Source: Fibrobacterota bacterium
GTDB taxonomy: Bacteria > Fibrobacterota > Fibrobacteria > UBA11236
DNA: 55,493 nucleotides
Assembly (NCBI GenBank): GCA_023249635.1
Contig: JAHFCH010000017.1
Coordinates: 1-55,493 of the forward strand
Direction: 5' to 3'
Shown here: positions 1 to 55,493 of the stretch, piece after piece
Layout of the letters: every line of letters starts with the position of its first letter
Position numbering within the stretch: the first letter of the stretch is position 1
Translations under genes and position numbers: made by a program
Notes under the pieces: generated by a model
Databases searched by the model: none
Told to the model about the DNA's origin: nothing
Seen by the model: only the letters and a program-made list of their open reading frames with translations

Positions 1-392
1 CCTCGGGCCTGGCCATCTACGACGTGATCAAATACGTGAAGCCGGATGTGCAGACCATCTGCGTGGGCTCGTGCTATTCCATGGGCGCCTTGCTGCTGGC
101 CGCCGGCACCAAGGGCAAGCGCTTCATCCTTCCCCACGGGAAGGTGATGTTGCATCAGCCCTCGGGCGGCGCCACCGGGCAATCGTCGGACATCCAGATC
201 CACGCCAAGGAAATCATCAAGACCAAAAAGGAATTGCTCGGCATCCTCGCGGAAGCCACCGGCAAGACCACCGAGCAAATCCAGAAGGACACCGAGCGCG
301 ACTTGTACATGAACGCGCAGGAAGCCGTCGCCTACGGCGTGGTGGACGAGGTCTTCAATCCCGGCAACCGCAAGAAGAAGCTGGCCGCGTAG
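1..392 (+). CDS. clpP: ATP-dependent Clp protease proteolytic subunit ClpP (5' end outside window)
   Basis: This is the C-terminal part of the ClpP serine peptidase, which forms the tetradecameric proteolytic chamber fed by ClpX or ClpA. The reading frame is open from base 3. The catalytic triad is visible: Ser in SMGALLL, His in MLHQP, and Asp in the TERD motif. The C-terminal handle matches the family (EAVAYGVVDEVF). The two residues before the nucleophile are Cys-Tyr, where many ClpPs have Ala-Ala; this is a mild variant that leaves the triad intact. The gene ends 20 bases before clpX, the usual clpP-clpX order, so co-transcription is expected. Start codon and N-terminus cannot be assessed. 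Confidence 0.95.
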   Translation, partial: SGLAIYDVIKYVKPDVQTICVGSCYSMGALLLAAGTKGKRFILPHGKVMLHQPSGGATGQSSDIQIHAKEIIKTKKELLGILAEATGKTTEQIQKDTERDLYMNAQEAVAYGVVDEVFNPGNRKKKLAA

Positions 393-412
393 GCGAATCG
401 GGAGATTGAGGC

Positions 413-1669
413 ATGGCACGGACCGGTAATGGGTATGGATTGATCCGCTGCTCCTTCTGCGGCAAGAACGCCGAACAGGTGGAGAAGATCATTACCGGGC
501 CTTCGGTGCACATTTGCAACGAATGCGTGGCGATGTGCAACGACATCCTCACCGAGGAAATCAACAAGGACGTGCAGGCGGCGCAGGGTTCCACCCCGTC
601 CGCCAACCCCGCCGACATCAAGCGCCACCTCGACGAGCACATCATCGGGCAGGACGAAGCCAAGATCTCCCTGGCCGTCGCGGTCTACAACCACTATAAG
701 CGCATCGCCGCCCGCGCCGGCGCCGACGGCATCGAGGTGGAGAAGTCCAACATCCTCTTCCTGGGCCCCACCGGTTCGGGCAAAACCTTGCTGGCCCAGA
801 CCATCGCCAAGTTCCTAAAGGTCCCGTTCACGATCGTCGACGCGACCATCCTGACCGAGGCCGGCTACGTGGGCGAGGACGTGGAGAACATCATCGTGCG
901 CCTGCTGCAGGCCGCCGATTACGACGTGGAGCTCACCGAACGCGGCATCGTCTACATCGATGAGATCGATAAGATCTCGCGCAAGAGCGCCAACCCCTCG
1001 ATCACGCGGGACGTGTCCGGTGAAGGCGTGCAACAGGGCCTGCTCAAGTTGCTGGAAGGCACCGTGGCCGCGGTCCCGCCCAAAGGCGGCCGTAAGCATC
1101 CCGAGCAGAACCTGATCCAGATCAATACCAAGAACATCCTCTTCATCTGCGGCGGCGCTTTCGAATCGCTCGATAAGATCATCGAGCGGCGCACGCGCGA
1201 ATCGAGCATCGGCTTCGGGGCCATCCAGGTATCCAAGCAGGACCGCAAGATCGGCGCCATCCTCAAGCTCGTCGAACCGGACGATCTCATCCAGTTCGGC
1301 CTCATCCCCGAATTGGTCGGGCGCTTGCCGGTCATCACCGCCCTGGAAGAGCTGCCCCGCGAAGCCCTCCTCGACATCCTAACCAAGCCGCGCAATGCGC
1401 TGGTGAAGCAATACACCAAGCTTTTCGAGATGGACGACATCCGCCTCAAGTTCCAGCCCGACGCCCTCGAGGCCATCGTCGATCGCGCCATCCTGCGCAA
1501 GACCGGCGCGCGCGGCCTACGCTCCGTGATGGAAAGCGCCCTGCTCCCCATCATGTTCGATCTGCCCTCGCGCACCGACGTGGCGGAATGCGTGGTGACC
1601 CGCGAAGTGGTCGACCATAAGAAAGAGCCCATGCTCATCCTGAAGAAGAACAAGAAGAAATTGGCCTAG
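413..1669 (+). CDS. clpX: ATP-dependent Clp protease ATP-binding subunit ClpX
   Basis: This is the AAA+ unfoldase that recognises tagged substrates and threads them into ClpP. Its 418 residues are the usual family length. The N-terminal zinc-binding domain has Cys13, Cys16, Cys35 and Cys38. Walker A GPTGSGKT lies at residues 118-125, the Walker B segment VYIDEID at about 180-186, and the pore-loop motif GYVGEDVE at about residue 150. The sensor-2 region has GARGLRS. The ATG is preceded by a purine-rich GGAGATTGAG. It follows clpP by 20 bases, so the pair is very probably one transcript. Nothing unusual is seen. Confidence 0.97.
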
Positions 1670-1706
1670 CCAATTTCCAAGCTGGCCTAGCCGGTTTTCA
1701 AACTCG

Positions 1707-1724
1707 CGTAGCCCATAGGCTACG
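1707..1724. other. Small hairpin downstream of clpX
   Basis: CGTAGCC (1707-1713) and GGCTACG (1718-1724) form a perfect 7-bp stem with a four-base loop. No T-run follows, so it is only a weak terminator candidate. A short repeated GGCCTAGCC (around 1662 and 1684) lies just upstream. Confidence 0.3.
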
Positions 1725-1817
1725 TATTCCCCCCGAATACGGAACTTTCCCGGCACGGCGTCCGCGCCTCCCGGCCCCCGCATACCTTCCCTCTACGCGC
1801 AACGGAGGAGGACGGGG

Positions 1818-2873
1818 ATGGATTTGCTACGCTGGGCCGGCATCGCCTTGCTGGTCCTCGGGACCGCGGTTCCGGCCCGCGCGGCTGCGGCGAACGAGTT
1901 GACACCATGCGAGGTCGCCGACGGTTTCGAGCTCTTGTTCGACGGAACCGCCGCGGGTTTCCGGGAGAAATTCGTCCAATACGTGGAGGGCGATACGGCC
2001 CTGATTCCAGCCGATAAGCGCTGGACGGTGGGCCCTGACGATTCCGCCCTCCGCACGAACGGATCCGCATTCGACGTGCGGACGCGGAAAAGCTATGGCG
2101 ATTTCGATCTGCGCTTCGAGTACCGTAACAGCGCATCGGCCGGAGTCTATTACCGCATGCTGACGACCGGGCGCCTCCCGTGGATGACGGGGATGGAATA
2201 CAAGATTAACGAAATCGGGGCCGATACCATGGGATCGGACGGGGTCGGATCGTTGTGGGGAATGTTCAAGGCGACATCCAATCCGTACCGAACGTACGAA
2301 ACCGGCGCCTGGAACCAGGCCCGCATCGTGGCCATCGGGCCCCAGGTGGAACATTGGCTCAACGGCGTGCGCGTGCTTTCCTTCCGGATGCACGATTCCG
2401 CCTGGTGGGACGCGCATGCGCGGGGCCGCTTCAACCGGGAACCGCTGTACGGGATGCGCACCCCCGGGCATCCCGAGGATGGGCCGATCTTGCAAGGGTA
2501 TCTCGGCTTCCAGGGTGACTGGGGCGGGAAATGGCATCTGCGTACCCTGCGGGTCGTCCAAACGCCCCGCTTTGGCCCGGCCGATGCGGAGGGATGCCAA
2601 ACGGCCGCGGCGCAGCCGACGCGCGCGCCCGGAGGGACGGGAATGCCTGTCGAAGTCGGCCGCATCCCGGGCGGTTTCGTCCTGTTCTGGCCGGGGCCAT
2701 CGGGATCGGTTTGCGAACTGATGACCGGCGACGGCAGGCTGGCGGCCAGCGGGCTACGCGATAAGGCCGGCGCCATCACCGTCTACGGAAGCTTGCGCCC
2801 GGGGTTGTATTTCGCGCGCGTACGCGGCCCGGGGAGCGGCGGCGCGTACGCCGCGAAGGTCTTGGTGCCCTAG
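1818..2873 (+). CDS. Secreted DUF1080 (3-keto-disaccharide hydrolase family) protein with C-terminal sorting-like domain
   Basis: This 351-residue protein has an N-terminal signal peptide (cleavage near ARAAAA). A DUF1080/PF06439 beta-jelly-roll domain follows at about residues 30-250, with the family segments ELLFDG, FDLRFEYR, AGVYYR, WNQARI and HWLNGVRV. Members of this family hydrolyse 3-keto-glycosides or bind carbohydrate. The last ~75 residues (GDGRLAASG to GLYFARVRG to AAKVLVP) resemble the C-terminal sorting domains of secreted Fibrobacterota/Bacteroidota proteins, so export to the surface is inferred. The start is supported by GGAGGAGG upstream. It converges with the beta-barrel gene at 2893, leaving only 19 bases. 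A second DUF1080 protein lies at 4438-5442. The substrate is unknown. Confidence 0.75.
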   Translation: MDLLRWAGIALLVLGTAVPARAAAANELTPCEVADGFELLFDGTAAGFREKFVQYVEGDTALIPADKRWTVGPDDSALRTNGSAFDVRTRKSYGDFDLRFEYRNSASAGVYYRMLTTGRLPWMTGMEYKINEIGADTMGSDGVGSLWGMFKATSNPYRTYETGAWNQARIVAIGPQVEHWLNGVRVLSFRMHDSAWWDAHARGRFNREPLYGMRTPGHPEDGPILQGYLGFQGDWGGKWHLRTLRVVQTPRFGPADAEGCQTAAAQPTRAPGGTGMPVEVGRIPGGFVLFWPGPSGSVCELMTGDGRLAASGLRDKAGAITVYGSLRPGLYFARVRGPGSGGAYAAKVLVP

Positions 2874-2892
2874 GAGGACCCGAACCGAGGGC

Positions 2893-4371
2893 CTACATCG
2901 CCACCTGCACGCGCAGGATATAGTACCAGGCGCTGGGATCCAGCATGGTCTCGTACTTGTAGGGGGAGAAGTCGAAGCGGATGGGGCGGGTATGGTCGTT
3001 GGCCACCTGGGCATCGACGGTAAAGTATTGGCCCACGGCGCGCGAACCCGTCACCGACCACTTGAAATCATCCTTCGTATAGGGCTTGCTGATGTCGATC
3101 TTGGGGCTCATCACGTTGTAGTCCACCTTCGGCAGGCCGTCCTGCAAGGCTTTCACGTTGATTATGGGGTAGGGGTTCTTCCAGTATTCCCCTTCGATGT
3201 TGAGATGGTTCAACAGGCCGAAGGTGGGGATGGACATGCCGAAGGCGATGGGCATGCGCTCCGAACGCTTCTCGAAGAAGATGGGGTAATTCTTCCAACC
3301 CAGCACGTCCACTTCGCCGTATAGCTTCCAGTCCACGCCTTCGCCAAGGAAGGATCCGATGTCCAGCGAAGCGCGGCCCATGACCAAGGTGCCCTGATAG
3401 GTGTAATTGGTGCGCGACTGGCGCGGTCCGCCCGTCACGGTGTCGGCCATGTTGAGGCTGTCCACCAGATCGCCCGTGGCCTTGTACTTGGCGATGATCA
3501 CGCTGTCCGCCGCGGCGCCTGCCGCATCCCCGGCCGCCAAACGCTTGGCCGCATCCACTTCGAAGTATTTCGCCAGCTGATCGTAGTACAGGTCGTCGCC
3601 GTAGTAGGTGGTTCCCTGGTAGGTGAAGTACGAGTTGTAGATGCTCTTCGGCGTCGAAAGCGAAGGGCTGGCGGGCAGCAGCCCGTAGAAGTTCACGCCC
3701 GCGCCCAATTCCACCGGGCCCAATTTCAGGCTGGTGACATAGGCCAGGCTTACGTCATTGAGGGGATACACCTCATCGGAGAGGGTGATGAGGAAATCGT
3801 TCTTCCACATCCCATCCATGAAGTCCTTCTCGATCAATATCCCCTTGGTCTTGGAGTACGAGGAGTTGATGAGATCCCAGCTGCCGTTGATGGTGGTGGT
3901 GGGATAGGGGGTGGACCGGAACAGGTACTCGCCCAGGTTGCGGGAATCCGGATTGTACTTGTAAGGCATAAGACCGAAGGAGATGGACAAGGACGGATCC
4001 TTGGGATCCCCGAACTTGTACTTGGCGGTGGCCTGGCCGATGGACACGGCCGAGTTGCGCACCTTGGAATAGTCGAAGCCCTTGTTGAAGGGGAAGAACT
4101 GGAAGAAGAGGCCGCCCAAGGCCAGGTTCACGTCGAACCGGTCGTTGATGGTGGCTTCTTCGGCGAACCAACCGATGGTGCGGTTGATGGTGAAATGGCC
4201 CGCGTTCTTGGCGGGCTCGAAATAAGTGAGGCCGCTCATCTGGCCGTACTCGACGGCGAGGCCCGCATGCAGCGGTTTGAGCACCACTTCGGCGGAGAGG
4301 GGAGAGACCACGGTAGGGATTGCTGCTAAGACGAGAGCGAGCCCGCCGAGGCGGGACTTGGAATGGCGCAT
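2893..4371 (-). CDS. Putative outer-membrane beta-barrel protein
   Basis: This 492-residue protein starts with a signal peptide (hydrophobic GGLALVLAAIPTVV, cleavage near SPLSA/EVV). The rest is rich in alternating aromatic and glycine residues typical of transmembrane beta-strands, for example NLALGGLFFQFFPF, LSISFGLMPYKY and LGPVELGAGVNFYG. It ends in a strand (YYILRVQVAM). A strong AGAGGAAA ribosome-binding site precedes the ATG. I do not recognise a named family; outer-membrane location is inferred from composition and the signal. It lies downstream of the DUF1080 gene on the same strand (gap 66 bases), with a GC-rich hairpin between them. It could be a porin for sugars released at the surface, but nothing in the sequence proves a substrate. 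Confidence 0.6.
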   Translation of the reverse strand: MRHSKSRLGGLALVLAAIPTVVSPLSAEVVLKPLHAGLAVEYGQMSGLTYFEPAKNAGHFTINRTIGWFAEEATINDRFDVNLALGGLFFQFFPFNKGFDYSKVRNSAVSIGQATAKYKFGDPKDPSLSISFGLMPYKYNPDSRNLGEYLFRSTPYPTTTINGSWDLINSSYSKTKGILIEKDFMDGMWKNDFLITLSDEVYPLNDVSLAYVTSLKLGPVELGAGVNFYGLLPASPSLSTPKSIYNSYFTYQGTTYYGDDLYYDQLAKYFEVDAAKRLAAGDAAGAAADSVIIAKYKATGDLVDSLNMADTVTGGPRQSRTNYTYQGTLVMGRASLDIGSFLGEGVDWKLYGEVDVLGWKNYPIFFEKRSERMPIAFGMSIPTFGLLNHLNIEGEYWKNPYPIINVKALQDGLPKVDYNVMSPKIDISKPYTKDDFKWSVTGSRAVGQYFTVDAQVANDHTRPIRFDFSPYKYETMLDPSAWYYILRVQVAM

Positions 4372-4404
4372 ATTTCCTCTTGTATTGGTGTTACCGTTTA
4401 CGGT

Positions 4405-4421
4405 GCGGCGCCAGGCGCCGC
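4405..4421 (-). terminator. GC-rich hairpin between DUF1080 gene and beta-barrel gene
   Basis: GCGGCGC (4405-4411) and GCGCCGC (4415-4421) form a perfect 7-bp stem with a three-base loop, starting 17 bases beyond the stop codon at 4438. No T-tract follows in the minus direction, so it may attenuate rather than fully terminate. Confidence 0.35.
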
Positions 4422-4437
4422 CCGCAACGTAGTCCGA

Positions 4438-5442
4438 TCAGAAATGGTCGATGCGATGCCGGGTATGCAAACCGCCGGCGTCGATTTCCAGGAAATAGAT
4501 CCCGGCCCGGGGCAGGGGCAAAGCGGCTTCGATGGGCCCATAGCCCGAAGCCTTGGCGGCCACGGTGCCGTTCACGTCCAGCAGGCGGGCCCGGTAGGCT
4601 CCCGCTTCCGGAATCCCGTAGGTGACTGAGGATCCGGTTACCGAGAAGGTCCCCTTCCACTCTTTCGCGGCGGCGCCCAGGAGGGTGGTCACCTGGCAGG
4701 AGCCATCATCGATGGTGGCTTCGGCGTTGTAATTCTGTGCCTTGGGATTGGTGCAACCCTTCACGTTCAGCTTGCGCATCTTCACGTATTCCCATTCGAT
4801 CAAATCGAACGGGGGATGGCTCTGCAAGGCGAAGATACCGCCTTCGAGGTGCTCGCTATTGGTGAATGTGTACTCCAGGCAAAACACGTTGTTCAGCCAC
4901 ACCTGGATCTTGGGGCCGTTCATGCGGGTGGTGGCCGTGGTCCATTCGCCGACCTTAAGGGTGCGGCGGCAATTGTCGATGTTCTGGCCGTCGAACTGGA
5001 GGAACGCGGCGCATTCTTCGAACAGGCGTCCGCTATAGGCGTCGGCCACGTCGAGCTGCGGTCCGCATACCTGATAGGTCCCGCCGCAAGTGGGCAGGGA
5101 CTTGGTCTTGTCCAGGCAATGCGAGCGTACCTGAATCCCGCTATTGGCATTCGTGGTCGAGAGCTTGTACTTCACTTCGATCTCGGCGTCCTTCACGGCT
5201 TCGGGCCAGATCAGGAAGGTCTTGGTGCTGCCGCCCTTGGTCTGGATCAGTCCATTGGCTACGCTCCAGGGAGGATTGCCCTGCTGGCCCCATCCGGTGA
5301 AGTCCTTCTTGTTGAAGAGCTCCTTCCAGGGCCCGACCGGGATGGCCGGGTTCTGGGCTTGCACGGCTCCGGCCAGGAACAAGGCGGCCATCCCGAGCCG
5401 CAGCATCCCTATCGCTTGCTTCTTATCATTGTGTTCAGACAT
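4438..5442 (-). CDS. Secreted DUF1080 protein with GCTNP repeat and C-terminal sorting-like domain
   Basis: A signal peptide (MLRLGMAALFLAGAVQA/Q) is followed by a DUF1080 domain at about residues 35-220, with the segments WKELFNKKDFTGW, ANSGIQVRS and GPKIQVWLNN. DUF1080 proteins act on or bind 3-keto-glycosides. Next comes one copy of the GCTNPxAxNYNxxATxDDGSC-type repeat, often seen in secreted Bacteroidota and Fibrobacterota proteins. A ~75-residue C-terminal sorting-like domain ends the protein (RARLLDVNG, PRAGIYFLEIDAGG). Start choice: ATG at 5442 has GGGGGA 8 bases upstream. ATG 5448 is too close to it, and an upstream extension to 5523 adds a stretch unlike a signal peptide. It is divergent from lon and independent of the DUF1080 gene at 1818, sharing only the fold. 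Confidence 0.72.
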   Translation of the reverse strand: MSEHNDKKQAIGMLRLGMAALFLAGAVQAQNPAIPVGPWKELFNKKDFTGWGQQGNPPWSVANGLIQTKGGSTKTFLIWPEAVKDAEIEVKYKLSTTNANSGIQVRSHCLDKTKSLPTCGGTYQVCGPQLDVADAYSGRLFEECAAFLQFDGQNIDNCRRTLKVGEWTTATTRMNGPKIQVWLNNVFCLEYTFTNSEHLEGGIFALQSHPPFDLIEWEYVKMRKLNVKGCTNPKAQNYNAEATIDDGSCQVTTLLGAAAKEWKGTFSVTGSSVTYGIPEAGAYRARLLDVNGTVAAKASGYGPIEAALPLPRAGIYFLEIDAGGLHTRHRIDHF

Positions 5443-5705
5443 TTGCATCTTCCCCCACTGCGTCGATTGCGTAGGGTCCAATATAGGCCGCGTCCACGCA
5501 CCGGCTGGCAGGCCCGGGAACATTCCGTTGAGACCGTGATATCAACGTCTGGAAATTTGCGTTTACCGGGGCATGACCCAAGTCGTATGGCCTTTTGGAG
5601 TGGTCTTAAGAACCCTTTGTATTTTTGTGTTTCTGGGTGCGGCTGGGCGCGCCCAAGGGCCCTGTGCCGCACGGCTCCCGCGCTTATTTGCCTACATTCT
5701 GGGAC

Positions 5706-8231
5706 GTGAGCGACGAACCCCTGGATTCCACCGAGCCCTCTGAAATCGCCGAAAAACCGGCCATGCCGCCTGCTGAGGATTGGGCCAGAACCCTGGCTGC
5801 CGGCCTGCCGGTCATCCCCCTGCGGGACATCATTCTCTTCCCGGGCACGGTAACGCCCATCCTGCTGGGACGGCCGCAATCCCTGACCGCCATGATGCGG
5901 GCCATGGAAAGCCCCAATCAGCTGGCCTTGTTCGCCCTGCAGAAGACCGCCTCGGAAGATGAGGTGGCGCCGGAAACCTTGAAGCTGATCGGGGTGGTGG
6001 GACGCATCGCCTCGTCCCAGCCGTTGCCCAACAACCTCTCCAAGATCCTGGTGGAAGCCATGGGCGCCGCGCGCGTGCTCAAATGGGAAGTCGCGCCCAA
6101 CCTGATTACGGCCACGGCGGAACCGGTCTCACCGGCGCCTCTCAAGGAAGAGGGCGCGCGCCGCCGCCTGGAATCGACGCGCGTGATGTTCGCCGAATAC
6201 TTGTCGCAGAATCCCGATCTGCCCCGCGGTGTGGCTGATCTCATCGACGGCCTCTCGGGCCCCGAAGAGAAGCTGTACGGCATCGCCAGCCATCTCAAGA
6301 TCCCGGTCGAGCTCAAGCAGATGCTGGTGGAAGAACCCACGTTGGAGAAGAAGCTGGACATGATCCAGGAGTTCCTCCGCAACGAAGTGGATACCACCAT
6401 CATGGGCCGCCGCCTGGAGCACGAGGTGCGCGCCGGCATCGCCCAAAGCCAACGGGAGTATTTCCTCACCGAGCAATTGCGCAAGATCCAGTTCGAGTTG
6501 GGATCCTTTTCGCCGCCGCTCAACCACGAGATCAAGCAGCTGGAAGAATCGGTCAAGGCCAAGGCCATGCCCGAAAAGATCAATGCCCGCGTGCTCACCG
6601 AGCTCAAGCGCCTGGATTATCTCAATCCTTCATCGCCCGAATATTCCGTGGTGCGTACCTACGTCGATTGGTTCCTGGGATTACCCTGGAACCAGTACAA
6701 ACCGGACAACCTCGATCTGGGCAAGGTCAAGAAGCAGCTCGACAAGGATCATTACGGCCTCAAGCCGGTCAAGGAACGCATCCTCGAGCATGTGGCCGTA
6801 TACAAGCTCTCCAAGCACCACAGCACGCCCATCCTATGCCTGGTGGGACCGCCGGGGGTGGGCAAGACTTCCCTGGGCAAGTCCATCGCCGCCGCGTTGG
6901 GCCGCGAGTTCGTTCGCATCTCGCTGGGCGGAGTGCGGGACGAGGCCGAGATCCGCGGGCACCGCCGTACCTACATCGGTTCCATGCCCGGCCGCATCAT
7001 CCAGGCGCTGAAGAAATCCCAATCCATGAACCCGGTCATCCTGCTGGACGAGATCGACAAGATGGGCAGCGATTTCCGCGGCGATCCCGCCTCGGCCCTG
7101 CTGGAAGTGCTCGACCCCGAACAGAACACCGAGTTCATCGATCATTTCATGGAAATCGGCATCGATCTGTCCCAGGTCTTTTTCGTGACCACGGCCAATG
7201 TGGAAGAGCAGATCCCGGCTCCCCTGCACGATCGCCTGGAAGTCATCCGCATCTCGGGGTATTTCGATTCCGAGAAGCTCCAAATCGCCAAGGGCTACCT
7301 GATGCCCAAGGTCAAATCCGTATCCGGCCTGGTCAACGGCCAGTTCGACCTGGACGATGGCGTACTCGGCACCCTCATCCGGCGCTACACGCGCGAGGCC
7401 GGCGTGCGCCAGCTCTCCCGCCAGATCGCCAAGATCGCACGTAAGCGCGCCCGCGAAGTCGTGGACGCCCAGGAGAAGAAGCCTTCCAAAGGCAAGCCGG
7501 GTAACGGGAAGGAAAACGCTAAAATAAAAGGTCCGGCGCCCGTCTCCCGGGACAGCCTGTTGGGATACCTGGGCGTGCCCATCCGCCAGGAACGAACGGT
7601 TCCCGCCACGGTGCGCCACGGCGTGGTCACTGGCCTGGCCTGGACCCCGGTCGGCGGCGAAATCCTGCGGGTGGAATGCACCCTGCTCTCCGGCAAGGGC
7701 CGCCTGCATCTCACCGGGAATCTCGGCGATGTGATGAAGGAATCGGCCCAGATCGCGCTGACGCTGGCGCGCGAACGCGCCCGCCGTTACGGCGTCGATC
7801 CCGAAGTGTTCCACAAAACCGATATCCATTTGCACGTCCCGGAAGGGTCCATCCCCAAGGACGGCCCCTCCGCCGGCATCGCCATGACCTTGGCCCTGAT
7901 TTCGGCCATGACCCGCCAGAAGGTCGATCCCAAGATCGCTTTCACCGGGGAGATCTCCCTGGTGGGCAAGATCCACGCGATCGGCGGCCTGCCCGAGAAA
8001 GCCATCGCCGCCTTACAGGCGGGAGTAACCCGGATTCTCGTTCCGGGCGAAAACGCCCCCGAGGTGCGCGAGCTGCCCCCGGAAGCCAAGCGGGGGTTGC
8101 AGATCGATCAGGTGGAAACCATCGACGCGGTGCTGGCGGAGCTGTTCACCCCGGCGGAAAAGCCCGTAACGGCCAAGGCGAAGGTCAAGGCCAAGATTAA
8201 GCCCAAGGCTCCCTCCCGGAAACCCCGTTGA
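5706..8231 (+). CDS. lon: Lon ATP-dependent serine protease
   Basis: This is the cytosolic AAA+ protease that degrades misfolded and regulatory proteins. The N-terminal substrate-binding domain starts near the segment LPVIPLRDIILFPG. Walker A GPPGVGKT lies at about residues 381-388 and Walker B VILLDEIDK follows. The peptidase domain has catalytic Ser722 in KDGPSAGIA and Lys765 in GGLPEKAIAA. Their 43-residue spacing matches E. coli Lon. A Lys/Gly-rich linker (KPSKGKPGNGKE) lies between the AAA and protease domains. The tail is Lys/Pro-rich (TAKAKVKAKIKPK), an extension beyond the usual end. The start is uncertain: GTG 5706 is preferred (it begins SDEPLDSTEP), while an in-frame TTG at 5625 would add 27 residues. 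The YggS gene follows after 21 bases, so an operon is likely. Confidence 0.95.
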   Translation: MSDEPLDSTEPSEIAEKPAMPPAEDWARTLAAGLPVIPLRDIILFPGTVTPILLGRPQSLTAMMRAMESPNQLALFALQKTASEDEVAPETLKLIGVVGRIASSQPLPNNLSKILVEAMGAARVLKWEVAPNLITATAEPVSPAPLKEEGARRRLESTRVMFAEYLSQNPDLPRGVADLIDGLSGPEEKLYGIASHLKIPVELKQMLVEEPTLEKKLDMIQEFLRNEVDTTIMGRRLEHEVRAGIAQSQREYFLTEQLRKIQFELGSFSPPLNHEIKQLEESVKAKAMPEKINARVLTELKRLDYLNPSSPEYSVVRTYVDWFLGLPWNQYKPDNLDLGKVKKQLDKDHYGLKPVKERILEHVAVYKLSKHHSTPILCLVGPPGVGKTSLGKSIAAALGREFVRISLGGVRDEAEIRGHRRTYIGSMPGRIIQALKKSQSMNPVILLDEIDKMGSDFRGDPASALLEVLDPEQNTEFIDHFMEIGIDLSQVFFVTTANVEEQIPAPLHDRLEVIRISGYFDSEKLQIAKGYLMPKVKSVSGLVNGQFDLDDGVLGTLIRRYTREAGVRQLSRQIAKIARKRAREVVDAQEKKPSKGKPGNGKENAKIKGPAPVSRDSLLGYLGVPIRQERTVPATVRHGVVTGLAWTPVGGEILRVECTLLSGKGRLHLTGNLGDVMKESAQIALTLARERARRYGVDPEVFHKTDIHLHVPEGSIPKDGPSAGIAMTLALISAMTRQKVDPKIAFTGEISLVGKIHAIGGLPEKAIAALQAGVTRILVPGENAPEVRELPPEAKRGLQIDQVETIDAVLAELFTPAEKPVTAKAKVKAKIKPKAPSRKPR

Positions 8232-8252
8232 TACCGTAACCGAGCTGTTACC

Positions 8253-9002
8253 ATGGGTACCCTCGCCGAGAATTTCCGCGCCGTCGACGCCCGCATCCGG
8301 GCCGCCTGCGCGCGCGTGGGCCGCGATCCCGCCGAGGTGCGGCTCATCTGGGTCAGCAAGAACCACCCGCAGGCGAAAGTCATCGAGGCCCTGGGACTGG
8401 GGGCGGGAATCTTCGGCGAGAACCGGGTCCAGGAAGCCTTGGAGAAATTCCCGCTTCCGGGCGGCGCCCCGTACGCATTGCATCTCATCGGCAGGTTGCA
8501 GAAGAACAAGGTCCGCAAGATCCTTCCCCTGGCGACGGCCCTGCATGCGGTCGACTCCCTGGAGCTGCTGGTCGCCCTCGACCGCATCGCCGGGGAGCTG
8601 CGCCTGCGGCGCGATGTCTTCCTGCAGGTGAACACCTCCCGCGAACCGGCCAAGGGGGGATTCGAGCCCGAGGCCCTCATTCCGGTGCTTTCCTCCTTGC
8701 CGTCCCTGCCGCATCTGCGCCTGGTCGGCTTGATGACCATGGGTCCGCTGGAAACCCCCGACGGAAAGCCCGCCGGACCCGAGGCCGCCCGCCACTGCTT
8801 CCGCGAGCTGGCCGCCATGCTCGAAACCGCGCGCGCCATGTCGGTGCCGGGCGGCCCTTTGAAGGACTTCGACCGGCTCTCCATGGGCATGACGGGCGAT
8901 TTCGAAGTGGCCATCGAAGAAGGGGCCCACTTCATACGCGTGGGCACGGGTCTCTTCGGCGCACGGGGCCCGCTTGCGGCGGGCGCTGATCTGGCAAAGT
9001 GA
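8253..9002 (+). CDS. yggS: YggS-family pyridoxal-phosphate homeostasis protein
   Basis: This 249-residue protein belongs to the PLPBP/YggS family, single-domain TIM barrels that bind PLP and buffer vitamin B6 and amino-acid metabolism without a known catalytic reaction. Lys36 in the segment WVSKNHP is the expected PLP-binding lysine. Other family signatures are FGENRVQEA, HLIGRLQKNK, LMTMGP and the C-terminal LSMGMTGDFEVAIEEGAHFIRVGTGLFG split by its usual phosphate-binding turn. It is 21 bases downstream of lon and 67 bases upstream of a DivIVA-domain gene. YggS genes often neighbour division genes, which fits this order. Confidence 0.93.
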   Translation: MGTLAENFRAVDARIRAACARVGRDPAEVRLIWVSKNHPQAKVIEALGLGAGIFGENRVQEALEKFPLPGGAPYALHLIGRLQKNKVRKILPLATALHAVDSLELLVALDRIAGELRLRRDVFLQVNTSREPAKGGFEPEALIPVLSSLPSLPHLRLVGLMTMGPLETPDGKPAGPEAARHCFRELAAMLETARAMSVPGGPLKDFDRLSMGMTGDFEVAIEEGAHFIRVGTGLFGARGPLAAGADLAK

Positions 9003-9020
9003 CTATTTTCTAAGGGATAC

Positions 9021-9050
9021 TCTCGATAACTCTCGCTAACTCTCGAAAAC
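9021..9050. repeat. Three 10-bp direct repeats ahead of the DivIVA gene
   Basis: TCTCGATAAC, TCTCGCTAAC and TCTCGAAAAC occur head to tail with exact 10-bp spacing. They are followed by a related GATCGAAAGT that runs into the ribosome-binding region. Spacing of one helical turn would place all copies on one DNA face, as in a regulator binding site, but no regulator is identified. Confidence 0.6.
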
Positions 9051-9069
9051 GATCGAAAGTGGAGCCACC

Positions 9070-9612
9070 ATGATCACCCCGTTGGACATCAAGAAACACG
9101 AGTTCTCCAGCCGCTTCAAAGGCTACGATGCGGACGAGGTGCGCGGCCTGCTCGAGACCATCGCCAAGGATTTCGAGGAGCTCACCCGCCAGAACATCCA
9201 GCTTTCCGAGCGCCTCAAGATCGCCGAGGAACGCCTCAACCATTACCGCCTGATCGAGAAGACCCTGCAGGATGCGGTAATTACCATCCAGAATACCCTG
9301 GAGGAGAAGCGGAAGGTGGCGCAGCAGGAGGCCGAGGCCATCATCACCGATGCCCGCCAAAAGGCCACGGATGAATTACAGGGATCCCGCGAGCATTTGG
9401 CCGAGGTTCGCGCCGAAATCTACGTGCTCGAAAACCAGAAAATGCAGTTCTTCTCCCGGTTCCGTAACCTGCTCCGCAGCCAGGCCCAGATACTCGAGGC
9501 CATGATGGAAGCGGAGGAAAAGGAGATGGGCCCCACGCCCGCCGAAGCCCCGGCGCCTCAAAAAACCCCCGTCCCCGATAGCGTGGATACACGTTGGGCC
9601 CGTAAGGGCTAG
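9070..9612 (+). CDS. DivIVA-domain coiled-coil protein
   Basis: This 180-residue protein begins with the DivIVA/GpsB membrane-targeting segment (ITPLDIKKHEFS, FKGYDADEVRGLLE). A long coiled coil follows at about residues 30-150, rich in Glu, Lys and Gln with heptad hydrophobics. The tail is Pro/Ala-rich. DivIVA proteins bind curved membrane and organise septum or pole-associated enzymes in the cytoplasm. The ATG is preceded by GGAG. It follows the yggS gene in the same direction, an arrangement known from many division loci. Whether it acts in division or polar organisation cannot be told from the sequence. Confidence 0.88.
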   Translation: MITPLDIKKHEFSSRFKGYDADEVRGLLETIAKDFEELTRQNIQLSERLKIAEERLNHYRLIEKTLQDAVITIQNTLEEKRKVAQQEAEAIITDARQKATDELQGSREHLAEVRAEIYVLENQKMQFFSRFRNLLRSQAQILEAMMEAEEKEMGPTPAEAPAPQKTPVPDSVDTRWARKG

Positions 9613-9690
9613 TCGGAAACTTCCGGCTTTTGGTATCTTTCGGGACGAATCGTCGCCATTCCGTTTCGATCGTCAAGGAAGGTTTCCGCC

Positions 9691-9843
9691 ATGTCCCAGT
9701 TAGCCGCCAACAAAGGTTCCCGCATCATCAAAGTGCTCGGTATCGTCACCCTCATCGGGGTCCTCATCGCAGTGGGTCGCATCGTCTTGCGCGTTTTCAA
9801 CGAGAAGTCCGGCGAGCCGGACGACTCGCACACCGGCGTATAG
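9691..9843 (+). CDS. Small single-pass membrane protein (50 residues)
   Basis: A short open frame of 50 codons starts at ATG 9691 with AAGGAAGG eight bases upstream and ends at TAG 9841-9843. The product has a charged N-terminus (SQLAANKGSRIIK), one hydrophobic helix (VLGIVTLIGVLIAVGRIVL) and an acidic, polar tail ending DDSHTGV. This is the plan of a small inner-membrane protein with N-in topology. It follows the DivIVA gene by 78 bases on the same strand and could be co-transcribed. No family is recognised. The good ribosome-binding site and sensible topology support it being real. Confidence 0.55.
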   Translation: MSQLAANKGSRIIKVLGIVTLIGVLIAVGRIVLRVFNEKSGEPDDSHTGV

Positions 9844-9882
9844 CCCGCTAGCCCTTTTCCTCGCGTCAGCCGCCCTCGGCGA

Positions 9883-10416
9883 TCAATGCCCCAGCGCGCG
9901 GCGGATCTGCCCCAGATGGTGTTCGCCATGCCACGCGTATAAATGTCCTGCCTCGAACAGGGGCACGGCGCGATCCTGATCCGGATGGAAAAACGTCCGC
10001 AACCACTCCGCCTCGCCCAGGCCGCGTAGCACCTGCACCCATTTGCTATGGATGGCCGTGCACATCTCCAAGGTGGGACGGATATCCCCGGCAAGCACGT
10101 CCGGTAGACCGGCCCAGCGATCCTCGAGATAGGGTTTGATTACGGGGTTCTCCTCCGTGAGGGCGAATTTGAACCGCGTATAATTGTTGATGTTGGCGTC
10201 CACGATGTGGTGCACCAGTTGCCTCACCGTCCATGATCCCTGCCGATATTGACGGGACCATTCCGTGGCGGTCAGGTTGGATACGTTCGCGAGCAGTTTC
10301 CGGGGGAGGTTTTCCAACGATGCGATTGCGGCGGCCACGCCGGCCTGCGTGAAGCCGGCGGGGCGGACGAATCGACCGATGGGATACCTCTCGTTTTCGA
10401 GCAAGGTTGCTTCCAT
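9883..10416 (-). CDS. YfiT-like DinB-family thiol S-transferase
   Basis: This 177-residue four-helix DinB-fold protein is close to YfiT, a putative metal-dependent bacillithiol S-transferase. Family landmarks are YPIGRF near the start, GSWTVRQLVHHIVDANINNYTRFKFALTE split across helices 2-3, IKPYLEDRWAGLPD, and the C-terminal WHGEHHLGQI. The three metal-ligand histidines are expected in HHIVD and WHGEHH. The start at 10416 is chosen because GGAAAGG lies just upstream; an in-frame ATG at 10440 would add eight residues without a site. Whether this organism makes bacillithiol is not shown here, so the thiol substrate is uncertain. Confidence 0.82.
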   Translation of the reverse strand: MEATLLENERYPIGRFVRPAGFTQAGVAAAIASLENLPRKLLANVSNLTATEWSRQYRQGSWTVRQLVHHIVDANINNYTRFKFALTEENPVIKPYLEDRWAGLPDVLAGDIRPTLEMCTAIHSKWVQVLRGLGEAEWLRTFFHPDQDRAVPLFEAGHLYAWHGEHHLGQIRRALGH

Positions 10417-10806
10417 GAGAGCCTTTCCATGTAAATACAATGCGCTGGGGATGATTATAGCAAGTTCCCGGTGGCGAAGTGTTCCGGAAAGTGTTGGACG
10501 AATCCCGCTCGCGGGCGGGTAAGCGGCGCCGCGTAACCAGGCGGGGAGTCGGCTTAGGAGCGAAGATGCGAGGACGACGACCGCGCCAACCTTGGACCCC
10601 TCCTACAAGGCCAGACAAGCTTTAGGCGCGGCCGCCGTCTTGCGTCTAAGGATACGCCAATCGCCCCGGCCTACGCGTCCCGGCGGGGGCACCGCAGGGG
10701 TCCGCTTGACCCCGGCCCCCAGTCCGCGCGGAAACCGCAAGGCATAGGATAATGAAAGAGCCATATGCCTCGCGTCGTACCGGCCGCCCGGAATACCTTT
10801 CCCCCC
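10417..10806. other. Non-coding stretch between YfiT-like gene and CBM6 gene
   Basis: No convincing gene is seen. The stretch holds divergent upstream regions for both neighbours and a GGGGTC/GACCCC hairpin (10697-10702 with 10708-10713, loop of five). No clear sigma-70 promoter was picked out. Confidence 0.4.
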
Positions 10807-11556
10807 ATGCAACCCATTCGCCTGCTTCCGCTGGCCGCCCTCTGCCTTATTTCCCTCGCTTCCGCCCAGGTGCCCGCGGGCTATCCCGGCAAGCCCTGGC
10901 ACGATACCACGCAAGCGGTGCCGGGCCGGCTCGAGCCCGAGAACTACGACGAGGGTAACACCGGGGCTACCTGGTTCGACACCGGCCCCCATATCGGTAG
11001 CTATACCGCGCGCAATTCCGGCGTCGATTTGGACGCGGTACACGTGGGCGACCCCGACGTTCCCGGGAGCACTGCCAAGATCAAGGCGGGAAACGTCTAC
11101 TGGGGCTGGCTCGAGAAGGGCGAATGGCTGAAAATGACCGTGGACGTGAAGCAGGCGGGCACCTACGCCATCCATGCCATGGTCGGCACGGCCGATACGG
11201 GAACTTCCTTCAAGGTGGATGCCTTGCAAGGGACCGATTCGGTTTCCTCCGGCGTAATGATCCTGCCCTTCACCGGAAAATGCCCGGTGGAGTGCTACCA
11301 CTATTGGTACTACGCCAAAGACGTCGGCACCATCAAGCTCAAGGCGGGCATCCAGGTGATCCGCATGCAAATCGTGAAGAACGGGTACAACATCGAGTAC
11401 GTGGACCTGGCCCTGGTGGGCGCCTCGGGGACGGTTGTGCCTCGCTCTCCGAACACGCGCATAGGTTCCTTACGCGCCGGCGCCTTGCGCCGCCCCGTCG
11501 ACGCCCGCGGCCGCCGCTTGCCGGGACCGCAGCGGGCCCCGGCCTTCCGGCGTTAG
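10807..11556 (+). CDS. Secreted CBM6-type carbohydrate-binding protein
   Basis: The start at 10807 gives a clean signal peptide (MQPIRLLPLAALCLISLASA/Q); an in-frame ATG at 10765 would put 14 polar residues in front of it. The mature protein is mostly one CBM6-like beta-sandwich at about residues 35-215. It shows the typical opening RLEPENYDEGNTG, then SGVDLDAVHVGD, GEWLKMTVDVKQAGTY and the closing IEYVDLALVG. CBM6 modules bind xylan, beta-glucan or agarose ends. No catalytic domain is attached. The C-terminus is a short Arg/Pro-rich tail with DARGRRLPGP that lacks a complete sorting domain but echoes its DxxGR core. A terminator-like hairpin follows at 11580. Confidence 0.72.
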   Translation: MQPIRLLPLAALCLISLASAQVPAGYPGKPWHDTTQAVPGRLEPENYDEGNTGATWFDTGPHIGSYTARNSGVDLDAVHVGDPDVPGSTAKIKAGNVYWGWLEKGEWLKMTVDVKQAGTYAIHAMVGTADTGTSFKVDALQGTDSVSSGVMILPFTGKCPVECYHYWYYAKDVGTIKLKAGIQVIRMQIVKNGYNIEYVDLALVGASGTVVPRSPNTRIGSLRAGALRRPVDARGRRLPGPQRAPAFRR

Positions 11557-11579
11557 GCCTTACCGGCCCCGCCCGACCT

Positions 11580-11599
11580 GCCCCCGCAGCGGGGGCTTT
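11580..11599 (+). terminator. Probable terminator after CBM6 gene
   Basis: GCCCCC (11580-11585) and GGGGGC (11591-11596) form a 6-bp all-GC stem around a GCAGC loop and are followed by TTT. The T-run is short, so strength is uncertain. Confidence 0.45.
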
Positions 11600-11740
11600 C
11601 CACCGTTTTACCGGTAACCTTTCCGAGACGTCACCTGTCCGTTACTCTGGCGTACACTACCGCAGGGCTGGGGCGGCGATGGCCCCGCGCCTAGCCCGGG
11701 ACACAACGTCCGGACCGGCTCCCGGCGTTTCCTTATCTGC

Positions 11741-13306
11741 ATGCGTATACCCATCGTCCTCCGTTTCGCGATCCCGGTGCTCATTCTGGCCGCCCCCCGC
11801 GCCGCCCACGCGGCCTTCAGCTATCCCGGCTGCGCCGATGTCGCCGACAAGGATTTCCGTTCGGTGATGCTGTTTACCAACGCCACCGATCCCGATACCG
11901 AAGAGCCCCTCAAAATGGCCTTCGATATGGATGAACAGGGCCGCGTGGACGTGTACTTCGTGCAGCGCTACGGGTTGCTCCGCAAATACGTGGCCGCCAC
12001 CGCCAAGGTCGTGACCCTGCTGAAGTTGAATCCCCCAAATACCGTGAGCGACGGCCTCATCAGCATCGCCTTGGATCCGGGTTTCAAGGCGAACCATTGG
12101 CTGTACGTGTACACGACCGCCAAGGACGATTGGCGCGTGGTGCGCTACACCCTGAAGGGTGAGGCGGTGGACTCCCTGAGCGAAAAACTGATCCTGAGGG
12201 TGCCCAGCAAACGCGGCACGGTGCATACCGGAGGCGGAATGCAATTCGACGCCCAGGGTAACCTGTACGTCAACACCGCGGATAACGGCCTGTTGTGGCC
12301 ATCGGCGAATACCTTCGATTTACGCGGCAAGGTTTTACGGGTCAAGCCGCGTCCCCTCGCCGATGACGTCGCCGCTCCCGCGCCCGGTCCCGGTTCGACC
12401 TACGATATCCCCGCGGGCAATCTCTTCCCGCCCGGCATGGCCAAGACCAAACCGGAAATCTACGTGATGGGCACCCGCAACCCCTATACCCTCACCTTGG
12501 ACCCGGTGCGCAAGGCCATCACCTGGGGCGACGTGGGACCGGACATGGGGGGCATCACCGAAGAGCATGACTTCACGACGACCCCGGGTAATTTCGGGTA
12601 TCCGTATTGGGCCGGCGCCAATACCTCCATCCAAGGAGGCGGCGGCACCGTTGATAAGCCCATCAATCCCACAGCGGGCGATACCGCCCTCAAGGATTTG
12701 CCCGCCGCACAGCCGGCATTGGATCCATACAATCGCGCCATCGCGGTAACGGGTCCGGTGTATTGGTACAATCCCGCCCTCGACTCCAAGATCAAATTCC
12801 CGCCGCATTTCAACGGGGTCTGGTTCGTATCCGATTTCGGCGGCGGCTATTTCGACGCCGTGGTGCTCGACGAGAAGGGGACGAAAATCCTGCGGCGCGA
12901 GAAGGTCATCAAGAACATCTTCCTCAACCGTCCCCTGGACTTCCAGGCCGGGCCCGACGGAGCATTCTACGTGGTCATCTACGCCGGGTCGCGCAGCACC
13001 ACCAAGGAAACCGGCATCATGCGCATCGAGTATACCGGCACCTGCCTGCCCAAGGATGGACCCAATCCGCTGCTGAGGGGCACCGGGCGCGCCTCCGGCA
13101 TGGCGATCGACGCGCAAGGGATTTCCATAACCGGGAGCGGCGCCCACGTGGTGCGCATCCTGGATCTGGACGGGCGCCTGGCCGCATTGCATCTGGGCGA
13201 TGGACCCGCGCGCTACCGGTTCACGGGACTACCCGGCCCCGGGGTCTACCTGCTTAGCGCCACCCGCGGGAGCGAGCGCATGGTCCGGAAAATCCTGCTG
13301 CGCTGA
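11741..13306 (+). CDS. Secreted glucose/sorbosone-dehydrogenase-like beta-propeller with sorting-like domain
   Basis: This 521-residue protein has a signal peptide (IVLRFAIPVLILAAPRAAHA) and a six-bladed propeller of the GSDH/PQQ-dependent sugar dehydrogenase type at about residues 35-430. Characteristic segments are GLISIALDPGF, HTGGGMQFDAQGNLYV, LRGKVLRV, YVMGTRNPYTLTLDP, WGDVGPDMGG and PLDFQAGPDGAFYVV. Relatives oxidise sugars using PQQ in the periplasm or outside the cell. The final ~75 residues are a C-terminal sorting-like domain (VRILDLDGRLAALH, GPGVYLLSATRG, RKILLR), so surface delivery is inferred. An oxidised sugar product would be a natural partner for the DUF1080 proteins of this window, but that link is speculative. 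Confidence 0.72.
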   Translation: MRIPIVLRFAIPVLILAAPRAAHAAFSYPGCADVADKDFRSVMLFTNATDPDTEEPLKMAFDMDEQGRVDVYFVQRYGLLRKYVAATAKVVTLLKLNPPNTVSDGLISIALDPGFKANHWLYVYTTAKDDWRVVRYTLKGEAVDSLSEKLILRVPSKRGTVHTGGGMQFDAQGNLYVNTADNGLLWPSANTFDLRGKVLRVKPRPLADDVAAPAPGPGSTYDIPAGNLFPPGMAKTKPEIYVMGTRNPYTLTLDPVRKAITWGDVGPDMGGITEEHDFTTTPGNFGYPYWAGANTSIQGGGGTVDKPINPTAGDTALKDLPAAQPALDPYNRAIAVTGPVYWYNPALDSKIKFPPHFNGVWFVSDFGGGYFDAVVLDEKGTKILRREKVIKNIFLNRPLDFQAGPDGAFYVVIYAGSRSTTKETGIMRIEYTGTCLPKDGPNPLLRGTGRASGMAIDAQGISITGSGAHVVRILDLDGRLAALHLGDGPARYRFTGLPGPGVYLLSATRGSERMVRKILLR

Positions 13307-13325
13307 AGGGCTTCCAAGCCGCAGG

Positions 13326-14576
13326 CTAGCGCTTCGGATCCGGAGCCAGGAATTCCGTCGGGGCCATGCCGCGGATACGGATGTCGTCCAGGCCCAGCAC
13401 CAGGTTATCCTGGGCGAAGAAACCGATTTCGCCCACGAAGGGGGCGGCAGCCTTCCAGGCCAGACCCGCCTGGGCCGCAGGGCTCCCATCGGGCGGCGCG
13501 ATTTCACCGGGAAGGATCACGTACTCGGTCCAGGCCGGGGTGAGTACCACGATTTTCTCGAAATGGCTTTCGCCGCCGTATTTCTCCCACACCGTCTTGG
13601 TCATCAAGGTAACGTGCAAGCTACCGGTGCCCTTGGCCATGAAAGTCAAGGCGCGCATGCGGGAGAAATCGAACCAGCGTCCCGCCGGCGGCTTGCCGGT
13701 AAGCCCCGTGCTCAGCTCCAGGGCCAGCGTGTACAGGCCGGAAGGGGGCGGGGAAGCTTGAAAGGCCGCGGTTACCATGAGGCTTTTTCCGCGCCAGGCG
13801 CCCACCGTCACCAGCCCCACGGCGGGGTCGTCCAGGGCTCCCGCGGGATTCACGGTGATGCCGGAATCGGCGCGCGAGTACCAATTGCCGCCGCTCACGT
13901 AGGGGGCCAGGAGATGCTTGGCATCGCCGTCGTCGAAGTCCTCCAACCAAGTGGACTCGGCCGTATCCAGGGCCAGGGTATCGGTGGCGCGGGCGGTAGC
14001 GACGGGAACGGTCAGGCGCCCGCCCCCGGCGGTCGCGGCCAAGCGCAGGAACAGATCGGCCTGCGGCAATCCCGTCAGGGAGAAACGTCCCGACCCGTCG
14101 GACAGCGCGGAAACATCCGTGCCCGGCACGCTGACGCGGATGGTCCCGTTTCCGCCCGGCGCGGTCGCGATGCCGGCGTAGTCAAAAGTGGGCCGCACCG
14201 TGGAATCGGCGATGCTCAGGTTTACGTCGCCCGCGGAGATGGTGAAGGCGCGCGCCAAGGCCCCGTCGGCCACGGGCCGCGACAGGACCACGTAAACGCC
14301 CGCCGGGATCGAATCGAAGGCATAGCGTCCGACCGAATCGGTGCGGGCCGATTTGGCCAGGGAATCCCCGCAGTCCACGCAGGCGGTGCGTAGGGCCACC
14401 ATGGCGCCGACATAGGCATGTCCCGCCGAATCGCGTACCACACCGGAGACGGAGATGCCGTTGGTGGTTTCCGTGATCACGCCGGCGGTCTTACGGGATT
14501 CTCCGCAGGCGATCAGGTATACCGCGAGGCCGAAACGGAACCCGAACGAAAAGATGCGGGATACGCTCATGCTCAT
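13326..14576 (-). CDS. Surface lipoprotein with carboxypeptidase-regulatory-like and CBM11/CIA30-like domains
   Basis: This 416-residue protein starts with a lipoprotein signal whose lipobox is LIAC (VYLIACGES). After the Cys, a TTN-containing linker leads to a carboxypeptidase-regulatory-like Ig domain at about residues 45-130 (SVSGVVRDSAGHAYVGAMV, GRYAFDSIPAGVYVV). A second similar beta-domain follows at about 145-200. The C-terminal part (about 215-405) has features of a CBM11/CIA30-like jelly roll: WLEDFDDGD, the segment NWYSRADSG, and VLGLDDIRIRG. No enzyme motif is seen, so a sugar-binding or sensing role is inferred. Its ATG overlaps the stop of the TIGR02147 regulator as ATGA, so the two are translationally coupled. 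The same gene pairing occurs in mirror image at 15943-18431. Confidence 0.68.
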   Translation of the reverse strand: MSMSVSRIFSFGFRFGLAVYLIACGESRKTAGVITETTNGISVSGVVRDSAGHAYVGAMVALRTACVDCGDSLAKSARTDSVGRYAFDSIPAGVYVVLSRPVADGALARAFTISAGDVNLSIADSTVRPTFDYAGIATAPGGNGTIRVSVPGTDVSALSDGSGRFSLTGLPQADLFLRLAATAGGGRLTVPVATARATDTLALDTAESTWLEDFDDGDAKHLLAPYVSGGNWYSRADSGITVNPAGALDDPAVGLVTVGAWRGKSLMVTAAFQASPPPSGLYTLALELSTGLTGKPPAGRWFDFSRMRALTFMAKGTGSLHVTLMTKTVWEKYGGESHFEKIVVLTPAWTEYVILPGEIAPPDGSPAAQAGLAWKAAAPFVGEIGFFAQDNLVLGLDDIRIRGMAPTEFLAPDPKR

Positions 14577-15403
14577 GCGCTCAAGGGGAAAAGTTGCAGG
14601 TTCATCTGGTACACGCGGCCCCCGCCCCGACCCGAGCTGATCAACTCGACGATGGAACGCCGGTATTCCTTGGTGAGCCGATTCAGGGTTTCCAATTCAT
14701 CCTGCGTGGCGCTGAAGGTAAGGGTGGAAATGTCCCGCTCTTCCTTGGGAATGGCTTCCAGGGAGCGCTTGGCCAGATCCAGGGTTTCCGCCTGGAAGCG
14801 TTCCACCGCATAGGATTTCCAACGCTCGCCGGTGGATAGCGATTTCTGCACCGGTATGTGCCGCCCTTCGGCGTCGACGGCAACCAGGCCGAGTTCGATG
14901 AGGAGTTCGATGCTTGCGCGGGCCTCTTCCAGGGACAAGGCGGGATTGAGGCGCGTGGCCAGGCTGCGGTATTCCCGCGGGGTGCCGCGGAAGTCCATGC
15001 ATTCCAGCAGGGTATATACCGCGATGTAATACCAACGGCTGTAGTAATCGTACTTGCGCCCATCGAGGATATGCGGCCGCGCCTTTTGCGACTTGGCGAT
15101 CTTCTCGAACAGGGATTTGGCCTTGGCCGGATCACGGGCTTTTTGCCAGACCACCAGGCGCGCGAAATGCGCCTGCTCTTCTTCCGAGAACCCGCATACC
15201 TCGCGGAAGCGCGCGATCGCTCCCGCGGGCAGATGGCGTTTGCCGGCCAGCACCTTGGCCAGGTTGCTGGTATCCATGCCCGCCTTGAGCGCCATCACCT
15301 GCATGGAGAACGATCCGCGCCGCGCCTTCTTCCAGGCATAGTAGTCGGAAAGGAATCGCCGGTAGTCGAGATGGTCGAAGACCATCGGCATCGGCACTTG
15401 CAT
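14573..15403 (-). CDS. TIGR02147-family regulator (DUF4423), copy 1
   Basis: Starting at ATG 15403 gives 276 residues, identical in length to the second copy at 15943. TIGR02147 is a family expanded in Fibrobacter. Residues ~10-75 (FDHLDYRRFLSDYYAWKKAR, then SFSMQVMALKAGMDTSNLAKVL, each cut short here) look like an XRE-type helix-turn-helix region. The C-terminal half is DUF4423, ending ERDISTLTFSA and VYQMNLQLFPLS. A cytoplasmic DNA-binding role is inferred and no ligand is known. In-frame codons reach back to 15466 but lack a ribosome-binding site. The gene is translationally coupled to a surface lipoprotein. Its upstream region carries an inverted repeat and several TGACC boxes. Confidence 0.82.
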   Translation of the reverse strand: MQVPMPMVFDHLDYRRFLSDYYAWKKARRGSFSMQVMALKAGMDTSNLAKVLAGKRHLPAGAIARFREVCGFSEEEQAHFARLVVWQKARDPAKAKSLFEKIAKSQKARPHILDGRKYDYYSRWYYIAVYTLLECMDFRGTPREYRSLATRLNPALSLEEARASIELLIELGLVAVDAEGRHIPVQKSLSTGERWKSYAVERFQAETLDLAKRSLEAIPKEERDISTLTFSATQDELETLNRLTKEYRRSIVELISSGRGGGRVYQMNLQLFPLSA

Positions 15404-15562
15404 AGGCCCCGCTGCCGGGGGAGGGGAGGCATCCACCCCGTGAAAAGTAACCCAAGTTTTGACCATAAGAATGGGGTTTTTGGTCAGGAAAATCGGTATT
15501 TGACCTGTAATTGTGGAATTACAGGAGAAAAATTGACCTAAACTGGGCCTATCTTTGGGGAC
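15404..15562. promoter_or_regulatory. Divergent regulatory region of the TIGR02147 locus
   Basis: The region contains a perfect inverted repeat, CTGTAATT (15505-15512) and AATTACAG (15517-15524), with a four-base centre. It also has TTGACCT at 15500-15506 and 15533-15539, further TGACC-type boxes near 15462 (forward) and 15483 (reverse), and a local AT-rich composition unlike the flanks. This is where a regulator of the divergent genes would be expected to bind. Confidence 0.55.
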
Positions 15563-15823
15563 ATGAATCCCTGGCGGCCTGTCCTGTTCGCATTGCTGCT
15601 GATGCTCCTGTTCGGGTTGCGGGCCTGGTACGCCTGCCTGGGGGCGGACCGACGTAACACCAGCGTTACCCGGGGCGAAGGCGCCTCGCCTCCCATGGCT
15701 TCCCTGCCGGCCGGGGTGGCCGCCTTTGGTCCAGGCGGTACCGCTGAAGCAGCGCAGGGGCGGCTCGGAAGCGGGCTTGGGTTCCTGGTGTTGCCCGGCA
15801 ATCGTGTCTCGATCCGCCGGTAG
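15563..15823 (+). CDS. Small hypothetical membrane or secreted protein
   Basis: The 86-residue frame begins with a strong hydrophobic segment (PVLFALLLMLLFGLRAWYA). The remainder is low-complexity and Gly/Ala/Arg-rich. The ATG has GGGG close upstream, and it lies between the two divergent TIGR02147 genes. No family is recognised. The C-terminal part reads like chance translation of GC-rich DNA, so it may not be a gene. Confidence 0.35.
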   Translation: MNPWRPVLFALLLMLLFGLRAWYACLGADRRNTSVTRGEGASPPMASLPAGVAAFGPGGTAEAAQGRLGSGLGFLVLPGNRVSIRR

Positions 15824-15942
15824 CGCGCCTTTCCGGCGATTCCGCTCCGCAAAAGCCTAAATCCCGTTGCCCGTCTTCCGGTAATATCCCGCAGCCGGCC
15901 TAGGCGACTTCCGTAGATTGGAAGGGGAGCCGAGTCGCCGCC

Positions 15943-16773
15943 ATGCAGCCATTAAAGCACTACACCAATTACCGGGAGTATCTCGCCGACGCTTACCGCG
16001 AGCGCAAGGAAAAGGATCCGCGCTTCTCCTATCGGCGCCTCGCGGAGCTGGTAGGCTTCAAAACCGCGGGTTTTTTCACCCGCATCCTGAAGGGGGAGAA
16101 GAACATCTCGCCCGAGATGGTGGAACGGTTCGCGCGCTTCCTCGTGCTAAGCCCCAAGGAGGGCGAACTATTCCGCCAACTGGTGAGATTCAACCAGGCT
16201 CGCACCCACGAGGAAAAGAAGGCCGGCCTCGCAGGGCTTCTCAATGGCAGGCACTCCTGGTTGAAGCAGACGGCCGCCACCCAATTCCGATTCTACGAGA
16301 AATGGTATTACCCTCTGATTCGTGAAATCATGAACGTTTTCCCGTTCCGCGGTGATTACCGGAAGTTGGCGCGCAGCATCGTACCTCCCATCAGCCCGCG
16401 CGAGGCCATCGAAGCCGTGCGTTTCCTGGAAGGCGGAGGCTTCCTAAAAAAGGGTCCGGACGGGCGGTACGGTTTGGTAGATCGCTTCCTCAACGCCGGT
16501 CCCGACGTCGCGACGGTATCCATCCATACCTTCCAATTGGCCATGATGGATTTGGCGAAGAAGGCGTTGGAGCGGTTTCCGCCCGCCGAGCGTGACATTT
16601 CCACGCTGACGGTGGCCGTTTCCCGGGAAGGCGCGGAGCGCATGAAGGAACGCTTGGCGGAAATGCGCACCGAGCTGCTGGAGATCGCCAAGGCGGATGG
16701 CCGGGTCGATCGGGTTTTCCAAATCAACTTGCAGTTGTTCCCGGTTTCCGCGCCCAAGGAGGAGGGCGCATGA
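15943..16773 (+). CDS. TIGR02147-family regulator (DUF4423), copy 2
   Basis: This 276-residue paralogue of the gene at 14573 has the same plan: an N-terminal segment KHYTNYREYLADAYRERK, an XRE-like helix-turn-helix (RFSYRRLAELVGFKTAGFFT, then ILKGEKNISPEMVERFARFL), and a C-terminal DUF4423 part. That part carries the shared signature ERDISTLTVAVS and FQINLQLFPVS. The two copies are clearly divergent in sequence, so they are not a recent duplication. AAGGGGAG lies 13 bases before the ATG. Its stop overlaps the start of the downstream lipoprotein as ATGA, just as in copy 1. Role: probable cytoplasmic transcription regulator, inferred from the HTH and arrangement. Confidence 0.83.
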   Translation: MQPLKHYTNYREYLADAYRERKEKDPRFSYRRLAELVGFKTAGFFTRILKGEKNISPEMVERFARFLVLSPKEGELFRQLVRFNQARTHEEKKAGLAGLLNGRHSWLKQTAATQFRFYEKWYYPLIREIMNVFPFRGDYRKLARSIVPPISPREAIEAVRFLEGGGFLKKGPDGRYGLVDRFLNAGPDVATVSIHTFQLAMMDLAKKALERFPPAERDISTLTVAVSREGAERMKERLAEMRTELLEIAKADGRVDRVFQINLQLFPVSAPKEEGA

Positions 16774-18431
16774 GGGCGGTCCTGTGGGCGGTCGTCGCAT
16801 TGGCCTGGTTGGCCGCTTGCGGTGACGAGGAGCTGGCCGGAGGCAGCGGCTCCCAGACCACCAACACCATCGCGGGCGTATTCGTGAACGCAAACGGGCA
16901 AGCGCAGGCCGGCGTGCGCGTGCGTATGGTGCCGTCCACTTACGAACCCTTTACCGGCCAAGCGCTGCCTACAAGCTGGGCCGATACGACGGATGCGCGC
17001 GGGCGTTGGGACATCGCCGGTCTGGTGGACGGCGAGTACGCTCTGGAAGCGGAAGGGGGAAGCGAGGGCAGCGGATTCGCGGCCATGGGATTGCGCTTGC
17101 GAGGCGGGGAAAGCTCGCGGCGGGGGACGGATACCTTGGGTTCGCCGGGCACGATCGCGGTGCGTCTCTCAGCGGCAGAGCGGCTCCTGGGGGGCTGGCT
17201 GTATGTCCCCGGAACCACCTACCGCGCCTTGGTCCCGGCGGGAGCGGCCGGTCCCGGGGTAACACGGATGGAACCTCTGCCCGCAGGGAAGTATGCAACG
17301 GTCGCTTTCGCGAGGGCGGACGGGGCGAATTATTCCGTAGCCGGAGGGCCATTCCTGGTGCGGCCCGGGGCGGTGACGCCGGCGGGCCCTTTCGCGGCGT
17401 GGAAGTCGGCCTGGCGCGTGAACGTGCGCGCCGGGGCGGACGGCGCGGGCCTGCGGGAATCGGTTCGGGACTTCCCGCTACTCATCAAGCTCGACTCGAC
17501 CTTCAACTTCGCCGCCTGCCGCGGTGACGGGGCCGATGTACGCCTCGCCGACGGCTCGGGCGCGCCGCTGCCTATGGACGTGGAACGTTGGGATTCGGCG
17601 GGACGCCGCGCCGAACTCTGGACGCGGCTCGACAGCGTGGCGGCCGGTGCTGACATCGGCTTATGGCTGTTCGCGGGCCATCCGGGTTCTGCTCCCGTCC
17701 CGGGTCCCGCATTCGATACCTCGGCCGGATTCGCCGCCGTTTGGCATATGCAACGCATCCTGCCTTCCGCGGTTCCCGACACGGGCGTCTTCGTACCCGA
17801 CGCCACCCCTAACCATCTGGACGCGGCCTCACGTAACGGTGCCGGTACCCCCTTCGCGGAAGGCCCGGCCGGATCAGCCCTCCTGTTCGATGGCGTCGAT
17901 GACTTCCTCGATGCGGGCGCGGCGCCGGCCCTATCGCCGCGCGAGGGTTTCACCTTGGAGGCATGGATACGCCCGGCCCGTCTGCCGCATACCGGCACCG
18001 GCTTCGACGACGCCATGGTAATCGCCAAGTTCGACGCCTACTCCCTGGAATTGCAGGCGGACGGATCCACGGAAGCGTGGGTGCGCACGGGACCGGCCAA
18101 GGACGCCTTCACCTTGCGTAGCCCGGTGGCGGCCATCGCGGCGGATGCCTGGACGCATATGGCGGCGACCTATGATGGGGTTATGCTCAGGAGCTACGCC
18201 GACGGTGTTCTGCTGGCGGAGATTCCCGCGGCGGGCGCGGTCAGCCTCGTCGGCACGCATACGCTCATCGGTTACATCGAGGGGTGGCCCGGGATCGATC
18301 GGTATTTCGCGGGCGCCGTCGACGAGGCCCGCATTTCCAGGCGGGCGCGTTCGCAGGAATGGCTCAGGCTGGGGTTCGAGACCCAGAAACCCGGTAGCAG
18401 GAATGTTACCGTGGAAGCAGCGGCCGAATAA
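16770..18431 (+). CDS. Surface lipoprotein with carboxypeptidase-regulatory-like, DUF2341 and LamG domains
   Basis: This 553-residue protein has a lipoprotein signal with lipobox LAAC (WLAACGDEE). A TTN-containing linker leads into a carboxypeptidase-regulatory-like Ig domain at about residues 30-120 (IAGVFVNANGQAQAGVRVRM). A DUF2341 domain spans about 210-310 (RDFPLLIKLDSTFNF, GADVRLADGSGAPLP). A LamG/concanavalin-A-like jelly roll spans about 320-545 (SALLFDGVDDFLDAG, GFTLEAWIRPA, WTHMAATYDGVMLRSY, GAVDEARISRRARS). LamG domains bind glycans, and no catalytic residues are seen. The gene is translationally coupled to the TIGR02147 regulator upstream and lies 157 bases before a GH127-type gene. 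A glycan-binding surface receptor or scaffold is inferred. Confidence 0.78.
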   Translation: MRAVLWAVVALAWLAACGDEELAGGSGSQTTNTIAGVFVNANGQAQAGVRVRMVPSTYEPFTGQALPTSWADTTDARGRWDIAGLVDGEYALEAEGGSEGSGFAAMGLRLRGGESSRRGTDTLGSPGTIAVRLSAAERLLGGWLYVPGTTYRALVPAGAAGPGVTRMEPLPAGKYATVAFARADGANYSVAGGPFLVRPGAVTPAGPFAAWKSAWRVNVRAGADGAGLRESVRDFPLLIKLDSTFNFAACRGDGADVRLADGSGAPLPMDVERWDSAGRRAELWTRLDSVAAGADIGLWLFAGHPGSAPVPGPAFDTSAGFAAVWHMQRILPSAVPDTGVFVPDATPNHLDAASRNGAGTPFAEGPAGSALLFDGVDDFLDAGAAPALSPREGFTLEAWIRPARLPHTGTGFDDAMVIAKFDAYSLELQADGSTEAWVRTGPAKDAFTLRSPVAAIAADAWTHMAATYDGVMLRSYADGVLLAEIPAAGAVSLVGTHTLIGYIEGWPGIDRYFAGAVDEARISRRARSQEWLRLGFETQKPGSRNVTVEAAAE

Positions 18432-18588
18432 GGGGCCGGCGGGGTGGTGCCCGCCGACCGGACCGCATCATCGTAAAGCAGGGTGGGGGGGCATCCGTCG
18501 CGGGTTCGCGGCGGGCCGGCGCGGGCGTTCCCGGGCCGGACGGAAATTCCGTGCCGACACCAAGACCTGAATCTCCTAGGGGGAAGCG

Positions 18589-21159
18589 ATGCGCGGTACG
18601 AAAACCAAATTGTTGCGGGGGGCCCTGACGCTGGTCTGTCTCATAGGGGCAGGGGCTCTAGCGCGCCCGGCAGCCGCCGCGCCTATGCAGTCCTTCCCGC
18701 TGTCGGCCGTGCGGCTTACCGACGGGATATTCAAGACGGCCACGGATGTGAACCGGAAGGTGCTGGACGATATCGGCGCGGAGCGCGCCCTGCACTGCTT
18801 CCGCCTGCAGGCCAAGCTGCCCAGCTCGGCCCTGCCCCTGGGCGGTTGGGCAACGCCGGAACCCAGCGGGGCCTTCCCGGGACATTACGAAGGCCATTAC
18901 CTATCCGCCACGGCGCTCATGTATGCCGAAACCGGCGATCCCGTCCTCAAGCAACGCATCGACTATATGGTCGCGGAGTTGGCGAAATGCCAGGCGGCCC
19001 TTGGCGGGAAATACCTGTTCGCGTCGCCGCCCGAGGAATTCGAGGCCAACCGCATCGACGGCGTGGCCTGGTACCGGATGCATAAGGTGATGGAGGGCAT
19101 CTACGCATGCTACGCCCAAGCCGGAAACGCCCAGGCGCTCACCATTCTCACCAACCTTGCGGACTGGATGAAAACCCGCATGGACGCTTACTCGTCCGAC
19201 GACTGGGTCAAGATCAAGCAAATCGAATTCGGCGGCATGGCCGAGGCCCTTTACGATCTGTATACCGCCACCCGCAATCCGGTGCACAAGGCGATGGCGC
19301 AGCAGTGGGAGGAACGCGCAGCCATGCTCGATCCCCTGAACCAGGGAAAGGACGTGGTGTTCGGCCATGCCAATACCTATCTGGCCAAGATCGTGGGAGC
19401 CGCCCGCGTGGCCGAGATGGAAGGCGATCCCTATTACCTCAAGGCCATGCAGAATTTCTGGGAGTTTACGGCCGGTACCGGCCGACGCACATACGCCACG
19501 GGCGGCACCAGCGTGCATGAGGGCTTGCCGGGCCCGCGCGTGCTTTCCAACACCCTGGAAAAGCTTCCCCAGGAAACCTGCGTCAGCTACAACATGATGA
19601 AGGTGACGCGTAGCCTTTTCCTGGCGACCGGGGAGTCCAAGTACATGGACTACGCGGAGCGGCTCCTCTTCAACGCAATCCTGGGAAGCCAGGATCCCGT
19701 CACGGGCTGGAAGACCTACTACCAGCCCTTGTACGCCAATACCGTCAAGGATTTCCGCGACTACCTCACGGGATGTTACTGCTGCAACGGAACGGGTATG
19801 GAGAGTTTCTCCAAGCTGGGCCAGAACGTCTTCACCCACGATGATCGCGCCATCTACGTGAACCTGTTCCTCTCCGCCAAGGTGAGCTGGCCGGAACGGA
19901 GCGTATTCATCGAGCAGTCCACCCGCTTCCCGGAAGAGGCGGCTAGCCATATCGTCGTACACCCGTCCATTCCCGGCATGCTGCGGATCGCGATACGCGT
20001 GCCCGCGTGGTGCAAAGGCTTCGGCCTTTCCGTAAACGGGGAGGCGGTCGCGGCTTCGGCTTCGGGAGGCTATGCCTTCGTGGAACGGTCGTGGCAGGAC
20101 GGGGACAAGATCGACGTGCGGCTTCCGATGGATTTCTCCGTCGAGGCCATGCCGGATCTCCCCACCCAGGTCGCCTTCCTCAAGGGCCCGATCGTGATGG
20201 TGGGATCGCGTGCGCGGCCGAACCGATCCGAACTAATCGGGGATATCGCCGATAAGGGTTCGTGGTTCAACAACCTGAACGGGTTCTTCCGGCCCGCCAC
20301 GGGCGCTCTGCGCTATGACGCCACCGATGGCGCCGGCCGTTCCCTTTCCTTCAAGCCTTATTACCAGGTGGGCGGCGATGAATTCTTCACGGGATATTTC
20401 GATGTGGCGCGCGTACCGACAGTACCCGACGAAGGCAATATCGCATTGGGGCGACCCACCCGCGAGTCGATGCCCCAGGCGTCCGGAGACAATCTGGCCT
20501 GCTTCGGCCGCGGCGCGCGTGCCGTGGACGGGATGTCCGGGAGCTGGTATTCCAAATGGCTGTCCGGCGGGGGATTCCCATCCTGGTTGCAGATCGATCT
20601 GGAGCAGGAATACCGCTTGGAGCGGACCGAGTTCTGGCCGCCGCCCACCGGGGACGGGGATAGGAAGAAGTATTACAAATATCGCATAGAAATCTCGAAA
20701 GACGCGGTGCATTGGGAGGCCTACGCCGACCGCACCGGCAATACCGCCCTCGCCGAACCCGCTTACGTGGACAAGATTGCCGCCACGGCGCGCTACCTGC
20801 GCATAACCCTGTACGATACCCCTGGGCAGCTTTACGCCGGGGCGCCGCCCGATATCGGCGAGTTCAAGGCCTTCGGAACCCCTGCCTCGGTGCCCGTGCG
20901 GAAGGCCGCAAGCCTGCACCGATTCACCCTGACCGGTCCGGGAGGTATCGCCTTGGCCGCCATGACGGCGGCGCAGGTCAAGCGGATCGATCTTCTCGAC
21001 GTGGGCGGTCGCCTGGTGAGGAGCTTGCGCCCCGATGGCATGGTCATCCGCTGGGATGGTAGGGATGAGCGGGGCCGCACGGTCCCTTCCGGGACGCTCG
21101 TAATCCAGGCGCTGACTTCGGAAGGCATATTCCACACAACCTCAGCCTGGTCGAAATAG
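18589..21159 (+). CDS. Secreted GH127-type (DUF1680) beta-L-arabinofuranosidase with discoidin domain
   Basis: This 856-residue protein has a signal peptide (hydrophobic GALTLVCLIGAGALARPAAA). The DUF1680/GH127 catalytic domain spans about residues 35-600. Compared with the characterised GH127 enzyme, the likely acid/base is Glu311. The zinc ligands would be Glu329, Cys331, Cys398 and Cys399, with Cys398 as nucleophile, in the motifs HEGLPGP, QETCVSYNM and GCYCCNGTGMES. A discoidin/F5-8C domain follows at about 615-770 (NIALGRPT, WLQIDLEQEYRLERTEFW, ATARYLRITLYD). A FlgD-like C-terminal segment comes last (RIDLLDVGGRLVRSL, RWDGRDERGRTVPSGTLV). GGGGGAAG precedes the ATG. Five bases separate it from the esterase gene, so they form an operon acting on arabinose-decorated polysaccharides. 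Confidence 0.82.
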   Translation: MRGTKTKLLRGALTLVCLIGAGALARPAAAAPMQSFPLSAVRLTDGIFKTATDVNRKVLDDIGAERALHCFRLQAKLPSSALPLGGWATPEPSGAFPGHYEGHYLSATALMYAETGDPVLKQRIDYMVAELAKCQAALGGKYLFASPPEEFEANRIDGVAWYRMHKVMEGIYACYAQAGNAQALTILTNLADWMKTRMDAYSSDDWVKIKQIEFGGMAEALYDLYTATRNPVHKAMAQQWEERAAMLDPLNQGKDVVFGHANTYLAKIVGAARVAEMEGDPYYLKAMQNFWEFTAGTGRRTYATGGTSVHEGLPGPRVLSNTLEKLPQETCVSYNMMKVTRSLFLATGESKYMDYAERLLFNAILGSQDPVTGWKTYYQPLYANTVKDFRDYLTGCYCCNGTGMESFSKLGQNVFTHDDRAIYVNLFLSAKVSWPERSVFIEQSTRFPEEAASHIVVHPSIPGMLRIAIRVPAWCKGFGLSVNGEAVAASASGGYAFVERSWQDGDKIDVRLPMDFSVEAMPDLPTQVAFLKGPIVMVGSRARPNRSELIGDIADKGSWFNNLNGFFRPATGALRYDATDGAGRSLSFKPYYQVGGDEFFTGYFDVARVPTVPDEGNIALGRPTRESMPQASGDNLACFGRGARAVDGMSGSWYSKWLSGGGFPSWLQIDLEQEYRLERTEFWPPPTGDGDRKKYYKYRIEISKDAVHWEAYADRTGNTALAEPAYVDKIAATARYLRITLYDTPGQLYAGAPPDIGEFKAFGTPASVPVRKAASLHRFTLTGPGGIALAAMTAAQVKRIDLLDVGGRLVRSLRPDGMVIRWDGRDERGRTVPSGTLVIQALTSEGIFHTTSAWSK

Positions 21160-21164
21160 GAGGA

Positions 21165-24080
21165 ATGATGCGTAACTTCCGCTTGGCGATGGCATTTGCC
21201 GCCTCCCCTTTCCTGGCCGCCGGCGCCGCCAGCTTCTCCCCTTTGTTCGGTGATCATGCCGTACTGCAACGGGGCAAACCCGTACCGGTATGGGGAACCG
21301 CCGCTCCCGGAGAGCAGGGTACCCTTGGCTTCGGCGCATTCACGACTCCCTTCCGGGCGGATGACCAGGGTAACTGGAAGGTTACCTTACCGGCCATGAA
21401 CGCCAACCCGGTCCCCCAACGCCTGTCTCTCTCCGGCGGGGGCGCAGCGGTCGAGGATGTCGTAATCGGCGATGTCTGGCTGTGCAGCGGCCAATCCAAC
21501 ATGGCCTATTCGCTTGGCTCGGATGGCCGAAGCGCGGATATCGCCGCCGCCGCGTATCCCGGGATGCGGCAATTCAGCGTGCCCTTGGTGAACTCGGCGG
21601 AACCGGTGCCGACCGTTACGGGAACCTGGAGCGTATGTTCCCCCGCGACCGCGGCCGGCTTCTCCGCGGTCGCGTTCTACTTCGGCCGATCCATCTGGTT
21701 GGATCAGAACCGTGGCGTTCCCATCGGACTGCTGGTGTCCTCGGTGGGGGGAACGCAAATCGATCCTTGGCTTGCGCCCGAGGGTGTTGCCGATCAGCCG
21801 GCCCTGGCGCCCTTGTATTCCAAAAGCATCCTTCCCTTCGGCCCTTTTTCGCTGTTCAACGGCATGATCTACCCGTTGGCGCCGCTCGCCTTCAAGGGGG
21901 CGATCTGGTATCAAGGGGAAAGCGGCGAGGGCAGCAACCAAGGGCCCGACAGCTACCATCTCAAAATGAAAGCCCTGGTAAGAGGTTGGAGCCGCTTATT
22001 CGGGATGCCCGATCTCCCCTTCTATTTCGTGCAGATCGCCAATTATACCCAGGCTCCTGCGGGTCCCACTCCGGAAGCGCCCGGCGGCTGGGCCGATACC
22101 CGCCGGCAGCAGACCGCTTCGCTCTCCATTCCCCATAGCGGTATGGCCGTGGCCATCGATGTGGGCGAAGCGGACGATATCCATCCTAAGGACAAATTGG
22201 ACGTGGGCGAACGCTTGGCGAGTTGGGCGCTGCACAACGATTACGGGCGCACCTCCGTGGTCCCCGGCGGCCCCATCCTGCGTGATGCCGTAGCCGACGG
22301 GAATCGCATCGTATGTAGTTTCGAGTATACGGGATCCGGCCTCATCTCCGGCTCCAAGACTCCCTACCTGCCGGTACGCGAAACTCCCGAACAACCCTTG
22401 CGCAGGTTTTCCATTGCGGGTGCGGACGGGGTCTGGCGCGAAGCGGATGCGAAAATAGCGGGCCTCACGGTAGTCCTGTCCAATGCCGCCATCCCGGTCC
22501 CGCGCAAGGCCGCCTACGCCTACTGGATGAATCCGGAAGGCTGCAATCTCTATAACCGGAACGGATTCCCCGCCTCCCCGTTCCTGGTGGAAGACGTAAC
22601 GCAACGGTTTCGCATAACCGCCCAGGCCGGGGCCGGCGGCTCCGTAACGCCCGCGGGGGATGCGACCTTTTTGGCCGGGGCGACACCGGCTTTCGCGATC
22701 GTCCCCGCGACGGGCCAGTACATTGCCGACCTCAAAGTCGACGGACGATCGCTGGGCGCCGTCACGCAATACGCATTCGATCCCTTGCGCGGCGATCATG
22801 CCCTCTCCGCCGAGTTCACCCCCTTGCGGCCCCGTTACGGTATCCGCGCCGATGCGGGGGCGGGAGGAACGGTTTCACCCTCCGGGGTCACGCCCGCGCT
22901 GCAAGGTTCTGCGGCGACAATCCGCATTGCGCCCGATTCGGGTTGCCGAGCCTCCCTTCTCATGGATGGGGCGCCCATGGGTCCACGCGACGCCTTCACG
23001 TTCTCCGATATCAGCGCGGATCACGTATTGACCATCGATTTCTCCTGTCCTATCCTCGCCGAAGCGGGATTCGGAGGGGTCATTACGCCTTTCGGATCGG
23101 TACCCGCGCCGGCGGGTAAGGACCGTGCCTTCACGTTCACCCCATTGCCGGGATACAAGCTGGCGGGGGTGCGCGTCGACGGCAAGGACATCGGCAGTCC
23201 CGCGTCTTACGTATTCCCCAAAGTCACGGGCCCGCACACGCTGGCGGTCGCATTCGCCGGGGGGGCCGGCGCGTCCGGGAGCCTGCCCCAGGCCGCGAAG
23301 CTGATCTTCTCCTGCATGGCGGACCGGCTTCCGGGTAACGGAGCGGTTACCTCATGGCCCGCTACCGGATTCGATCGCGCGTTCACGCCGCTGGGGACGC
23401 CGGCGGTGGAAATCCTGGACGGCCGCCGGTACATGCGCGCCCAATACCTGCGCGGTGATGGTATGGACGCGGGCACCTTCACCGCTCCCATCGCTTGCGC
23501 CGGGGCGACCATCGTCGTAGTCGCCCGGCCTGTCCGCAGCGGCGCGACCAGCAACTGGAATTCCATCGTGAACATCTTCCATGACCGGCTGAGCCTGGGA
23601 TTACGCAACGATACGGGTAAGCCTTGCGTGCTGCGGAATGGGGTCCTTTCCGAGGGCGGCGTCGCCATACCGGATGGTCAGATCACGATCTTAAGCCTGG
23701 TGGTACAGGAAGACGGGAGCTATCGGGTCTTCGCGAACGGGAGTCAGGTCATGGTGGAGACGGCCGTCAAACCGATGACCTCGCTGCAGCCCGGGGTGGC
23801 GGGCGCATTCGCGACGCATATCACCTTGGGGCGCAACGGTGCCGACTCCTGGTCCGCCTTCAACGGCGACATCGGGGACGTGTACCTGTATGGCATTCCG
23901 CTGAGCGACGGCGAACGCCAGAACCTGGAAGCGTTGATCGAGAAGCGGCTCATCGGAGGAAACACGGTGGGCCTGGCGACCGCGCGCAGGGGTGGGGCCC
24001 CAGCCGCCGGGAAATCGATGCGGGATCGTCGTCTCGACGGCCGCAGCATCCCATCCCGCCGCGCTAAGGCCGGCCGTTGA
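21165..24080 (+). CDS. Secreted SASA-type sialate/xylan O-acetylesterase with InlB-like repeats and LamG-like domain
   Basis: This 971-residue protein has a signal peptide (LAMAFAASPFLAAGAAS). A SASA/GDSL-like esterase covers about residues 20-480, with catalytic Ser111 in SGQSNM and the Asp338-Ile-His340 pair in DDIHPKDK. Other family segments are SSVGGTQIDPW and GAIWYQGES. Three divergent InlB-B-type repeats follow at about 485-700 (FRITAQAGAGGSVTPAGDA, YGIRADAGAGGTVSPSG, AEAGFGGVITPFGS). A LamG-like domain spans about 710-935. The C-terminal tail is basic (LDGRSIPSRRAKAGR). AGGAGG overlaps the upstream stop; ATG 21168 is an equally good start. It probably removes acetyl groups from hemicellulose or pectin so that the co-transcribed GH127 enzyme can act. 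Confidence 0.8.
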   Translation: MMRNFRLAMAFAASPFLAAGAASFSPLFGDHAVLQRGKPVPVWGTAAPGEQGTLGFGAFTTPFRADDQGNWKVTLPAMNANPVPQRLSLSGGGAAVEDVVIGDVWLCSGQSNMAYSLGSDGRSADIAAAAYPGMRQFSVPLVNSAEPVPTVTGTWSVCSPATAAGFSAVAFYFGRSIWLDQNRGVPIGLLVSSVGGTQIDPWLAPEGVADQPALAPLYSKSILPFGPFSLFNGMIYPLAPLAFKGAIWYQGESGEGSNQGPDSYHLKMKALVRGWSRLFGMPDLPFYFVQIANYTQAPAGPTPEAPGGWADTRRQQTASLSIPHSGMAVAIDVGEADDIHPKDKLDVGERLASWALHNDYGRTSVVPGGPILRDAVADGNRIVCSFEYTGSGLISGSKTPYLPVRETPEQPLRRFSIAGADGVWREADAKIAGLTVVLSNAAIPVPRKAAYAYWMNPEGCNLYNRNGFPASPFLVEDVTQRFRITAQAGAGGSVTPAGDATFLAGATPAFAIVPATGQYIADLKVDGRSLGAVTQYAFDPLRGDHALSAEFTPLRPRYGIRADAGAGGTVSPSGVTPALQGSAATIRIAPDSGCRASLLMDGAPMGPRDAFTFSDISADHVLTIDFSCPILAEAGFGGVITPFGSVPAPAGKDRAFTFTPLPGYKLAGVRVDGKDIGSPASYVFPKVTGPHTLAVAFAGGAGASGSLPQAAKLIFSCMADRLPGNGAVTSWPATGFDRAFTPLGTPAVEILDGRRYMRAQYLRGDGMDAGTFTAPIACAGATIVVVARPVRSGATSNWNSIVNIFHDRLSLGLRNDTGKPCVLRNGVLSEGGVAIPDGQITILSLVVQEDGSYRVFANGSQVMVETAVKPMTSLQPGVAGAFATHITLGRNGADSWSAFNGDIGDVYLYGIPLSDGERQNLEALIEKRLIGGNTVGLATARRGGAPAAGKSMRDRRLDGRSIPSRRAKAGR

Positions 24081-24160
24081 TTTGGAAGGTTCGATTTAGT
24101 GGCTTCATTTCCGTTGTTTTACTCAACCTCTGGAATTGCATTTCGCGCCAGGGATGCGAA

Positions 24161-24202
24161 GGCGCGCTTCGCGCCCCGGGTGCAAGGCGCCTATCAGGCG
24201 CC
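24161..24202. terminator. Two GC-rich hairpins between convergent genes
   Basis: GGCGCG/CGCGCC (24161-24166 with 24170-24175) and GGCGCC/GGCGCC (24186-24191 with 24197-24202) form adjacent strong stems. They lie between the esterase gene and the convergent ATPase gene and could end transcription from both sides, although no T-run is present. Confidence 0.4.
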
Positions 24203-24297
24203 CCAGCAGCCTTGCCCCGCAAGGCCGAGCGCGTAGGCGCGAGCCCCGCAGCAGCCCGGTCCGCCGCATGCGGAGGCGCCCGTGCCCGTGTCCCTGT

Positions 24298-25455
24298 TCA
24301 TTTCTTTTCGTCCGGAAGCATCACGAACTCGTGGAAGTTATTCGGCGTGATGACCTTGAATTCGCTGCCGGGGTAAGCTTCCAGAAAGGGTTTCGGGTTC
24401 TTGGCTTTGGCCTTCGGGTTCCACTTGAATTCGTAGGCGTGTAGCTTTCCGTCGTATTCTTCGATGTAGTCGATTTCTTTTTGGGTATGGGTGCGCCAGA
24501 AGAAGCGGTTCACGCCTTTCTTATGGTATTCCAGGGTTTTCATCCGTTCCACGACGCAGAAATTCTCCCACAGGTATCCCGTATCCGCGCGTAGCGAGAT
24601 GGGGATGAAATTCTGGATGAGGGTATTGCGGATGCCTAGATCGTAGAAATAGATTTTACGGCTGCGCTTGATTTCATTGCGCATATTGCGGCTCAGGGAA
24701 TGGAGCCGGAATATCACGAAGGCCTTTTCCAACAGGTCTATGTAGCGCTCCACGGTTTCCGGATCGCTATTGATGAGTTGCCCTACCTCGGGATAGCTGA
24801 CTTCGTTCCCTACTTGCAAGGCCAGGGCGCGCAGAAGCTTTTCCACCAAGGCCGGCTTGCGGATTTGCTGGTAGGCCAAGATGTCCTTGTAGAGCGACCC
24901 ATCGCTTAGGTTTCCCAGGATTCCATGCTCCAGGCCCGGACTGGTGACCACCTGCGGGTAATAGCCGTATAGCATTCGAATAGGGAGAAAGGATTTTTCT
25001 TCCATGAATCCGGAATGTGCCACCATCTCTTCGAAGGAGAGCGGAAACATGGAAAAATTCCAGGCCCGGCCGGTCATGGATTCATAGAGGCCGCTGGCCA
25101 GTTCAAGGGCCGAAGAACCGGTGACCAGAATTTGGATTTCCGGGTAATTGTCCACCAGCATCTTGACCACGAGTCCGATGCTTTCGATCCGTTGCGCCTC
25201 GTCGATGACGATTGTGGTCCCGGCCCCTAATGCATGCTTCAGGTTTTCCGGATTGAGGATTGCGAGTTGCTCACGGTCGGCCGGCACCTCTCCGTTGAAC
25301 CATTTCACGTCGGTTCGGGTGGGAGGGAAGAGCTTTTCCATCAAGGTGGTTTTGCCCACCTTACGCGGGCCTAGGATGACCAGAGCGCGGCGTTTATCGG
25401 GTGTGAAATAGCCTAAATAGAGCTGAATCAGGCTTTCTATTCGGCGTGGGATCAT
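24298..25455 (-). CDS. DUF4143-type AAA+ ATPase
   Basis: This 385-residue protein has Walker A GPRKVGKTT at residues 29-37 and Walker B TIVIDEAQ with Asp85-Glu86. Sensor-like LVTGSSALELAS follows, with a winged-helix segment near 220-260. The C-terminal DUF4143 domain resembles a nuclease fold (RTHTQKEIDYIEEYDGKLHA, then YEFKWNPKAK). These ATPases are abundant, mobile and of unknown function; roles in defence or DNA handling have been suggested. It ends near the esterase gene, in convergent orientation. The gene and its upstream region are more AT-rich than neighbours, suggesting acquisition. An inverted repeat (25491-25507) lies upstream of its start. Confidence 0.8.
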   Translation of the reverse strand: MIPRRIESLIQLYLGYFTPDKRRALVILGPRKVGKTTLMEKLFPPTRTDVKWFNGEVPADREQLAILNPENLKHALGAGTTIVIDEAQRIESIGLVVKMLVDNYPEIQILVTGSSALELASGLYESMTGRAWNFSMFPLSFEEMVAHSGFMEEKSFLPIRMLYGYYPQVVTSPGLEHGILGNLSDGSLYKDILAYQQIRKPALVEKLLRALALQVGNEVSYPEVGQLINSDPETVERYIDLLEKAFVIFRLHSLSRNMRNEIKRSRKIYFYDLGIRNTLIQNFIPISLRADTGYLWENFCVVERMKTLEYHKKGVNRFFWRTHTQKEIDYIEEYDGKLHAYEFKWNPKAKAKNPKPFLEAYPGSEFKVITPNNFHEFVMLPDEKK

Positions 25456-25559
25456 ACTCGAATTCTAGCAAAAAAAGTCATAATCGGGTATTTTAATCAA
25501 ATTAAAAGAGAATAATATGCTAATTATCTTAAAAATACAGGATAAAATCGATTTAAATA
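25456..25559. promoter_or_regulatory. AT-rich promoter/operator region of the DUF4143 ATPase
   Basis: This stretch of about 100 bases is strikingly AT-rich within a GC-rich window. It contains a perfect inverted repeat TTTTAAT (25491-25497) and ATTAAAA (25501-25507) with a CAA centre, about 36 bases upstream of the ATPase start. It is a plausible operator or promoter, and it also marks the boundary with the decayed hsdR fragment. Confidence 0.4.
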
Positions 25560-25904
25560 TCAAAATTCCAAGAAGATAACCGTGTAAATATTACAAATAA
25601 GACGATTAGCATGAAATAGAGTTAAAAGACGGGTATTTAGCTCGTCCAGGAGGGGGTCCAAACCCTCTAGAAAGAGCTGCCGCGCCTTCCCCAGCCCACC
25701 TTTTTCCACGAAGGGACTGAACTCGAAATCGTCCCGGCCCATATGCATGGATGTGGCGATATGGTCCTTGATTGGGCGCAGCCATTCCATCTGCTCTTCC
25801 GTGAAATTGGTCACATTGCCTTTGTGCCGGTCCATGGTCGAAGCGCATACGCTATGTTGGGGTTCGGGACTGTTGGGTTTTAAGCGCTGCCGCCGATTCC
25901 CCAA
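25560..25904 (-). pseudogene. Remnant of type I restriction enzyme R subunit (hsdR C-terminus)
   Basis: Only the segment from about 25835 down to 25626 resembles a gene. It matches the C-terminal helical end of HsdR proteins: NVTNFTEEQMEWLRPIKDHI, a DFEFSPF segment, GGLGKARQLF and LDPLLDELNTRL. Intact HsdR has roughly 800-1100 residues, and nothing upstream of this piece encodes the nuclease or helicase parts. After NTRL the frame runs into AT-rich DNA that gives an unrelated tail. No hsdM or hsdS is seen nearby. This is a decayed relic of a restriction-modification locus next to the DUF4143 ATPase. Confidence 0.65.
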
Positions 25905-25927
25905 AAAAGGAAAGTGTGGGTTTCGGT

Positions 25928-26404
25928 CTAAGGTCGACTTTTATCCTGCAAGCTTTGGAAATCCAGAAAGCCGGGATAAGGTCCGTCATGGGGCTTGATC
26001 TCCCAGGTGTAGCGCCCGGGCTTCAGCAGCTTTTCCCCCACGAAATCCGTGGGCTGGATGCTCCATTCCCGCCCTGCTCCCTGCACGCGCAGGTAGGCGT
26101 ATCGATAGGAGCGCTTCACGCGATGGTAATCCGAATACCCGCTCGCGGGCAGGTCCCCGAACAGGACGGAATCGGCGGGGAATAGGGCATAGGCCGCACG
26201 CAACTCCAGGGTATCGGAAACGTTATGCAGGCGGATGAGCACGGCGCCCGCGGCCTCGGGATCGCGCATGGGATCCGCGGCCGAGGGATTGCGCGCCGAG
26301 ACCGGGGCCGCTCCCGTGGCTCCGCAATCCGGTACCTTTTTGCAATTGCACTGGCAGGCCGCCAAGCCGAGAAGGGCTGCCGCACCCAGCAACCCGGCCT
26401 TCAT
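25928..26404 (-). CDS. Small lipoprotein of unknown function
   Basis: This 158-residue protein has a lipoprotein signal with lipobox LAAC (LLGLAACQCNCKK). A Cys-rich start, a Pro/Ala linker and a ~100-residue domain follow, with VLIRLHNVSDTLELRAAYALF split by the usual beta-turns, then YAYLRVQGAGREWSIQP and KPGRYTWEIKP. The core looks like a beta-sandwich, but no family is recognised. Its ATG overlaps the stop of the MORN-repeat lipoprotein gene as ATGA, so the two are translationally coupled and may act together in the envelope. Confidence 0.6.
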   Translation of the reverse strand: MKAGLLGAAALLGLAACQCNCKKVPDCGATGAAPVSARNPSAADPMRDPEAAGAVLIRLHNVSDTLELRAAYALFPADSVLFGDLPASGYSDYHRVKRSYRYAYLRVQGAGREWSIQPTDFVGEKLLKPGRYTWEIKPHDGPYPGFLDFQSLQDKSRP

Positions 26405-27699
26405 GGCTTCGCCTTGGGCGCGGCGCTATCGGCGGCCACGATGCCCCCGTGGGCCACCGCCTTGGGAATACGGCCTTCGGCCGGATAGCCGTGCTCGTAG
26501 CGCGAGGTGCGCATCAGCTTGCCTTTCGGATCGTAGAAGAGGCGTTCACCGTGCAGGGCGCCGGCTTCGAAATGGGAAATCTCCTTCAAGGTGCCGTCGT
26601 CCCACCAATCCTTCCATTCGCCGGAGCGATGGCCATCGATGAATTGCCCCACCGCCATTGGCTTGCCGTTCAGATGCCATCTTTGCAGGGTCAGGGGTTT
26701 GCCCAAGGCGAAGGCCACCAATTGCCGTTTGGGCCCGGGCTTGGCTTCCACCCGGCCGGGGGCGGAAACCGGTCCCGCGGGCCAATAGAACCAGGACTCG
26801 CCATCGGGCTGGCCCTTCGCATAGTGCGTGCGTTCCAGGATATGCCCGAGGCTATCGTAAACCAAGCGTTCGCCGCTACCGGAATCGAAGTGCGCCCGCT
26901 CCCGCAAGCGCCCGGTCTCATCCCAGGCATGGCCGCTATCCTGTTCCATGCCCGCCAGGTAGCCGCGGTGCGAAGCGGGCTTGCCCTCGGAGAAGAAGGC
27001 TTCCCATGTCCCTTGCTTACGGCCGAGCGCGTCGAAGGCCCCTTTTTCCACCACCGTCCCATCGGGATCCTTCTTCACATAGTCGCCGGAGGGAACGCCC
27101 TTGCGGCAGGCGTACTCCTCTTTCACGGTATTGTTCGCATGGTACGAGACGAAGCGCCCGCTGTCATTGCTCTCGAAGCAGGAGTTGATCGCGGCGGCTT
27201 CGCCCTTGGCAGTCCATTCCTTCCACGTGCCGGTTTCCTTGCCCGCTGCGAAATCACCTTGGGACTTGAGGGCGCCGTTTTCCCAGAAGGAACGCCAAGT
27301 GCCTTCCTTCAAATCGTGCTTAAAGTTTCCCTTGGACGAGGGGGTGAACTGGTTGTAGAAGAAATCCCATTCGCCTTCTTTCAAGCCGTCCCGATAGAGT
27401 CCGTGGGATTTCTTCTGGCCGTTATGCCAATAATCCTCGCTGATGCCTTCCAGCTTTCCGTTCCGCCAATGCGCGTCCGTCTCCTTGTTCGCGTTGAAAA
27501 AGAAGGTCTGTTCGCGCTTGAGGTTGCCCGGGTTCATCCCGCCGAAAACACCGTAGGTACGGATGATTTTGGGCTTGCCGTTGGGGTAGCGTTCGGCCAC
27601 TTTTTCTTTGCCGCAGGCCATAAAGAGGCAGGCCGCCAGAAACAGGAGTGACCGCGGGAATTGCCGCGCGCCGGGCCGGGGGGGAATCGCATCTGCCAT
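26401..27699 (-). CDS. Lipoprotein with MORN-variant (YwqK-like) repeats
   Basis: This 432-residue protein has a lipoprotein signal (RSLLFLAACLFMAC/G). About ten MORN-variant repeats of the pattern NGxxxxxGxFxxGxxxGxW fill the rest; examples are GLYRDGLKEGEWDFFYNQF, NGALKSQGDFAAGKETGTW and HLNGKPMAVGQFIDGHRSGE. Such repeats form an elongated beta-structure and occur in many envelope proteins of unknown role. The YwqK toxin-antitoxin label sometimes given to this repeat has no support here, because the protein is a lipoprotein and no toxin adjoins. The downstream small lipoprotein is translationally coupled through ATGA. Confidence 0.72.
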   Translation of the reverse strand: MADAIPPRPGARQFPRSLLFLAACLFMACGKEKVAERYPNGKPKIIRTYGVFGGMNPGNLKREQTFFFNANKETDAHWRNGKLEGISEDYWHNGQKKSHGLYRDGLKEGEWDFFYNQFTPSSKGNFKHDLKEGTWRSFWENGALKSQGDFAAGKETGTWKEWTAKGEAAAINSCFESNDSGRFVSYHANNTVKEEYACRKGVPSGDYVKKDPDGTVVEKGAFDALGRKQGTWEAFFSEGKPASHRGYLAGMEQDSGHAWDETGRLRERAHFDSGSGERLVYDSLGHILERTHYAKGQPDGESWFYWPAGPVSAPGRVEAKPGPKRQLVAFALGKPLTLQRWHLNGKPMAVGQFIDGHRSGEWKDWWDDGTLKEISHFEAGALHGERLFYDPKGKLMRTSRYEHGYPAEGRIPKAVAHGGIVAADSAAPKAKP

Positions 27700-27878
27700 A
27701 GGGTGCTTGCTAATATGCTTAATTCTTGCGATCCCGGGAAACGGAGCGGAAGGGGAAAGCGGCCCTGGACCCCCCTAAAGGGCGCTCGCATCCCGGAAAT
27801 ACCGAGGTCATCGAAATCAACAACCCGGGAGAAGTCCGCCTCCGCCCGGGGCGGAAATTTGCCTACTATCCGATCCCT

Positions 27879-29048
27879 ATGATGCACTTGCAGACCACTC
27901 TTAAGGGCACCGAGGCCGCGGGCCCGACGGACGCGGCCCTGGGCGGGGAAGCCTTGGCAGTGGTGCATGGCGAGCCTTCTTTCGCTTTGGCCAATCGGGA
28001 CGTGGAACTTTGGCTTACGCGCCGCGCCGGCCACATGGGTCCCGTCCGTTTCCGGGTCGGCAAGCGCTGGGTGCAACCTTATGCCATGGCCCCGTGGCAG
28101 CCGCATGAATTGAGCGATGCCCTGCCGCCCATCCTGCGCGTCTTGCGCGGCGATTATTTCTGTCTGCCTTTCGGATCGAGCAAGGGCGTCAAGGACGTGC
28201 ACGGCGAAACCGCCAACGAGACGTGGGAGCCGGTGGAAACCAGCGCCGGCCGCCTGGTGATGGAAATGCGGGTGAAGGCACCCGCCTGCTCGGTGCGCAA
28301 GACCCTGTGCATCCGCGAGGGGCATCGCGCGGTGTATCAGGAACATCGCATTGAGGGCCTGCAGGGTCGCTATAATTTCGGCCACCATGCCATTCTGCAA
28401 TTCCCGGACAAGGGCGGTCCCTTCCACGTGAACACCAGCCCGTTCCATTACGGCAGCGTCAAGACCGAAGCCTTCTCCGATCCGCTGGCGCGGGAATACG
28501 GTGCCCTCAAGACCGGCGGCCGCTTCACTTCGTTGGACAAGGTCCCGTTGGCCCACGGCGGTACCACCTCGCTGCAGGAATATCCGGCCCGCCGCGGCTT
28601 CGAGGATCTGATCATGGTTTCCTCCAAGCCGGGTGATTTCGCCTGGACCGCGGCCACCCTGGACGGATACATCTGGATTTCGCTTAAGGATCCGCGTACC
28701 CTGCCGAACACGTTGTTCTGGCTTTCCAACGGCGGCAGGCACGGCGCGCCGTGGAACGGCAGCCACTTCGGGCGCTTGGGACTCGAAGAAGTCTGTTCGC
28801 ATTTCTCCGACGGATTGGAGCATGCGCGCAGGAACCTGCTCAAGGAGCATGGCGTGCCGACCTCGCTCAATTTCAAGGCCAAGGAGGCGAAATCCATCCG
28901 CAGCATCCACGCGGTGCATCCGGTGGGGAAGGACTTCGGCCGGGTCGAGCGCATCGAACGGGACGAGGGAGGGGCCCATGTCACCGTTTTCGGAAACGGT
29001 GGACGCACCGCCCGCGTGCCCGTGGATTGGGCTTTTCTGCATGGTTGA
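27879..29048 (+). CDS. Aldose 1-epimerase-like protein (galactose-mutarotase fold)
   Basis: This protein of about 389 residues shows a pattern typical of galactose-mutarotase-like beta-sandwiches: GHMGPVRFRV near the start, GDYFCLPFGSS, then HGETANETWEPVE, and the late NGGRHGAPWNGSHFGRLGLE. No signal peptide is visible, so it is probably cytoplasmic. The start is uncertain: two adjacent ATGs at 27879 and 27882 lack a clear ribosome-binding site, and an in-frame TTG at 27726 would add 51 residues that also look partly protein-like (EINNPGEVRLRPGRKFAYYP). It lies upstream of a sugar-isomerase operon, which fits a sugar mutarotase role, but a promoter at 29105-29133 separates them. Confidence 0.5.
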   Translation: MMHLQTTLKGTEAAGPTDAALGGEALAVVHGEPSFALANRDVELWLTRRAGHMGPVRFRVGKRWVQPYAMAPWQPHELSDALPPILRVLRGDYFCLPFGSSKGVKDVHGETANETWEPVETSAGRLVMEMRVKAPACSVRKTLCIREGHRAVYQEHRIEGLQGRYNFGHHAILQFPDKGGPFHVNTSPFHYGSVKTEAFSDPLAREYGALKTGGRFTSLDKVPLAHGGTTSLQEYPARRGFEDLIMVSSKPGDFAWTAATLDGYIWISLKDPRTLPNTLFWLSNGGRHGAPWNGSHFGRLGLEEVCSHFSDGLEHARRNLLKEHGVPTSLNFKAKEAKSIRSIHAVHPVGKDFGRVERIERDEGGAHVTVFGNGGRTARVPVDWAFLHG

Positions 29049-29104
29049 GCGGGAATTTGGGCCTGCAGGAATCGTAGAATCACACAAGGAATTCAAGTCA
29101 AGAT

Positions 29105-29133
29105 TTACGAAGTGTTTCTGATACCGGTATAAT
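29105..29133 (+). promoter_or_regulatory. Probable sigma-70-type promoter of the cupin-TIM barrel-dehydrogenase operon
   Basis: A perfect TATAAT at 29128-29133 is preceded, with a 17-base spacer, by TTACGA (29105-29110), a weak -35 match. It lies about 100 bases before the cupin start. The surrounding bases are more AT-rich than the flanking genes. Confidence 0.6.
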
Positions 29134-29234
29134 GGATTCGAAGGGTAATTTAACAGACCGCCGAAAGGGCGGGCCGCGCCAGCGAGAGGCCGAACCATCG
29201 GTAGGCCATGCAAGGCGGCAAGGGGAGTATTGAG

Positions 29235-30518
29235 ATGTCCGAAGCAGTTGCGATTCCGAACACGGCGAAGAAGGCCAACGTAAAGGCGGCGATAGAAGCG
29301 GGTGAAGGCATCCTGCGCCTGGCGCCTTGCTGGGTCCCCCGCTCCTTCCTCATGCCCGGCAAACGCCTCAAGCTGCATCCCGACGACTACTACGCGCTGG
29401 GCGCGCACCGCGGCGGCATCGACGAGCGCTGGTTCGCCTCCACCACCGAAGCCGGCAACGACAATCGCGCCGATGATGAAGGCCTTTCCTATGTCGTAAG
29501 CAACGGCGAGCGCTTCACCTTGCTGGAAGCCGTCATGGCCGAAGGCCCGCGCCTCATCGGCCAGAAGATGTGGGACAAGTACAAGCGCTGGCCCGTATAC
29601 TCGAAGTTCTTCGACAACATGGGGCCCATTCCCCATCACATGCACCACAACGAGGATCAGGCCGCCCTCATCGGACAAGAGGGCAAGCCGGAGTGCTACT
29701 ACTTCCCGCCGCAACTGAACGCCATCGGCAATAACTTTCCGCATACCTACTTCGGCCTCGAGCCCGGCGTGACCAAAGCCGACCTGCGCCGCTGCCTGGA
29801 GAGATGGAACAAGGGCGATAACGGCATCCTGGATCTGTCCAAAGCCTACCGCCTCAATCCCGGTACCGGTTGGCACGTGCCCGCCTGCGTGCTGCATGCC
29901 CCCGGCTCCCTGCTCACGTACGAACCCCAGTGGGGCAGCGACGTGTTCGCCATGTACCAGAGCCAGGTCGAAGGCCGCCGCGTGGAATGGGATCTGTTCG
30001 TGCAGAACACCCCCGATAAATACAAGCAGGATCTGGATTACCTCGTTGACCAGCTCGACTGGGAAGCCAACGTGGATCCGAACTTCCGGGACCATCATTA
30101 CCTCGAGCCCATCAACGACGGCGACACCTGGACGGAAGGCTACCAGGATCGCTGGGTGGTATACGGCCGCTTCGGGGCGCCCAACACCGGCGCCAAGAAG
30201 GGCGATCGCGATCTCTTCACCGCCAAGGAACTGACCCTCGAGCCGGGCGCCAAGTGCACCATCAAGGACGGCGGGGCCTACGGCCTCATCACCGTGCAGG
30301 GCTTGGGCCGGGTAGGCAAGCATAAGCTGCAATCGCCCAACATGATCCGCTTCGGCGCCATGACCGAGGACGAGGTTTTCGTTTCGCATGAAGCCGCCAC
30401 GCGCGGGGTGACCTTCGAGAATACGGGCTCGGAGCCCCTGGTGACCTTGCGCTATTTCGGCCCGGATGCGGCGCCGAAGTCCCCGGAGACCGGCGCGTTC
30501 AAGAATATTCGTCGTTGA
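29235..30518 (+). CDS. Cupin protein related to mannose-6-phosphate isomerases
   Basis: This 427-residue protein has a cupin/phosphomannose-isomerase-like architecture. The segment PIPHHMHHNEDQAAL holds clustered histidines expected to bind a metal ion. A second cupin-like barrel covers about residues 330-420 (GAKCTIKDGGAYGLITVQG, RFGAMTEDEVFVSH). ATG 29235 is chosen because AAGGGGAG lies nine bases upstream; the in-frame ATG at 29208 has no such site. The sugar substrate is not known. It is the first gene of a tight operon with a TIM-barrel isomerase-like gene (gap 78 bases) and a Gfo/Idh/MocA dehydrogenase, so a ketose/aldose isomerisation step in a catabolic route is inferred. Confidence 0.65.
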   Translation: MSEAVAIPNTAKKANVKAAIEAGEGILRLAPCWVPRSFLMPGKRLKLHPDDYYALGAHRGGIDERWFASTTEAGNDNRADDEGLSYVVSNGERFTLLEAVMAEGPRLIGQKMWDKYKRWPVYSKFFDNMGPIPHHMHHNEDQAALIGQEGKPECYYFPPQLNAIGNNFPHTYFGLEPGVTKADLRRCLERWNKGDNGILDLSKAYRLNPGTGWHVPACVLHAPGSLLTYEPQWGSDVFAMYQSQVEGRRVEWDLFVQNTPDKYKQDLDYLVDQLDWEANVDPNFRDHHYLEPINDGDTWTEGYQDRWVVYGRFGAPNTGAKKGDRDLFTAKELTLEPGAKCTIKDGGAYGLITVQGLGRVGKHKLQSPNMIRFGAMTEDEVFVSHEAATRGVTFENTGSEPLVTLRYFGPDAAPKSPETGAFKNIRR

Positions 30519-30527
30519 TGCGTGGCA

Positions 30528-30545
30528 GGCGCGGGCGACCGCGCC
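30528..30545. other. Intercistronic hairpin
   Basis: GGCGCG (30528-30533) and CGCGCC (30540-30545) form a 6-bp stem between the cupin and TIM-barrel genes. It could stabilise or attenuate the transcript. Confidence 0.3.
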
Positions 30546-30596
30546 GCACTTTCGGTGGTAAAGTCAAATCCAGTCACGAACAGAGCGGAGGCCATA

Positions 30597-31631
30597 ATGG
30601 CAAATGCATATCCGAAATTACATAACGCCGCATGGCCCGGAATGGTCGGTAAGGGCGGCACCGAGCCCGGCGCCGATCCGGTCATTTCCCAGGATCGCAT
30701 GATCGAGCTGACCGCCAACGCCTCGGTGAACGGGGTCAAGTTCGACGGCATCGATCTCTTCCTCTCCCTCCCGCATACCGATCTCGAAAGCAGCGACGAC
30801 GATCTCAAGAAGCTGGCCGACAAGGTCGGCTCCAAGGGCCTCGTGATCGGTTCGCTGGTCGCGCCCATCTGGGGCGGCGGCGGCGCCTTCGGTACCGAAG
30901 AGGATCGCAAGAACTACCTGACCGCGCTCACCAAGTCGTGCGCCATCGGCAAGAAGCTGAAGGATATCGGCATCCGCAAGTACGGCGTCATCCGTATCGA
31001 TACGGCCAACAACCCGACCAACTTCGCCAAGGACCCGATCGAAAACCAGAAGCGGAATATCGCGACCATCAAGGAAGCCGCCCGCATCGCGGAAAGCTAC
31101 GGCGAGAAGCTCGCCATCGAAGGCGAGATCTGCTGGGGCGGCATGCACGGCTGGAAGTCGCTGCTCGAACTGCTCGAAGGCGTCGGCAACCCCGCCACCG
31201 TCGGCATCCAGGCGGACATGGCGCATACCCTCCTGTTCATGCTCGGCTTCAACGCCGAAGAGGACGCCCTGGTCCCCAAGGGATTCAACTGGGAGAAGGA
31301 CGCGTTCGACAAGGGCTACACGGCCCTGACCGACAAGTTGCGCCCCTGGGTCAAGGATTTCCACGTGGCGCAAAACGACGCGACCGCGTTCGGCTCCGGT
31401 TCCCATGACAAGACCGGGCGCCATTGCCCCGTCGACGACAAGAACGGCAAGCTGGACATCCCGTACCATGCGGGTTTCTGGTTGCGCGATCGCAATAAGC
31501 AGCACATCGACATCAAGCACATGTGCTGGGACGGTTGTATGTTCCCGAATACGGCCATGGAGCAGCAAGAGACCTGGAACAAGATCCTGGGTGCGATGAG
31601 CGCTGTCCGCGAAAAGCATGGTTGGAACTGA
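30597..31631 (+). CDS. Xylose-isomerase-like TIM-barrel protein (sugar isomerase/epimerase or lyase family)
   Basis: This 344-residue protein belongs to the AP-endonuclease-2/xylose-isomerase-like TIM-barrel superfamily. Candidate metal ligands fall in segments such as [20 protein letters not shown] (Glu), [13 protein letters not shown] (Asp and His), [10 protein letters not shown] (His) and [11 protein letters not shown]. The ATG at 30597 has GCGGAGG close upstream. The family includes sugar isomerases, epimerases and lyases that open 3-keto-glycosides, so the reaction cannot be fixed. It is followed after ten bases by a Gfo/Idh/MocA dehydrogenase, a frequent partner of such barrels in inositol and keto-sugar pathways. 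No signal peptide is present. Confidence 0.75.
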
Positions 31632-31641
31632 AGGGATAAGC

Positions 31642-32784
31642 ATGACCAAGAAAAAACTTAATGTAGGCATGGTCGGGTACGGCTTCATGGGCCGCACCCA
31701 CAGCAACGCTTTCCGCAAGGTTTCCAACTTCTTCGACAACGAGCACGTGCCCGTGCTGAAGGCCATTTGCGGCCGCAACGAGGCCAACACCCGCGGCTTC
31801 GCGGACAAGTGGGGCTACGAATCCATCGAGACCGATTGGAAGAAGCTGATCGAGCGCAAGGACATCGACGTCATCGATATCTGCACGCCCAATGACAGCC
31901 ATATGGAAATCGCCATCGCGGCGGCCCAGGCCGGCAAGATGATCATGTGCGAGAAGCCCTTGGCGCGTGATGCGGCCGAAGGCGAAAAGATGGTGGCGGC
32001 CGTGGAAGGCGCGAAGGTGCTGAACACGGTCTGGTACAATTATCGCCGTATCCCCGCCGTATCCATGGCCAAGCAGCTCATCGATGAAGGCCGTCTCGGA
32101 AAGATCTTCCATTACCGCGCCAACTTCCTCCAGGATTGGACCATCTCGGCGGACCTGCCCCAAGGCGGCGCCGGCCTCTGGCGCCTGGACGCGGCCGCGG
32201 CGGGTTCCGGCGTCACCGGCGATCTGCTGGCCCATTGCATCGACACCGCCATCTGGCTAAACGGCTCCATCAAGAACGTTACGGGCATGACCGAGACCTT
32301 CGTCAAGGAGCGCAAGCACACCCTGACCGGCAAGGTCGAAAAGGTCGGCATCGACGATGCCTGCAGCTTCTTGGCCCGCTTCCAGAACGGTTCCCTCGGC
32401 CTCTTCGAGTCCACGCGTTACGCGCGCGGGCACAAGGCCTTGTACACCTTCGAGATCAACGGCGAGAACGCGTCCATCAAGTGGGACCTGCACGACCTGC
32501 ACCGGCTGGAATGGTACGACTACCGCGACGAAGGGAAACTCCGCGGGTGGAAGTCCATCCACATTACCGATAGCGATCAGCCCTACATGAAGAACTGGTG
32601 GGTACCGGGATTGCAGATCGGGTACGAGCACTCGTTCGTGCACCAGGTGGCCGATTTCCTCGCTAACGTGGCGGGCAACAAGTCGACCAGCCCCACCTTC
32701 CGTGAGGCCCTGGAAACCACTCGCGTCTGCGATTCGGTCTTGGCGTCCGCGAAGTCGGGCAGCTGGATGGACGTAGCCAAGTAA
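31642..32784 (+). CDS. Gfo/Idh/MocA-family NAD(P)-dependent oxidoreductase
   Basis: This 380-residue cytoplasmic dehydrogenase has an N-terminal Rossmann fold with [16 protein letters not shown] at residues ~7-22 and the family catalytic motif CEKPLARD (the Lys takes part in hydride transfer). The C-terminal Gfo_Idh_MocA_C domain follows ([24 protein letters not shown]). AAGGGA lies five bases before the chosen ATG 31642; an in-frame start at 31618 would overlap the previous gene. Family members oxidise or reduce sugar alcohols, inositol and glycosides, including 3-keto-glycoside formation. It is the last gene of the operon starting at 29235. Confidence 0.85.
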
Positions 32785-32832
32785 ACGACATCCGGTTTGC
32801 GCGGCGCCCGCCGCGAATGACCGGGCTCTTGG

Positions 32833-32887
32833 AAAACCGCGGCGTCCACCGCGATTGACCGGGGTCTATTTAAAACCGCGGCGTCCA
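32833..32887. repeat. 39-bp-spaced direct repeat
   Basis: The 16-base sequence AAAACCGCGGCGTCCA occurs at 32833-32848 and again at 32872-32887. The intervening bases are also related (TGACCGGG repeated), indicating an imperfect tandem duplication of about 39 bp. Confidence 0.65.
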
Positions 32888-32913
32888 GGTCTCCACCGAA
32901 CCTGGCTCGCGGG

Positions 32914-32948
32914 GGGGAGCGCTGCTGCAGCGGCCTCCCCGTTTTTTT
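32914..32948 (+). terminator. Rho-independent terminator of the cupin-TIM barrel-dehydrogenase operon
   Basis: GGGGAG (32914-32919) pairs with CTCCCC (32935-32940). Inside it, CGCTG pairs with CAGCG around a CTG loop, with a two-base bulge. A run of seven T follows at 32942-32948. This is the clearest intrinsic terminator in the window. Confidence 0.88.
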
Positions 32949-33141
32949 GCCCTCGAAAACAGTACGGAAAATGGCGCACCCCGTAAACGATGTTCTTTGG
33001 GGAAATTTTAGGGTAAATTACGGTTTCGGAAAGCCCGGTGCGGGGGCCGATGCGAGTACATTTATCCGCGATTCAGCCGGGGCTATCGAATAGCCAGGCG
33101 CTGCGCGCCCAAGCACACATGCTTTTGAAAGGTTCGGAGAG

Positions 33142-36100
33142 ATGCATCGTTTACGGATATTCCTAAGGTTTTCAAGGTTGCGCTTCGCTGCCCTGCTGCC
33201 CGTTTTCTGCCTCGGTTTCGGGGTTGGCGATGTCTTTTCCGCACAGCAGCCGTTAAATGCGACCGCCCTTAAGGATATCCGGCTCTATGCCGATTTCACC
33301 ACCTACTTGAATTCGAATTCCCCGGCAAAACAAGCGGAACTGATTCGTGGGATGGATCTGGGCATGAAGATGTGGCAGTCGATTCTGCCCCAATTGAATT
33401 ACCAGTGGGTTTCGGATGCCTCGCTTGCGAACGTTAAATTGAGGTTCGGGAGCTTCATCAACCAACCTTGCAGTGGAGTTCCGTCTCCCTTGGGCTGGAC
33501 GGCCTGTTCCTTTTTCCCCGACGCCAACGGCAATATTCCGGCTAACGCCGTCATCTACTTCAATGAGAATGACCCCAAGTACCAAGGTCGGCCCACCTTC
33601 GACTTCGATTTGTTCACCAATGTCCTTCGCCAGGAGGCATACGCCTCTTATATCCCCGCTACCCGGCCGCCGGAGCTTTACGGCAGCGATGATGGCACCG
33701 GCCACTTCGTCAATCCCGGATTCATCACCGGCCGCATGGTTTCGAAAGTCGATCAGGCGCGGGCCGAAAAGGAGGATATCGCCGGAATCTTTTTCCATGA
33801 GTTCGGCCATTCCCTCGGCATGCAGCATTTCAACGTTGAGGGCTTCGCGGCCAGATGGTACGGACAGCCCAGTAAAGGCACCTTCCGCCCCGCGCAACCT
33901 TACCAATTCGCCAGTTCTTCCGAGTTCCCCCTGCTGCCGCCGGAATATGTCACGAGCGCGGGTTATTACGGAGGAGGAACCGGGGCCTCGGATCGCTGGG
34001 TCAATGATCTTCACCAGTTGGATCCGATCGTAAACAATCATATGCACGGCGTAGGCGGAAAGATGCCGCCCGGCATTCCCCTTCCCCCGGAGTACAAGTA
34101 CAACAATCGCGTGGTGTTCGCGGCCGACCTGGACGCAATGCCCTCGTATCAATGGTCTTTCCCGGAGATTAGCGGCTTGATCCGCCTGCAGAATTTTTCG
34201 ACAGGCGGGGTTTCCCTGACTTCCAATTGGAAAACCGCCCTGAGCAAAGCCGATCTGGATAAAACCGTCCAGACCGGCTGGGTGGTTACCGGGGTCTTTC
34301 CGCGCCTGGAGACGCACCCCCACATCTCACCCGGGGCTTTCCACACCCTCGCCATCCGCGACGACGGGTCGGTATGGGCATGGGGCAGGAACCATCGCGG
34401 GCAATTGGGAACGGGTTCCACCTCGACCTCGCCGTCAACCTCGCCGGTCAAGGTCAGCGGGCTCAACAGCGGCTTCGTCTCGGTCGCGGCCGGAAACGAT
34501 TTCTCTTTCGCGCTTCGCAATGATGGCGTCCTTTTCGCCTGGGGCGCCAACCCCGCGGGAGTCTTAGGGGAGAATACCCAAAGCGATCGCTATACCCCGA
34601 CGCAGGTCTGCAACGTGACGGGCTTGGCGTGTCAGGCAAACCGGTATGCGGCCATCGCCGCCGGCGATGGCCATGCCATCGCCATCAAGACCGACGGTTC
34701 CCTTTGGGCTTGGGGATACGGAGGGGAAGGCCAATTGGGTAACGGGTCCAATGCGAATTCCATGGTTCCCATCCGCGTAGGAACCTCTAATGATTGGATC
34801 GCCGTCGCGGCCGGCAGCAATCATTCCGTGGGCCTCAAGGCCGACGGCTCGGTTTGGGCTTGGGGGTATAACAATCATGGCCAATTAGGCAACGGGTCGT
34901 ATAACGCTTCTACCGTGCCCGTCCAGGAAATCAACCTGCTCAAAACGTGGACTAATATTTCCGCGGGAGGGTATAACACCAGCGCGCAATACGGCAATGT
35001 CGCCTTGTTTTCCTGGGGCGACAACGCCTACGGGCAACTCGGCCAAGACCCGACGGTTTGGGGCGATATCCCGTACCCGTATGGCGTGCGGGGACAAGGC
35101 CAGTTGTCGGATTGGCATGGTCCGGTAAGCGGCTCCTATCATTCAGGGGCGCTCCGCAACAATGGGCAGATCTGGACCTGGGGCGCGGATTGGAGCGGCC
35201 AATTGGGGGACAACGCTACCACCAACAAATCCCTGCCGGCCCAGATCGCCGGGGGAATGACCGATTTCTCATGGTTGGGGATGCGGCTCTCGCAATCGTT
35301 CGCGGTACGATCCAACGGCCTGCTTTACGCATGGGGTTATAACGAGTTCGGTCAGTTGGGTAATGGAAGCGCTTCGGGCGCTCCCGTGTTCGTACCGACC
35401 TTGTCCAAGTTCGCGAATCGGCCGACGCTGGTTTTCAAATGCGGGTTCTCATCCACGGATGCGGGTTCTGCTGCCCCCTTGACGGAAGATCGTGTCGTAC
35501 TCGCCGGGGCCAAGCTCTCGCTTTACCTGAGTGCGACGATTACGGGAAATGCCGCCAAGGTGGAGTTCCTGGACGGCAGCACGGTGAAAGCCACCATCTC
35601 CACCGCGCCTTTCAAATACACCTATGCGAATCTCGGCAGGGGCCAATACAACCTTACCGCCCGCATCACCGATCAGATGGGAACGGTGGTCACCTCGCCC
35701 AAATACACGGTAAATATCCATGAGGTGAATATCGCGGCTCTCGCGGCCACCCCCGCGACCGTCAATCTCACAACGGAGGCCGGCGCTTCCGGGGATTGGG
35801 TCCAATGGGGTTACAAAAGCTCCGGGGATTTCATCAGCAGGAAAAATCTCGCCACCCCATTGATCAAGGCCAATGTCTCTTTCTTCAACACCCCGGTACG
35901 GCGAACCAATGCCACTTCCGGTTTCAGCTGGACGGACGGGAAAACCCCTGTATCCGTAACGGCTACCAAAGCCTATATCGCTTCGAACCAGGCCGAGTAC
36001 TGGTCCAATGAGTTCCCCGTGTCCACCACGGCCCATACCGCAAAGGTTTATCTCCGCTACGCGGGAACGAGCAACTATCTGTTTTTCAAGCTCGGCAACT

Positions 36101-36267
36101 ACATTGCTCCCGCGATTCTCTTGACGACTTCGGGTTCGACCTCGATCAGCCGCGTATACAGCGTCACCTTCGCAGGCGCCACAAGCGGTATCCAGGGATC
36201 GATTGCCATCAATGCGGATTATCCGCCGGGTGATGGAGTCGGAATCCAGGCGATGGTTTTCAAATAG
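33142..36267 (+). CDS. Secreted metzincin-like metalloprotease fused to a seven-blade RCC1 propeller
   Basis: This 1041-residue protein has an N-terminal signal (FAALLPVFCLGFGVGDVFSA). Residues ~40-360 form a metzincin-type domain with the zinc motif HEFGHSLGMQH at 219-229, an exact HExxHxxGxxH. The Met-turn is not certain. Residues ~400-760 contain seven RCC1-type repeats with the core WAWGxNxxGQLGxGS, such as SVWAWGRNHRGQLGTGS and SLWAWGYGGEGQLGNGS. That is enough for a closed propeller. A bacterial Ig-like domain follows at ~770-860. The end is a beta-sandwich related to secreted DWxxWG-type domains (GDWVQWGY, GFSWTDGKTP). No sorting-like domain ends the protein. I know of no characterised protein with this domain order; surface protein processing is inferred. 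Confidence 0.75.
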   Translation: MHRLRIFLRFSRLRFAALLPVFCLGFGVGDVFSAQQPLNATALKDIRLYADFTTYLNSNSPAKQAELIRGMDLGMKMWQSILPQLNYQWVSDASLANVKLRFGSFINQPCSGVPSPLGWTACSFFPDANGNIPANAVIYFNENDPKYQGRPTFDFDLFTNVLRQEAYASYIPATRPPELYGSDDGTGHFVNPGFITGRMVSKVDQARAEKEDIAGIFFHEFGHSLGMQHFNVEGFAARWYGQPSKGTFRPAQPYQFASSSEFPLLPPEYVTSAGYYGGGTGASDRWVNDLHQLDPIVNNHMHGVGGKMPPGIPLPPEYKYNNRVVFAADLDAMPSYQWSFPEISGLIRLQNFSTGGVSLTSNWKTALSKADLDKTVQTGWVVTGVFPRLETHPHISPGAFHTLAIRDDGSVWAWGRNHRGQLGTGSTSTSPSTSPVKVSGLNSGFVSVAAGNDFSFALRNDGVLFAWGANPAGVLGENTQSDRYTPTQVCNVTGLACQANRYAAIAAGDGHAIAIKTDGSLWAWGYGGEGQLGNGSNANSMVPIRVGTSNDWIAVAAGSNHSVGLKADGSVWAWGYNNHGQLGNGSYNASTVPVQEINLLKTWTNISAGGYNTSAQYGNVALFSWGDNAYGQLGQDPTVWGDIPYPYGVRGQGQLSDWHGPVSGSYHSGALRNNGQIWTWGADWSGQLGDNATTNKSLPAQIAGGMTDFSWLGMRLSQSFAVRSNGLLYAWGYNEFGQLGNGSASGAPVFVPTLSKFANRPTLVFKCGFSSTDAGSAAPLTEDRVVLAGAKLSLYLSATITGNAAKVEFLDGSTVKATISTAPFKYTYANLGRGQYNLTARITDQMGTVVTSPKYTVNIHEVNIAALAATPATVNLTTEAGASGDWVQWGYKSSGDFISRKNLATPLIKANVSFFNTPVRRTNATSGFSWTDGKTPVSVTATKAYIASNQAEYWSNEFPVSTTAHTAKVYLRYAGTSNYLFFKLGNYIAPAILLTTSGSTSISRVYSVTFAGATSGIQGSIAINADYPPGDGVGIQAMVFK

Positions 36268-36288
36268 TCCGGTAGAACCGTCTAATCT

Positions 36289-36337
36289 CCCATAGCCCAT
36301 AGCCCATAGCGATCCCTTCTGCTCTCCAATGGAGAGC
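36289..36337. repeat. Heptamer tandem repeat and hairpin
   Basis: CCCATAG occurs three times head to tail at 36289-36309. GCTCTCC (36321-36327) and GGAGAGC (36331-36337) form a 7-bp stem with an AAT loop. They lie after the metzincin stop and may act as terminator or as a small repeat element. Confidence 0.55.
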
Positions 36338-36454
36338 GGAAGCTTTCCGTGCTCTCTAACAAGGAGCACTTCTTCATTCGTCTTCCCTCCGTGCGGCGAA
36401 TTCCCCAGCTATACTGGTGAGCGGTCCGCAACCACAACCTCGAGGAGGGAAAAG

Positions 36455-37699
36455 ATGAAGACAGGATTCCGAGCCCTGGGACTCGCATTGGCCGCCTTCG
36501 GCCTGTTCGCCTGCGTACAGGAGGACAAGAACCCCGTGCAGCCCGGCGCGGGCGGTAACGGTACCGCGCGTTTGCAATTGCCCGCCTTGCCTGCGGGGTA
36601 TTTGGAAAAGTCGTCTGTGTTCCCGAAAGCCGTTCCTACGGCTCTGTTCGCCCTGACGATCTCGGGAAAGGGAATGGAGCCCATCCGCAAGACCTGGAAA
36701 CTGAACTCCTCCTCGCAGGAGCCGGTCACCATCACCGGCATTCCCGCCGGGGACATCCGCCTCTTCGCAGGCCGCCTCATCCGCATCGATTCCAGCGGCG
36801 ATACCACCGTGACCCATGAGGGCCAGGAAAGCGCTTGGATCTTCAAGGACCAAGTGAGCGAAATCCGTCTCTCCCTGCGCGCGGGCGGCACCGGCGGCGC
36901 GCATATCTGCGTTGAGGTGGAAGGCTGGCCCTCCGATTCCAATTGCTTCGTCCCGCCCGATACCTTGCGCACCTACGTGGCCGGCTGCTATTCGCTGGTG
37001 GTGACCAAGCCCGGTCCCAAACCCGGGGACGATTCCATCTTCAAGGCCAAGCTCACCATTTCACAATGGGATACCAGCGTTTCCGGTATAGTCACCTGGT
37101 CCCCGGGCCACCGCGATTCCTCTGTGGGAGAAGTGTTCCCTTCGGGCACGGTATACCTGGGCCTGTACCAGGGCCAGTTCCGGCTCAAGGCATGGGTGGA
37201 TAGTTCCGGCGTGCTGATCGGAGACTTCTATGATTCGTCCCGCGGCATCTGGGGCGCGGCCCGGGCCTATCCGGCCGCCTGCGATAGCGACACCGTCGTC
37301 ATCGATACCATCCCCGCGCATACGCCTATGCATGCCTGCTTCGCGTTCAAGCAAATCATCGACGGCGGTAAGACCTCTCCCGGCCGGGTAGGCTTCGAAA
37401 CCTGGGGCGAAGGCTGGGCGGGCGTATACACCCATTGGGACGGATATCCCGCCGCCTATACCGTGACGAGCTATCTGACCGGTTCCCTTGACAGCGACGG
37501 GACGGTGGGATACGGCTTCGCCCCCCCGACGGGCCTGTTCCCCAAGAGCCTGAAGGTGGATAGCGCCGCCTACACCATCAATCTGTCCGGCTTCGGCGAC
37601 GGCGAAGGGAAAGTCCTCCGGGTTAACTCGCCCTACAAGGTCTTGGGCCGCTGGGAAGGCATCTCGGTCGCATGCAAGGAGAGCGACTTCCAGCTCTGA
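36455..37699 (+). CDS. Lipoprotein of unknown function
   Basis: This 414-residue lipoprotein has lipobox LFAC (LALAAFGLFAC/V). ATG 36455 has GAGGAGGG six bases upstream; frames further upstream are spurious. A linker NPVQPGAGGNG leads to a beta-rich domain with segments such as TWKLNSSSQEPVTITGIPAG and SEIRLSLRAGG, resembling the Fibrobacterota lipoproteins that carry a fibronectin-like or DUF-type sandwich. The second half has two further beta domains (TLRTYVAGCYSLVVTKPGPK, SGRVGFETWGEGWAGVYTHW-like). Four or more Cys residues suggest disulphides. No family is recognised. Its end is followed by two very strong hairpins. Confidence 0.62.
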   Translation: MKTGFRALGLALAAFGLFACVQEDKNPVQPGAGGNGTARLQLPALPAGYLEKSSVFPKAVPTALFALTISGKGMEPIRKTWKLNSSSQEPVTITGIPAGDIRLFAGRLIRIDSSGDTTVTHEGQESAWIFKDQVSEIRLSLRAGGTGGAHICVEVEGWPSDSNCFVPPDTLRTYVAGCYSLVVTKPGPKPGDDSIFKAKLTISQWDTSVSGIVTWSPGHRDSSVGEVFPSGTVYLGLYQGQFRLKAWVDSSGVLIGDFYDSSRGIWGAARAYPAACDSDTVVIDTIPAHTPMHACFAFKQIIDGGKTSPGRVGFETWGEGWAGVYTHWDGYPAAYTVTSYLTGSLDSDGTVGYGFAPPTGLFPKSLKVDSAAYTINLSGFGDGEGKVLRVNSPYKVLGRWEGISVACKESDFQL

Positions 37700-37714
37700 A
37701 TCCCCTCTTTACCC

Positions 37715-37772
37715 AGGCTTGGGTCGCATCCCAAATCCGACCCAAGCCTCCCGGCGCCCGCAAGGGCGCCGG
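37715..37772 (+). terminator. Double hairpin terminator
   Basis: AGGCTTGGGTCG (37715-37726) pairs perfectly with CGACCCAAGCCT (37738-37749) in a 12-bp stem. Immediately after, CCGGCGCCC (37751-37759) pairs with GGGCGCCGG (37764-37772) around a GCAA tetraloop. Both follow the lipoprotein stop. No long T-run is present. Confidence 0.7.
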
Positions 37773-37878
37773 GGCGTATCCGCGCCGGTCCTTCCTTTAC
37801 CTCTGTTAAGGCAATCCGAAGCGAGAGTGTGAGTGAGTATCTTTCCGGATGCGTTTCGATAACACACCCGGAGGATTA

Positions 37879-38451
37879 GTGAACAAGCTTTCATGGCTTT
37901 TGCCGTTCTTTTTATTGTCCATAACGCATGCCAAGGTGGGGCTATATGCCGAGGGGCCGACCCCCATCAACTACGGGATTTTTTATTCGTCCGGGATTTT
38001 CGTACTCAAGAACGGATACAGTTATTCGAATACCACTACGGAAGCGAAAAACGACACGGCAACGGTTTCCGAGTCGGGCTCGAGTTCCTTCGGGATAGAG
38101 GTTTCTCCCGGCCTGATATTGAGAACCGGTTTTCTGGATTTCGAATTTTGCCCGGTCTACCGCTTAACCATGGGGGGCAACAGCTATGACGCCAAGTTGG
38201 GGAATAAATACCATTCGGAGTCTTCCGCCTATTTGCATTCCTTGAAATTCAATTTCCTTTTTTCAAAAGAATTCGATAGCCGGTATCGTCTGGGAGTGGG
38301 ATCAACCTTGATCAACTATTCCTTCGGGAACACGAAATCCGAAATCGATCCCGAAAATCCCGCCCAAGCGACGACGAATACGAAGAGCGGGACGAGCTCA
38401 TTTTCGGAAGGGGTCTCTTTCTACCTGGCGATTTCGGCCGCCTTTTTTTAG
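37879..38451 (+). CDS. Small putative outer-membrane beta-barrel protein
   Basis: This 190-residue protein starts at GTG 37879 with CGGAGG four bases upstream. That start gives a clean signal peptide (NKLSWLLPFFLLSITHA/K); an ATG at 37849 would put ten polar residues in front of it. Alternating beta-strands follow (GIEVSPGLILRTGFLDFEF, YRLGVGSTLINYSFG). The last residue is Phe after the strand VSFYLAISAAFF, the usual C-terminal signal for assembly into the outer membrane. It is more AT-rich than most neighbours. No family is recognised. It converges with the sugar ABC permease gene, 13 bases away. Confidence 0.6.
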   Translation: MNKLSWLLPFFLLSITHAKVGLYAEGPTPINYGIFYSSGIFVLKNGYSYSNTTTEAKNDTATVSESGSSSFGIEVSPGLILRTGFLDFEFCPVYRLTMGGNSYDAKLGNKYHSESSAYLHSLKFNFLFSKEFDSRYRLGVGSTLINYSFGNTKSEIDPENPAQATTNTKSGTSSFSEGVSFYLAISAAFF

Positions 38452-38464
38452 GCCCTGTCGGTCG

Positions 38465-39430
38465 CTACGCCCTGCTCCCGCGCGCTCCCAGCCTATCCAA
38501 CCCCACGGCGCCGATGATGATGGCGCCCACCACGATATTCTGCAGGTAGTTGGGGATGCCGGCCATGTTGCAGCCGTTCCGCAATACCGCCATCAGCAAG
38601 GCGCCGATCAGGGATCCTGCCGCGCGTCCCTCGCCGCCACGCAGGGAACCGCCGCCGATGACGACGGCGGCGACGATATCCAGTTCCATGCCTTCGGCCG
38701 CGGTGGGATCGCCCAAGGTGAGATTGGCGAATTGCATGGCGCCCGCAATCCCCGCAAAAGCCCCGCCCAAGGCGTAGATCTGTATCCGGCGCAGTGCCAC
38801 GGGCACGCCGCAAAGGCGCGCGGCGGCTTCATTGGAACCCAGAGCGTATACGTGGCGCCCGAACACCGTATAGCGTAACACCACCGCTACTGCGGCCGTC
38901 AGTGCCAGCAGCAGCCAAACGCCCGGGGCGATCCATAGCCAACGGGGCCCGGCATCCACTTCCATCAAGCCATTGAGCCAGGTCGCCGGCGCCGTGACGG
39001 TCTGCTCGGCCGCCAGCCACTTGGCCCCGCCGCGGTAGATCTGCATGGTCCCCAAGGTCACGATGAACGCGGCCAAGCGGAAGCGGGCCGTGATGAAGCC
39101 ATTCAGGACTCCGCCAATGGCGCCGCAGCCGGTGGCGGCCGCAAGGGCGGCCCATGGCAGCCAACCGGGCAGGGGCTCATGCCCCAGGTTCAGGGCCCGC
39201 GCCAGCAGAACCGTCGCGCATGCGATGAGGGAACCCACGCTCAAATCGATCCCGCCGCTGATGATCACGAAAGTCATTCCCAGCGCGCCAATACCGACGA
39301 TGACCGATTGCGTGAGGATGGTCTTGAGATTGTAGGCGCCGTGGAATGCAGCAGGCGCGAGCAGGGAGAAAAGCAAGTAGGCGGCCGCGAGTCCCAGGTA
39401 GGGCGCCAGCGTACGGAGTCCCGGCTTCAT
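38465..39430 (-). CDS. Sugar ABC transporter permease (RbsC family)
   Basis: This 321-residue inner-membrane permease of the ribose/xylose/rhamnose type has eight to ten hydrophobic helices. The family motif SGGIDLSVGSLIA sits near residue 60, and the cytoplasmic loop ALGSNEAAARLCGVP contacts the ATPase. VIGGGSLRGGEGRAAGSLIG is also family-typical. The ATG 39430 overlaps the ATPase stop as ATGA, so translation is coupled; longer in-frame extensions to 39478 would overlap the ATPase gene. It lies third in the transporter operon, after the binding protein and ATPase. Only one permease is present, so the channel is probably a homodimer. Confidence 0.92.
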   Translation of the reverse strand: MKPGLRTLAPYLGLAAAYLLFSLLAPAAFHGAYNLKTILTQSVIVGIGALGMTFVIISGGIDLSVGSLIACATVLLARALNLGHEPLPGWLPWAALAAATGCGAIGGVLNGFITARFRLAAFIVTLGTMQIYRGGAKWLAAEQTVTAPATWLNGLMEVDAGPRWLWIAPGVWLLLALTAAVAVVLRYTVFGRHVYALGSNEAAARLCGVPVALRRIQIYALGGAFAGIAGAMQFANLTLGDPTAAEGMELDIVAAVVIGGGSLRGGEGRAAGSLIGALLMAVLRNGCNMAGIPNYLQNIVVGAIIIGAVGLDRLGARGSRA

Positions 39431-40983
39431 GCGTGGACTCCTTGGGCCGCCCAGGCCATCACCGTCGCTTCGCTCCATGCCGATATGGGTCGGATGGGGC
39501 TGAGCTTGCCGCGATGCAATACCGCGAGGCTATCGCAGATGCCGAACAATTCCGGCAGGTAGGATCCGGCCCAGATCACTGCTTTCCCTTGGGCCGCTTC
39601 CGCCGCGATCAGGCGGTAGATTTCTGCCTTGGCGCCTACGTCCACGCCGCGGGTAGGCTCGTCGAGCAGCCAAACCGTGGCATCCCCCAGCAGTAAGCGG
39701 CCCAAGGCCACCTTTTGCTGATTGCCGCCGGAGAGTTCCCCCACCGGCTGTTCGATCCCCTGGCTGCGCATAGCGAGATCGGTTCGCATCGTTTCCACCG
39801 CCGCGGCCTCGGCGTCGAGCCGCAGCAGGCCCGCCGCGTTCGCGAAGCGGCGCAGTTCCCCCAAGGTCGAGTTGGCGCGGATGGAAAGCCCCAAGGCCAG
39901 GCCTTCGTCCTTACGATCTTCGCTCAGGAAACCGATCCCGGATGCGCGCGCGCGTTCCAGGGTCCACCCTCGCGCAAGCTCCGCTTCGCCGCCGATGGCC
40001 AAGCTTCCCGCCACGGGCCGCCGCAACCCGTACAAGGATCTGAGCAAGGCGGAGCGGCCCGAACCCACCAGTCCCGCGAGGCCCAGGATCTGGCCTTTGC
40101 GCAGGGAGAGATCCGCCGGCGCCGCGCCCGGACGGGACACCCAACCCCGGGCCTCCAGTACCGTACCACCCAGGTTACCCTGGCGCGGGGGGAAAATTTC
40201 CGCCACCGGACGCCCCACCATGGCCTGCAAGATGTCCGGCGTAGGCGTATCCGCGGGCAACCCGGCGGCCACCGTGGCCCCGTCCCTAAGTACGCTGATG
40301 CGATCGGCCACGCGCGCGACTTCGTCCAGGAAATGGCTGATATAGACGATGGCGATGCCTCGGGCCTTGAGCCGGCCCAGGGCGGCGAACAGGCGTTCCA
40401 CGTCGCGGGCCGGCAGGGAAGAGGTGGGTTCGTCCATGAGAATCAATTTCGCGTCGTGAAACAGGGCGCGGGCGATTTCCACGATCTGGCGTTCGGCCAT
40501 GCCTAAGGATCCGACGCGGGCGCCAGGATCGAGATCGGCGTATCCGAGTTCCTCCAAGGCCGCGCGTACGCGATCCGCTTGGGAGCGGGCGAAGCCGAAG
40601 CGCGCCTTTTCGTTTCCCAGGGTCACGTTGGACTCCACGTTGAGGTGCGGCACCAAAGCGAGCTCCTGGTGCACCAGGGAAACCCCGCGGTTACGGGCTT
40701 CCGCTGGACCCGCCGGCGTCCAGTCCTCTCCGCGGAACGCGATGTCTCCGCTATCGGGCCGCAGATTTCCGCCCAGGATGGCCATCAACGTGCTTTTGCC
40801 CGCGCCGTTCTCGCCGACCAGGGCGTGTATTTCGCCGGGCAACACCTCCAGGTCGGCGCCGCGCAAAGCCTGCGCCGCGCCGAAGGCCTTCTTGACCCCG
40901 AGCACGCGCAAGATCGGCCTGCCCGAGCGCGGCTCGTTCAAGTGCGGTCCGCTCAGGTGCGGCTTGCTCAATTCCCCAACCAT
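39427..40983 (-). CDS. Sugar ABC transporter ATP-binding protein (RbsA family, two ATPase domains)
   Basis: This 518-residue cytoplasmic ATPase has two fused nucleotide-binding domains. The first has Walker A GENGAGKST near residue 57 and Walker B LILMDEPTSSLP. The second has the degenerate Walker A GLVGSGRS and the signature LSGGNQQKVALGR. This asymmetry is normal for RbsA/XylG proteins and suggests one competent catalytic site. An unusual N-terminal extension of ~20 residues repeats PHL motifs (SKPHLSGPHLNEPRSGRP). The start overlaps the end of the binding-protein gene by 16 bases, so translation is coupled. The neighbouring DeoR, RhaD and RhaB genes suggest rhamnose as cargo. Confidence 0.92.
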   Translation of the reverse strand: MVGELSKPHLSGPHLNEPRSGRPILRVLGVKKAFGAAQALRGADLEVLPGEIHALVGENGAGKSTLMAILGGNLRPDSGDIAFRGEDWTPAGPAEARNRGVSLVHQELALVPHLNVESNVTLGNEKARFGFARSQADRVRAALEELGYADLDPGARVGSLGMAERQIVEIARALFHDAKLILMDEPTSSLPARDVERLFAALGRLKARGIAIVYISHFLDEVARVADRISVLRDGATVAAGLPADTPTPDILQAMVGRPVAEIFPPRQGNLGGTVLEARGWVSRPGAAPADLSLRKGQILGLAGLVGSGRSALLRSLYGLRRPVAGSLAIGGEAELARGWTLERARASGIGFLSEDRKDEGLALGLSIRANSTLGELRRFANAAGLLRLDAEAAAVETMRTDLAMRSQGIEQPVGELSGGNQQKVALGRLLLGDATVWLLDEPTRGVDVGAKAEIYRLIAAEAAQGKAVIWAGSYLPELFGICDSLAVLHRGKLSPIRPISAWSEATVMAWAAQGVHA

Positions 40984-42017
40984 TTCTTGAGATCGGGATG
41001 CACCAAAGCCTGCACGTCGGGAAGATCCACTTCGGCCGCCCAGATGAAGCGCGCTCCCGTATCGAGGCGCGCTTCCACCTTTTCGCCGCGCTTGGCCGCC
41101 AGGGCCGTCTTCACCCCCAGGTAACCCATGCGGAACGGATCCTGCACCACCAGGCCGGCCACCTCTCCCGTTTTCATGGCCGCCAGCAGGGGCTCCGTCG
41201 CATCGAACCCGATCAGCTTCACCTGCTTGGAGCGGCCCGCGATCTGCAGGGCCCGCAGCATACCGAAGGCGGTAGGTCCGTTGGGCGTGAAGATGCCGGC
41301 GATGTCCGGGTATTTGTTCAGCAGGTTCTGGGCCGTCTTGAGCGCCGATTCCGCGGTGACGCCCGCGTATTGATTGGAGGAAACCACCACCGCCTTGGGC
41401 GCGAATTTCTTGAGGCCTTCCAGGAACCCGTTTTCGCGATTGCTGTTGCTGGCCGATCCTTCCAGGTACCGCATCACCAACACGTTCCCGACCGGTTCCG
41501 CCGCGCGGCCACTGGCGGGACCGCCTTTGGCTGCCAGGGCTTCGGCCATATGCTGCGCGGCCAGGGTACCCGCCGCGAAATTATCCGTGGCCACGAAACT
41601 GGAGAATGCCTTGGACTTGAGATCCGAATCGATGATCACCACGGGGATGCCGCGCTTGACCGCGGCCTCCACCGGGCGCGCCAGGGCGGTCTCATCCAGC
41701 GGCGCGAGCACGATGGCGTCCAGGCCGCGGCTGGTGAAATTCTGCACCACTTCGATCTGGCCTTTGCGATCGTCCTCTTTGGCCGGTCCCTGCCAGATGA
41801 TGTCGGCTCCTTCCTCTGACCCGGCCTTCATGGCCCCGGCATGCACGGTCTTCCAGAATTCATGCGTGGTCCCTTTGGGGATCACGGCCACGACGGGCCT
41901 GGTTTTGGCGGCCGTGCCGCCGGGCGCGACGGCTTCGCCTGCCACGGCCGCGCCGGCCGCGCCCAGGAATAGTATCGTGGCCGCTACGGCCTTGGTAAGC
42001 GCTTTCGTCATGAGCAT
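40968..42017 (-). CDS. Sugar ABC transporter periplasmic substrate-binding protein (RbsB family)
   Basis: This 349-residue protein has a signal peptide (AVAATILFLGAAGAAVAG/E) without a lipobox, so the mature form is a soluble periplasmic binding protein of the ribose/rhamnose type 1 fold. Family segments are VVAVIPKGTTHEFWKTVHAG, LDAIVLAPLDETAL, VVIIDSDLKSKAFSSFVATD and GIFTPNGPTAFGML. ATG 42017 has GGGGGAGG eight bases upstream, whereas a GTG at 42035 would place that site inside the gene. It is the first gene of the transporter operon and is divergent from deoR over a 59-base region with strong palindromes. The cargo sugar is inferred from context only. Confidence 0.92.
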   Translation of the reverse strand: MLMTKALTKAVAATILFLGAAGAAVAGEAVAPGGTAAKTRPVVAVIPKGTTHEFWKTVHAGAMKAGSEEGADIIWQGPAKEDDRKGQIEVVQNFTSRGLDAIVLAPLDETALARPVEAAVKRGIPVVIIDSDLKSKAFSSFVATDNFAAGTLAAQHMAEALAAKGGPASGRAAEPVGNVLVMRYLEGSASNSNRENGFLEGLKKFAPKAVVVSSNQYAGVTAESALKTAQNLLNKYPDIAGIFTPNGPTAFGMLRALQIAGRSKQVKLIGFDATEPLLAAMKTGEVAGLVVQDPFRMGYLGVKTALAAKRGEKVEARLDTGARFIWAAEVDLPDVQALVHPDLKKWLGN

Positions 42018-42039
42018 GCGGTTATCCTCCCCCACAAAG

Positions 42040-42064
42040 TTATATTTTCAATTTGCAAATATAA
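42040..42064. promoter_or_regulatory. Palindromic operator between ABC operon and deoR gene
   Basis: TTATATTT (42040-42047) and AAATATAA (42057-42064) form a perfect inverted repeat with nine bases between. A nested perfect palindrome ATTTGCAAAT sits at 42051-42060. CCCACAAAG lies beside it (42031-42039). The region is AT-rich and lies between divergent starts, so it is the expected binding site of the DeoR regulator. Confidence 0.65.
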
Positions 42065-42076
42065 GTCGGGGGACCA

Positions 42077-42856
42077 ATGCGCACCATCAGATTCCGGAAC
42101 GAACGCCGAGAGAAGATTCTCGGATTGCTGCTCTCCCGGCGGCGCGTGTCGGTGCAGGAGCTGAGCAAGCAATTGCGCGTTACCGGCGCCACCATCCGCG
42201 CCGACCTGGAAGCCCTGACCCAGGAGAACAAGGTGATCCGCACCTTCGGCGGCGCCTTGGCGCCCCAGCGCGACTCGCAACCGGAAGTGCCCATGGACGT
42301 GCGCCTCAAGGCCCAGGTGCCCGAAAAGCAGGCCATCGGCCGCATGGCCGCCAGCCTGGTGCAAGACGGCATGGTGGTGGCCCTCGATGCCAGCACCACT
42401 TCCCTGGCAGTGGCGCATTTCCTGCGCAACCGGCGCCGGCTTACCGTGGTGACCAACAGCATCGCCGTGGCTTCCCATCTGCTCGATGCCCCCGGCGTCA
42501 ACGTGGTCATGCCCGGCGGCACCTTACGCCATGAATCCTCTTCCCTGGTCGGCCCGGAAGCGTTGAAATTCCTGTCCAAGCTGGAAGTGGAATTGACCCT
42601 GATGGGCGTGCACAGCGTGCATTTGGAACGGGGCCTGGGCGAGGTGAACCAGGCCGAAACCGAGATCAAGAAGGCCCTGGCGGGCGTGAGCAGACGCGTA
42701 GTGGTCCTCGCCGACGCCACCAAATGGAACCGGGTTTCGGTGGCGTATTTCTGGCCCTTGGACAAAGTGGATACCATCATCAGCGAAGGCCAAATTGCGC
42801 CAAGAATCAAAGCGGGCCTGAAAGAACAGGGCACAAAGCTGCTGTTGGCGCAGTAG
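42077..42856 (+). CDS. DeoR-family transcriptional regulator
   Basis: This 259-residue protein has an N-terminal DeoR helix-turn-helix (RREKILGLLLSRRRVSVQELS; typical GATIRADLEALTQ recognition helix) and a C-terminal DeoRC sensor domain. The sensor has VALDASTTSLAVAHFL, VVTNSIAVASHL, NVVMPGGTLRHES and VVLADATKW. DeoRC domains bind phosphorylated sugars, and here a rhamnulose- or fuculose-1-phosphate-type ligand would fit the neighbouring RhaD and RhaB. It is divergent from the ABC operon and upstream of rhaD. The AT-rich palindromes at 42040 and 42951 are probable targets. DeoR-type regulators (RhaR) are known to control rhamnose genes in rhizobia. Confidence 0.92.
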   Translation: MRTIRFRNERREKILGLLLSRRRVSVQELSKQLRVTGATIRADLEALTQENKVIRTFGGALAPQRDSQPEVPMDVRLKAQVPEKQAIGRMAASLVQDGMVVALDASTTSLAVAHFLRNRRRLTVVTNSIAVASHLLDAPGVNVVMPGGTLRHESSSLVGPEALKFLSKLEVELTLMGVHSVHLERGLGEVNQAETEIKKALAGVSRRVVVLADATKWNRVSVAYFWPLDKVDTIISEGQIAPRIKAGLKEQGTKLLLAQ

Positions 42857-42950
42857 TTTCGCAAGGTAGGCGCGGCATTTCCGCCACCGGAATCGGGAAA
42901 TACCGGAAATACCGGAAGTGATTTTGCGCCCCACAAAGCCCGGGGAACGA

Positions 42951-42973
42951 ATATTTTTAAAATGAAAACATAT
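42951..42973. promoter_or_regulatory. AT-rich operator-like site upstream of rhaD
   Basis: ATATTTT and AAAACATAT form an imperfect inverted repeat spanning 42951-42973 and resemble the 42040-42064 site. CCCACAAAG recurs at 42930-42938, with its distance to the ATATTTT half-site increased by exactly ten bases. The flanking DNA also has a nine-base tandem repeat, GGAAATACC, at 42896-42913. Confidence 0.5.
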
Positions 42974-43077
42974 TACCTTGGGAACAGGTCGGCGCAAGGG
43001 GGTTATCCGTGTGGGATATGCCCGTTCCAAGTGCCCAGCGCTGGGATTCCCAGGGGAGCGTCGGCCGGAGGAGAACG

Positions 43078-45192
43078 ATGAAGACCGCCGTCCAGACCAC
43101 CCTCATTCCCGACAAGTGGGACGACAAGTCCGCCCAAGGCAAATCGGAAGAGCAATTGCTTCTGTACCGTTCCAACCTGCTGGGTTCGGACCTGCGCGTC
43201 ACCAATTACGGAGGCGGCAACACCTCGGCAAAGGTGGCGATGAAGGAACCGCTTACCGGCAAGGAAGTCGAGGTCCTGTGGGTCAAGGGATCCGGCGGCG
43301 ACATCGGCAGCATGAAGCTGGACGGATTCTCGACCTTGTACATGGAGAAGCTGGTCGCCCTGAAGGGCCTGTACCGCGGCCTCGCCCATGAGGACGAAAT
43401 GGTCGGGATGCTTCCCCATTGCACCTTCAACCTCAACGCGCGCGCGGCCTCCATCGATACGCCCCTGCACGCCTATATCCCTTTCAAGCACGTGGATCAC
43501 GTGCATCCCGATTCCGTCATCGCCATCGCGGCCTCCAAGCATGGCGAAGCCATCACCCAGAAGGTCTTCGAAGGCGACCTGGGCTGGATCCCGTGGCAGC
43601 GTCCCGGATATGATCTGGGCCTGAAGCTGGAAGCCATGTGCAAGGCCAAGCCGCATCTCAAGGGCATCATGCTCGGCGGCCATGGTTTCTTCACCTGGGG
43701 CAAGACTTCCAAGGAATGCTACCAGAACACGCTGCGCGTGATCCAGAAAGCCCAGGACTACATCGACGAATGCGAAGGCAACGGGAAGAATCCCGGCGCC
43801 GCGTTCGGCGGGCCCAAGGTGGCCGCCCTGGACAAATCCGCGCGCGCCGCTTTCGCCGCCCGCTTCATGCCCTCCCTGCGCGGCAAGCTCTCCAAGGAGA
43901 ACCGCAAGGTCGGCCACTTCAACGATTCGCCCGAAGTGCTCGACTTCGTCTGCTCGCGCCAGGGCAAGGATCTCGCGGCCCTGGGCACCTCGTGCCCGGA
44001 TCATTTCCTGCGCACCAAGATTTTCCCGCTGTTCCTGGACATTGATCCTGCGCATACCCAGGTGGACGAAATCCTGACGGGCCTGGATGGCCTGCTGGAA
44101 GGCTACCGCAAGGAATACGCCGCATACTACGACCGTTGCAAACGCCCGGATTCCCCGGCCATGCGCGATCCCTATCCCGTCATCATCTTGGTTCCGGGCG
44201 TAGGCATGTTCTCCTTCGCAACCGATAAGTCGACGGCCCGCATCGCCGGCGAATTCTACGTGAACGCCATCAACGTCATCCGCGGCGCGGGCGCCATCGA
44301 CGAATACGTGGGACTGCCCGAGCAGGAAGCTTTTGATATCGAATACTGGGCCCTGGAAGAAGCCAAGCTGCGGCGCATGCCCAAGCCCAAATCGCTGGCG
44401 GCGCGTATCGCCCTCATCACCGGCGGAGCCGGCGGCATCGGCCGCGCGACCGCCAAACGGCTGCTCGACGAGGGCGCCGTGGTGTGCCTTACCGACATCG
44501 ACGCGGGCGCCTTGGAAGAGGCGCAAGCCGAATTGGCCTCCAAGTACGGCAAGGACGCGGTACGCACCGCGGTCTGCAACGTAACGGACGAGAATTCCGT
44601 CATCGAATCCCTGCTGACCTGCGCGCGCGAGTTCGGCGGCCTGGACATCCTCGTCAACAATGCCGGCATCGCTTCGGCCTCACCTTACGAGGAAACCACC
44701 TTGGAGCTGTGGAACAAGAACATCAGCATCCTCGCCACCGGGTACTTTCTGGTATCGCGTGAAGCGTATAAGGTTCTGCTGGCCCAGGGCATCGACGCTT
44801 CCATGATCTTCATTTCGAGCAAGAACGGTTTGGCGGCCTCGCCGGGCGCCGCCGCCTATTGCACCGCCAAGGCCGCCGAGATCCATTTGGCTCGCTGCCT
44901 GGCCCTGGAAGGCGCGCCCAAAGGCATTCGCGTGAACGTCGTCAATCCCGACGCCGTGCTGCGCGGGTCCAAGATCTGGCAGGGTAACTGGCGCAAGGAA
45001 CGCGCGGAATCGAACAAGGTCAGCGACGAGCAGCTGGAAGAGCATTACCGCCAACGCAGCCTGCTTAAGCGCAACGTGTTCCCGGAAGACATCGCCGAGG
45101 CGGTGTATTTCTTTGCCGGGGACGCTTCTTTCAAATCCACCGGCAATATCCTCAACGTGGATGCCGGCAATATCCAGTCCTTCCCGAGGTAA
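43078..45192 (+). CDS. rhaD: Bifunctional rhamnulose-1-phosphate aldolase / short-chain dehydrogenase
   Basis: This 704-residue fusion matches TIGR02632 (RhaD aldolase-alcohol dehydrogenase). Residues ~25-420 form a class II aldolase with YGGGNTSAKV and the metal-binding histidines in HVDHVHPDSVIAIA. Residues ~435-700 form a short-chain dehydrogenase with ITGGAGGIGRATAKRL and the catalytic YCTAK (YxxxK). The aldolase splits L-rhamnulose-1-phosphate into DHAP and L-lactaldehyde, which the dehydrogenase oxidises or reduces. ATG 43078 has GGAGGAG just upstream; earlier in-frame codons do not. Seven to twelve bases separate it from rhaB, so the two form an operon. An AT-rich operator-like site lies about 105 bases upstream. 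Confidence 0.93.
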   Translation: MKTAVQTTLIPDKWDDKSAQGKSEEQLLLYRSNLLGSDLRVTNYGGGNTSAKVAMKEPLTGKEVEVLWVKGSGGDIGSMKLDGFSTLYMEKLVALKGLYRGLAHEDEMVGMLPHCTFNLNARAASIDTPLHAYIPFKHVDHVHPDSVIAIAASKHGEAITQKVFEGDLGWIPWQRPGYDLGLKLEAMCKAKPHLKGIMLGGHGFFTWGKTSKECYQNTLRVIQKAQDYIDECEGNGKNPGAAFGGPKVAALDKSARAAFAARFMPSLRGKLSKENRKVGHFNDSPEVLDFVCSRQGKDLAALGTSCPDHFLRTKIFPLFLDIDPAHTQVDEILTGLDGLLEGYRKEYAAYYDRCKRPDSPAMRDPYPVIILVPGVGMFSFATDKSTARIAGEFYVNAINVIRGAGAIDEYVGLPEQEAFDIEYWALEEAKLRRMPKPKSLAARIALITGGAGGIGRATAKRLLDEGAVVCLTDIDAGALEEAQAELASKYGKDAVRTAVCNVTDENSVIESLLTCAREFGGLDILVNNAGIASASPYEETTLELWNKNISILATGYFLVSREAYKVLLAQGIDASMIFISSKNGLAASPGAAAYCTAKAAEIHLARCLALEGAPKGIRVNVVNPDAVLRGSKIWQGNWRKERAESNKVSDEQLEEHYRQRSLLKRNVFPEDIAEAVYFFAGDASFKSTGNILNVDAGNIQSFPR

Positions 45193-45204
45193 CGGAGGGT
45201 GAGC

Positions 45205-46674
45205 ATGGAAAAGCATTATCTGGCCATCGACCTGGGCGCCGAAAGCGGCCGCGTCATGCTGGGATCCCTGGCGGACGGCAAGCTGACCGTTGAGGAGATC
45301 CACCGCTTCGCCAATCAACCGGTCACCATCCAGGGCACCTTGCGCTGGGATCTACTGAACCTGTTCGCGGGCGCCAAGGCCGGGCTCAAGAAGGCGGCCG
45401 ACCGCGGCGTAGCCATCAGCGGGGTGAGCACGGACGCCTGGGGCGTCGACTACGTGCTGTTCAAGGAGAAGGAGGCCATGGTCACCAACGCCTTCCATTA
45501 CCGCGACTCCCGCCTCGATGGCGTCATGGAGAAGGTGTTCGCCAAGGTTCCCGCCGATCGCATCTTCGCCGAAACCGGCATCCAGTTCATGCAGATCAAT
45601 ACCCTGTACCAGCTATGGACGGACGCGCAGACGCGCCCCGAAGTCCTGGAATGGGCGGATCGTTTCCTCAATGTCGGCGACTATTTCAACTACCTGCTTT
45701 CGGGAACCCCCGCGGGCGAAGCTTCCCTGGCAAGCACATCGCAGCTTTACAATCCCGTCAAGAAGGATTGGGCCTGGGATTTGATCGCGGCCCTGAAGCT
45801 GCCCAAGAAATTATTCCCGGATCTGGTGCCTTCCGGCACGCGTATGGGCCCGTTGCAACGGGACGTGGCGTTGGAAACCAACCTGAAGAATACCCAGGTG
45901 ATTGCTTCCTGCTCCCATGATACCGCCGCCGCGGTGGCTGCGGTGCCCGGCCAGGGTCAGGATTGGGCCTTCCTCAGTTCCGGTACCTGGTCCCTGCTCG
46001 GCACCGAGCTGGGCGCGCCCATCATCGACGCGGTCAGCCGCAAGTACAACTTCACCAACGAAGCGGGCTACGCCAACACCATAATGTTCCGCAAGAACAT
46101 CGTGGGCCTCTGGATAGTGCAGGAATGCAAACGCGCCTGGGAAGCCATGGGCAACAAATATTCCTACGACGAGCTGACGGCAATGGCCGAAGCCGCCGAA
46201 CCGTTGCGCAGTCTCATCCGGCCCGAGGACGAACGCTTCGGCAAGCCCGGACGCATGCCCGGCAAGATCGCGGATTACTGTCGCGAGACCGGGCAGCCCG
46301 TTCCGACCGATCCCGGCAGCTTCATCCGCTGCGCCCTTGAAAGCCTCGCCCTGCTGTACTCCAAGACCTTATCGGAATGCGCGGACGCGACCGGACGCAA
46401 GTTCAAGACCCTGCACGTGGTGGGCGGCGGCAGCCGCAACCGTTTGCTGAACCAATTCACGGCCGACGCTGTGGGCATTTCGGTGCAGGCCGGACCTGTA
46501 GAGGCGACCGCCATCGGCAACCTGCTGATCCAAGCCAAGACCCTGGGCCATGAAACCGGGGACATCCGATCCGTGGTGCGCCGTTCCTTCCCGGTGGAAG
46601 TTTTCGTACCCAATGACGCCGGAGCCTGGCACGGGGCCGCCAAGCGTTTTGAGGGATTGCCGGTACTGCCTTAA
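45205..46674 (+). CDS. rhaB: Rhamnulokinase
   Basis: This 489-residue FGGY-family kinase phosphorylates L-rhamnulose at C1. Family marks are the N-terminal ATPase segment YLAIDLGAESGRVMLGSL, the segment GVSTDAWGVDYVLF, ETGIQFMQINTLYQLW, and the C-terminal ATP-site segments FLSSGTWSLLGTE and LHVVGGGSRNRLLNQF. The ATG at 45205 has GGAGGG six bases upstream; a GTG two codons earlier overlaps that site. It follows rhaD by 12 bases and ends before a CCGCCCC/GGGGCGG hairpin. The DeoR regulator and ABC transporter nearby complete a rhamnose-uptake and catabolic set, except that no isomerase gene is seen. Confidence 0.93.
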   Translation: MEKHYLAIDLGAESGRVMLGSLADGKLTVEEIHRFANQPVTIQGTLRWDLLNLFAGAKAGLKKAADRGVAISGVSTDAWGVDYVLFKEKEAMVTNAFHYRDSRLDGVMEKVFAKVPADRIFAETGIQFMQINTLYQLWTDAQTRPEVLEWADRFLNVGDYFNYLLSGTPAGEASLASTSQLYNPVKKDWAWDLIAALKLPKKLFPDLVPSGTRMGPLQRDVALETNLKNTQVIASCSHDTAAAVAAVPGQGQDWAFLSSGTWSLLGTELGAPIIDAVSRKYNFTNEAGYANTIMFRKNIVGLWIVQECKRAWEAMGNKYSYDELTAMAEAAEPLRSLIRPEDERFGKPGRMPGKIADYCRETGQPVPTDPGSFIRCALESLALLYSKTLSECADATGRKFKTLHVVGGGSRNRLLNQFTADAVGISVQAGPVEATAIGNLLIQAKTLGHETGDIRSVVRRSFPVEVFVPNDAGAWHGAAKRFEGLPVLP

Positions 46675-46953
46675 TTCAGTAAGTATTCCAGCGTCCGCCC
46701 CTAAGGGGCGGCAGCCCGAGGCGTCTGAGCAACGCCGCGGGTGTTTCGACCCTGGGACAACCCGGTGTGGGGGTTTTCCGGGGAATCAATGGGAGGCCGT
46801 TGGGCCCGCGCCGCGTGCGGGGGGTCCGATCGGCGGGATGCGATTACCAACGGTAAACGGATCCTCTTTGCCGCCGATGGCGCGATAGCGTTACGGCGAG
46901 TATTAATGGTAAAGTAACTTGAGCTGCCCGGGTGTTTCCGTGATTCCTGGGCG
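46675..46953. other. Intergenic region between rhaB and the double-GntR regulator
   Basis: A hairpin CCGCCCC/GGGGCGG (46695-46701 with 46705-46711, TAA loop) follows rhaB and may terminate the operon. Further on, TTACC-AAC-GGTAA (46844-46856) is a perfect short inverted repeat, with a related GGTAAAGTAAC near 46908-46918. These could be autoregulatory sites of the downstream regulator. Confidence 0.45.
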
Positions 46954-48624
46954 ATGGGATGCTCCGTGCAAAGAATCCACCCGGCCGTCCAGAAATCCCT
47001 GTCCCATGTGCGGGGTGAAATCAAATCCGGCGCCTGGTCGCAAGGCGATCGCTTGCCGCCCATCCGCGTATTGGCGCGCCAAGCGCAGGTTTCGGCCGCC
47101 GCCATGTGCGAGGCGCTGGCGGTGCTCAAGGGCGAGAGCCTGGTCAGCATCATCAAGAACCGCGGCGCCTACCTGGGGCAACCCCCCGCCGACGGCCGCA
47201 ACGGCTACCATGCCGCATCCCCCGGCGAATCGCAACGCTGGCAGCGCCTCAAGATCCAGATTGAAAAAGACATCTTCAACGGCTTCTTCGTCCCCGGCGA
47301 AGCCATGCCCTCCCTGCGCGATCTGCAGAAATCCTACGCCGTCTCCTACAAGACCCTGCGCAAGGCCATGGAGGCCATCGCGGGTGAAGGCGTGGTGGTG
47401 CCGCACAAGAAGACTTACCTGGTTCCCCATCTGCGTCGCGCCCATGGCACGCTCGTCTTCATCAGCGCCCCCGAAGCCGCTTCCAAGATCATCTGCGGCG
47501 GCTACCCGGTTACCGAATTCCTTTCCACCCTCCGCCGCGAGGGCGGCAAGAGCATGATCAACGTGGTGGTGGTGCCCTTCGATCCCGAACGCCGCAAGGC
47601 CGTGTTCGCAAACCAGCTTACCGCCTTGCAGGAGAAACACTCCGTGCTCGGATATATCCTGTGGACCTCCATGCTGCAGGAACGCAAGCTCGATCAGGCC
47701 TTGCAGACCTTGCGCGAGGTGCAACGCCCCGATGCCAAGCCCGTGCCCGTCGTGCTTCACAACGGCAACGTTAACGGGAGCGGTAATAGTAACGGCCGCC
47801 ATCCTTCCGCCGAGAAATCCGGCGGCTTCGACAAGCCGGTCGCCGTGGTGGACACCACCTGGGACATGGCCATCACCAATGCCTTGCACCATCAGGCCGA
47901 TCTGGCGGGCTGGGCCTTCCGTAATTTCACCGTCGCCGGCTTGGTGGCCGGACGCCAGGTGGGCCAATACCTGCTCAAGCTGGGGCATCGCCGGGTAGCC
48001 TTCCTTTCCTACTGCCATAAGGAACTCTGGTCGCAATACCGTTTCCGCGGCCTGTTGCAAAGCTTCCAGGGCGCGGGCTTCGGCGAAGGCGTGCGCAAAT
48101 TCGTCATCGAAGAGGTGGACGATCGCTTCCACGGCCTTCCCGGCCCCAATGACCTGGAGGAATTCCGCAAGGCCGCCGACACCTTCATCGCCGCCTCCCA
48201 GGATGCGGGCGCTGGGTATTACGCCGGTTACGCCCAGGAACAAATGGTCGGCTCGGTATGGAACTACATCCACCAACTCAAGATGGCCGCGCGCGTGGAA
48301 CCGATCCTCACCGCGGCGCTGCTGGAGCCCGGCCTCACCGCCTGCGTGGGCGCGAATGATCGTATGGCCCTGCTGGCGCGCGACCACTTGGCCAAGAAAG
48401 GCATCCGCATCCCCCGGGACATGTCGGTGCTGGGCTTCGATGACAGCAAGGCCGCGACCGACAACGATCTCACCAGCTACAGCTTCACCTTCTCCGAAAT
48501 CGCCCGCAAGATTCTGACCTACGTCCTGAGCCCGCGCCAGCGCCTGCACGTGCAGGAAGGCAACGCGGTGGAATGCGAAGGCCTGTTGGTGGAACGCGGT
48601 TCCAGCGGACAGGCCCGCGGCTGA
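46954..48624 (+). CDS. Transcription regulator with two GntR-type DNA-binding domains and a LacI-type sensor
   Basis: This 556-residue regulator has two separate GntR-like winged-helix domains. The first covers about residues 8-75 (EIKSGAWSQGDRLPPIRVLA, SAAAMCEALAVLKGESLV). The second covers about 92-160 (IEKDIFNGFFVPGEAMPSLR, SYKTLRKAMEAIAGEGVV). Residues ~165-550 form a periplasmic-binding-protein-like sensor of the LacI/PBP type. Its segments include KLGHRRVAFLSY and PGLTACVGANDRMALLARD, ending in the LacI-family SVLGFDDSKAA. A flexible NGNVNGSGNSNG stretch interrupts the sensor. One GntR domain plus such a sensor is known (AraR-like), but two in tandem is unusual. It follows the rhaDB operon, so a sugar-responsive role is inferred. 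The start could be ATG 46954 or GTG 46966. Confidence 0.82.
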   Translation: MGCSVQRIHPAVQKSLSHVRGEIKSGAWSQGDRLPPIRVLARQAQVSAAAMCEALAVLKGESLVSIIKNRGAYLGQPPADGRNGYHAASPGESQRWQRLKIQIEKDIFNGFFVPGEAMPSLRDLQKSYAVSYKTLRKAMEAIAGEGVVVPHKKTYLVPHLRRAHGTLVFISAPEAASKIICGGYPVTEFLSTLRREGGKSMINVVVVPFDPERRKAVFANQLTALQEKHSVLGYILWTSMLQERKLDQALQTLREVQRPDAKPVPVVLHNGNVNGSGNSNGRHPSAEKSGGFDKPVAVVDTTWDMAITNALHHQADLAGWAFRNFTVAGLVAGRQVGQYLLKLGHRRVAFLSYCHKELWSQYRFRGLLQSFQGAGFGEGVRKFVIEEVDDRFHGLPGPNDLEEFRKAADTFIAASQDAGAGYYAGYAQEQMVGSVWNYIHQLKMAARVEPILTAALLEPGLTACVGANDRMALLARDHLAKKGIRIPRDMSVLGFDDSKAATDNDLTSYSFTFSEIARKILTYVLSPRQRLHVQEGNAVECEGLLVERGSSGQARG

Positions 48625-48679
48625 GGGTCAGGCTTTTTCCGGCGTAGCCTCCGCAGCGCCCGAGGTTATCTTTTCCGGG

Positions 48680-49498
48680 ATGGAGCCAGGCCCGGTCTTG
48701 TCGCGCATCACCATCTTTCCCATCAAATCCCTCGACGGTATCGAACTTGACACCGCCGTGGTCTCCGAAGGCGGCTGCTTGCTTCACGATCGTGAGCTCG
48801 CGCTTACCGATGCCGAAGGCAACCCTCTCATCGGGAAGACCAATCCCCGCGTGCATGAACTCAGATCCCGGGTCGATTTCGCCACCAGCGAAGTTTCCTT
48901 CGCGGAAAACGGCAGCGAGGGGTGGAAAACCTTCCGGATACCTTCGGAGCGGGACGCGCTGCAAGCATGGTTGTCCGATTTCTTCGGCTTTTCCGTGGTG
49001 ATGCGGCAAAACCGGACCGGCCGCTTCCTCGACATTCCGGACCTCAGCGGGGCCACCGTGATCTCTGCGGAGACCCTGGCGTCGGTGGCGGAATGGTATC
49101 CCGACATCGGACTACCCGGCATCCGCCGCCGGTTCCGGGCGACCTTGGAACTGTCCGGCGCGCCGGCCTTCTGGGAAGATCGGCTGTTCGCGGGCAAGGA
49201 CCAGGCGGTGGCCTACCGTATCGGAGAAGTTACCCTATTCGGCATGGGTCCCCGGGCCCGTTGCATCGTGCCCACGCGGGACCCCGAATCCGGCCTTGCC
49301 TACCCCGGGTTCGCGCGGACCTTCAACCGCAGGCGCGAAGGCGCGCGCCCTCCCTGGTCCCGCCTGGACGAATACGGCAACGCGTATTTCCTGACGGTGG
49401 ACTCGCTGATACAGGCTTCCGAGATCGGCAAAACCCTACGGGTAGGCGATCCGGTGGAGATCTTCGGTGTGCGGGACCGGGGGCCATTGCTTCCGTAG
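48680..49498 (+). CDS. MOSC-domain protein (YcbX/YiiM type)
   Basis: This 272-residue protein has an N-terminal beta-barrel (MOSC_N: ITIFPIKSLDGIELDTAVV) and a MOSC domain with the conserved segment RARCIVPTRDPESGLAYPGF. Its Cys is the expected molybdenum-cofactor ligand. MOSC proteins such as YcbX and mARC reduce N-hydroxylated compounds using a sulphurated Mo cofactor, fed by electrons from a reductase or a fused ferredoxin. No ferredoxin domain is fused here, so an external electron donor is needed. The ATG at 48680 has only a weak site. It stands alone after the regulator gene and 149 bases before lutA. Confidence 0.85.
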   Translation: MEPGPVLSRITIFPIKSLDGIELDTAVVSEGGCLLHDRELALTDAEGNPLIGKTNPRVHELRSRVDFATSEVSFAENGSEGWKTFRIPSERDALQAWLSDFFGFSVVMRQNRTGRFLDIPDLSGATVISAETLASVAEWYPDIGLPGIRRRFRATLELSGAPAFWEDRLFAGKDQAVAYRIGEVTLFGMGPRARCIVPTRDPESGLAYPGFARTFNRRREGARPPWSRLDEYGNAYFLTVDSLIQASEIGKTLRVGDPVEIFGVRDRGPLLP

Positions 49499-49647
49499 GC
49501 CCAAGAGCCGTCTGAAGCGCCGCTCAGGGCCATAAAAACGCCAAAAATACAGGCTGCAACCAAGGTAAAAAACCCGGAAAGGTTTTCCCGCACTACTTCC
49601 GTGGGATTGGATACTTTTACTCAACGCCTGCCGGGCGCGGGACCCCA

Positions 49648-50421
49648 ATGACCAAGCCAAAATCCGTCCAACTGTTCCACACCTGCATCATCAACGAAGT
49701 GTATCCCGAAGTGGGCATGTCGGTGGTGAGCATCCTCGAGCGCCTCGGCATCACGGTCGAAGTGCCCCTGTCCCAGACCTGCTGCGGGCAGCCCGCATTC
49801 AACGCCGGCTTCCATGCCGACGCGCGCAAGGTGGCCCGCCATACCTTGGATCTCCTCTCCGCCAATCCCGCTCCGGTCGTCATCCCTTCCGGTAGCTGCG
49901 GGGACATGATCACGCACCAATACCACATGCTCTTCGCCGACGAGCCCGAATACCTGGCCAAGTCGCATGCGCTGTCGGAACGCTGTTACGAGTTTTCGGT
50001 TTTCCTGGTCGACGTCCTGGGCATCACCGATATCGGGGCGCGCTTCGGTACCGGCGCGGCGGACGCCTTCAAGGCGGCCTACCATCCTTCCTGCCACTTG
50101 CTCCGCGGACTGGGCGCCAAGACCCAGCCCAAGGCGTTATTGGCCGGCGTACAAGGTCTGCAATGCGCCGACGTGCACGATCAAGAGGAATGCTGCGGCT
50201 TCGGGGGCATGTTCTCGGTGAAGAACGCGGCCATTTCCAGCGGCATGCTGGCGAACAAGCTACGCAACCTGGAAGCCTCGGGCGCAAAGTCGGTGGTAAG
50301 CTGCGATATGGGTTGCCTGATGCACATGGCCGGCGGGATAAGGCGCAAGGGGATGAAGTTGGAGGTCAAACACCTCGCACAGGTTCTGGAAGAGGGACTC
50401 GGCGAAAAGGCGGAGCTGTGA
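49648..50421 (+). CDS. lutA: LutA-type (Fe-S)-binding lactate-oxidation protein
   Basis: This 257-residue protein has two CCG-type iron-sulphur/heterodisulphide-reductase-like motifs, TCCGQPAFNAGF at ~50 and ECCGFGGMFSVKN at ~190. The paired Cys residues include the one in PSGSCGDMIT. Together with LutB and LutC it oxidises L-lactate to pyruvate in the cytoplasm, passing electrons to the membrane pool. The gene is complete and is the first of lutABC. A 259-base gap with a large inverted repeat separates it from lutB, which is longer than usual for this operon. Confidence 0.92.
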   Translation: MTKPKSVQLFHTCIINEVYPEVGMSVVSILERLGITVEVPLSQTCCGQPAFNAGFHADARKVARHTLDLLSANPAPVVIPSGSCGDMITHQYHMLFADEPEYLAKSHALSERCYEFSVFLVDVLGITDIGARFGTGAADAFKAAYHPSCHLLRGLGAKTQPKALLAGVQGLQCADVHDQEECCGFGGMFSVKNAAISSGMLANKLRNLEASGAKSVVSCDMGCLMHMAGGIRRKGMKLEVKHLAQVLEEGLGEKAEL

Positions 50422-50450
50422 GAGAGTTGGAGGAGCGTTTTAGCGGCATA

Positions 50451-50596
50451 GCGTCGGGCGTCGGGCGTCGGGCGTCGGGCGTAAAATGCGTGAAGCGTAT
50501 TTTACCTGCGTCGGAACTGGATTCACGCTACCACATGGTACAGCGCGAACATCCCGGCTTCCGGGTTTTCGCGCCCGACGCCCGACGCCCGACGCC
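50451..50596. repeat. Heptamer-built inverted repeat element between lutA and lutB
   Basis: Four tandem copies of TCGGGCG (50454-50481) on the left and three copies of CGCCCGA (50572-50592) plus CGCC on the right form a 25-bp perfect inverted repeat: 50457-50481 pairs with 50572-50596. The interior holds three more stems. One is GTAAAATGCG with CGTATTTTAC (50481-50505, one G-T wobble). The others are CGCTACC with GGTACAGCG (near 50526-50545) and CCCGG with CCGGG (near 50553-50565). The element spans about 146 bases and would fold into a multi-branched structure. Confidence 0.75.
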
Positions 50597-50680
50597 AAAC
50601 GCTATATTGCCTACGGGCCACATCCTTTCCAATTCCCACCCCTCCCCACGCGACCACTCTTCCTCTGCCAGGTTATCCCC

Positions 50681-52135
50681 ATGAGCCACTTCCTGGACCG
50701 GGTGGAAACCGCTCTCAAGGACGAAGAACTCAAAGGCGCGCTCGACCGCGCCACCGAACGCCTGGGCTCGCGGCGATCCGCTTCCCTGGCTTCCCTGGAA
50801 AACTCGGATATGATCCGGGACATGGCCCGTCGCGCCAAGATGGGGTTGCTCAAGGATCTGGCCGGCAACCTGGAAACCTTCGAAAAGAATCTGATCAAGA
50901 ACGGGGTCAAGGTGCATTGGGCCGAGGACGGCAAGGCCGCCAACGGGCTATTGGTCGACATCGCCAAAAAAGCCGGCTGCAAACGCGCCGTCAAATCCAA
51001 GTCCATGGCCACGGAGGAAACCCACCTCAACCATGATCTGCTCGAAGCCGACATCGATGTGCTGGAAACCGATTTGGGCGAATACATCGTGCAATTAGCG
51101 GGCACTACGCCCTCGCATATCATCCTCCCCATCATCCACATGACCAAGGAGCGCATCGGCGAGGTGATGCACAATAAGATCAAGGTGCCGTACACGTCCG
51201 ATCCGGAGAAGCTGGCCAAGATCGCCCGCGTCAAGCTGCGCGAAGCCTTCCTCTCCGCCGACCTCGGCATCACGGGCGCCAATTTCGGCGTCATCGATTC
51301 CGGCACCATCGTGCTGGTCAGCAACGAAGGTAACGCCCGCCTGGTCACCACCCTGCCCCGCGTGCACGTGGTGGTGATGGGTATCGAGAAACTGGTGCCC
51401 AACCTGGCCGATCTCGATCTCATGATCAAGATCCTGGGGCGTTCGGCAACCGGCCAGAAGATCACCACCTATACTTCGCTCATCACGGGTCCGCGCCGCG
51501 CGGGCGAAGCCGACGGTTGCGAAGAGATGCACGTGATTCTGCTCGACAACGGGCGCAGCCGCATCCTGGGCGGCCCCATCGCCGAGATCCTGGGCTGCAT
51601 CCGCTGCGGCGCCTGCCTCAATGCCTGCCCCGTATATAAGAACATCGGCGGCCACGCCTATGGGGATACCTATCCCGGTCCCGTGGGCGCCATCGTAACT
51701 CCCGGGTTACGGGGGATAAAGGGTTGGAAGGAATTGCCCGACGCAAGTTCGCTATGTGGCGCCTGCCGCGAAGTGTGCCCCGTGCGGCTGGATATCCCCC
51801 GCATGCTGCTGGAGTTACGCAAGCACGCCGTTGAGGAAGCCAAGATCCCCTTCAGCCTGCGCATGGGATTATGGGGATTCGGCGAAGTGGCTTCTCGTCC
51901 CTGGCTCTACAAGACCGGGGCGCGCCTGGGGGGCATCTTCGCGCGCCTGCTGGCCCCGGACGGATGGATCAAAAAACTTCCCGGCCTCGCGGGCGGCTGG
52001 ACGCGCTCCCGCGACATGAAGGCCCCGGCCCCCAAATCGTTCCAACAACTGTGGCGCGAACGCGCCGCCGCGCGGCCCGCCGGCAAGCCCCCGGCCGCCC
52101 CCACCCCAGCCCGCGAGCCCGCCCATGTCCGGTGA
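50681..52135 (+). CDS. lutB: LutB-type iron-sulphur lactate-oxidation protein
   Basis: This 484-residue protein has an N-terminal LUD-type domain with GANFGVIDSGTIVLVSNEGN near ~205. A C-terminal ferredoxin-like region has two [4Fe-4S] motifs, CIRCGACLNACPVY and CGACREVCPVRLDIPRM. It couples lactate oxidation to electron transfer with LutA and LutC. ATG 50681 has AGGTT before it; in-frame codons upstream reach into the inverted-repeat element and are not credible. The end overlaps lutC by 11 bases, so translation is coupled. Confidence 0.93.
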   Translation: MSHFLDRVETALKDEELKGALDRATERLGSRRSASLASLENSDMIRDMARRAKMGLLKDLAGNLETFEKNLIKNGVKVHWAEDGKAANGLLVDIAKKAGCKRAVKSKSMATEETHLNHDLLEADIDVLETDLGEYIVQLAGTTPSHIILPIIHMTKERIGEVMHNKIKVPYTSDPEKLAKIARVKLREAFLSADLGITGANFGVIDSGTIVLVSNEGNARLVTTLPRVHVVVMGIEKLVPNLADLDLMIKILGRSATGQKITTYTSLITGPRRAGEADGCEEMHVILLDNGRSRILGGPIAEILGCIRCGACLNACPVYKNIGGHAYGDTYPGPVGAIVTPGLRGIKGWKELPDASSLCGACREVCPVRLDIPRMLLELRKHAVEEAKIPFSLRMGLWGFGEVASRPWLYKTGARLGGIFARLLAPDGWIKKLPGLAGGWTRSRDMKAPAPKSFQQLWRERAAARPAGKPPAAPTPAREPAHVR

Positions 52136-52784
52136 GGCCTCCTCCTCGACCTCGCGCGATGCCCGCCTGACCATCCTGGCCCGCGTGCGCCAGGCCCAGA
52201 TCCGGGCGCATATCCCGGAAACCAAAGCCGGCCTGCCCGAGCGTCTGGCCTATCCGCCCACCACGCCGGCCGCGCGCCGCGCGCGCCTGCTGGAAGAGTT
52301 CAAGATCCTGGGCGTAGAAGCCTACGTGGAAGAATCCGAAGAGGCCGTGCGCCTCCGCGTGCGTAGCCTGGTAACGGGCAAAACCATCCTGAGCTGGGAC
52401 GCCGATCGCCTACCCTACGGCATCGGGGAGGCGGTGCGCGGCGAGAAGATCTATTACGGCCACGATTCCAAGGAAGATCAGGGCCAAGCCGAGATCGGAT
52501 TGACCGGCTGCCAAAATGCCCTCGCCGAAACCGGCACGCTGGCGATGACCTCGGGCCAAGGCCGCCCCCGTTCCGCCTCCCTGATGCCCATCACCCACGT
52601 GGTCGTGATCCGCGAGGCGGATATCCTGCAAGGGATGGGGGAATTCTTCGACGGCTTCCGGAAAAGCCCGGAGTTGCCCTACCTGGTCTTCATCACCGGC
52701 CCCAGCCGCACCGCCGATATCGAACTCTCCCTGACCCTGGGCGTGCATGGCCCGGGGTATCTGATCGTGGTAATCGGCCCCTAA
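52125..52784 (+). CDS. lutC: LutC-type LUD-domain lactate-oxidation protein
   Basis: This 219-residue LUD-domain protein completes the lutABC set. Family segments include ILSWDADRLPYGI and the central GLTGCQNALAETGTLAMTSG, which reads like the flavin or substrate loop. SLMPITHVVVIREADIL and FITGPSRTADIELSLTLGVHGP close the domain. The start overlaps lutB by 11 bases. No iron-sulphur motif is present, as expected for LutC. Confidence 0.92.
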   Translation: MSGEASSSTSRDARLTILARVRQAQIRAHIPETKAGLPERLAYPPTTPAARRARLLEEFKILGVEAYVEESEEAVRLRVRSLVTGKTILSWDADRLPYGIGEAVRGEKIYYGHDSKEDQGQAEIGLTGCQNALAETGTLAMTSGQGRPRSASLMPITHVVVIREADILQGMGEFFDGFRKSPELPYLVFITGPSRTADIELSLTLGVHGPGYLIVVIGP

Positions 52785-52818
52785 GCCGTTTCCGGATTTG
52801 CTATTTAATCCCGATACC

Positions 52819-53793
52819 ATGTTCCGCCGTCTTATCCCGGTCTGCTACGCCATCCTGTTGTCCGGGTGCGGACTCGGCGCCTTTTTCGTACCGGGCAATG
52901 GTGAGGGACCTCGGAACTGGCAAACGGTTCCCGAGACGTTCCGGTTCCTTTCACTCCATCCGGTTTTCCTCGACGATTTCCATCGGGATCCGGCCTCGGC
53001 CACCAAGGAATTCCGGAAGGGATGGAATGACAAGCCGGATAGCGTCATCCATTTGACTGCGGGCCTCGGGATTCGCGGCCGCCTCGCGGTCGATTTCAGC
53101 TTCACCTGGTCCCCGGTCCAGCACGATACCGTAGCAATGGACGTCCTCGGCGGTGATCTATCCGGGTTCCCCTCCCCTCCGGAATCCCTGGTGTGGAACG
53201 GGGGCAAAAAGGATTTCGCGCCGGGCGATACAGGTAGCGGCCAGGTTACCTTCCGCTTTTCCCTGTTCCCCCTGATCACGTTCCAACCCTCGGCCCATGG
53301 CGGTATTCTCCCGAGTGCGGGCCAGACTCCCATCCAGGAGCTTCAGGATTTTTACTCGATTCCCATGCCGGATTCCGAAGGCGAAGCCCTGCTCGCCCCG
53401 TTGGCCGGTGAATGGCGCCTGGTCGGCCAGAACAACCTGTGCGGCCCCGATACCATGACCTGGTGGGTCGGAGCATCCCAAGTCCCGCCGCGGGTCCTGG
53501 TCTTGGGGGGTCGGGCGGGGATCGCGGGCCATCCGGACTCAACGCGTCGCGATTCGGTTTTGCTTTTCACCGGCGGACGTCTGTCCACGCACCATCGGTT
53601 CTTGGGCATTTCCCTCAACGACTCCCCGCTTCCCGATACCGCGAACGCGTGGGTCGAGCCGCTGTCCTGGCTCGCCGGAAAGGACCTATTGGTGCTTTCC
53701 CGCAGGCGGGAGAGCGACGGGAATGCCTGCCCCGTGGATTGGGTCTTCGCCCGGGGCGCGCTCCTGTCGCGTTTGACCGGGGCCGCGCCTTAA
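52819..53793 (+). CDS. Lipoprotein of unknown function
   Basis: This 324-residue lipoprotein has lipobox LSGC (CYAILLSGC/G). ATG 52819 gives the signal; an in-frame codon at 52798 would only add seven residues. The body is beta-rich, with FRFLSLHPVFLDDFH, IHLTAGLGIRGRLAVDFSFTW split by turns, and LAGEWRLVGQNNLCGPDT in the last third. Two Cys residues late in the protein could form a disulphide. No family is recognised. It lies 34 bases after lutC but probably belongs to a separate envelope function. A second lipoprotein follows. Confidence 0.6.
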   Translation: MFRRLIPVCYAILLSGCGLGAFFVPGNGEGPRNWQTVPETFRFLSLHPVFLDDFHRDPASATKEFRKGWNDKPDSVIHLTAGLGIRGRLAVDFSFTWSPVQHDTVAMDVLGGDLSGFPSPPESLVWNGGKKDFAPGDTGSGQVTFRFSLFPLITFQPSAHGGILPSAGQTPIQELQDFYSIPMPDSEGEALLAPLAGEWRLVGQNNLCGPDTMTWWVGASQVPPRVLVLGGRAGIAGHPDSTRRDSVLLFTGGRLSTHHRFLGISLNDSPLPDTANAWVEPLSWLAGKDLLVLSRRRESDGNACPVDWVFARGALLSRLTGAAP

Positions 53794-53861
53794 CCGGGTA
53801 CGGGGGGGCAGCGGATCTCCGCGCTTGACCGCGTGGGTCGCGGTATGCGGACAATGGATTC

Positions 53862-54239
53862 ATGAGATTTTATCTGCTCTGCGCCACGTTGGCGATGACC
53901 GGTTGCGCCTGGATCGCTCCGGACCCCGAGCCCATCCACGTCAAACCCGAATGGCGCTTTGTCCCCGAGGCCACCGTCATCGGGCAGAGGCGGCAGTTCT
54001 TCCTGTATGGACGGCATCTCGACAGCGCGCGCCTGGCCGCCCCGCCCAGCGTGCTTTTGGAAAGGGGCGCCCTGAATGAAGGCGGCCGCGTGCTTACCGT
54101 TTACCTTACCGTGAAAGGGGTCAATCCGGATTCCCTGGCCAGGGGTGAATCGGTGGGACTGCGCGAGGTGGACGTGAAGACCCCGGATACTTCCGTGACC
54201 TTCAAGTTCAAGGTTGTCGACGAGGCCGTGCAGCGTTGA
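53862..54239 (+). CDS. Small lipoprotein of unknown function
   Basis: This 125-residue lipoprotein has lipobox MTGC (CATLAMTGC/A). The mature part is a compact beta-rich domain (VIGQRRQFFLYGRHLDSARL, GRVLTVYLTVKGVNPDSLA, VTFKFKVVDEAVQ). The IPT/TIG-like pattern suggests an Ig-like fold. No family name can be given. It converges with trpF, 37 bases away. Confidence 0.6.
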   Translation: MRFYLLCATLAMTGCAWIAPDPEPIHVKPEWRFVPEATVIGQRRQFFLYGRHLDSARLAAPPSVLLERGALNEGGRVLTVYLTVKGVNPDSLARGESVGLREVDVKTPDTSVTFKFKVVDEAVQR

Positions 54240-54276
54240 AGGTCTGCTGCGCCGCGATCAATCCGCAGCGGCGCCC

Positions 54277-54939
54277 TTAGACCGCGGCCAGGATCCTGAG
54301 GCAGTCTTCCACCTTCGCGAGATCTTTCTTCCCCGGCGATAGTTCCACCTTACTGTTGAGATCAACCGCGAAGGGATGGGACTTCAGCGCCTCCGCCAGG
54401 TTTTGCGGCCCAACGCCTCCCGCCAGGAAAACCGGCAAGGGCAGGGGATGCTTGCCCAGCAGATCCCAATCGAAAGCCTGTCCGCTGCCGCCGAAGCCGG
54501 CGCCGGCCTGGGTGTCTACCAGAAACCAGGTCAAGGGCGCGAGGCTTTCCCCGGCGGCCAAGGCGGCCTCCATAGCGGGACGCAAGCCGCCCCAATCGGA
54601 AAGCCGCGTATGCGGGATGGCCTTGATTACGGGCAGCGGCATTTTGCGGATATATTCCCAATCCTCGGACCCGTGCAACTGTACCGCTTTGAGACCGGTG
54701 CTAATCGATACGGAAATCACATGATCAATCGGCGCATCCACGAAAACGCCCACCGGCGCCGAACGCAACAGGGCGCGGGCCATGGGGGCGGCGGCCTCCG
54801 GGGCCACGTAGCGCTTGCTGCCGGGATGGAAATTGAAACCCAGCCAATCGATGCCCAGGGCATCAAGCGCGGCGGCGTCGGCAGGCTCGCGGATGCCGCA
54901 TACCTTGATGCGGCAACGATTTGGGCTTTGGTGGCTCAT
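54277..54939 (-). CDS. trpF: Phosphoribosylanthranilate isomerase
   Basis: This 220-residue TIM barrel isomerises N-(5-phosphoribosyl)anthranilate to CdRP in tryptophan synthesis. The catalytic Cys is in KVCGIRE, and the catalytic Asp is in LVDTQAGAGFGGSGQAF. The phosphate-binding turns are FLAGGVGPQN and AVDLNSKVELSPGKKD. The last reads DLNS where many enzymes have DVSSG, a variant also seen in other TrpFs. It stands alone, not in a trp operon, and is divergent from the ABC ATPase at 55020. Confidence 0.92.
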   Translation of the reverse strand: MSHQSPNRCRIKVCGIREPADAAALDALGIDWLGFNFHPGSKRYVAPEAAAPMARALLRSAPVGVFVDAPIDHVISVSISTGLKAVQLHGSEDWEYIRKMPLPVIKAIPHTRLSDWGGLRPAMEAALAAGESLAPLTWFLVDTQAGAGFGGSGQAFDWDLLGKHPLPLPVFLAGGVGPQNLAEALKSHPFAVDLNSKVELSPGKKDLAKVEDCLRILAAV

Positions 54940-55019
54940 AGGGTGGACCTGGACCCAAAGTAGCGATTATTTTCCTAACTTTCGACTGGGGCTTGGGACA
55001 CTTTTAGGGAAGTATGGAT

Positions 55020-55493
55020 ATGAGCGATATGAAGAAGGTTGCGATCCTTGAAAGCGTGGTTTTCAACTATCCTGCCGGGAATAATGCCCTGGATAAGATC
55101 TCCATGGAGCTGCACCAAGGCGAAATCGTAGGCCTGGTCGGCGCCAACGGGGCCGGCAAGACCACCCTCATGAAAATCCTCGCCGGCTACATGGACAAGT
55201 CCGACGGCAGCATCCAGTACAATGGGCGCGCCATCGAGGAATTCTCCAACAAGCGCCTCAACGAATTCATCAATCTGGTCGAGCAGAATCCCGAGAGCCA
55301 GCTGGTTGGTCCCACCGTCGAGGACGAATTGGCCCGCGCCTGCCGATTGATGGGCTACGAAGGCCGCGTCATCCGCGAAAAGGTCGACTTCGTGCTCAAG
55401 CTGGTCCGCATGAAGCAGGCCAAAGAATGGTACCTGGACGAGATGTCCGCCGGCGAACGCCGCCGCATCGCGCTGGCCATGGCCCTCATCGCC
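55020..55493 (+). CDS. EcfA/CbiO-like ABC transporter ATP-binding protein (3' end outside window)
   Basis: The frame is open from ATG 55020 to the window edge (158 codons). Walker A GANGAGKTT is visible near residue 42. The Q-loop segment VEQNPESQLVGPTVEDELA follows; it is typical of energy-coupling-factor and cobalt/biotin importer ATPases. The ABC signature appears as MSAGERRRIALAMALIA near the edge. An in-frame ATG at 55014 is too close to the AGGGA site. It probably energises uptake of a vitamin or metal ion; no membrane partner lies in view. Confidence is limited by truncation. Confidence 0.85.
   Translation, partial: MSDMKKVAILESVVFNYPAGNNALDKISMELHQGEIVGLVGANGAGKTTLMKILAGYMDKSDGSIQYNGRAIEEFSNKRLNEFINLVEQNPESQLVGPTVEDELARACRLMGYEGRVIREKVDFVLKLVRMKQAKEWYLDEMSAGERRRIALAMALIA

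Follow-up and report, generated by a model that had tools for sequence, protein, structure and literature searches.

The window analysed here (the whole stretch of 55,493 nucleotides from a Fibrobacterota bacterium) contains two divergent gene pairs, each composed of a 276-aa TIGR02147/DUF4423 regulator and a lipoprotein whose gene is joined to it by an ATGA overlap, in agreement with the earlier note on this DNA. The regulator of the right pair (15943–16773, forward strand) is built of an HTH, a winged-helix-like domain and a C-terminal domain (TIGR02147, 257 bits over model positions 1–270; DUF4423, E = 7e-29; HTH_31, E = 4e-5). Its end shares positions 16770–16773 with the start of the lipoprotein gene (16770–18431, forward strand; 553 aa), whose product carries the lipobox LAAC with Cys17, the N-terminal motif AGGSGSQTTN as located by our motif model (residues 23–32; 16836–16865, forward strand), a CarboxypepD_reg-like domain, DUF2341 and LamG (LamG_3 in Pfam). 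On the reverse strand, the left regulator (14573–15403, counted from the ATG at 15403; TIGR02147, 234 bits over model positions 2–270; DUF4423, E = 4e-33) overlaps at 14573–14576 a lipoprotein gene of 416 codons (13326–14576, reverse strand) with the lipobox LIAC (Cys24), the motif AGVITETTN (residues 31–39; 14460–14486, reverse strand) and CarboxypepD_reg. An alternative ATG at 15466 would extend this regulator to 297 aa.

The span under which the two units had been noted (14573–18431) takes in the right pair and the left regulator but leaves the left lipoprotein outside. Both partners have the signal peptide and lipobox Cys by which bacterial lipoproteins are recognised. Among the domains proposed for them, CarboxypepD_reg was recovered in both (weakly in the right one) and DUF2341-LamG in the right one, whereas Pfam, read up to E = 0.1, showed no CBM11/CIA30-like domain in the left one. 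What had been called a TTN-containing linker corresponds to a conserved motif at the mature N-terminus, typical of the partner family. Pfam also identifies the two genes said to follow the right pair, GH127 (18589–21159), starting 157 bp after the lipoprotein stop, and a SASA esterase (21165–24080).

Both window regulators exceed the curated TIGR02147 cut-off of 50 and cover nearly the full model; they are members of this NCBIfam paralog family (TIGR02147, Fsuc_second) with DUF4423 (PF14394). The family is expanded in Fibrobacterota, with 79 full-length copies in the source genome and occurrences in 111 of 121 Fibrobacterota genomes, and it is also found in 66 of 78 genomes of Bdellovibrionota (the phylum of record L156). 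Regulator lengths are mostly 267–294 aa, and about 276 aa is the family norm. The two window regulators are 29% identical to each other, a normal value in a family whose median pairwise identity is 31%, and closer relatives of both are encoded elsewhere in the same genome; hence they do not represent a diverged sister pair, and the idea of two copies that diverged while keeping their length has to be abandoned in favour of two unrelated members of a large family. In five further species of the genus neither window pair has an orthologue (best identity 41–45%); the arrangement is conserved, but these particular pairs are not.

The survey of TIGR02147 neighbours that had been set beforehand as the refuting test placed a lipoprotein gene next to nearly all members. 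It lies directly 3' of about 75 of the 78 judgeable TIGR02147 genes in the source genome, and the same coupling was observed for 71 of 74 genes in other Fibrobacterota and 28 of 30 strong members in Bdellovibrionota, in line with the proposal that the arrangement is under selection. The two genes overlap in 65 of 74 source-genome pairs, by exactly -4 in approximately 51–52 of them. In an 802-kb portion of the source genome, 15 of 16 TIGR02147 genes have a lipoprotein gene as their successor, versus 113 of 402 other co-directional genes (Fisher 1e-7), and the successor starts at -4 in 10 of 16 versus 57 of 402 cases; chance is excluded as the source of the coupling. The pairs are mostly stand-alone bicistrons. 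HTH-only relatives that lack most of DUF4423 have no partner gene, and the partnerless full-length members of the source genome have lost a conserved Trp or an R-x-x-S signature.

The feature that the partners conserve is a short N-terminal motif, not lipidation or any glycan domain. The lipobox Cys is invariant among 66 aligned partners, and complete Fibrobacterota partners are 185–969 aa long, but many Bdellovibrionota partners have no lipobox, being often small and non-lipidated, some of only 67, 68 or 71 aa. The motif at the mature N-terminus, G-x-[ED]-[TVI]-[GTE]-N, is present also in partners without a lipobox, including small exported proteins. A position-specific matrix built from source-genome partners gave at least 10 bits in 80% of them (leave-one-out), while none of the 163 other lipoproteins and 186 other exported proteins that were sampled carried the motif (0/349), which rules it out as a general lipoprotein-surface signal. 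The same matrix reached at least 8 bits in 87% of the partners from other Fibrobacterota (3% when shuffled). For Bdellovibrionota, a motif derived de novo, G-G-[TGF]-[ED]-[VIT]-G-N-G, was found as a strict pattern in 23 of 28 partners of the strongest members (0.6 expected), in 6 of 40 partners of weaker members (0.7 expected) and in none of 52 control ORFs. It is duplicated in some partners, among them the Bdellovibrionota proteins of 67 and 71 aa (L177 and L178), and weak or missing in a minority, for instance L027 and L071.

Regulators and motifs co-vary. In Mantel correlations on model-aligned regulator columns, DUF4423 similarity tracks the mature N-terminus of the partner (r = 0.36–0.42; 0.35–0.40 as partial correlation given the HTH), whereas the HTH given DUF4423 shows a correlation of about zero. 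Signal peptides are uninformative in this respect because they are uncorrelated even with their own mature domains. Of 279 columns, those ranking highest in the source genome are 199, 190 and 219, which take places 3, 7 and 4 in the set from other Fibrobacterota. For column 199 and motif residue 5 the pairing rule is simple: Gln occurs with Thr, and His, Leu or Asn with Val or Ile (Fisher 2e-10 and 2e-11 for Gln199-Thr5 in the source genome and the other Fibrobacterota, respectively; 55 concordant and 0 discordant contrasts). The Gln199-Thr5 association also comes first among 731 tree-based tests (phi 0.73). It counts against the code that in the tree test 6 changes remain as shared ones among 20 and 13, a number that shuffling can reach (mean 1.5, maximum 6). 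In the window, column 199 is Gln198 of the right regulator (16534–16536, forward strand), which co-varies with motif residue 5, and by alignment Gln204 of the left one (14792–14794, reverse strand). No such rule can be seen in Bdellovibrionota, whose regulators have His at column 199 almost throughout. The matched pair proposed earlier is supported, with a residue-level pairing code. Co-variation of this kind could also come about if neighbouring sequences are inherited together and the HTH domains are swapped.

The regulators have no membrane-spanning segment (the maximum 19-residue hydropathy among them is 1.58). An AF2 model of the right regulator was mediocre (pLDDT 75, pTM 0.47), and one of a single sequence was poor (pLDDT 48); PDB searches by sequence or fold returned only generic HTH/MarR-like matches, and none was significant for the AF2 model. 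TPR repeats were detected neither as a Pfam family in the window's two regulators nor as a chain by profile or as a significant fold match. The regulators may bind DNA in a sequence-specific way: they have HTH and winged-helix-like folds, and there are candidate palindromes. One candidate operator is the perfect palindrome CCTGTAATT-GTGG-AATTACAGG (15504–15525), which precedes the start of the left regulator by about 100 bp. No second copy of its 20-bp core CTGTAATTNNNNAATTACAG exists in the genome when up to one mismatch is allowed, a point in favour of local control. The sequence TGTTTCCAnnTGGAAACA occurs exactly twice in the genome, each time ahead of a TIGR02147-partner pair, and again ahead of a related pair in another species. 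Upstream palindromes are modestly enriched at pairs compared with other genes of the genome (18% versus 7%, p = 0.009); no single global operator motif was found across pairs, and the palindromes look clade-specific.

Based on these sequence patterns, we infer that DUF4423 recognises the motif of its partner, most simply on the precursor before export. Each couple would consist of a cytosolic HTH regulator with DUF4423 as recognition domain and an exported protein with an N-terminal tag, and DUF4423 would recognise the G-x-[ED]-[TVI]-[GTE]-N tag of its own partner through pair-specific residues. The cytosolic precursor seems the simplest meeting place, given a regulator that lacks any membrane segment and a partner that is exported; the two would meet there while the precursor is being translated from their shared, overlapping message. 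In this way the regulator would gauge the amount of precursor still waiting or already exported and adjust transcription of its own operon via an operator private to it. The surface function itself would lie with the C-terminal domains, which vary (LamG, DUF2341, CBM- or LRR-like and others), so the source genome would hold around 75 separately controlled surface proteins. Such self-contained couples, with tag reading, precursor sensing and autoregulation, are our tentative preference, held at somewhat below even chances. The broader proposal, a diderm family for peptide or precursor recognition in which DUF4423 reads the tag of its own partner through a readable amino-acid code, so that each genome of the two phyla would run dozens of private circuits in parallel, seems to us evenly balanced.

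Alternatively, the motif may be an address or processing tag for a dedicated envelope machine, the regulator making no contact with it and only controlling expression of this class of proteins, and the co-variation being residual co-inheritance. Its position directly after the signal peptide or lipid anchor is that of sorting signals; moreover, DUF4423 and the partner N-terminus adjoin on the DNA and duplicate together, and close regulator paralogues have partners with similar N-termini and dissimilar C-termini. Such a tag would nevertheless need no single-column match in the regulator, against which stand the 55 to 0 contrasts; the correlation peaks at columns 135–225 rather than in the final segment, which lies closest to the partner gene, and no other sampled exported protein carries the motif. 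We regard this explanation as rather doubtful. Less probable again, and in our view unlikely, is a peptide signal that is exported, proteolytically released, re-imported and bound by DUF4423 in the cytosol, like those of RRNPP systems (Rap-Phr). The overlap of a receptor gene with the exported gene behind it, a short linear element duplicated in some partners, small ones included, and the pair-specific residue code would all suit it, but the Fibrobacterota partner is usually a long lipoprotein with one tag near its anchor, the genes flanking the pairs show neither a recurrent release protease nor a recurrent importer, a tag core common to dozens of paralogues is poorly suited for private signalling, and the regulator has no reported TPR domain.

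The earlier note had suggested that the pairs are perhaps surface glycan receptors with their regulators, and these might control nearby carbohydrate-active genes such as GH127. The GH127 and SASA esterase genes at this locus and the LamG, DUF2341 and CarboxypepD_reg domains of many partners point in this direction. However, LamG and DUF2341 are each found in under half of the partners (29/66 and 27/66), many of which have no glycan-type domain; Bdellovibrionota partners are often small; no CAZyme family is common to the genes downstream of 34 pairs; and the unique core of the candidate operator suggests local control. Neighbours are diverse and upstream genes recur little (3keto-disac_hyd in 5/63), with no recurrent family to support a CAZyme or PUL association. 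This reading is very improbable, and of the earlier interpretation the selection and the matched pair are retained. A role in anti-phage defence was likewise not indicated by PADLOC models (only a 14-bit LmuC match at E = 0.007, with no passing stretch).

In the literature searched, no paper mentions TIGR02147 and no function, partner or motif was found described for it; one paper lists a DUF4423 protein, Bd3700, in a table. The present analysis adds the exported partner, the motif of that partner and the pairing code. TIGR02147, which is among the large regulator expansions of Fibrobacterota, now has a constant partner and a defining motif in two phyla, and the single-residue pairing rule makes the proposal testable. 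If true, a cytosolic regulator would have a new way of sensing a surface protein that belongs to its own cell or to kin, many times per genome, and the insulation of paralogous circuits could be studied in two phyla, one of which includes predators such as Bdellovibrio.

In RRNPP couples (Rap-Phr, PlcR-PapR and Rgg-SHP), adjacent genes encode a cytosolic receptor of 250–500 aa, often DNA-binding, and an exported propeptide of 10–100 aa (PMC10075063); RRNPPA propeptides with pheromone copies in tandem are known (PMC11343458). TIGR02147 regulators resemble these receptors in size (here mostly 267–294 aa) and in adjacency to an exported gene, whose product has a short linear element, sometimes duplicated. 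They differ in having no detected TPR, in belonging to diderm phyla with the tag near the mature N-terminus, and in the partner, usually a long lipoprotein and within 10–100 aa only for a few Bdellovibrionota (67, 68 and 71 aa). FecI-FecR and SusCD-type systems link a surface protein to the control of its own expression. TIGR02147 pairs would do so as well, but their unit contains no anti-sigma factor, membrane-spanning regulator or porin, and the regulator is a soluble HTH protein.

Both units described in the earlier note lie at their places in the window, with an ATGA overlap in each; the left lipoprotein gene (14576-13326) falls outside the range given for them (14573-18431). Both regulators exceed the TIGR02147 cut-off and contain HTH and DUF4423 domains, and the right lipoprotein possesses both DUF2341 and LamG. 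The carboxypeptidase-regulatory-like domain (CarboxypepD_reg) is clear in the left lipoprotein and weak in the right one, whereas a CBM11/CIA30 domain in the left lipoprotein receives no support from Pfam. An open frame of 86 aa whose start is hydrophobic also lies in the divergent intergenic region (15563-15823, +), clear of both operons; it gave no Pfam match and is possibly spurious.

The genome to which the window belongs (contig C175; 6.75 Mb in 341 contigs) has 85 TIGR02147 matches, every one of which was examined, including 79 full-length genes. Apart from one at a contig edge, about 75 of 78 are followed directly by a lipoprotein gene (74 found automatically, being 75 less a spurious frame at locus L072, plus L023 by eye), and hence the association that the earlier note proposed to survey holds genome-wide; the exceptions are L059(+), L068 and L072(+). 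Among 74 pairs, 65 lipoprotein genes overlap the regulator gene (51 at exactly -4), seven start within 15 bp and two are spaced. Over 802 kb of control sequence, 15/16 TIGR02147 genes were followed by a lipoprotein, versus 113/402 other co-directional genes; this contrast is conservative, because the lipobox rule applied there was loose. Most pairs look like stand-alone bicistrons, because upstream gaps have a median of 209 bp and, downstream of the 64 pairs with a called gene, 26 genes are convergent and 17 co-directional within 100 bp.

The partners share a short tag at the mature N-terminus, noticed earlier as a TTN linker. An ungapped motif search gave G-G-G-[ST]-[ED]-T-[GET]-N in this genome, mostly 5-15 residues past the lipid cysteine. 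At least 10 bits were scored by 80% of these partners (leave-one-out); among 163 lipoproteins and 186 exported proteins that are not partners, no member reached this level (best, 9.8). Bdellovibrionota partners, searched separately, gave G-G-[TGF]-[ED]-[VIT]-G-N-G; they are often non-lipoproteins, down to 67 aa, and several have two tags (L176, L177, L178, L181 and L185), as do L029 and L121 among Fibrobacterota. Since lipid-free, short and two-tag partners still carry it, the tag is the constant element, and lipid anchor, domains and length all vary. At L027, whose regulator is 69% identical to that of L015, a different lipoprotein without the motif lies 144 bp off, and the partner was likely replaced.

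The family is found in 111 of 121 Fibrobacterota genomes, and an exported protein is next in 71 of 74 testable loci of other Fibrobacterota (55 overlapping). The family-alignment search also matched one Bdellovibrionota record (L156); of 78 genomes from that phylum, 66 possess the family, with up to 38 copies. Among the 30 strongest members there, 28 are followed by a gene for an exported protein (25 by an overlapping one), as are 36 of 58 weaker ones, which have looser tag forms (strict pattern 6/40, relaxed 16/40). One Bdellovibrionota subfamily (L257, L264, L266, L268, L270-L272, L274 and L275) is without an exported next gene; its regulator alignment column 199 is mostly Tyr, and TQDF replaces the R-x-x-S signature. 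In partners from Chitinivibrionales and other Fibrobacterota relatives (L136, L142, L143, L144 and L146) the lipid Cys is preceded by unusual residues (SRC, LRC, VHC, NHC), and lipobox rules may be relaxed there.

Regulator and tag co-vary. In 70 pairs from this genome, compared over model-aligned columns, the correlation of DUF4423 with the mature N-terminus of its partner (0.36-0.42) is as strong as that with its own HTH (0.36). The former persists given the HTH (0.35-0.40), the HTH correlation falls to zero given DUF4423, and the partner's C-terminus correlates only weakly. By mutual information with tag positions, columns 199, 190 and 219 are the top three of 279 in this genome and rank 3rd, 7th and 4th in other Fibrobacterota, sets that are imperfectly independent as some loci of the latter are related to pairs of the former. 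Gln at column 199 accompanies Thr after the acidic tag residue (Fisher, 2e-10 in this genome and 2e-11 in other Fibrobacterota), and His, Leu, Asn or Ile accompanies Val, Ile or Ala; both window regulators have the Gln and both window tags the Thr. Disjoint nearest contrasts for this column, the best of all, were 24:0 and 23:0, and 55:0 pooled with Bdellovibrionota. On a tree built omitting columns 185-225, 6 of 13 Gln changes share branch and direction with Thr changes (in 300 shufflings, 1.5 on average and at most 6), the top of 731 column-residue tests. The Gln-Thr rule is not visible in Bdellovibrionota, where column 199 is almost always His.

HTH-only relatives without most of DUF4423 have no partner. 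Three such proteins without a lipoprotein next (approximate positions L072:4713-5511, L074:3273-4022 and L075:2101-2898, all -) are without the winged-helix part of DUF4423 and keep an RVFQISMLVKP-like C-terminal end; they serve as a natural control for 'no recognition domain, no partner'. In a post hoc look, the full-length members without a partner in this genome no longer have the conserved Trp or the R-x-x-S signature.

Because of the exclusivity of the tag and the residue code, the simplest account is that DUF4423 recognises the tag. The ligand would be the partner precursor before export, which we prefer because nothing further is needed. A returned peptide may instead be the ligand, as the small partner proteins with repeated tags suggest. 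A serious rival to recognition is that the tag serves sorting and that regulator and partner are inherited together. No system among those tested matches such pairs, and a search of open-access papers found none on the family; our judgement that the arrangement is new rests on these two results.

Individual pairs turn over: five further species of the genus have as their best matches to the window regulators proteins of 41-45% identity, which does not exceed that of paralogues. Close paralogues have similar partner N-termini and different C-termini (e.g. L013/L057). In the recent duplicate L009/L010 the regulators are 97% identical, the partner N-domains 92% and the C-termini 82%, so the variable C-terminus already diverges faster.

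Upstream sequences give hints of private, local operators, as candidates only. A perfect 22-bp palindrome lies 101 bp upstream of the left unit's start, and its 20-bp core has no second occurrence in the genome when one mismatch is allowed. Palindromes of at least 8 pairs occur at 18% across the family versus 7% for other genes. TGTTTCCAnnTGGAAACA is common to a small clade; its only two copies in the genome each stand upstream of such a pair, and it precedes a related pair in another species too.
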